Part shown: positions 1 through 20,083 of the stretch, piece after piece
Layout of the letters: each line of letters starts with the position of its first letter
How positions within the stretch are numbered: position 1 is the first letter of the stretch
From: a virus
Length of the DNA: 20,083 bases
IMG/VR virus record: IMGVR_UViG_3300032047_000188
Coordinates: 1 to 20,083 of that record
Direction: 5' to 3' (one strand)
Translations under genes and position numbers: made by a program
Notes under the pieces: model-generated
Seen by the model: only the letters and a program-made list of their open reading frames with translations
Told to the model about the DNA's origin: nothing
The model's database searches: none

Positions 1-1603
1 CTGTATGAATACTAAAGTTAGCACTTATAGGTTGAGTTATGGTGTGTATATCTTCATGCTGTAGCCCCAGAGAACTCGCTCCTGATGCTGAAGGGAACTT
101 ATTAACGTCAACTTCTTTTAACTGAGGGCTAGAAAATCTTTTAAACCTTCTGGACATGCCCACTCGAAAATCTACATAAGGACCGATATCTATATCTATT
201 ACATTACTAGCGCTTAATCCTCCAGTTTTTCCTAGAACATCACCTCGATCCATTCTGCCTTTACAGACCATGGCTACGTCATCACCGGTAGCACCTGCAG
301 CAGGGTCTCTTAAATCGGCATCTCTATTATCAAGACACATTGTAGTATTACTGTCAATGTGTATATCAAAAATACCACCAATCTCACCCTCACAAAGAGC
401 ATAAGCAACATAAATTTTAGAAGCATCTTCGTTATCTGTATCTACAAAAACCGGAACAGTGTCTATTTTTTGAACACCGTAAACAACAGGAAGATGCCTT
501 GCAGAAAGGTTAAAAGACAGTTCGGTGTTTGTAGGAATATACACATCTCTATATCTAGTTCTTTTTCCGCCGAACCAATCACCATTAATATCTACCGTAT
601 ATGGCTGAACCTCCTTACGATTGTAAAGAGCCATAATATTTATAGCTTGATTAGAGTGCTGAAATCCGTAGTCTCCCGCATAGGCTGGGCGCACTACTGC
701 ATCTGGATCTGGATCACCATTTCCATCGATAGCACGATGAGCTTCATCTAAAGTTAGTCGACCGGTTACTCTTGTGAAGTCTCCCCAATGACTAGTAAGT
801 TTCCAGGTCATTGTGGAGGTATTTAGTACGTCCTCTCGTACATCTCCCCCATTAATTAGACCTTTGAAATATATAAAAGGTGTGCCAACTATTGCACCAC
901 TATCAGGGTCAATGATCGCTTTATATACTGTTACATCTCTATTCAAATAGCTGGTAAAATTTGTCGTGTCATCTTTATTTGAAAATAGCCCTGCTATTTC
1001 CTCAGATACAAGATCAACCTGGTAAGTGGTGTTGGAAGCTACCCCTATTCCTAGAGTTTGACCTCCTGCTCCTGCAGACCCATAAGTGAAATCCTTTCCA
1101 CCATTTCTAAACTTTTTAATAGTAACAGATACGCCGTTATTGGGGCCGCCACCAGCTATTCGAGTAAACTGTATTTTATCTCCTTCCGAAAAACCCAAAG
1201 CAGGTAAGTCAATATCTGTCTCTACAAGAGTTCCTCCAAAGGTAGGATTAGTTATTAATCCTGTTGTACCTACAGGGTTTGCATCGAGCACCAGAGTCAT
1301 ACCGGTTGATTTTGCTTCTGTAGTTTCAGTCGTAGAACTAACACTCATAAGCTTATTAGCTATGTAGGTTTGTTCTCCTGTAAAATTACCTTCGGAATCT
1401 TTGGTAAGATCATCGAATTTTAAATCAAAAGCACAGTCAGTGATATATGCAAAAGTATCCGCTCTTCCTGAAGTCCCGCCCTTGAGGTTCGCAGATGCAA
1501 TAGGCTTCTCAAACTTCACCAAATGAGCGTAAGTAAAGTTTAAATCTGAATTACTCTTAAAATTATTTTTAATAGAGCTATGTAAGTTTCTTAAGTTTGA
1601 CAT
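1..1603 (-). CDS. Tail tip/hub protein, lambda gpL-like plus J-like (partial, 3' end missing)
   Basis: This frame is open from the ATG at 1603 to the left edge, giving 534 codons with no stop, so the C-terminus is outside the window. The ATG overlaps the stop of the preceding gene by one base (TAATG), which suggests translational coupling. Residues 1 to about 330 look like the lambda gpL/DUF1833/DUF2163 type of minor tail protein: an early YITDCAFDL stretch and, near residue 305, an AGDYGF stretch where these families carry 'pGD.gF'. From about residue 345 the sequence changes to the J-like hub pattern: LPVVYG near 371, then YALCEGEIGGI at 401-411, which matches the 'EGEI.GI' core of tail tip attachment proteins. 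In such phages this protein closes the tail tip and contacts the host receptor. The family call is from remembered motifs; the L-J fusion is inference. Confidence 0.82.
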   Translation of the reverse strand, partial: MSNLRNLHSSIKNNFKSNSDLNFTYAHLVKFEKPIASANLKGGTSGRADTFAYITDCAFDLKFDDLTKDSEGNFTGEQTYIANKLMSVSSTTETTEAKSTGMTLVLDANPVGTTGLITNPTFGGTLVETDIDLPALGFSEGDKIQFTRIAGGGPNNGVSVTIKKFRNGGKDFTYGSAGAGGQTLGIGVASNTTYQVDLVSEEIAGLFSNKDDTTNFTSYLNRDVTVYKAIIDPDSGAIVGTPFIYFKGLINGGDVREDVLNTSTMTWKLTSHWGDFTRVTGRLTLDEAHRAIDGNGDPDPDAVVRPAYAGDYGFQHSNQAINIMALYNRKEVQPYTVDINGDWFGGKRTRYRDVYIPTNTELSFNLSARHLPVVYGVQKIDTVPVFVDTDNEDASKIYVAYALCEGEIGGIFDIHIDSNTTMCLDNRDADLRDPAAGATGDDVAMVCKGRMDRGDVLGKTGGLSASNVIDIDIGPYVDFRVGMSRRFKRFSSPQLKEVDVNKFPSASGASSLGLQHEDIHTITQPISANFSIHT

Positions 1604-2334
1604 TAAGGCTGGGCCTCCTCAAGACTTAAAGAAAATTTATATAGTCCATCTACTCCGAGGGCATATTGTTGTGTATCTCTTTTCATTATTACTCGTATTT
1701 TTGGGTTGTGAAAATTTACAGCCGAGTTTACGGATACGTCTTTAGCAAGGGCAGGAGTAAAATGTATAATTCTTTCATTACCATTTACTATATCTCCAGT
1801 AACTTCAAAAACATCCTCTGTTTCGACTTCAGTAACCATATATGCTTTTGTATGATTACTATCTAAAGGATCGGTAAAAGTGAATAAATCACCTGGTCTA
1901 GGGTCTCCGCTACTAGGCCCTGTCATGCTAGTTCCGTCAATTTTAATATGAGTGGATCCAGCGGATTGAGCTTCATCAGTAGAAACCTGGTTTGAGGCAA
2001 CGTAAGTTGCAAAATCGGGATCTCTAGGAACTCTATACTGCGGCAAAGAAACGAAGAAAGGATCTAATCCCCCTCTCTTATTTAACAAAAAGTTATAAAC
2101 AGGCTCAAATTCATCTCTAGTCATAGGATTATAGTTAATATCAATAGTCCACTTATGAAATCCATAGCTTCTAGTAATTAACCTTCCTGAGTTTGTTCTA
2201 TTTTTCATTATTTTTGACTCAGAGGCTAGTTTTACATCTTTAAAACCTGGTCCATATGATCCAGCCGTGTTACCCCCTGCATCTGATATTGCATAATCGG
2301 GATCTGGTAAAGTATTTTGTTTAGTTATTGGCAT
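1603..2334 (-). CDS. Minor/distal tail protein (Dit- or gpM-like position)
   Basis: A 243-residue protein between the tape measure and the tip protein, the place where siphoviruses encode their distal tail protein. The ATG at 2334 is preceded by AGGA about nine bases upstream and follows the tape measure stop by 11 bases. Residues about 45-100 contain SYGFHKWTIDINYNPMTRDE followed by an LLNKRGG stretch, a layout seen in distal tail proteins whose N-terminal beta-barrel forms a ring below the tube. The C-terminal part (KIRVIMKRD, then LYKFSLSLEEAQP) ends in alternating beta strands. The middle, about residues 110-200, looks like an inserted beta domain with FTFTDPLDSNHTKAY. I recognise the position and overall character but no diagnostic motif, so the exact family is uncertain. 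Confidence 0.65.
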   Translation of the reverse strand: MPITKQNTLPDPDYAISDAGGNTAGSYGPGFKDVKLASESKIMKNRTNSGRLITRSYGFHKWTIDINYNPMTRDEFEPVYNFLLNKRGGLDPFFVSLPQYRVPRDPDFATYVASNQVSTDEAQSAGSTHIKIDGTSMTGPSSGDPRPGDLFTFTDPLDSNHTKAYMVTEVETEDVFEVTGDIVNGNERIIHFTPALAKDVSVNSAVNFHNPKIRVIMKRDTQQYALGVDGLYKFSLSLEEAQP

Positions 2335-2345
2335 CGTTTATATTC

Positions 2346-5300
2346 CTAGTATTGATCTGGATCTATTGATTCCAAGAAAAATTCTCCGTTTTCATTAGCT
2401 GCTTCTCGTATCATTCCAATTATATTTCCTCGTTGGTTAAGGAGCAAATCTTGTACGCCTGCAGAATCTACCGCATTTATAGAGAAGTTTACATTTGTTG
2501 GTCCGCCCATATCTTGTCCCGAAGGAATAATTTCCCCTGAAGTATTTGGCATAAATAATTCTGGACCTTGCTCACCAACTATGTAACCTCCTCCCGCTCT
2601 GTGTTTATATCCTGAGAAGGCAGGCTTGAAGTTTGTAGCACCTGTTCCATACCCCGAAGAGCCTCTCATATATGCTAATTCGCCTGCCGCATTATTACCT
2701 TTGGCTAGATCTACACTATTTTGTCTTTCTCCCATTGCTACTTTAGATGGGGCAGCAGGAGCTGATCCACCTCCGCCCTGATAACTTGTACTTGCAACAA
2801 GTGCCAAACTAGCTGCACCCATTGCTCCGATCACACCCGACCAGGGTAGACCAAACGTTTCAGGAGAGAACTCCATAGCTTTCATAATACCTACTGCTGT
2901 AGAAGTAATAATTTGAGCCATTTGTAGTTTTTTCTGTGTGTCAAAGGCTTTTCTTGCTATATTTTCTTTTTTCTTTTCTAAGGCTTTTAGTCTAGCAACA
3001 CTTGCTTCTGATTTTCCATCTCGTTTCTTCTCTGCCGCTATCTGCTCATCAATAGCCTTAATTCTAGCTTTTGAATCTGCCGCCATTATTGAGGAAACCT
3101 GGGCTATAGCTGCGGAAGCAATCTCTAAACCAATCTGTACTTTATCTCCTCCTGCTTCAATATCTTCAAAAGCACCTACAAAAGCTTCAGTCATTACAAA
3201 AGCACCAGATACAACAGAAGATACTAGAGGACCGTCAGGGCCCATCTCTTTCATCATCTCCCGCATTCCCGCAGTAGCTTCCATCATTTGGCCGATTTGC
3301 TCGCTAAGTTTTTCCTTAGGATTAGATATTGCGTTATCCAGCATACTGTCTGCTGCAAATGCAAATTCTGCACCCATTGCGCCCCGTCTCTCTACATTTT
3401 TGTTCTTTTGCTCTTCGGTCATATCTTTAAGATTCTTGGCTAGTTTTCCTCTCAAAGCGAGTTGCTCTCTTAGGAGTTCGTTTTCTTTTTCTAAACCCGG
3501 AACGGCTATTTCTAGTTCTGCTTCTACTAATTCTATGTTTCTTTGTATTGCATTTCCTTGCATACCTAGCTTATCGATAAGACTACCTGTATAATTGTCT
3601 GCAGCTGCTTGATCTTTTGCTAACTCTTTATATCCTGAGTTTATATCTTTTAATTGCTGATTAAAAGACTTAAGTAGTTTAACAGGATCTTGACCCGATT
3701 TAGGAGTAATTCCATAAGCTGCCAGTATGTCTGTAGCTTTTTTGTTTGCTGCAGATATTCCTTCTGCATTATCTAGTATGGCCCCTATCTCTTTAAGAGC
3801 AGTACTAGTATTATCTATACCCTTTGCATATTTACCCCAAGAATCAGTTAAACTTCCAACAGTATCTTTGGCGGAGTTTACTAGATCATTAAATTTTTTG
3901 TAAGACTCAAACGCCCCCTTCAATGATATACTTAAAGCATCATATTGAGCTCTTAAGACTTCTTCTGTTATATCACCGCGTAGGAAGTCTTGTCTTATTT
4001 TTGCGGTTTTTGCCAGTGTGGTTTCTACTAGCGTGAGTGCCTCTGAAGTAGGAGCCCCTTCATCTTTTAGTTTTTGTAGTCTTGCTCCTATCATTTCTGC
4101 GGATCTGTCAAATTGACTCATGGAATTTAATAGTTCTGATCTGAATAAGTTTTTTTGCTCTTCGCTAACTTCGCCTAACTTTTCTTTTTGTTTTTCAAGT
4201 CGGCGTATATAAATTTCCTGCGCCTCAATGTCCACGTTACTTACTCTTAGATCACCACCTGCCTGTCTTTTACGCAGATCGCCTAATTTTTCCTCTGCAT
4301 CCGCTAACTCTCGAGTTTTATCAACCTGTTGACCAAGTACCATAGCGTTATAGGCGCCTATTGTATCTCCTATGGCTGAGGCTGTTTCTCCTACTAGACC
4401 TGATAAAGGCTCCAATGTTTTTACCCAAGCAGAGGTTTCATCCTTTGATTTTCCTATTGTGGCATTGAACTGTTGAACGACTTCATCAAACTCTTTAAAT
4501 CTCTCTGCATTTTTCTTTGCTTGAGCTTCTAGTCGATTGTCTTGTAGTCCGAATACCTTTTCTATTATAGGGTATAGTAGGGTGAATGCCGCGAGTGCCA
4601 TACCAATGTAAGGCATCATTGTCAGTAGCGCAGCACCCAAGAATTTAACACTGGCGGCCACACCTGTTACCACTCCCTGTCCTATGGTCAACGTAGCAAA
4701 AAATACATTTTGAGATGCAGTAGCTTTTATAGTATCCGCAACTAGTACTTTAAGAGTATCAGCATGAGCTTTTGCAGCAGCAGTTACACCAACCTCTTGC
4801 ATGATATTTAAAGCATTTGTAAAATTAAGTTTTGCAGTTGCTAAATCTTGTTTAAAAATCTCTCTAGACAACTGTTGTCTCATGCTTTTTGCTTGTTTTA
4901 ATTTTTTATTTCCTACATTATGATGATTAATAGTTTTTGTCAATTCTTTCATCATTTTTGTAAGAGCTTCTTTGCTTCTATCCGTATTGTGGGCAAGCAC
5001 GTTAAAAGCATTACTAAGACCTTTAGTAGGTTTTATAGCTTTTAAAGAGTTGTCTGCCTGCGTTTTTGTACGCTCGGCTGCTTGGGCAGAAGCCGCAGAC
5101 ATTGCAGAAATGCCTCCAACAATAGTACCAGCAACAGATCCAGCATATAAAGCTACTAATGCGCCAAGAGCCGCGGTGTTTGACGCGAAGAAATTAGCAA
5201 CAGGCCCAAGTAAAGAATTTAAGGAACCAATTACACTTTTTGAAATATCGCTAAGAGAAGCTGCTAGTTTTGAAAATGCGCTTGCCTCCATCGACTGTCC

Positions 5301-6020
5301 AAGCTCTCCGAACTTTTCAGAACCCTGAGTAATGATAGCATTGGTAAATGCCATACGTTTTTCAAACTGAGTAAGCTCATTAACATTTTTATTTAAAGTA
5401 CGAGCATAGTCTTCAGCTGCTTGGTCCAGTCGAACCATGATACCTAATTCATCCAGAATCTCAGGCTCTAGTTTTGCAGCACCTCGAATAAGTCTATCCA
5501 TTGCATCGGCCATGTCTCTACCCAACGCTAGAGACGCTCCTTTTGCAACTTCTGCTAAACCACTTAATTGATCTTCGCTAAATCCTGCGGACACACCAAC
5601 AGCCGTAGCGCGCATAGCTTGCTCGGCTGATATGGCATTATCTGTTATTTCTACTAACTTCTCAGATACGAGAGTTAAGTTTCTACCTGCAGATCTACCG
5701 GTAAATTCAATACCTTCTTGCAGTTTGATGATTGCATCGTTTCTAGATAGGAGTCCGAAAGCAGCGGTCAAGGCAAAAACCCTTGCAGCAATTTCGGCAT
5801 ATGCAGGAACTAGACCGCCCTGCATACCTGTTGTCATTTTTGAAAACGCTTTGGTACTATTAGAAGTTGCTTGTGCAACCCCTTTTTGACCTTTCTTATA
5901 CTTATCAGCAGCTGTGGTAGCTTTATCAGTACTAGCCGCAGCTTTTTCTGCTTGATGACCTATCTGCGTGAGAGTGCCATCTTCGCTTACCTTAAACTTG
6001 ACCTGAATTGTATCCGCCAC
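2346..6020 (-). CDS. Tail tape measure protein
   Basis: At 1224 residues this is by far the longest gene here. It lies directly after the tail chaperones and before the distal tail genes, as expected for a tape measure. The start is GTG at 6020 and overlaps the upstream stop (TAGTG). The N-terminal third is alanine-rich and helical. Hydrophobic stretches lie near residues 283-308 and 450-490, the latter containing FLGAALLTMMPYIGMALAAF. Long coiled-coil regions fill the middle. Residues about 1010-1050 form a charged helix ending in KKLQMAQIITSTAVGI, followed by a Gly-rich region. The C-terminal AGGGYIVGEQGPELFMPN is a classic tape measure tail motif. At the usual ~1.5 angstrom per residue, the tail would be roughly 180 nm (inference). 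No lysozyme or peptidase motif was seen. Confidence 0.95.
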   Translation of the reverse strand: MADTIQVKFKVSEDGTLTQIGHQAEKAAASTDKATTAADKYKKGQKGVAQATSNSTKAFSKMTTGMQGGLVPAYAEIAARVFALTAAFGLLSRNDAIIKLQEGIEFTGRSAGRNLTLVSEKLVEITDNAISAEQAMRATAVGVSAGFSEDQLSGLAEVAKGASLALGRDMADAMDRLIRGAAKLEPEILDELGIMVRLDQAAEDYARTLNKNVNELTQFEKRMAFTNAIITQGSEKFGELGQSMEASAFSKLAASLSDISKSVIGSLNSLLGPVANFFASNTAALGALVALYAGSVAGTIVGGISAMSAASAQAAERTKTQADNSLKAIKPTKGLSNAFNVLAHNTDRSKEALTKMMKELTKTINHHNVGNKKLKQAKSMRQQLSREIFKQDLATAKLNFTNALNIMQEVGVTAAAKAHADTLKVLVADTIKATASQNVFFATLTIGQGVVTGVAASVKFLGAALLTMMPYIGMALAAFTLLYPIIEKVFGLQDNRLEAQAKKNAERFKEFDEVVQQFNATIGKSKDETSAWVKTLEPLSGLVGETASAIGDTIGAYNAMVLGQQVDKTRELADAEEKLGDLRKRQAGGDLRVSNVDIEAQEIYIRRLEKQKEKLGEVSEEQKNLFRSELLNSMSQFDRSAEMIGARLQKLKDEGAPTSEALTLVETTLAKTAKIRQDFLRGDITEEVLRAQYDALSISLKGAFESYKKFNDLVNSAKDTVGSLTDSWGKYAKGIDNTSTALKEIGAILDNAEGISAANKKATDILAAYGITPKSGQDPVKLLKSFNQQLKDINSGYKELAKDQAAADNYTGSLIDKLGMQGNAIQRNIELVEAELEIAVPGLEKENELLREQLALRGKLAKNLKDMTEEQKNKNVERRGAMGAEFAFAADSMLDNAISNPKEKLSEQIGQMMEATAGMREMMKEMGPDGPLVSSVVSGAFVMTEAFVGAFEDIEAGGDKVQIGLEIASAAIAQVSSIMAADSKARIKAIDEQIAAEKKRDGKSEASVARLKALEKKKENIARKAFDTQKKLQMAQIITSTAVGIMKAMEFSPETFGLPWSGVIGAMGAASLALVASTSYQGGGGSAPAAPSKVAMGERQNSVDLAKGNNAAGELAYMRGSSGYGTGATNFKPAFSGYKHRAGGGYIVGEQGPELFMPNTSGEIIPSGQDMGGPTNVNFSINAVDSAGVQDLLLNQRGNIIGMIREAANENGEFFLESIDPDQY

Positions 6021-6346
6021 TAGCGTTTTCTCTTTAGCTTCTCCCTTTCTCTTTTCAATGCATCTTGAGATTGTTTGATAGCTCTTGATTCTAAGTAACT
6101 TATAATTTCTAAAAATAATCCTAAGTTATCGGAATCTACATCACAATTTTTTATATAAAAAGGTAAAGCAGTATAATCTTTACCTATAAATCCTATGTCT
6201 GGAAAAGCTCTATCACCCAGATACGAAAATACCTCTAATGCATCTGCTACGATATCCGGAAAGTCAGATAAATCAGGAGGCATTTCCTCGGGATCTGGCT
6301 CTTTTCCAAGTTGTTCACACATTAATAAATAACGTTCTTGAGTCAT
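6020..6346 (-). CDS. Tail assembly chaperone, downstream part (gpT-like, probably made by frameshift)
   Basis: The ATG-started version is 108 residues, but the same frame stays open upstream to 6421 with coding-like sequence (residues such as DRLFKQLDKYFKNAESK before the ATG). That frame is +1 relative to the preceding chaperone. The ATG at 6346 has no good Shine-Dalgarno and sits inside a perfect 7-bp inverted repeat, so independent initiation looks poor. The protein carries PEEMPPDLSDFPDIVADAL and FIGKDYTALP, then a highly charged C-terminus (KREREKLKRKR). This pattern is familiar from T-domain chaperones of marine phages. In lambda, the frameshifted gpGT binds the tape measure and recruits tube protein. 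The most likely real product is a fusion of about 260 residues. Confidence 0.78.
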   Translation of the reverse strand: MTQERYLLMCEQLGKEPDPEEMPPDLSDFPDIVADALEVFSYLGDRAFPDIGFIGKDYTALPFYIKNCDVDSDNLGLFLEIISYLESRAIKQSQDALKREREKLKRKR

Positions 6347-6356
6347 TTTTGACTCA
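6339..6356 (-). promoter_or_regulatory. Perfect 7-bp inverted repeat enclosing the start of the T chaperone frame
   Basis: On the minus strand TGAGTCA is followed by AAAA and then TGACTCA. The candidate ATG at 6346 is formed by the end of the loop and the start of the second arm. In RNA this hairpin would hide the ATG, and the Shine-Dalgarno region is weak, so it argues against free initiation and for a frameshifted product. It starts more than 40 bases after the AAA-G slip site, probably too far to act as the direct frameshift stimulator. Confidence 0.6.
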
Positions 6357-6371
6357 GCATTCTTGAAGTAC

Positions 6372-6421
6372 TTATCCAGTTGTTTGAACAGGCGGTCCTT
6401 TTCTTGCTGTGCGAAAGTTAT
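6372..6421 (-). promoter_or_regulatory. Probable programmed +1 (or -2) frameshift window
   Basis: The zero frame (chaperone G) and the +1 frame (chaperone T) are both open only here. The +1 frame has a TAG at 6424-6422 and the zero frame has a TAA at 6374-6372. Two slip sites would let the P-site tRNA re-pair after moving one base: TTT-C at 6416-6413 (Phe to Phe) and AAA-G at 6401-6398 (Lys to Lys). A shift at AAA-G would give a fusion of about 261 residues. I saw no canonical -1 heptamer, and -1 would not reach the T frame. The existence of frameshifting in tail chaperones is established; this site is inference. Confidence 0.6.
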
Positions 6422-6806
6422 CTAAATCAAAGACTACCTCGTTGAGCCATGTATCAAACTCTGCTGAAGAACTTACAAGTGTTTGAGCATTATCCTCAGT
6501 ATATGTAAGTGTTTTTTCTGGGTCTTCATTAGCTACATCTACTAATAGTAAAGTTTCTAGGTACTTATATTTTAAACCTTTCCAGTTTTTTATTACTGCT
6601 TTTGTAAAATACTCTACAAAACGCTCTTCATCGATCTCGTCTGTAGCTTGACGTGTTTTTCTGTCAAATTTTGTAGTAGTACATTTCTTTCTTAGGCTGG
6701 TTAATTCTTTTCTCGATAGATTTACCACTTCTACGGTAAATCCTTCTAAGCCTGGAAAATCGACCCAAACTGCTTTGGTATCGACCATAAGTGCTTTTAA
6801 ATCCAT
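6372..6806 (-). CDS. Tail assembly chaperone, upstream part (gpG-like)
   Basis: A 144-residue protein with ATG at 6806 and a good Shine-Dalgarno (CAGGAG, six bases before the ATG). It opens MDLKALMVDTKAVWVDFPGL, then has NLSRKELTSLRKKCT and a conserved-looking middle ending in EERFVEYFTKAVIKNWKGL. This N-terminal design (a short beta 'binding energy' segment, 'R.el..l.kk' and a helix 'f....v..W.Gl') is common among siphovirus tail chaperones that precede the tape measure. The zero-frame stop at 6372 lies only 26 bases before the next ATG, and both frames are open between 6421 and 6372. The role inferred from lambda gpG/gpGT is to coat the tape measure during tail assembly; it is not expected in the virion. 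Confidence 0.85.
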   Translation of the reverse strand: MDLKALMVDTKAVWVDFPGLEGFTVEVVNLSRKELTSLRKKCTTTKFDRKTRQATDEIDEERFVEYFTKAVIKNWKGLKYKYLETLLLVDVANEDPEKTLTYTEDNAQTLVSSSAEFDTWLNEVVFDLDNFRTARKGPPVQTTG

Positions 6807-6822
6807 TGTTGCTCCTGTTTAT

Positions 6823-8367
6823 CTAAGTGTTGTTAAGTTTAATTACATTCCCTAAAGTTGTGGGATTATCGTTCATAGTCCACTCATAGTTATGAGTAAA
6901 AATCTCTCTAACATTTGCTCTGTTAGTAAAACTACAATTAGAAAGATTTAACTGAAATCCTTTATTGGAGGAATTTGAGTTTCCTGCTTTAATAACTAAA
7001 GTCTGACCAGTTTTCCAAGAATCTATATCTGCGTCTTTTGCTTTATCTCCAAAAATGTAACGCTCAATAGACCCTGTTAAAGATCTTTCTTTAAGTGTGA
7101 AGTTAGAGGGGTACATAGTGTTACTTTCATTAGTAACATTTAATGCATCGTTGAGGGTTCTATAGGGATTCCATTCAATATCATTTTCTAACTCTATAGT
7201 ACAAGCTAGAACTCCATCTGATATGTTAAGACCTCCTATAGTTGTTTCCAAGTCCTTTACCCGTTGGTAAGTTTTTTGTGATGGAACAACATCAATCTGT
7301 TGGAGATAACTGTAAATACCTTCTGAAGATGGCGTCTGTACTACAGATAACTCTGCTCCTTGCCCCTCTATATTCAACTTGAGATTCTTTAATTTCTCAA
7401 TTACGAATGTCCCATTTGTGATTACACAGGAGTTTATCTTGTAAGCCGTTTTTCTTTGGTCTGTAAAAAACACATATAAATCAAATGTCTTCAATGTACC
7501 ATTATTAAGATCTACTAAATGTTCAAAAACAGGTAGAAAACTGTTTTGTTCTATAATGTTTAATTCAAACGCAAAGTTTGCTGGATTGGCATATTTTATG
7601 TTTGAATCTTGAAAAAGTTTATTGCTTTCGTGCAAAGTTCTTTTAGAAAACTTTTTATCTGTAAAAGTTTGGTTAAAACTTATATCCGCAACATCTAGTA
7701 ATAGAGGAGCCGATGAAACTAGTACCAAAGAGTTTGTATAGACTCTTAAAGGAGAATACGCTCTTCCTGGCCACTGCACTTTATAAGGATTTGCTAAACT
7801 AGTAGATCCGTGCCCTGCTATATCGTCGTACCCCTTTAAGTATCCTCCATCATCTCCATCAGACCAGGCAGTTAAACTGTTATTACTGCTGGAGGTAAAA
7901 AGGATTTGTCTACCATCAATCCATACTTTTATAGTACCCTGGCTTAATTTTATTTCCCAAGTTACATTATGAACTCTGCCATCGAATTCAGGTAATTGAC
8001 TCAGAGGTACATTAAAAACTATTCTATTTGTTCCTGTAGTATTACTTTGAAAGTCACCTGCCCCAGTTCTAATATGGAAAAAAGCAGTGTTAAAAAAGCT
8101 TTTTATACCAATCCAAGTCCCTGTAGTCTGTCCTCCATGCTCAAATAAAACATAATTATCAGTATCTGCAATACTAGATTGAGTAGGAAGTTCGACATCT
8201 GCCGACATTACAACATTTTGAGTACGAGCAGTACTGCTAAACGCTCCAGCAACACCGTCAATCTCAGCAAAAGGTTCGTGGGTTTCTGACAGTGTGAGAC
8301 CTGTCTCAACATCTACATTAGGGTAGAAATAAACCTCTGCGTTTTTTAAAAAATTGTAGTCAGCCAT
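6823..8367 (-). CDS. Tail tube paralogue with inserted LamG/concanavalin-like domain
   Basis: A 514-residue protein from ATG 8367, preceded by TTGGAGAG five bases upstream. A TTG at 8397 with AAGGAGG eight bases upstream is an alternative start, but it lies within a terminator-like hairpin. Residues 1-17 (MADYNFLKNAEVYFY) align by eye with the tube protein start (MADTLFFSRDTKVYL). Residues about 20-215 are a LamG/concanavalin-like beta sandwich (LFEHGG..TGTWIGI, then DGRVHNVTWEI and TIKVWIDGRQ). After residue 220 tube similarity resumes: VADISFNQTFTDKKFSKRTL against LDGFSFSQTTNTTEVTLNE, and AYKINSCVITNGTFVIE against TYKMEGCVVNEASVDFD. The similarity continues to the end. I infer a tail-surface, glycan-binding minor tube or tip subunit. 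The gene sits between the tube and chaperone genes and has its own promoter. Confidence 0.8.
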   Translation of the reverse strand: MADYNFLKNAEVYFYPNVDVETGLTLSETHEPFAEIDGVAGAFSSTARTQNVVMSADVELPTQSSIADTDNYVLFEHGGQTTGTWIGIKSFFNTAFFHIRTGAGDFQSNTTGTNRIVFNVPLSQLPEFDGRVHNVTWEIKLSQGTIKVWIDGRQILFTSSSNNSLTAWSDGDDGGYLKGYDDIAGHGSTSLANPYKVQWPGRAYSPLRVYTNSLVLVSSAPLLLDVADISFNQTFTDKKFSKRTLHESNKLFQDSNIKYANPANFAFELNIIEQNSFLPVFEHLVDLNNGTLKTFDLYVFFTDQRKTAYKINSCVITNGTFVIEKLKNLKLNIEGQGAELSVVQTPSSEGIYSYLQQIDVVPSQKTYQRVKDLETTIGGLNISDGVLACTIELENDIEWNPYRTLNDALNVTNESNTMYPSNFTLKERSLTGSIERYIFGDKAKDADIDSWKTGQTLVIKAGNSNSSNKGFQLNLSNCSFTNRANVREIFTHNYEWTMNDNPTTLGNVIKLNNT

Positions 8368-8386
8368 AACTCTCCAAGTAATAAAA

Positions 8387-8408
8387 AGGGGTCTCAAAAA
8401 AGACCCCT
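8387..8408 (-). terminator. Terminator-like hairpin / possible attenuator in a leader
   Basis: The minus strand reads AGGGGTCT, loop TTTTTG, AGACCCCT, then a run of T bases: an 8-bp perfect stem with U-tract, a textbook intrinsic terminator. It lies downstream of the promoter at 8430-8458 and upstream of the start codon at 8367, so it would act on transcripts from that promoter as well as on read-through from the tube gene. An AAGGAGG just 5' of and entering the stem would be partly hidden when the stem forms. Confidence 0.82.
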
Positions 8409-8429
8409 CCTTAACTTTTTCTATTTCAT

Positions 8430-8458
8430 ATTATAGTCCAAAGGACCATAAATGTCAA
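8430..8458 (-). promoter_or_regulatory. Consensus sigma70-type promoter before the tube paralogue
   Basis: The minus strand has an exact TTGACA (-35, 8458-8453) and an exact TATAAT (-10, 8435-8430) separated by exactly 17 bases. Transcription should begin near 8424-8422, about 55 bases before the start codon at 8367. The spacer contains a small dyad, GTCC-TTT-GGAC, that could be an operator or chance. Two exact hexamers with optimal spacing in a short gap are very unlikely by chance. Confidence 0.88.
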
Positions 8459-8483
8459 GAAATATTTTTCCCTACCTATTTAC

Positions 8484-9644
8484 TTACGCAGAGAAGTACT
8501 TCAAAGCAACTTCGTCAGTACCATCTATAGTGCTAGGTAATCCATGGAAATTCGTTTCTAAAGAGATAATATCATCAATAGAGTGAGTTGGAATTTCTAG
8601 ATGGGCTTGCGCTACAGTAAACTGTAATCTATTTGTATTAGCGGTGGTGCCGCCGATATTAAATATTAAACCAAAGCTATTTGTAATAGTATCTCGATCC
8701 TCAATCAATCTCTCGAATAAATCTGCACTTGAATCAGTCTCAGCATTCAAGTAGCAAGTAAAGCTACCACCAATAGATCTGGTGCCTGTAACTGCTCCAA
8801 AAGGTTCATTAATTACACCCAACGTTTCTGGAGTAATAAAGTTGATATTATTACTTATAGTAATATTACCGCCGGTCAAAGTAAGATCGTAAGTTTCAGC
8901 AGTGGCATCCGCATCCGCAGTAACCCCTGCCGCTAATAGATGATCATCTGCCGTCGTCATTGTAAGTGAAGTCAAACGATTACGAATAAAGTTAGAGGTT
9001 GTTGTGGTGCCTTCAGTAATAGTTGGGTTCGGCTCATTAGCTACTTCTGTGAGCTTAGTACCCATACCTGACCAATTAATAGTTGCAATCCCTTCAACAT
9101 CAAAATCAACGCTCGCCTCATTAACAACACAGCCTTCCATTTTATAAGTTTGAGAATTATTTTTACCTTTCCCAATTACAAAAAATAGGGTGCCTGTTCC
9201 TAAAGATGAAACATTTGAGTTTTCCCAGCTAATTGCTAGACCAGCGGCTTTGTTTCCATAAGTAAGATTACTAAAGGCGGTACTAGATGTAGCATCTACA
9301 GGTTTGGTGTAACTAGCTGCACCTACCATCATAGCCCATAACGCTTCTTCCACTGCGTGAGTCTTAGCTTCATCATCAGCCCCGCCGCCAGCTACTGTAC
9401 CACCCGCCATGAAAGGTCTTACATAAGTGGAAAAACTCCACTCTGCAGGAGCAAAAGAATCATTAAAAAGACGTCTGCCTCGACGAGTTGCCCCATCAGT
9501 GCCAGACATTTCGTTTAGAGTAACCTCTGTAGTATTGGTAGTTTGTGAAAAAGAGAATCCATCTAATACGGGTATTTCCCAAATCCCGTCACCTACCTGT
9601 AGATAGACCTTTGTATCTCTGCTAAAAAATAATGTATCTGCCAT
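8484..9644 (-). CDS. Major tail tube protein (two tube-like domains)
   Basis: A 386-residue, Thr/Ser/Asn-rich beta protein that forms the stacked rings of the tail tube. ATG 9644 has AGGAGA about seven bases upstream. The first half has VYLQVGDGIWEIPVLDG, FSFSQTTNTTEVTLNE, WSFSTYVRP and TYKMEGCVVNEASVDF. The second half repeats the same order in weaker form: ITISNNINFITPETLG, RSIGGSFTCYLN, and a final RLQFTVAQAHLEIPTHSI. This suggests an internal duplication, as in the T5 tube protein pb6, whose rings are trimers of two-domain subunits. The place after the tail terminator and before the chaperones is the normal one for a tube gene. The next gene is a diverged paralogue carrying a lectin-like insertion. 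The tube role is confident; two-domain architecture is by-eye inference. Confidence 0.88.
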   Translation of the reverse strand: MADTLFFSRDTKVYLQVGDGIWEIPVLDGFSFSQTTNTTEVTLNEMSGTDGATRRGRRLFNDSFAPAEWSFSTYVRPFMAGGTVAGGGADDEAKTHAVEEALWAMMVGAASYTKPVDATSSTAFSNLTYGNKAAGLAISWENSNVSSLGTGTLFFVIGKGKNNSQTYKMEGCVVNEASVDFDVEGIATINWSGMGTKLTEVANEPNPTITEGTTTTSNFIRNRLTSLTMTTADDHLLAAGVTADADATAETYDLTLTGGNITISNNINFITPETLGVINEPFGAVTGTRSIGGSFTCYLNAETDSSADLFERLIEDRDTITNSFGLIFNIGGTTANTNRLQFTVAQAHLEIPTHSIDDIISLETNFHGLPSTIDGTDEVALKYFSA

Positions 9645-9707
9645 AGTATTTCTCCTATGATTTCTTGAAAAGACTAGGACGTGAACTTTTGTTCGTGCCT
9701 GTATTTT

Positions 9708-10160
9708 CTAGTATCGAACCTCTATTAGTATTTCGCCTACTCCTAAAGGCTCTAATACACCCTCGTCAGTGTCAACACTAACGATAGTGATTTGTTGCGT
9801 ATATTGAGTCACACCTTTGCGATCTTTATACGCTAATCTTGAGTTAGTTTCCAAAACAGTTTCAACATCTTCGAGTAGCTCGTCTAGTGCTTGAACTGAG
9901 TCTTCATCTTGTACATAGCATCTTAGTGTGATTGATAAAAATCTATCTTTATAGCCACCACTTTGATACTCTCTTGTTTCAGAGCCTGCATTTAAATGAA
10001 CAGCAGGAAACTCTTCTACTTCGTCCCAGAATTTTAAACGAGGGGATACATTTCCTGCTAAGTCAGTAAGAAACTCTCCTGTGCCGTTTATGCTTTCTAG
10101 TTTTTCAACAAGAGCAGTTACAATACCTAACCGTCTAGTTGTATAATCTCTTGTTGCCAT
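9708..10160 (-). CDS. Tail terminator / tail completion protein (gpU-like)
   Basis: A 150-residue protein whose ATG at 10160 overlaps the stop of the upstream gene (TTTAATG) with TAGGAG in front. It has the typical design of lambda gpU-type terminators: an N-terminal helix (RRLGIVTALVEKLESI), a PAVHLNAGSETREYQSGGYKDR strand-loop region, then SITLRCYVQDEDSVQALDELLEDVETVL. The last helix pair and the closing strands GVLEPLGVGEILIEVRY match the family layout. It caps the tube after tape-measure-defined growth and joins the tail to the head neck. It lies immediately upstream of the tube gene, as in lambda (U then V). Confidence 0.85.
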   Translation of the reverse strand: MATRDYTTRRLGIVTALVEKLESINGTGEFLTDLAGNVSPRLKFWDEVEEFPAVHLNAGSETREYQSGGYKDRFLSITLRCYVQDEDSVQALDELLEDVETVLETNSRLAYKDRKGVTQYTQQITIVSVDTDEGVLEPLGVGEILIEVRY

Positions 10161-11428
10161 TAAATTCTCCTAGTGTAAAATCTTCCGATTGCGAAATGAG
10201 CTGCTATTTCTCTAATAGATTTATCAATCAAGTCTCTAGGATCTCTATCTCCATTTGACCAGTTTCCGGCACTGCCCTCCTCAAATACTTGATAAGGGTT
10301 TCTTTGATAAGTATATCCGATACTGGGAAACCCTTTTGGAGTCTGTGTAATTTCAGTTACCTTTACACTTTCGGCAAACCTGCCTGTTCTATTTACAAGA
10401 CCTGGCTCTCTCATGTTTTTTCTTACTGTTTCTGGTAGTTTTTGATTTAACATTCCCAGTAACTGCAAAGGTTGAGCGGATGCAGATTTTTTTCTTAGTC
10501 TTTTTGGTTTTTCAGCCCTTGCTCTCCTACCCCTACCTTCACTAATTTTTCTAGTAACATTTAATTTAGTAGGAGCTTTTCTACTTGGCTCAAACTCTAA
10601 ATCTTTAGACTTTACAGTCGCCCCCTTTACTTTTTTAAACGGTTCTAAAACTTTTTGCCGGGCTTCTTTCTTTTTTCTTCCTACTAAGCTATCAGACCCT
10701 GTAAGATCCTCAGCTTCTAGCCTTAGCAAAGCATCTGCTATTAAACCCTGTAGATGAACTTTATCTTTCTTTAGTCCAGCACCATGAGATCTGTTTTTAC
10801 TAGCTGATTCTAAAGAGGCATTAATTTCGCCTTTTTCATCTATTTTTACTAAACTAAATATTACGGCGACTTCTGTTATGTTCATCAGGGAGGAAGGAAC
10901 TTCACCAAACTCAGTTAACGCATCGCTTACCCTATGATCCCATACAGCGCTGTCTCCTGCGTGACCTATATCTAAAAATACGTGCTCTCTGAAAACCTTT
11001 CCATAGTCTTTATATAGTTTTCGCATTGAGCTATTAAAAGTTCTTTTTGAATTAAACATTATAGATTTTAATAATACAAAAGAATTTTTATGTGTAAAAT
11101 AATCTTTATGATCCTCTGCAGGACTTATAGTTACAGAAAAAGATACATTTGTTATACTTTTTCTATGTACCTGCACTCCATGCAACTTACCTGTAAATGC
11201 AGCTTTTAAATCTTTAAAATACTTACTAATTATAGGTTTAACTGGCGCTTTCTCGGGGTCAACCCCATCTCTTAACATTTGAAAGCGTATTTGATTTTCT
11301 AAACCTTTTCTACTTAAATAAAACGTATGAGGCTTAACATCAGAAACATACTTTCTATAAGTCTTGCTACCTTTCTCCATATCTTTTTGGAGCTTTAGCA
11401 GGAAGTTCTTTAAATCTCCTGCTGCCAT
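10160..11428 (-). CDS. Unusually long neck / head-tail joining protein (HK97 gp10-like C-terminus)
   Basis: A 422-residue basic protein in the slot between connector and tail terminator, where phages usually encode a 100-170 residue head closure or gp10-like protein. Only the last ~100 residues look like that family: NRTGRFAESVKVTEI, then a YQVFEEGSAGNWSNG stretch and RDLIDKSIREIAAHF. Residues 1-200 are mixed alpha/beta with aromatic segments (KDYFTHKNSFVLL, FREHVFLDIGHAGDSAVWDH). Residues about 245-325 are a Lys/Arg-rich, low-complexity linker. ATG 11428 overlaps the upstream stop (TAATG) without a clear Shine-Dalgarno, so coupling is likely. I do not recognise the N-terminal domain. Its position supports a virion neck role. 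Confidence 0.65.
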   Translation of the reverse strand: MAAGDLKNFLLKLQKDMEKGSKTYRKYVSDVKPHTFYLSRKGLENQIRFQMLRDGVDPEKAPVKPIISKYFKDLKAAFTGKLHGVQVHRKSITNVSFSVTISPAEDHKDYFTHKNSFVLLKSIMFNSKRTFNSSMRKLYKDYGKVFREHVFLDIGHAGDSAVWDHRVSDALTEFGEVPSSLMNITEVAVIFSLVKIDEKGEINASLESASKNRSHGAGLKKDKVHLQGLIADALLRLEAEDLTGSDSLVGRKKKEARQKVLEPFKKVKGATVKSKDLEFEPSRKAPTKLNVTRKISEGRGRRARAEKPKRLRKKSASAQPLQLLGMLNQKLPETVRKNMREPGLVNRTGRFAESVKVTEITQTPKGFPSIGYTYQRNPYQVFEEGSAGNWSNGDRDPRDLIDKSIREIAAHFAIGRFYTRRI

Positions 11429-12042
11429 TAAAAGTTTTTATATAGATCCAAGACCCTTTTAATATGGTCAGGGAACGCTACGTTATTACGTTGACTTGTA
11501 GAGCTTTGATTTTGTATGCTTGCACCTGCTATAGTTTGACGAGCTTTGTGCTCATCTTTATGGTAATAAGTAACTAAGTCAAATACTGCCAATCTTAGGT
11601 CTTGAGGGCAAGAAGCATATCCTGCATTATAAAGTACTTCTACTGCACCCGGTCCGTTGGGCCAGTTTTTAGAGGTTCCATTCGAGTTTACTCTATAAAT
11701 ACTATCTGTAGCTAAATCAACATAATAGTCTTGGTTTGCTACAAGGGTGGTATAGGCAGAGCTTAGATCATCACGTTCTTTTACAGAGTGTACCTGTACA
11801 ACAGGGCTTTCTGTAAGTTGTACAATGTTCGAAGCCCAGTTAATACTAACTGTTTCTGTTTTAGTATTATTGGCAGGGTCTCCTCCAGTTGCTGTACTAT
11901 AAAAATCTACAATACTATTTCCGCAATAAGTTTTTACTAATTGACTTACAGAGTTAATCAACAGCTCTAGCTTGGTATCGTCTTTGGTAGACTGAATACC
12001 TTCTGCTGTTTTGTAATCATGTAAATTTATTAAATTTGCCAT
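11428..12042 (-). CDS. Head-tail connector (gp6-like)
   Basis: A 204-residue protein directly after the major capsid gene. It starts MANLINLHDYKTAEGI and has the helix KLELLINSVSQLVKTYCG, then a beta insert (VVQVHSVKERDDL, DYYVDLATDSIYR), WPNGPGAVEVLYNAGYAS and the helix CPQDLRLAVFDLVTYYHKDE. This 'l..li...s..ie.yc.r', 'v.v.Y.aGya..P.dl..a...l' pattern is the HK97 gp6/SPP1 gp15 connector family, a dodecameric ring under the portal. The ribosome binding site is weak, and a strong terminator lies just upstream, so its expression should be below that of capsid protein. Confidence 0.88.
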   Translation of the reverse strand: MANLINLHDYKTAEGIQSTKDDTKLELLINSVSQLVKTYCGNSIVDFYSTATGGDPANNTKTETVSINWASNIVQLTESPVVQVHSVKERDDLSSAYTTLVANQDYYVDLATDSIYRVNSNGTSKNWPNGPGAVEVLYNAGYASCPQDLRLAVFDLVTYYHKDEHKARQTIAGASIQNQSSTSQRNNVAFPDHIKRVLDLYKNF

Positions 12043-12061
12043 ATTCTATAAGTCCATTAGT

Positions 12062-12095
12062 AAAAACTTGGGGGAGGCGAACCTCCCCGAAGTTT
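12062..12095 (-). terminator. Intrinsic terminator after the major capsid gene
   Basis: The minus strand reads AAACTT-C-GGGGAGG, a TTCG tetraloop, then CCTCCCC-C-AAGTTT running into TTTTT: a stem of 7 plus 6 pairs with one C-C mismatch and a U-tract. It begins 14 bases after the capsid stop. It would raise capsid mRNA stability and cut read-through into the connector and tail genes, a common way to set the high capsid ratio. Confidence 0.93.
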
Positions 12096-12108
12096 AAAAG
12101 TAAAAGTA

Positions 12109-14130
12109 TTACACTACGTCACGAATTACTACTACAGGTTGGTTTACACCAGAACCTGCTATTAGCTCTTCAAAACCTAGGCTTTGAGCAGCTACAATTA
12201 CGTTACGTTGATGACGTACTTCATAATCACTCTCTACTGTAACACCACGTAGACGTGGACGTACATAGTTACGAACGTTTACAGCATAAGCTAGATCTGT
12301 AGCACCAGTACCGCCAGCTTCAACTGTACCTTCGGTAGCAAAGCTATCAGAAACAATTACTGGAGAACCGAATACAGTACCGATTTGACCAGTAAGTTTA
12401 GTAGCTAGATCTGAACCTACGTCAGTGATGTCTTGGAAGTCGCTATCTTCGAGTAGATCGAAGTAACGGCTTTGAGACACAACGTAAGCAACGTCGCTTG
12501 GGTTAATACCATATTTACCCATTTGACCACGAGCTGCAAGAAGAGCGCTAGCAGTTAGCTTCTCTTTATCACTTGCATCGATAGTAGCACCAGTACCAGT
12601 AGCAACACCACCAGTAGCAGCATAGTCTGCTAAACCTGAGATGCTTCCTGAACCGTTAATAACAGCATTATCTACTGCACGAGCGTGTGAACGTGCTAAA
12701 GAGTCTGTAATCATAGGCATTAGGTTAACAAGTAGTTGCTCATCAGTATCAGCGTTTAAGAAAGTTTGTGAAACTAGACGATATGCGTTTAGTACAACTT
12801 CAGAAGCCTTAAACTTGTTCTGATCATCGCCAGTAGCACCACGGTTTTCTAAGTTACCGCCTTCTACCGCATTAGCAAACTCAGCCATACCTACGTCTGG
12901 TTGAATTGGCAATACAGTTGCGCCACCATTTACTTGAATCTCACGGAACAAGTTTGCAGCAGTTAGGTTCAACACAATTTCTTTCTCAATTTGAGATGAA
13001 ACTTCTTGGTCTAGTTTACTGCTATCTGCAGCAGTAGTACCTGCTTTTTCCATTAGACCCTGAGCATAACCAGTGTCCCAACCTTTACCGGTAATTTTAC
13101 CAAGAATGTGAGCGTGCATAAACTCTTTACCAAACTTAGTAAGACCGTGGTCATTAACATTACCGTTGCTATCAAAAGTACGCTTACTAGTACGTAGAGC
13201 TTCGATTTCTGAATTTCGTTCTTGCAAATCCTTTTGGAATTGCTGAATTACTTCATCGATTTTAGCGTCTTTCTCTGATAGCTTGCTATCAAAGTCTGAC
13301 ATTAACTTTTCAACACCTGATTCAACACCAGAGTTTACTACACTTTTAATTGATTCTGCTTCTAAAGCTTTCGCTTCAGATGCTTCCTGAGCTGCTTTGG
13401 CTTTCGCTTCTTCAGCTGCTTTTTGCTCGGCTTGCTTCATAGCAATCTTTGCAGCAGTATCTTCTGCCACTTGTTTTGCAAAAGCTTCCAAGTCGATGTC
13501 TTTATTATCCATCTTGATCTCCTGATCTGCGGATTTCTCCGCGCTTTTCGGTGCGTCACTAGCTATGCTAGAAGTAATAACTTCGTCCTTAGCCAGAGAC
13601 TGACCGGCTAGATCTACACGATTTGTGAAAGTTTTTTTGAATTCATTATACTCTTCATCAGAGTCGAATGATTTCGCGAGCGAAAAAGTAGCTGATTGAT
13701 TGCATGGTACCGATACAACAGATACCTCAAACAGCTCAGCGTCCTTAATCATTAGTCCGTCAGTTTCCTTAATGTAATCAGCGTCCTTGACTCGGAAACC
13801 AACAGAAAAGGCTCCAAGAACACCGTCTTTAACAAGTTGTGCAACATTAGCAGGCGCCGCCTTACTAATCTTACATTCCAGCTCTAAGCCGTTAGATCCT
13901 GCTTTAAGACCTGTAGCTCTACCAATAGGTTTATCATAATCATGATTAAACAGAATAATTGGATTTTTCTCAAAGTTACTCAAACCACCTTTTGTCCAAG
14001 CCTCCGCTGAAATTGAGTCACCCGCGCGATCAAAGTCAGTAGTGCTTGCCATACCACGAATCATCACAGAGCCATCATCGGCTTCATGAGATTTAAAGGT
14101 AGATGTGAGATTAAAGATTTTATTCATCAT
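12109..14130 (-). CDS. Fused prohead protease-scaffold-major capsid protein (HK97 fold)
   Basis: About 673 residues. ATGs occur at 14136, 14130 and 14127; I chose 14130 because AGG is six bases upstream. Residues 1-155 are an S78/U35 prohead protease: RGMASTTDFDRAGD, catalytic His in LFNHDYD (about 63), Ser in GAFSVGF (about 109) and a Glu in AELFEVSVVSVPCN (about 132-135). Residues about 205-315 are an Ala/Lys/Glu-rich coiled coil equivalent to the HK97 delta/scaffold domain. The HK97-type capsid follows (EFANAVEGG, VLNAYRLVSQTFLN, the helix PMITDSLARSHARAVDNAVINGSG, and DSDFQDIT). The protease should remove the scaffold after assembly, probably near residues 315-325. An internal start at 13512 may yield scaffold-capsid without protease. 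The gene overlaps the upstream gene by 11 bases and is followed by a strong terminator. Confidence 0.93.
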   Translation of the reverse strand: MMNKIFNLTSTFKSHEADDGSVMIRGMASTTDFDRAGDSISAEAWTKGGLSNFEKNPIILFNHDYDKPIGRATGLKAGSNGLELECKISKAAPANVAQLVKDGVLGAFSVGFRVKDADYIKETDGLMIKDAELFEVSVVSVPCNQSATFSLAKSFDSDEEYNEFKKTFTNRVDLAGQSLAKDEVITSSIASDAPKSAEKSADQEIKMDNKDIDLEAFAKQVAEDTAAKIAMKQAEQKAAEEAKAKAAQEASEAKALEAESIKSVVNSGVESGVEKLMSDFDSKLSEKDAKIDEVIQQFQKDLQERNSEIEALRTSKRTFDSNGNVNDHGLTKFGKEFMHAHILGKITGKGWDTGYAQGLMEKAGTTAADSSKLDQEVSSQIEKEIVLNLTAANLFREIQVNGGATVLPIQPDVGMAEFANAVEGGNLENRGATGDDQNKFKASEVVLNAYRLVSQTFLNADTDEQLLVNLMPMITDSLARSHARAVDNAVINGSGSISGLADYAATGGVATGTGATIDASDKEKLTASALLAARGQMGKYGINPSDVAYVVSQSRYFDLLEDSDFQDITDVGSDLATKLTGQIGTVFGSPVIVSDSFATEGTVEAGGTGATDLAYAVNVRNYVRPRLRGVTVESDYEVRHQRNVIVAAQSLGFEELIAGSGVNQPVVVIRDVV
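13510..13542 (-). promoter_or_regulatory. Internal ribosome binding site and start for scaffold-capsid protein
   Basis: Within the fused gene the minus strand has AGGAG (13523-13519), six bases, then an in-frame ATG at 13512. Six bases before the Shine-Dalgarno is a GCGGA-GAAA-TCCGC hairpin (13542-13529) with a GNRA tetraloop. The ATG falls exactly between protease and scaffold domains, and the product (467 residues) has the size of a normal scaffold-plus-capsid protein. This strongly suggests two translation products from one gene. Confidence 0.75.
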
Positions 14131-14449
14131 CTTCATCCTGTGTTACTGCTGAAACTTCAGCAGGCTTGACCGCTGCCTTTGGTGCCGGCTTTGGTACTTG
14201 TAGAGCAGCTTGTTTCTTTGCTAACTCTGCTTTCTCTTTTAACTCTATCAACTTCAGTAATTCTGGTTGAGAGTTTTTCATCATTAAGACGGCTTTTGAA
14301 TAGCTTCCTACTACCCTCTTAATTGAACGAATTTGTAAAGGTTTATCAATACATTCACCATACTCTTTCAGTGTAAGGATTTTACCTTTTTCTGCAAAAA
14401 ACATTGCTAAATCTTCGCAAAGTTTTCTTTTTTGTTTTCTAGTCCCCAT
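14120..14449 (-). CDS. Small basic protein between portal and capsid, possible DNA-binding fold
   Basis: A 109-residue protein from ATG 14449, one base after the portal stop, with GAAGG six bases upstream. An earlier in-frame start at 14494 would overlap the portal gene and lacks a ribosome site. Residues 1-65 (RKQKRKLCEDLAMFF, then GKILTLKEYGE and RSIKRVVGSYSKAV) resemble the small helix-turn-helix repeat associated with homing/HNH proteins: 'p+..ey', then 'i.r.fGS...A'. Residues about 78-109 form an Ala/Lys/Pro-rich tail ending in an acidic cluster (DEDDE). The function is unknown. Possibilities are a DNA-binding packaging factor (no small terminase is otherwise seen) or a capsid accessory protein; both are inference. 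Confidence 0.6.
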   Translation of the reverse strand: MGTRKQKRKLCEDLAMFFAEKGKILTLKEYGECIDKPLQIRSIKRVVGSYSKAVLMMKNSQPELLKLIELKEKAELAKKQAALQVPKPAPKAAVKPAEVSAVTQDEDDE

Positions 14450-14450
14450 T

Positions 14451-15650
14451 TTAACCTTCGTCTTCTGTTTGTTGTTCTGGTCTACCACCCTCATCGGGGT
14501 TTGCTGCTGAGCCTGCTATATTTGCAGGTACTCTTATGTCGTCTGCTTCTTCCGCAGGCTCAAAGCCTAATTTTTCTCTGGCTTCATTAGGTGTTATTAT
14601 ACCACCATTTACAAGGGAGGTATAATATGCGGAAGCGTCTCGTAGTTCTGGTTGTAACGCAGGAATATCTGTAATATCCTCTTTTAACTCAAAACCAAAA
14701 AATCTTTCAAGCCCAAAATTTAGTTTTCTTACTATAGGTAGTATAGTTTCAAGATAATACATACGCATATTTGGACGAATATTTGCATTATTACCAGAGT
14801 CTAGCATAATTGGTGGAATGCCTAGAGCCTTTAGTATGATCTTTTCATTTTCGTCTAAAGCATTTTGAAAGTCTAATTCTTTAAAGTTTACGTTTGATAT
14901 TGAATCAACTTCTAATCCGCCATCAAGTATTAAAGGTCTACGACCGCCTGACTCTGGTTGATATCTACTTTGCCAAGATACCATCATACGTTCTTTAATT
15001 TTCTCAGATAATGTATTAGGTGACTTTAGTACCAAACCAGGAACAGCACCATTCTTAAAAAAGTTATCTTGAAACTTACGCATTTTCATCATAAGCTGCA
15101 TAGTACGTAGAGCAGGACTCAAACGAGGAACACCTCTGTAGATAGAATAAAAAGAATTTTCTTTTATATGTATAATCTCGCTTGGTTTATAATCCACTGT
15201 TTGATTATAACTAAACTTATCAATGTAAGTATCTTTACTTGCATGGATTGTCATTTTACTAGAAGGTAGATGATATAAATGAACACCGTCAAAATATATA
15301 AACATATTCCCATCTAGTATGTAATCAATAATTAGATTTCTTTTAAAAGAGTTTATATCCTGAAACGGATTAGGCTCTTGATTTAAAAGTAGTTCTACTT
15401 TTGCTCTCTTGATTCCTTTTACTACACTATTGCCTTTATGCTGACCTGTTACCAAAGTAGGTATCTCTGCAGCATCATCAACGATTAAATTTACGCCTCT
15501 ATTTACGATCTCTAATTCTTCGTATGCTCTTTCGTAACTAACAATGGGCTCTCTAGAGGGCTGAGTTTCATTGCCATAGTACTGTTGTGCAGGATTTAAT
15601 TTTTCCTCCACTTTAACGGATTTTTTACTAAATGGATTATACCAGGCCAT
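14451..15650 (-). CDS. Portal protein (HK97 family)
   Basis: A 399-residue HK97-type portal, the dodecameric ring at the packaging vertex. It shows VNRGVNLIVDDAAEIPT near residue 55, the LNQEPNPFQDINSFKR stretch near 95, the GNMFIYFDG and HLPSSKMTIH strands, FKNGAVPGLVLKSP and RRPLILDGGLEVDSIS around 200-250, then FKELDFQNALDENEKII and LGIPPIMLDSG near 290. The C-terminal crown includes NEAREKLGFEPAEEADDI. ATG 15650 overlaps the HNH gene by 14 bases. The gene order nuclease, portal, capsid and the length are normal for the family. Confidence 0.95.
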   Translation of the reverse strand: MAWYNPFSKKSVKVEEKLNPAQQYYGNETQPSREPIVSYERAYEELEIVNRGVNLIVDDAAEIPTLVTGQHKGNSVVKGIKRAKVELLLNQEPNPFQDINSFKRNLIIDYILDGNMFIYFDGVHLYHLPSSKMTIHASKDTYIDKFSYNQTVDYKPSEIIHIKENSFYSIYRGVPRLSPALRTMQLMMKMRKFQDNFFKNGAVPGLVLKSPNTLSEKIKERMMVSWQSRYQPESGGRRPLILDGGLEVDSISNVNFKELDFQNALDENEKIILKALGIPPIMLDSGNNANIRPNMRMYYLETILPIVRKLNFGLERFFGFELKEDITDIPALQPELRDASAYYTSLVNGGIITPNEAREKLGFEPAEEADDIRVPANIAGSAANPDEGGRPEQQTEDEG

Positions 15651-16002
15651 GTTTTTCTCTTTGAATCTCTACCCAGCGCATTTGTTTTTTAGCTGTAGTT
15701 AGCGCAGGATCTTTACCGTAAATTGAGTGAAGTTTTAAATGATGAGCATGACACAAAGTAACTGTGTGGTCATATAGCTCAGCATGGTGCTCCTCTATAA
15801 AATCTTCCCGAAGTGCTTGTATGTACTCGGGATTGTGGTTGTTTTCTTTCATCCATTGATTCAACAAAGGTGTTAGACTGTAAAAATGGTGAAAATCTAA
15901 CTGCTCTGTTGCACCACAAATTCTGCAAGAGGAACCCTTTTCATATTTGGATTTCGCCTTGTCTCGTACATACTTTACAATATCGCGTTTTAACTTAGGC
16001 AT
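15637..16002 (-). CDS. HNH-family nuclease next to terminase
   Basis: A 121-residue protein with a zinc-binding HNH pattern: CRIC at residues about 26-29, LDFHHFYS at about 35-42, and CHAHHLKLH at about 83-91, giving the CxxC...HH...CxxHH arrangement. The HH in DFHH is the likely catalytic metal site. HNH proteins beside terminase and portal genes (HK97 gp74 is the known example) support terminase cutting during packaging; this role is inferred from position. ATG 16002 has AAGGA upstream, and the gene is the first downstream of the promoter at 16035-16063. Its product could alternatively be a homing nuclease, but the small compact form fits the packaging type better. Confidence 0.82.
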   Translation of the reverse strand: MPKLKRDIVKYVRDKAKSKYEKGSSCRICGATEQLDFHHFYSLTPLLNQWMKENNHNPEYIQALREDFIEEHHAELYDHTVTLCHAHHLKLHSIYGKDPALTTAKKQMRWVEIQREKHGLV

Positions 16003-16034
16003 TTTCCTTTGGTTCCTTATTTTTTATCTAAAGA

Positions 16035-16063
16035 ATTATATCGACTTTAAGCTAACTTGTCAA
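16035..16063 (-). promoter_or_regulatory. Consensus sigma70-type promoter for the HNH-portal-capsid operon
   Basis: In the 84-base gap after the terminase stop the minus strand has an exact TTGACA (16063-16058), a 17-base spacer and an exact TATAAT (16040-16035). The start of transcription should fall near 16028, some 25 bases before the HNH ATG. It drives HNH, portal, the small basic protein and capsid up to the terminator at 12062. Confidence 0.9.
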
Positions 16064-16086
16064 ACATTATTTTTGAGTTGGTATCA

Positions 16087-17391
16087 CTAGAAGGATATAT
16101 TTGAGGTTTGAAATGAGTATAATGCATAGCGCAACGCATCTGCCATGTGCGATGCCATGTTATGTTTCGGTTTTTCCTTCATAAGATTAGGATTAGGATC
16201 CCACTGATACGCATCTAAACAAGCTAAGGACTCTTTTGCTTCTTGGTCAACGAAGAGGAAATCATTATCGATAACCCCTGACACATGTCCAATTCCGTCA
16301 AGTACGGACTTCTTAGCGTTGATGGTGGAAATGTCGTAGTTCTGCGCGAAATCATACCTTGTTTGTTGAGCTGCGCTGTCAATATAAATGTAATCAATAT
16401 CCCAGCGATCAATGAGCTTCTGTATCTCGGCAGCATGCTGTTCAGTAGTTCTCTCAGCATTGAAGTATTCGTCCACCAGATGGTATTGTTCTTTATCCCA
16501 ATCGTACGCAATAACACACATTGCTGTCGGGTCTTTGTAACCGACATCCAACCCCGCGAAGACATCCATTTTACTAACATCGAGTTGTGAGTAATCTTTG
16601 ACTTGTGTTTCAAAATTGAACTTCCAGATTTGTCCTTCGTATGTATTAAAGTCTGCTTCATACTCTTGCCTAAACTCCGCTTCTGACATTGACTTACGTG
16701 CTTCATTTATGTCTGTTTCACTCATTCTGGGGTTATCTTTGTAAGTTGCACGTATACTACACCATTCAGGGAACTCGTCGGAAAATCCTCTATAGAAAAA
16801 CTCAGAAAACCAGTTATTACGGCCACGGGGAGTAGATATAAAAATGGCTTTAGAATTATCTTTATCAAGTGTAGGGCGCAGTGCAACATTGAAGGCATCC
16901 TTTCCGTCGGCTAGTGCCGCTTCATCAAATATAATTAAATCGTAAGATCGACCCACACAAGAGTCTACCTGATTGATAGAACCCATTCTTACTGTGGAGC
17001 CGTTTGATATTTCAATAACTTTATCTTTTGCGTTATCTTTTGTAACCTCTAGGTCAAAGTGTTTAATCAAGTTCCTTTGTAGATCAAAAGAGATCTGAGA
17101 CAAGGAGTAGTTAGGAGACATGATTAAAATATTGGAGCCAGGTACCAAAGACACAAGCTGTCCGATGATATTGGCGATGTACGTTTTGCCTTGTCGTCTA
17201 GAAACGGCTGCTGAGACAAAACGATATTTAGGGTTGTTAATCGCATTGATAATTGCTATCTGCGAAGGCAACGGTGTGATGTTCAGTAAATCCAAGTATG
17301 GATCGACTGGTAATTTTAGAAACCTTGTCTCAGATCTGTATTCTGCTATTTCATCGGAGGGAATATCCCTCCGACTTATTTCAATTGCCAT
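16087..17391 (-). CDS. terL: Terminase large subunit (packaging ATPase and nuclease)
   Basis: A 434-residue protein with both terminase domains. The ATPase has a Walker A-type SRRQGKT at 64-70, Walker B LIIFDEA at 152-158 with catalytic Glu 157, and the coupling motif STPRG at 186-190. The RNase H-like nuclease has acidic residues in GLDVGYKD (Asp 282), YIYIDSA (Asp 338) and HMADALRYAL (Asp 418). It cuts concatemeric DNA and pumps it through the portal. ATG 17391 comes one base after the stop of the small upstream membrane peptide. It has no clear Shine-Dalgarno, so translation is probably coupled. No small terminase is recognisable in the window. Confidence 0.97.
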   Translation of the reverse strand: MAIEISRRDIPSDEIAEYRSETRFLKLPVDPYLDLLNITPLPSQIAIINAINNPKYRFVSAAVSRRQGKTYIANIIGQLVSLVPGSNILIMSPNYSLSQISFDLQRNLIKHFDLEVTKDNAKDKVIEISNGSTVRMGSINQVDSCVGRSYDLIIFDEAALADGKDAFNVALRPTLDKDNSKAIFISTPRGRNNWFSEFFYRGFSDEFPEWCSIRATYKDNPRMSETDINEARKSMSEAEFRQEYEADFNTYEGQIWKFNFETQVKDYSQLDVSKMDVFAGLDVGYKDPTAMCVIAYDWDKEQYHLVDEYFNAERTTEQHAAEIQKLIDRWDIDYIYIDSAAQQTRYDFAQNYDISTINAKKSVLDGIGHVSGVIDNDFLFVDQEAKESLACLDAYQWDPNPNLMKEKPKHNMASHMADALRYALYSFQTSNISF

Positions 17392-17392
17392 A

Positions 17393-17551
17393 TTATTCGT
17401 CTTTTAGTAGTGTCCAAATTCCATAACCAAGACCAATCCACGCTAGTAGTTTTGCTAAACCACCTAATAATATGACTGATCCACAAATGCCAATAAGTAC
17501 AATTCCATCCCAGGATGTACGTTGTTTTAGTAATTTACTTAGATACGACAT
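17393..17551 (-). CDS. Small membrane peptide (52 residues), holin-like candidate
   Basis: A short gene running from ATG 17551 (GAGAGG upstream) to TAA at 17395-17393, overlapping the DUF1353 gene by 17 bases and ending one base before terminase. The product starts MSYLSKLLKQRTSWDG, then has hydrophobic residues 17-49 (IVLIGICGSVILLGG, then LLAWIGLGYGIWTLL), enough for one long or two short membrane helices, and ends KDE. The good ribosome site, tight packing and strongly hydrophobic composition argue that it is real. Its position beside other membrane proteins suggests a lysis or envelope role, but size and topology alone cannot prove a holin. Confidence 0.72.
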   Translation of the reverse strand: MSYLSKLLKQRTSWDGIVLIGICGSVILLGGLAKLLAWIGLGYGIWTLLKDE

Positions 17552-18119
17552 GAGTACCTCTCTTTTTATGTCCGTTCCACGCTACAAAACCTGCTAGACG
17601 TAGTGCCCAATATGCTAAGTAGTTAAGGGCATAGAAACCGTTCACTTCGATACAGATGTCTCGGAAGAGACCATCCATGTATTTTTGGTCACGAGGACCA
17701 ATGTTGCTACCGTCTTTCTTCATAAGTGTAGCATATTTATAGCCATAGTCGTGTACCAAGCCACCCATTAACAGAACTCCCACAGGCGACAGGAAGGTCG
17801 CAAGAAACTTGGGAACTGATGCGCCGTCAAACTGAAAGCCTGCAGGAATTTTATACGCTTGGTTGTCGATCCAATAATGGAAGTCTTCTGTGATTACCCA
17901 CTGACGTGTGCCAGTAAGCCACATCAAGATCGCTCCCCAGAAACCTTTACTTGCCGTCTTGATAGGTAGCGGTTGCATTTTGGGCATAGTAGTGTACTCA
18001 AAATTAATACGCTTTAGATCTGGTTTATCTAGTTTATTAATTAAGTAGCTAACAGCAATCACTGCGATTACTATAGTCCACTGCCAAAAAGTTACTGCTA
18101 AATCAAGTATAGTTTCCAT
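17535..18119 (-). CDS. Membrane-anchored DUF1353 protein
   Basis: A 194-residue protein with an N-terminal membrane helix (residues about 7-27, LAVTFWQWTIVIAVIAVSYLI), then a DUF1353-like domain: WVITEDFHYWID at 74-85, the signature IPAGFQFDGASVP at 91-103, a LVHDYGYKYA stretch at 121-130 and a conserved DGLFRDI helix. A second hydrophobic helix (FYALNYLAYWALRLAGFVAW) precedes a basic C-terminus. DUF1353 is widespread in phages and its biochemical role is not settled. ATG 18119 directly follows the stop of the EF-hand protein, so the two are likely translated together. The association with a holin candidate suggests an envelope or lysis function, by inference only. Confidence 0.8.
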   Translation of the reverse strand: METILDLAVTFWQWTIVIAVIAVSYLINKLDKPDLKRINFEYTTMPKMQPLPIKTASKGFWGAILMWLTGTRQWVITEDFHYWIDNQAYKIPAGFQFDGASVPKFLATFLSPVGVLLMGGLVHDYGYKYATLMKKDGSNIGPRDQKYMDGLFRDICIEVNGFYALNYLAYWALRLAGFVAWNGHKKRGTHVVSK

Positions 18120-18440
18120 TTATTTTTTACTCTTAAGTGCTTCTTTGCCGTAAAATGCGGCTACAATTGCTGCTACTGAAACAAAGTAAGTAGGTGCCAT
18201 ATCTCCTAAAACTGAAGAGGCTTTATCTAATCCTATTACTTCTGCAATTACTACTGCAAACGGATAAAGTAACATTCCTCCTAAGGCAAACCATGCCATG
18301 TTTCTTTGAGCATCTCTCATGGCATCAGCGTCATCTAACTCTTTACGCTTTGCCTCTAAATACATCTGTCGCTCTTCTTCGGAGACTTTTCCATCTCCAT
18401 TAGTATCTGCGGGGTGAAATCCTGTATTTTCATCTACCAT
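18120..18440 (-). CDS. EF-hand two-helix membrane protein, holin candidate
   Basis: A 106-residue protein. Residues 12-23 are a complete canonical EF-hand calcium loop, DTNGDGKVSEEE, followed by a charged helix (RQMYLEAKRKELDDADAM). Two membrane segments follow, about 49-71 (MAWFALGGMLLYPFAVVIAEVIG) and about 83-98 (PTYFVSVAAIVAAFYG), and a basic tail (KEALKSKK). Size, two helices and a charged C-terminus fit class II holins, though an N-terminal calcium loop is not part of well-studied holins. ATG 18440 lies one base after the upstream stop. The calcium loop is seen directly; the holin role is inferred from size and neighbours. Confidence 0.75.
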   Translation of the reverse strand: MVDENTGFHPADTNGDGKVSEEERQMYLEAKRKELDDADAMRDAQRNMAWFALGGMLLYPFAVVIAEVIGLDKASSVLGDMAPTYFVSVAAIVAAFYGKEALKSKK

Positions 18441-18441
18441 T

Positions 18442-19023
18442 TTATTTAACTCGTTTGATCACAGTGTATCCGACATTTTCAGTATATCGTTCAAAAATTT
18501 CCCACTCACCATTAGAATCGTTACAAAACTTTTCAATAACGTTATATAGTGCATCGTTAGGTAATCTTTTCAGTAAAGAAGTGTCATGAAATACCATATA
18601 ATCACTTACAGATTCGTGATGTAATTCAAGTTCTTTTGTTAAATGGTCTGGCTGGTGGCAAGAATCTATCAATAAAACTTGAGTATCACTCACAGAGTCT
18701 GAATCTAAACTACTCATTCCTTTTACTATCAGTTCAATATTATTTTCAGAGCAATACGTTTCAAATAAATCTTTTTGTCCATTGAAAGGCCCTAATCTAT
18801 TATCAACTAACTCTACTTTTTTAGGATTAGAAAGCAATGCCGCTGCTGCTGACGCGCCTTGATGAACTCCTAATTCTTTATAACTATCACACTCTTCTAA
18901 AAGTTTTTGTACTGCATCATGATGAGCGCAGTAGTTTGCTTTATAATGCTTTTCTTGATCTCTACGAATTACTTCATAAAACTCTTCTATCGTTTCACAA
19001 TGTGAAACTTTGGATCTTAACAT
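18442..19023 (-). CDS. SAM-dependent methyltransferase-like protein (class I)
   Basis: A 193-residue protein with a class I methyltransferase layout: motif I ELGVHQG at 50-56, an acidic residue after the second strand in VELVDNR (Asp 74), LLIDSCHQPDH at 117-126 and YMVFHDTSL at 142-150. This D-x-x-H...HDT spacing is typical of the Methyltransf_24/CmcI-like group, which methylates small molecules or sugars; DNA methyltransferase motifs (DPPY, PCQ) are absent. The substrate is unknown. ATG 19023 has AAAGG about seven bases upstream. It stands between the basic-protein cluster and the membrane genes in a late-gene neighbourhood, so virion or cell-surface modification is possible. Confidence 0.75.
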   Translation of the reverse strand: MLRSKVSHCETIEEFYEVIRRDQEKHYKANYCAHHDAVQKLLEECDSYKELGVHQGASAAAALLSNPKKVELVDNRLGPFNGQKDLFETYCSENNIELIVKGMSSLDSDSVSDTQVLLIDSCHQPDHLTKELELHHESVSDYMVFHDTSLLKRLPNDALYNVIEKFCNDSNGEWEIFERYTENVGYTVIKRVK

Positions 19024-19047
19024 ATTGTTACCTTTATATTGTAAAAT

Positions 19048-19368
19048 TTACCACTTTACTTTGTTTGCCCAGTAAGCAGCAGACATTTTACCTTTTGCGA
19101 TATTCCTTCTGTGTCTTGCTTTGAAGGATGCGCGTTTCTTCTTCATTCTTTCTGACTCTCCAGCCTTCGGCTTCCCTGCCGTTTTAGCTCCCTGCTGGCC
19201 GAAGCGAATAGTTTTAACTTTGCTACCCACTTTTGCTACAACTATGTGGGACTTTTTTGGGTGGCGGGGAGTTCTTTTAGGTTTATTATAGCCTGATACA
19301 CCTGCTCTTTTTAGGCGTGAATCTTTTTTGCGCCCTTTTGTTTTTCTACCTTTTTTTCTTACGGCCAC
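19048..19368 (-). CDS. Small basic protein, DUF6321-like
   Basis: A 106-residue, strongly basic protein with GTG start at 19368 and AGGAG eight bases upstream; it overlaps the upstream gene by 23 bases. After a Lys/Arg N-terminus come GVSGYNKPKRTPRHPKKSH (about 24-42), VVAKVGSKVKTIRFGQQG, and a C-terminal FKARHRRNIAKGKMSAAYWA with final NKVKW. I recognise this combination from small uncharacterised proteins recurring in marine phages, catalogued as far as I recall as DUF6321. Function unknown. The charge suggests nucleic-acid binding. The Arg/His-spaced helix near the C-terminus could bind DNA or metal, but this is inference. Confidence 0.8.
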   Translation of the reverse strand: MAVRKKGRKTKGRKKDSRLKRAGVSGYNKPKRTPRHPKKSHIVVAKVGSKVKTIRFGQQGAKTAGKPKAGESERMKKKRASFKARHRRNIAKGKMSAAYWANKVKW

Positions 19369-19630
19369 TGCTTTTTCTCCTTTTCACGAATGTGCTAACA
19401 TTTCGTGGCTTGCCTCCAGGATTACCAGCTTTTCTTTTTCTTGTTATTGCCGATTTCTTTTGTTTGGCTGTCATACGGGCTGCTTTAGCCGCAGGTACGC
19501 ATTTTGGATATTTTCCTTTCTTTGCTTTTTTTCTTCCACATTTTTCATATCCCCCACCTTTTTTAGGTCGAGATATGTCTACCCAGTTTTCCTTAAACCA
19601 TTTTGTAAGTCCGCCTCGAGGTTTAGCCAT
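19346..19630 (-). CDS. Small basic Cys-containing protein, DUF5872-like
   Basis: A 94-residue protein whose ATG at 19630 overlaps the upstream stop (TAATG). It reads GGLTKWFKENWVDISRPKKG near the start, then YEKCGR (about 29-34), YPKCVPAAKAARMT (about 41-54), KRKAGNPGGKPRNV and a basic end (RRKSSGRKKKR). Two cysteines twelve residues apart within basic contexts could bind zinc with other ligands. The KWF..WVDI...KKGG..KCGR..A.KG.YPKCVP pattern recurs in small proteins of marine phages and some large DNA viruses; I recall the name DUF5872 but cannot verify it. Function unknown; nucleic-acid binding is plausible. Confidence 0.8.
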   Translation of the reverse strand: MAKPRGGLTKWFKENWVDISRPKKGGGYEKCGRKKAKKGKYPKCVPAAKAARMTAKQKKSAITRKRKAGNPGGKPRNVSTFVKRRKSSGRKKKR

Positions 19631-19827
19631 TACTTTTTCCCCATACGGTATTTACCGCCTCTGCGCTTATACTCCTTTACCAGGAACGCGTTTGCGTAAG
19701 CTGAAGGGTACACTTTGAATTTCCTCTTCACTAACGCTTTCACCGATGCGTACAGTCTTTTGTTTGTTGGTACTGGTTTCTTCTTCGCTACTTTCCGTCT
19801 CGAAGTCTTCCGTCTCTTCCTTGCCAT
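19630..19827 (-). CDS. Small basic protein of marine-virus type, overlapping an acidic gene
   Basis: A 65-residue protein from ATG 19827 (another ATG is at 19830; a TTG at 19863 without a ribosome site is rejected). A Lys/Arg N-terminus (ARKRRKTSRRKVAKKK) precedes a compact domain: PTNKRLYASVKALVKRKFKV, then YPSAYANAFLVKEYKRRGGK and YRMGKK. The 'LY..VK....+KF.VYPSAYAN.WLVK.YK+RGGKY' pattern is familiar from short virion-associated or hypothetical proteins of marine phages and algal viruses. The first 161 bases overlap the 3' part of the acidic gene in another frame. The ribosome site is only moderate (GAAGAG), so coupling or leaky initiation is likely. Confidence 0.8.
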   Translation of the reverse strand: MARKRRKTSRRKVAKKKPVPTNKRLYASVKALVKRKFKVYPSAYANAFLVKEYKRRGGKYRMGKK

Positions 19828-19990
19828 CATCAATCTCTTCAGTAAAAACTGGCTCGGGCGCAATTAAATCTTGATAATCACCAAGTTCTAAAGCTGCATA
19901 AAAACGTGCAGTTGCCTCATCATTGAATTTATAAAGTTTTCCTTCTGGAGTTCTAACTCTCCATTTTCCTCGTCTCTGAAAAATTTCCAT
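19667..19990 (-). CDS. Small protein with acidic tail, overlapping the basic gene
   Basis: A 107-residue protein with ATG at 19990, three bases after the preceding stop. Residues 1-36 (IFQRRGKWRVRTPEGKLYKF, then NDEATARFYAALE) look like a small folded domain found at the start of short marine phage proteins. Residues about 52-72 are strongly acidic (EEIDDGKEETEDFETESSEE), and the tail continues to FSLRKRVPGKGV. The last 54 codons are read from DNA that also encodes the basic protein in the +1 frame. The N-terminal half is very likely real. Whether the full tail is selected or merely tolerated is unclear. Confidence 0.68.
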   Translation of the reverse strand: MEIFQRRGKWRVRTPEGKLYKFNDEATARFYAALELGDYQDLIAPEPVFTEEIDDGKEETEDFETESSEEETSTNKQKTVRIGESVSEEEIQSVPFSLRKRVPGKGV

Positions 19991-19993
19991 CAG

Positions 19994-20083
19994 TTATCTC
20001 TTTTTCTTTTTTCGCTTTTTGGCATTTTCGTAGGCTTTATGAGTACTACCCGCCATGTAGATTTTATTTTTTCCTCTACCATG
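19994..20083 (-). CDS. Small basic protein (partial, N-terminus outside the window)
   Basis: An open frame runs in from the right edge and ends at TAA 19996-19994, three bases before the next ATG. The visible 29 residues read HGRGKNKIYMAGSTHKAYE, then NAKKRKKKKR. An extremely basic C-terminus matches the composition of the neighbouring small proteins, and the stop sits at the spacing normal for this operon. An ATG at 20054 within the frame could start a 19-residue peptide, but the frame is open further upstream, so a truncated longer gene is more likely. Function unknown. Confidence 0.6.
   Translation of the reverse strand, partial: HGRGKNKIYMAGSTHKAYENAKKRKKKKR

Follow-up and report, generated by a model that had tools for sequence, protein, structure and literature searches.

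Carbohydrate-binding decorations of phage tail proteins are already known, and so is the p140 protein. In phage T5, p140 is a duplicate of the tail tube protein (9% identity), and a single trimeric, pseudo-hexameric ring of it separates the last tube ring from the distal tail protein (PMC10038345). This ring is described without an Ig-like decoration and is encircled by a dodecamer of p132, to which the side fibres are anchored; p140 together with p132 has been called a landmark of large T5-like phages only (PMC10038345). Recombinant skunaviruses that received an evolved distal tail protein (evolved Dit) became fully infectious on hosts with exopolysaccharide (PMC10688798), and host-cell binding was shown for modules on tube and neck proteins (PMC6669499). 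Here we analysed a 20,083-base virus record (the window), in which a p140-type gene contains an additional domain of predicted lectin-like fold.

Results

The minus strand of the window holds a T5-type structural module in the order terminase, portal, protease-capsid fusion, head-tail adaptor, p143-like protein, tail terminator, tube, p140, two chaperone frames, tape measure, distal tail protein and the start of the hub (Table 1). The alignment of the tube protein covers only part of T5 pb6, so that the C-terminal Ig-like domain is apparently missing. The tube proteins of three relatives (L022 4357-5844, L037 3769-5265 and L067 4234-5814) contain internal extra sequence and have 495-526 aa; most close relatives have about 370-390 aa. 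The chaperone ORFs of the window (6020-6806, minus strand) are offset by +1, and in L003, L004, L006, L010 and L011 the ORF coordinates of the second frame overlap those of the first, also with a +1 offset; a programmed frameshift between the two frames is suggested.

Table 1. Positions of the features in the window and the evidence for each
Feature	Position	Strand	Evidence
Large hub protein, N-terminal part, cut by window end	2..1603	minus	open ORF; phrog_2048 3.5e-10; relatives 2206-3370 aa
Distal tail protein, pb9-like	1603..2334	minus	phrog_1302 9.5e-23; PF21425 7.1e-5, below cut-off
Tape measure protein	2346..6020	minus	phrog_3779 2.8e-93
Tail assembly chaperone, second frame	6020..6346	minus	phrog_3914 8.6e-19
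Tail assembly chaperone, first frame	6372..6806	minus	phrog_313 7.1e-14
p140-type baseplate tube protein with inserted lectin-like domain, 514 aa	6823..8367	minus	ORF; PF23779; phrog_3889; Foldseek T5 p140
Core part 2: residues ~214-514, remainder of p140 fold	6826..7728	minus	PF23779 over 226-502; Foldseek
Type A insert, residues ~15-213, predicted concanavalin/laminin-G-type beta sandwich; borders +-5 residues	7729..8325	minus	alignment, fold
Core part 1: residues 1-14, first beta strand of tube domain 1	8326..8367	minus	alignment with insertless relatives
G+C-rich hairpin then T run, in p140 leader	8387..8408	minus	sequence
Sigma-70 promoter-like site, perfect TTGACA-N17-TATAAT, upstream of p140 gene	8430..8458	minus	sequence
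Tail tube protein, pb6-like	8484..9644	minus	phrog_3575 1.2e-52; T5 pb6 chain 26-353 of 464, E 1.4e-35
Tail terminator	9708..10160	minus	PF23818 3.2e-33
p143-like tail completion protein, weak match	10160..11428	minus	PF25747 6.4e-5, below cut-off; phrog_3725 2.7e-4
Second TTGACA-N17-TATAAT site, between terminase gene and HNH/portal genes	16035-16063	minus	sequence

The p140 gene lies in the tail module after the tube gene and is one uninterrupted ORF from the ATG at 8367 to the stop ending at 6823; the TTG at 8397 chosen by the ORF finder is merely an alternative start. A Pfam search matched PF23779 (Baseplate_Tube_p140) to residues 226-502 (E 2.4e-9, 37.1 bits), above the curated cut-off of 27 bits, and phrog_3889, 'base plate tail tube protein', also matched the product (1.7e-7). 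When the full-length model (mean pLDDT 57, with core blocks mostly above that) was submitted to Foldseek, T5 p140 (7qg9_G) was the first match at 1.4e-12 and T5 pb6 the second, giving residues 220-514 the structural resemblance to a tube protein that a sequence-only reading of this DNA had implied. Searched by sequence against solved structures, the whole product found none, and the core profile retrieved just designed proteins and an Sm-like protein at E 0.09-0.5, which we took as chance.

That reading had called the gene a diverged tube paralogue, with similarity at the N-terminal strand that breaks at the insert and resumes after it. Profile comparison of p140 cores with tube proteins makes the relationship significant (97.3% probability, E 2.3e-11), with the alignment running from the first strand onward. 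Pairwise BLASTP between the p140-gene product and the window's own tube protein was not significant (E 0.13), so the similarity noted earlier is weak evidence by itself. Furthermore, one relative lacking the insert, L010, has matches to both PF23779 and the tube family PF18906. On these sequence and model comparisons, the product is a T5 p140-type baseplate tube protein, a tube paralogue, of a marine T5-like siphophage. Since T5-like phages normally carry this paralogue, a second tube-type gene is their ordinary layout and not, as had been supposed, an unusual one.

Relatives were collected as 20 loci through a tube query and, with a profile of the core only, as the best 80 of 264 relatives, which gave 77 distinct p140 proteins. 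The core profile was required, and the whole protein as a query found no relatives among viral contigs. Alignment against insertless relatives places the start of the insert at residue 15 and its end near residue 213, about 200 residues in all. The insertion point is the first beta hairpin, whose strands are joined by a short turn in relatives lacking the insert; it falls between columns 14 and 16 of the core HMM, which in the profile alignment correspond to the VGDG turn of the tube protein, just where the insertion had first been placed. The large insertions of other carriers likewise fall between columns 14 and 16; for L075, whose local match begins past its insert, the position was read by eye.

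Two kinds of insert were found at this site. Among the 77 distinct proteins, type A is present in 10, the window included, type B in 4 (L003, L071, L074 and L075), and 63 have no insert, counts that are not population frequencies because the best 80 of 264 were chosen by similarity to the window core. Type B is Laminin_G_3 (PF13385) by Pfam in L003, L071 and L074, and the L075 domain is alignable to those three. A search based on the insert added L107 and L114-L116, with type A at the hairpin, and L122, in which the domain is fused at the p140 C-terminus (residues 303-493 of 505). L114 (5938-8256) and L115 (5938-8205) have, besides type A, another large insertion of about 180-240 aa; it lies in the second tube domain, near core column 218. 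One contig, L100, has two p140-like genes (162-1031 and 1703-2656), and two relatives were found in MAG contigs with beta- and gammaproteobacteria labels, although co-binning of phage contigs may account for this. For cultured phages, no insert-bearing p140 was seen among the 26 records that the whole protein matched, of which the three inspected (H1-H3) encode hub or stand-alone proteins, and the core alone gave one non-significant match.

An earlier fold from ten sequences left the insert unresolved. With 30 related domains aligned, the type A insert was modelled as an all-beta structure with a pLDDT of 88 and a pTM of 0.87. The nearest solved folds in Foldseek include laminin LG5 (9e-6), CBM40 (5.5e-5) and neurexin LNS, with TM-scores of about 0.5, and the nearest viral models include concanavalin A-like proteins. 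PL7 alginate lyases were also matched (E ~1e-4, TM 0.35-0.39). Matches to clostridial neurotoxin receptor-binding domains and NTNHA were read as the common jelly-roll fold alone. None of the 30 type A family members had a LamG match in Pfam, type A has no Pfam family of its own, and the insert profile found nothing of note among solved structures by sequence. Some acidic, histidine and tryptophan positions are invariant across the family. We also considered whether types A and B are diverged copies of one family and rejected this, the hhalign probability being 0.1%. Together, the models support assignment of type A to the concanavalin/laminin-G fold class; membership of the LamG family by sequence is unsupported. 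The description of some 200 residues as LamG/concanavalin-like, and of residues 20-215 as a beta sandwich, thus agrees with the predicted fold.

Relatives of type A were detected by tblastn in hub ('GTA TIM barrel-like') proteins of Rhodobacter and Dinoroseobacter phages (E 6e-13 to 3e-6) and as a stand-alone protein in Paracoccus phage ParKuw1. In metagenomic contigs the domain lies near residue 800 of large proteins whose N-termini, judged from sequence, are like J-type tail hubs, and it is also present in repeat-rich fibre-like proteins. In the domain tree, the copies from p140 hairpins form one group (82/94 support) and the C-terminal copy of L122 groups with the hub copies (100/99). This suggests that type A entered the hairpin site once and that the C-terminal fusion was separate. 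In the core tree, with insert columns removed, the window is on a long branch and type B carriers form one clade (99/95). The insert states need 7 changes, with gain and loss indistinguishable, and well-supported branches force at least 4 changes for type A, which makes loss or exchange after entry likely.

We also inspected the region upstream of the p140 gene. Of 62 distinct tube-p140 gaps, that of the window included, 60 contain a sigma-70 promoter-like site that matches TTGACA and TATAAT at 10 or more of 12 positions and has a 17-base spacer. The window contains two perfect TTGACA-N17 sites when TATAAT or TATACT is allowed, compared with 0.01 expected from shuffles, and in several relatives, too, there is a second promoter-like site elsewhere upstream in the locus. 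In many loci the p140 promoter-like site is followed by a G+C-rich, terminator-like hairpin and a T run; in others the hairpin comes before it. The hairpin-first order looks like a tube terminator followed by a p140 promoter; in the opposite order, which is that of the window, the hairpin would be part of the p140 leader. Separate control of p140 would fit a need for far fewer copies of p140 than of the tube protein, which in T5 builds 40 trimeric rings.

Relatives have a p132/LtfC-like gene behind the hub (phrog_3304 1.5e-19, with a weak PDB match to p132); its carriers include the insert-bearing L029 and three insertless relatives. In marine relatives (L155 7097-7435 and the L029 contig), this collar gene is directly behind a giant hub.

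Discussion

The reading that we favour, and consider fairly probable, is that the gene encodes a p140 ring protein with a concanavalin/laminin-G-type insert in its first hairpin, so that a ring at the tail tip presents outward modules as putative glycan-binding accessory adhesins. By homology with T5, the core would form one trimeric, pseudo-hexameric ring where the tube ends and the distal tail protein begins. Because the lumen is occupied first by the tape measure and then by DNA, an insert of this size would not fit inside and should face outward from the ring; the earlier suggestion that it could project outward is accordingly judged likely. Because T5 p140 is a single trimeric tip ring, the modules would most likely be found at the tip in about three copies. 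There they would most likely serve as accessory adhesins, with reversible binding to glycans of the host surface ahead of the true receptor step, a role proposed from the fold and by analogy. Many lectin-fold domains bind no glycans.

A simple replacement of the fibre collar by the insert is not supported, since the p132/LtfC-like gene is also present in L029; the module would rather work beside the collar. With the T5 ring wrapped by p132 and a p132-like gene in L029, the insert must share the space of the collar. The best of the competing explanations is that the insert is structural and binds no glycans, and that the p140 ring uses it as a protein-protein interface to the collar, side fibres or hub. 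In its favour are the p132 collar with side fibres carried by the T5 ring, the coexistence of the p132-like gene with the insert in L029 and the ability of beta-sandwich domains to serve as interfaces. However, the insert is absent from 63 of the 77 relatives (best 80 of 264), two unrelated domains occupy the one site, and relatives of the domain are in many different proteins with different partners. Patchy presence, unrelated domains and varied carriers fit swappable binding better than a fixed interface, and we regard the structural explanation as unlikely, if worth keeping in mind.

The insert could also be an enzyme acting on a surface polysaccharide, which we consider improbable. Its concanavalin-type fold is common to glycanases and PL7 alginate lyases, the latter are in the Foldseek list, and the type A family has its invariant acidic, histidine and tryptophan residues; against this, the non-catalytic laminin G, LNS and CBM40 domains score better, and no catalytic motif was found in the insert. 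Still less probable is the proposal that the tube incorporates lectin-bearing subunits among its own, which would decorate the tail lengthwise. Binding either along the tail or at one end had been envisaged, and the second is much the likelier: although the core is a tube paralogue, it belongs to the p140 family, which forms a single tip ring in T5, and the tube has a separate gene next door. An assembly artefact or broken gene, conceivable for a 20 kb metagenomic virus record, is contradicted by the single uninterrupted frame and by the same arrangement in more than 10 other contigs from separate samples, and can practically be dismissed.

The same loop contains type A, the unrelated type B or nothing; the site thus behaves as an exchange port, and the ring resembles a socket into which different host-binding modules can be fitted. 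A wider proposal, which we offer tentatively and rate at somewhat below an even chance, is that on marine T5-like tails unrelated lectin-fold modules have been placed at the first p140 hairpin independently, and that the swapped module sets the polysaccharide, and hence the hosts, that the phage can hold. Through its sequence, the insert would also provide an entry point for studying how uncultured marine phages recognise host surfaces.

In a brief search of open-licence papers, in which absence is not proof, we found no description of a lectin-fold insertion in p140. The window protein shares with T5 p140 (PDB 7qg9; PF23779) the core family, the predicted fold and the tube-adjacent gene. T5 p140 has 298 aa and is described without Ig-like decoration (PMC10038345), whereas the window p140 contains a lectin-type insert of about 200 residues; a ring known in T5 as undecorated and collar-wrapped here bears a lectin-fold module. 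The insert is of the same predicted fold class as the Laminin_G_3/concanavalin A-like lectins (PF13385), true members of which occupy the same hairpin in L003, L071 and L074, but it matches no such Pfam profile and has no profile kinship with those three domains. A relative of the same domain is present in the Rhodobacter and Dinoroseobacter phages, sited in the hub instead of the tube ring. The evolved Dit of lactococcal skunaviruses (PMC10688798, PMC6669499) is also a tail-tip ring protein with a carbohydrate-binding-type module that is patchy among relatives. There the carrier is Dit, the hosts are Gram-positive, the module is of another family and its binding role has been tested, whereas in the window the carrier is p140 and the role is inferred. 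The window p140 is thus outside the definition of an evolved Dit, its Dit being the product of a separate gene (1603-2334), although it may function in a similar way. With one insertion point common to two unrelated modules, the 'evolved Dit' principle would extend to another ring and another phage group.
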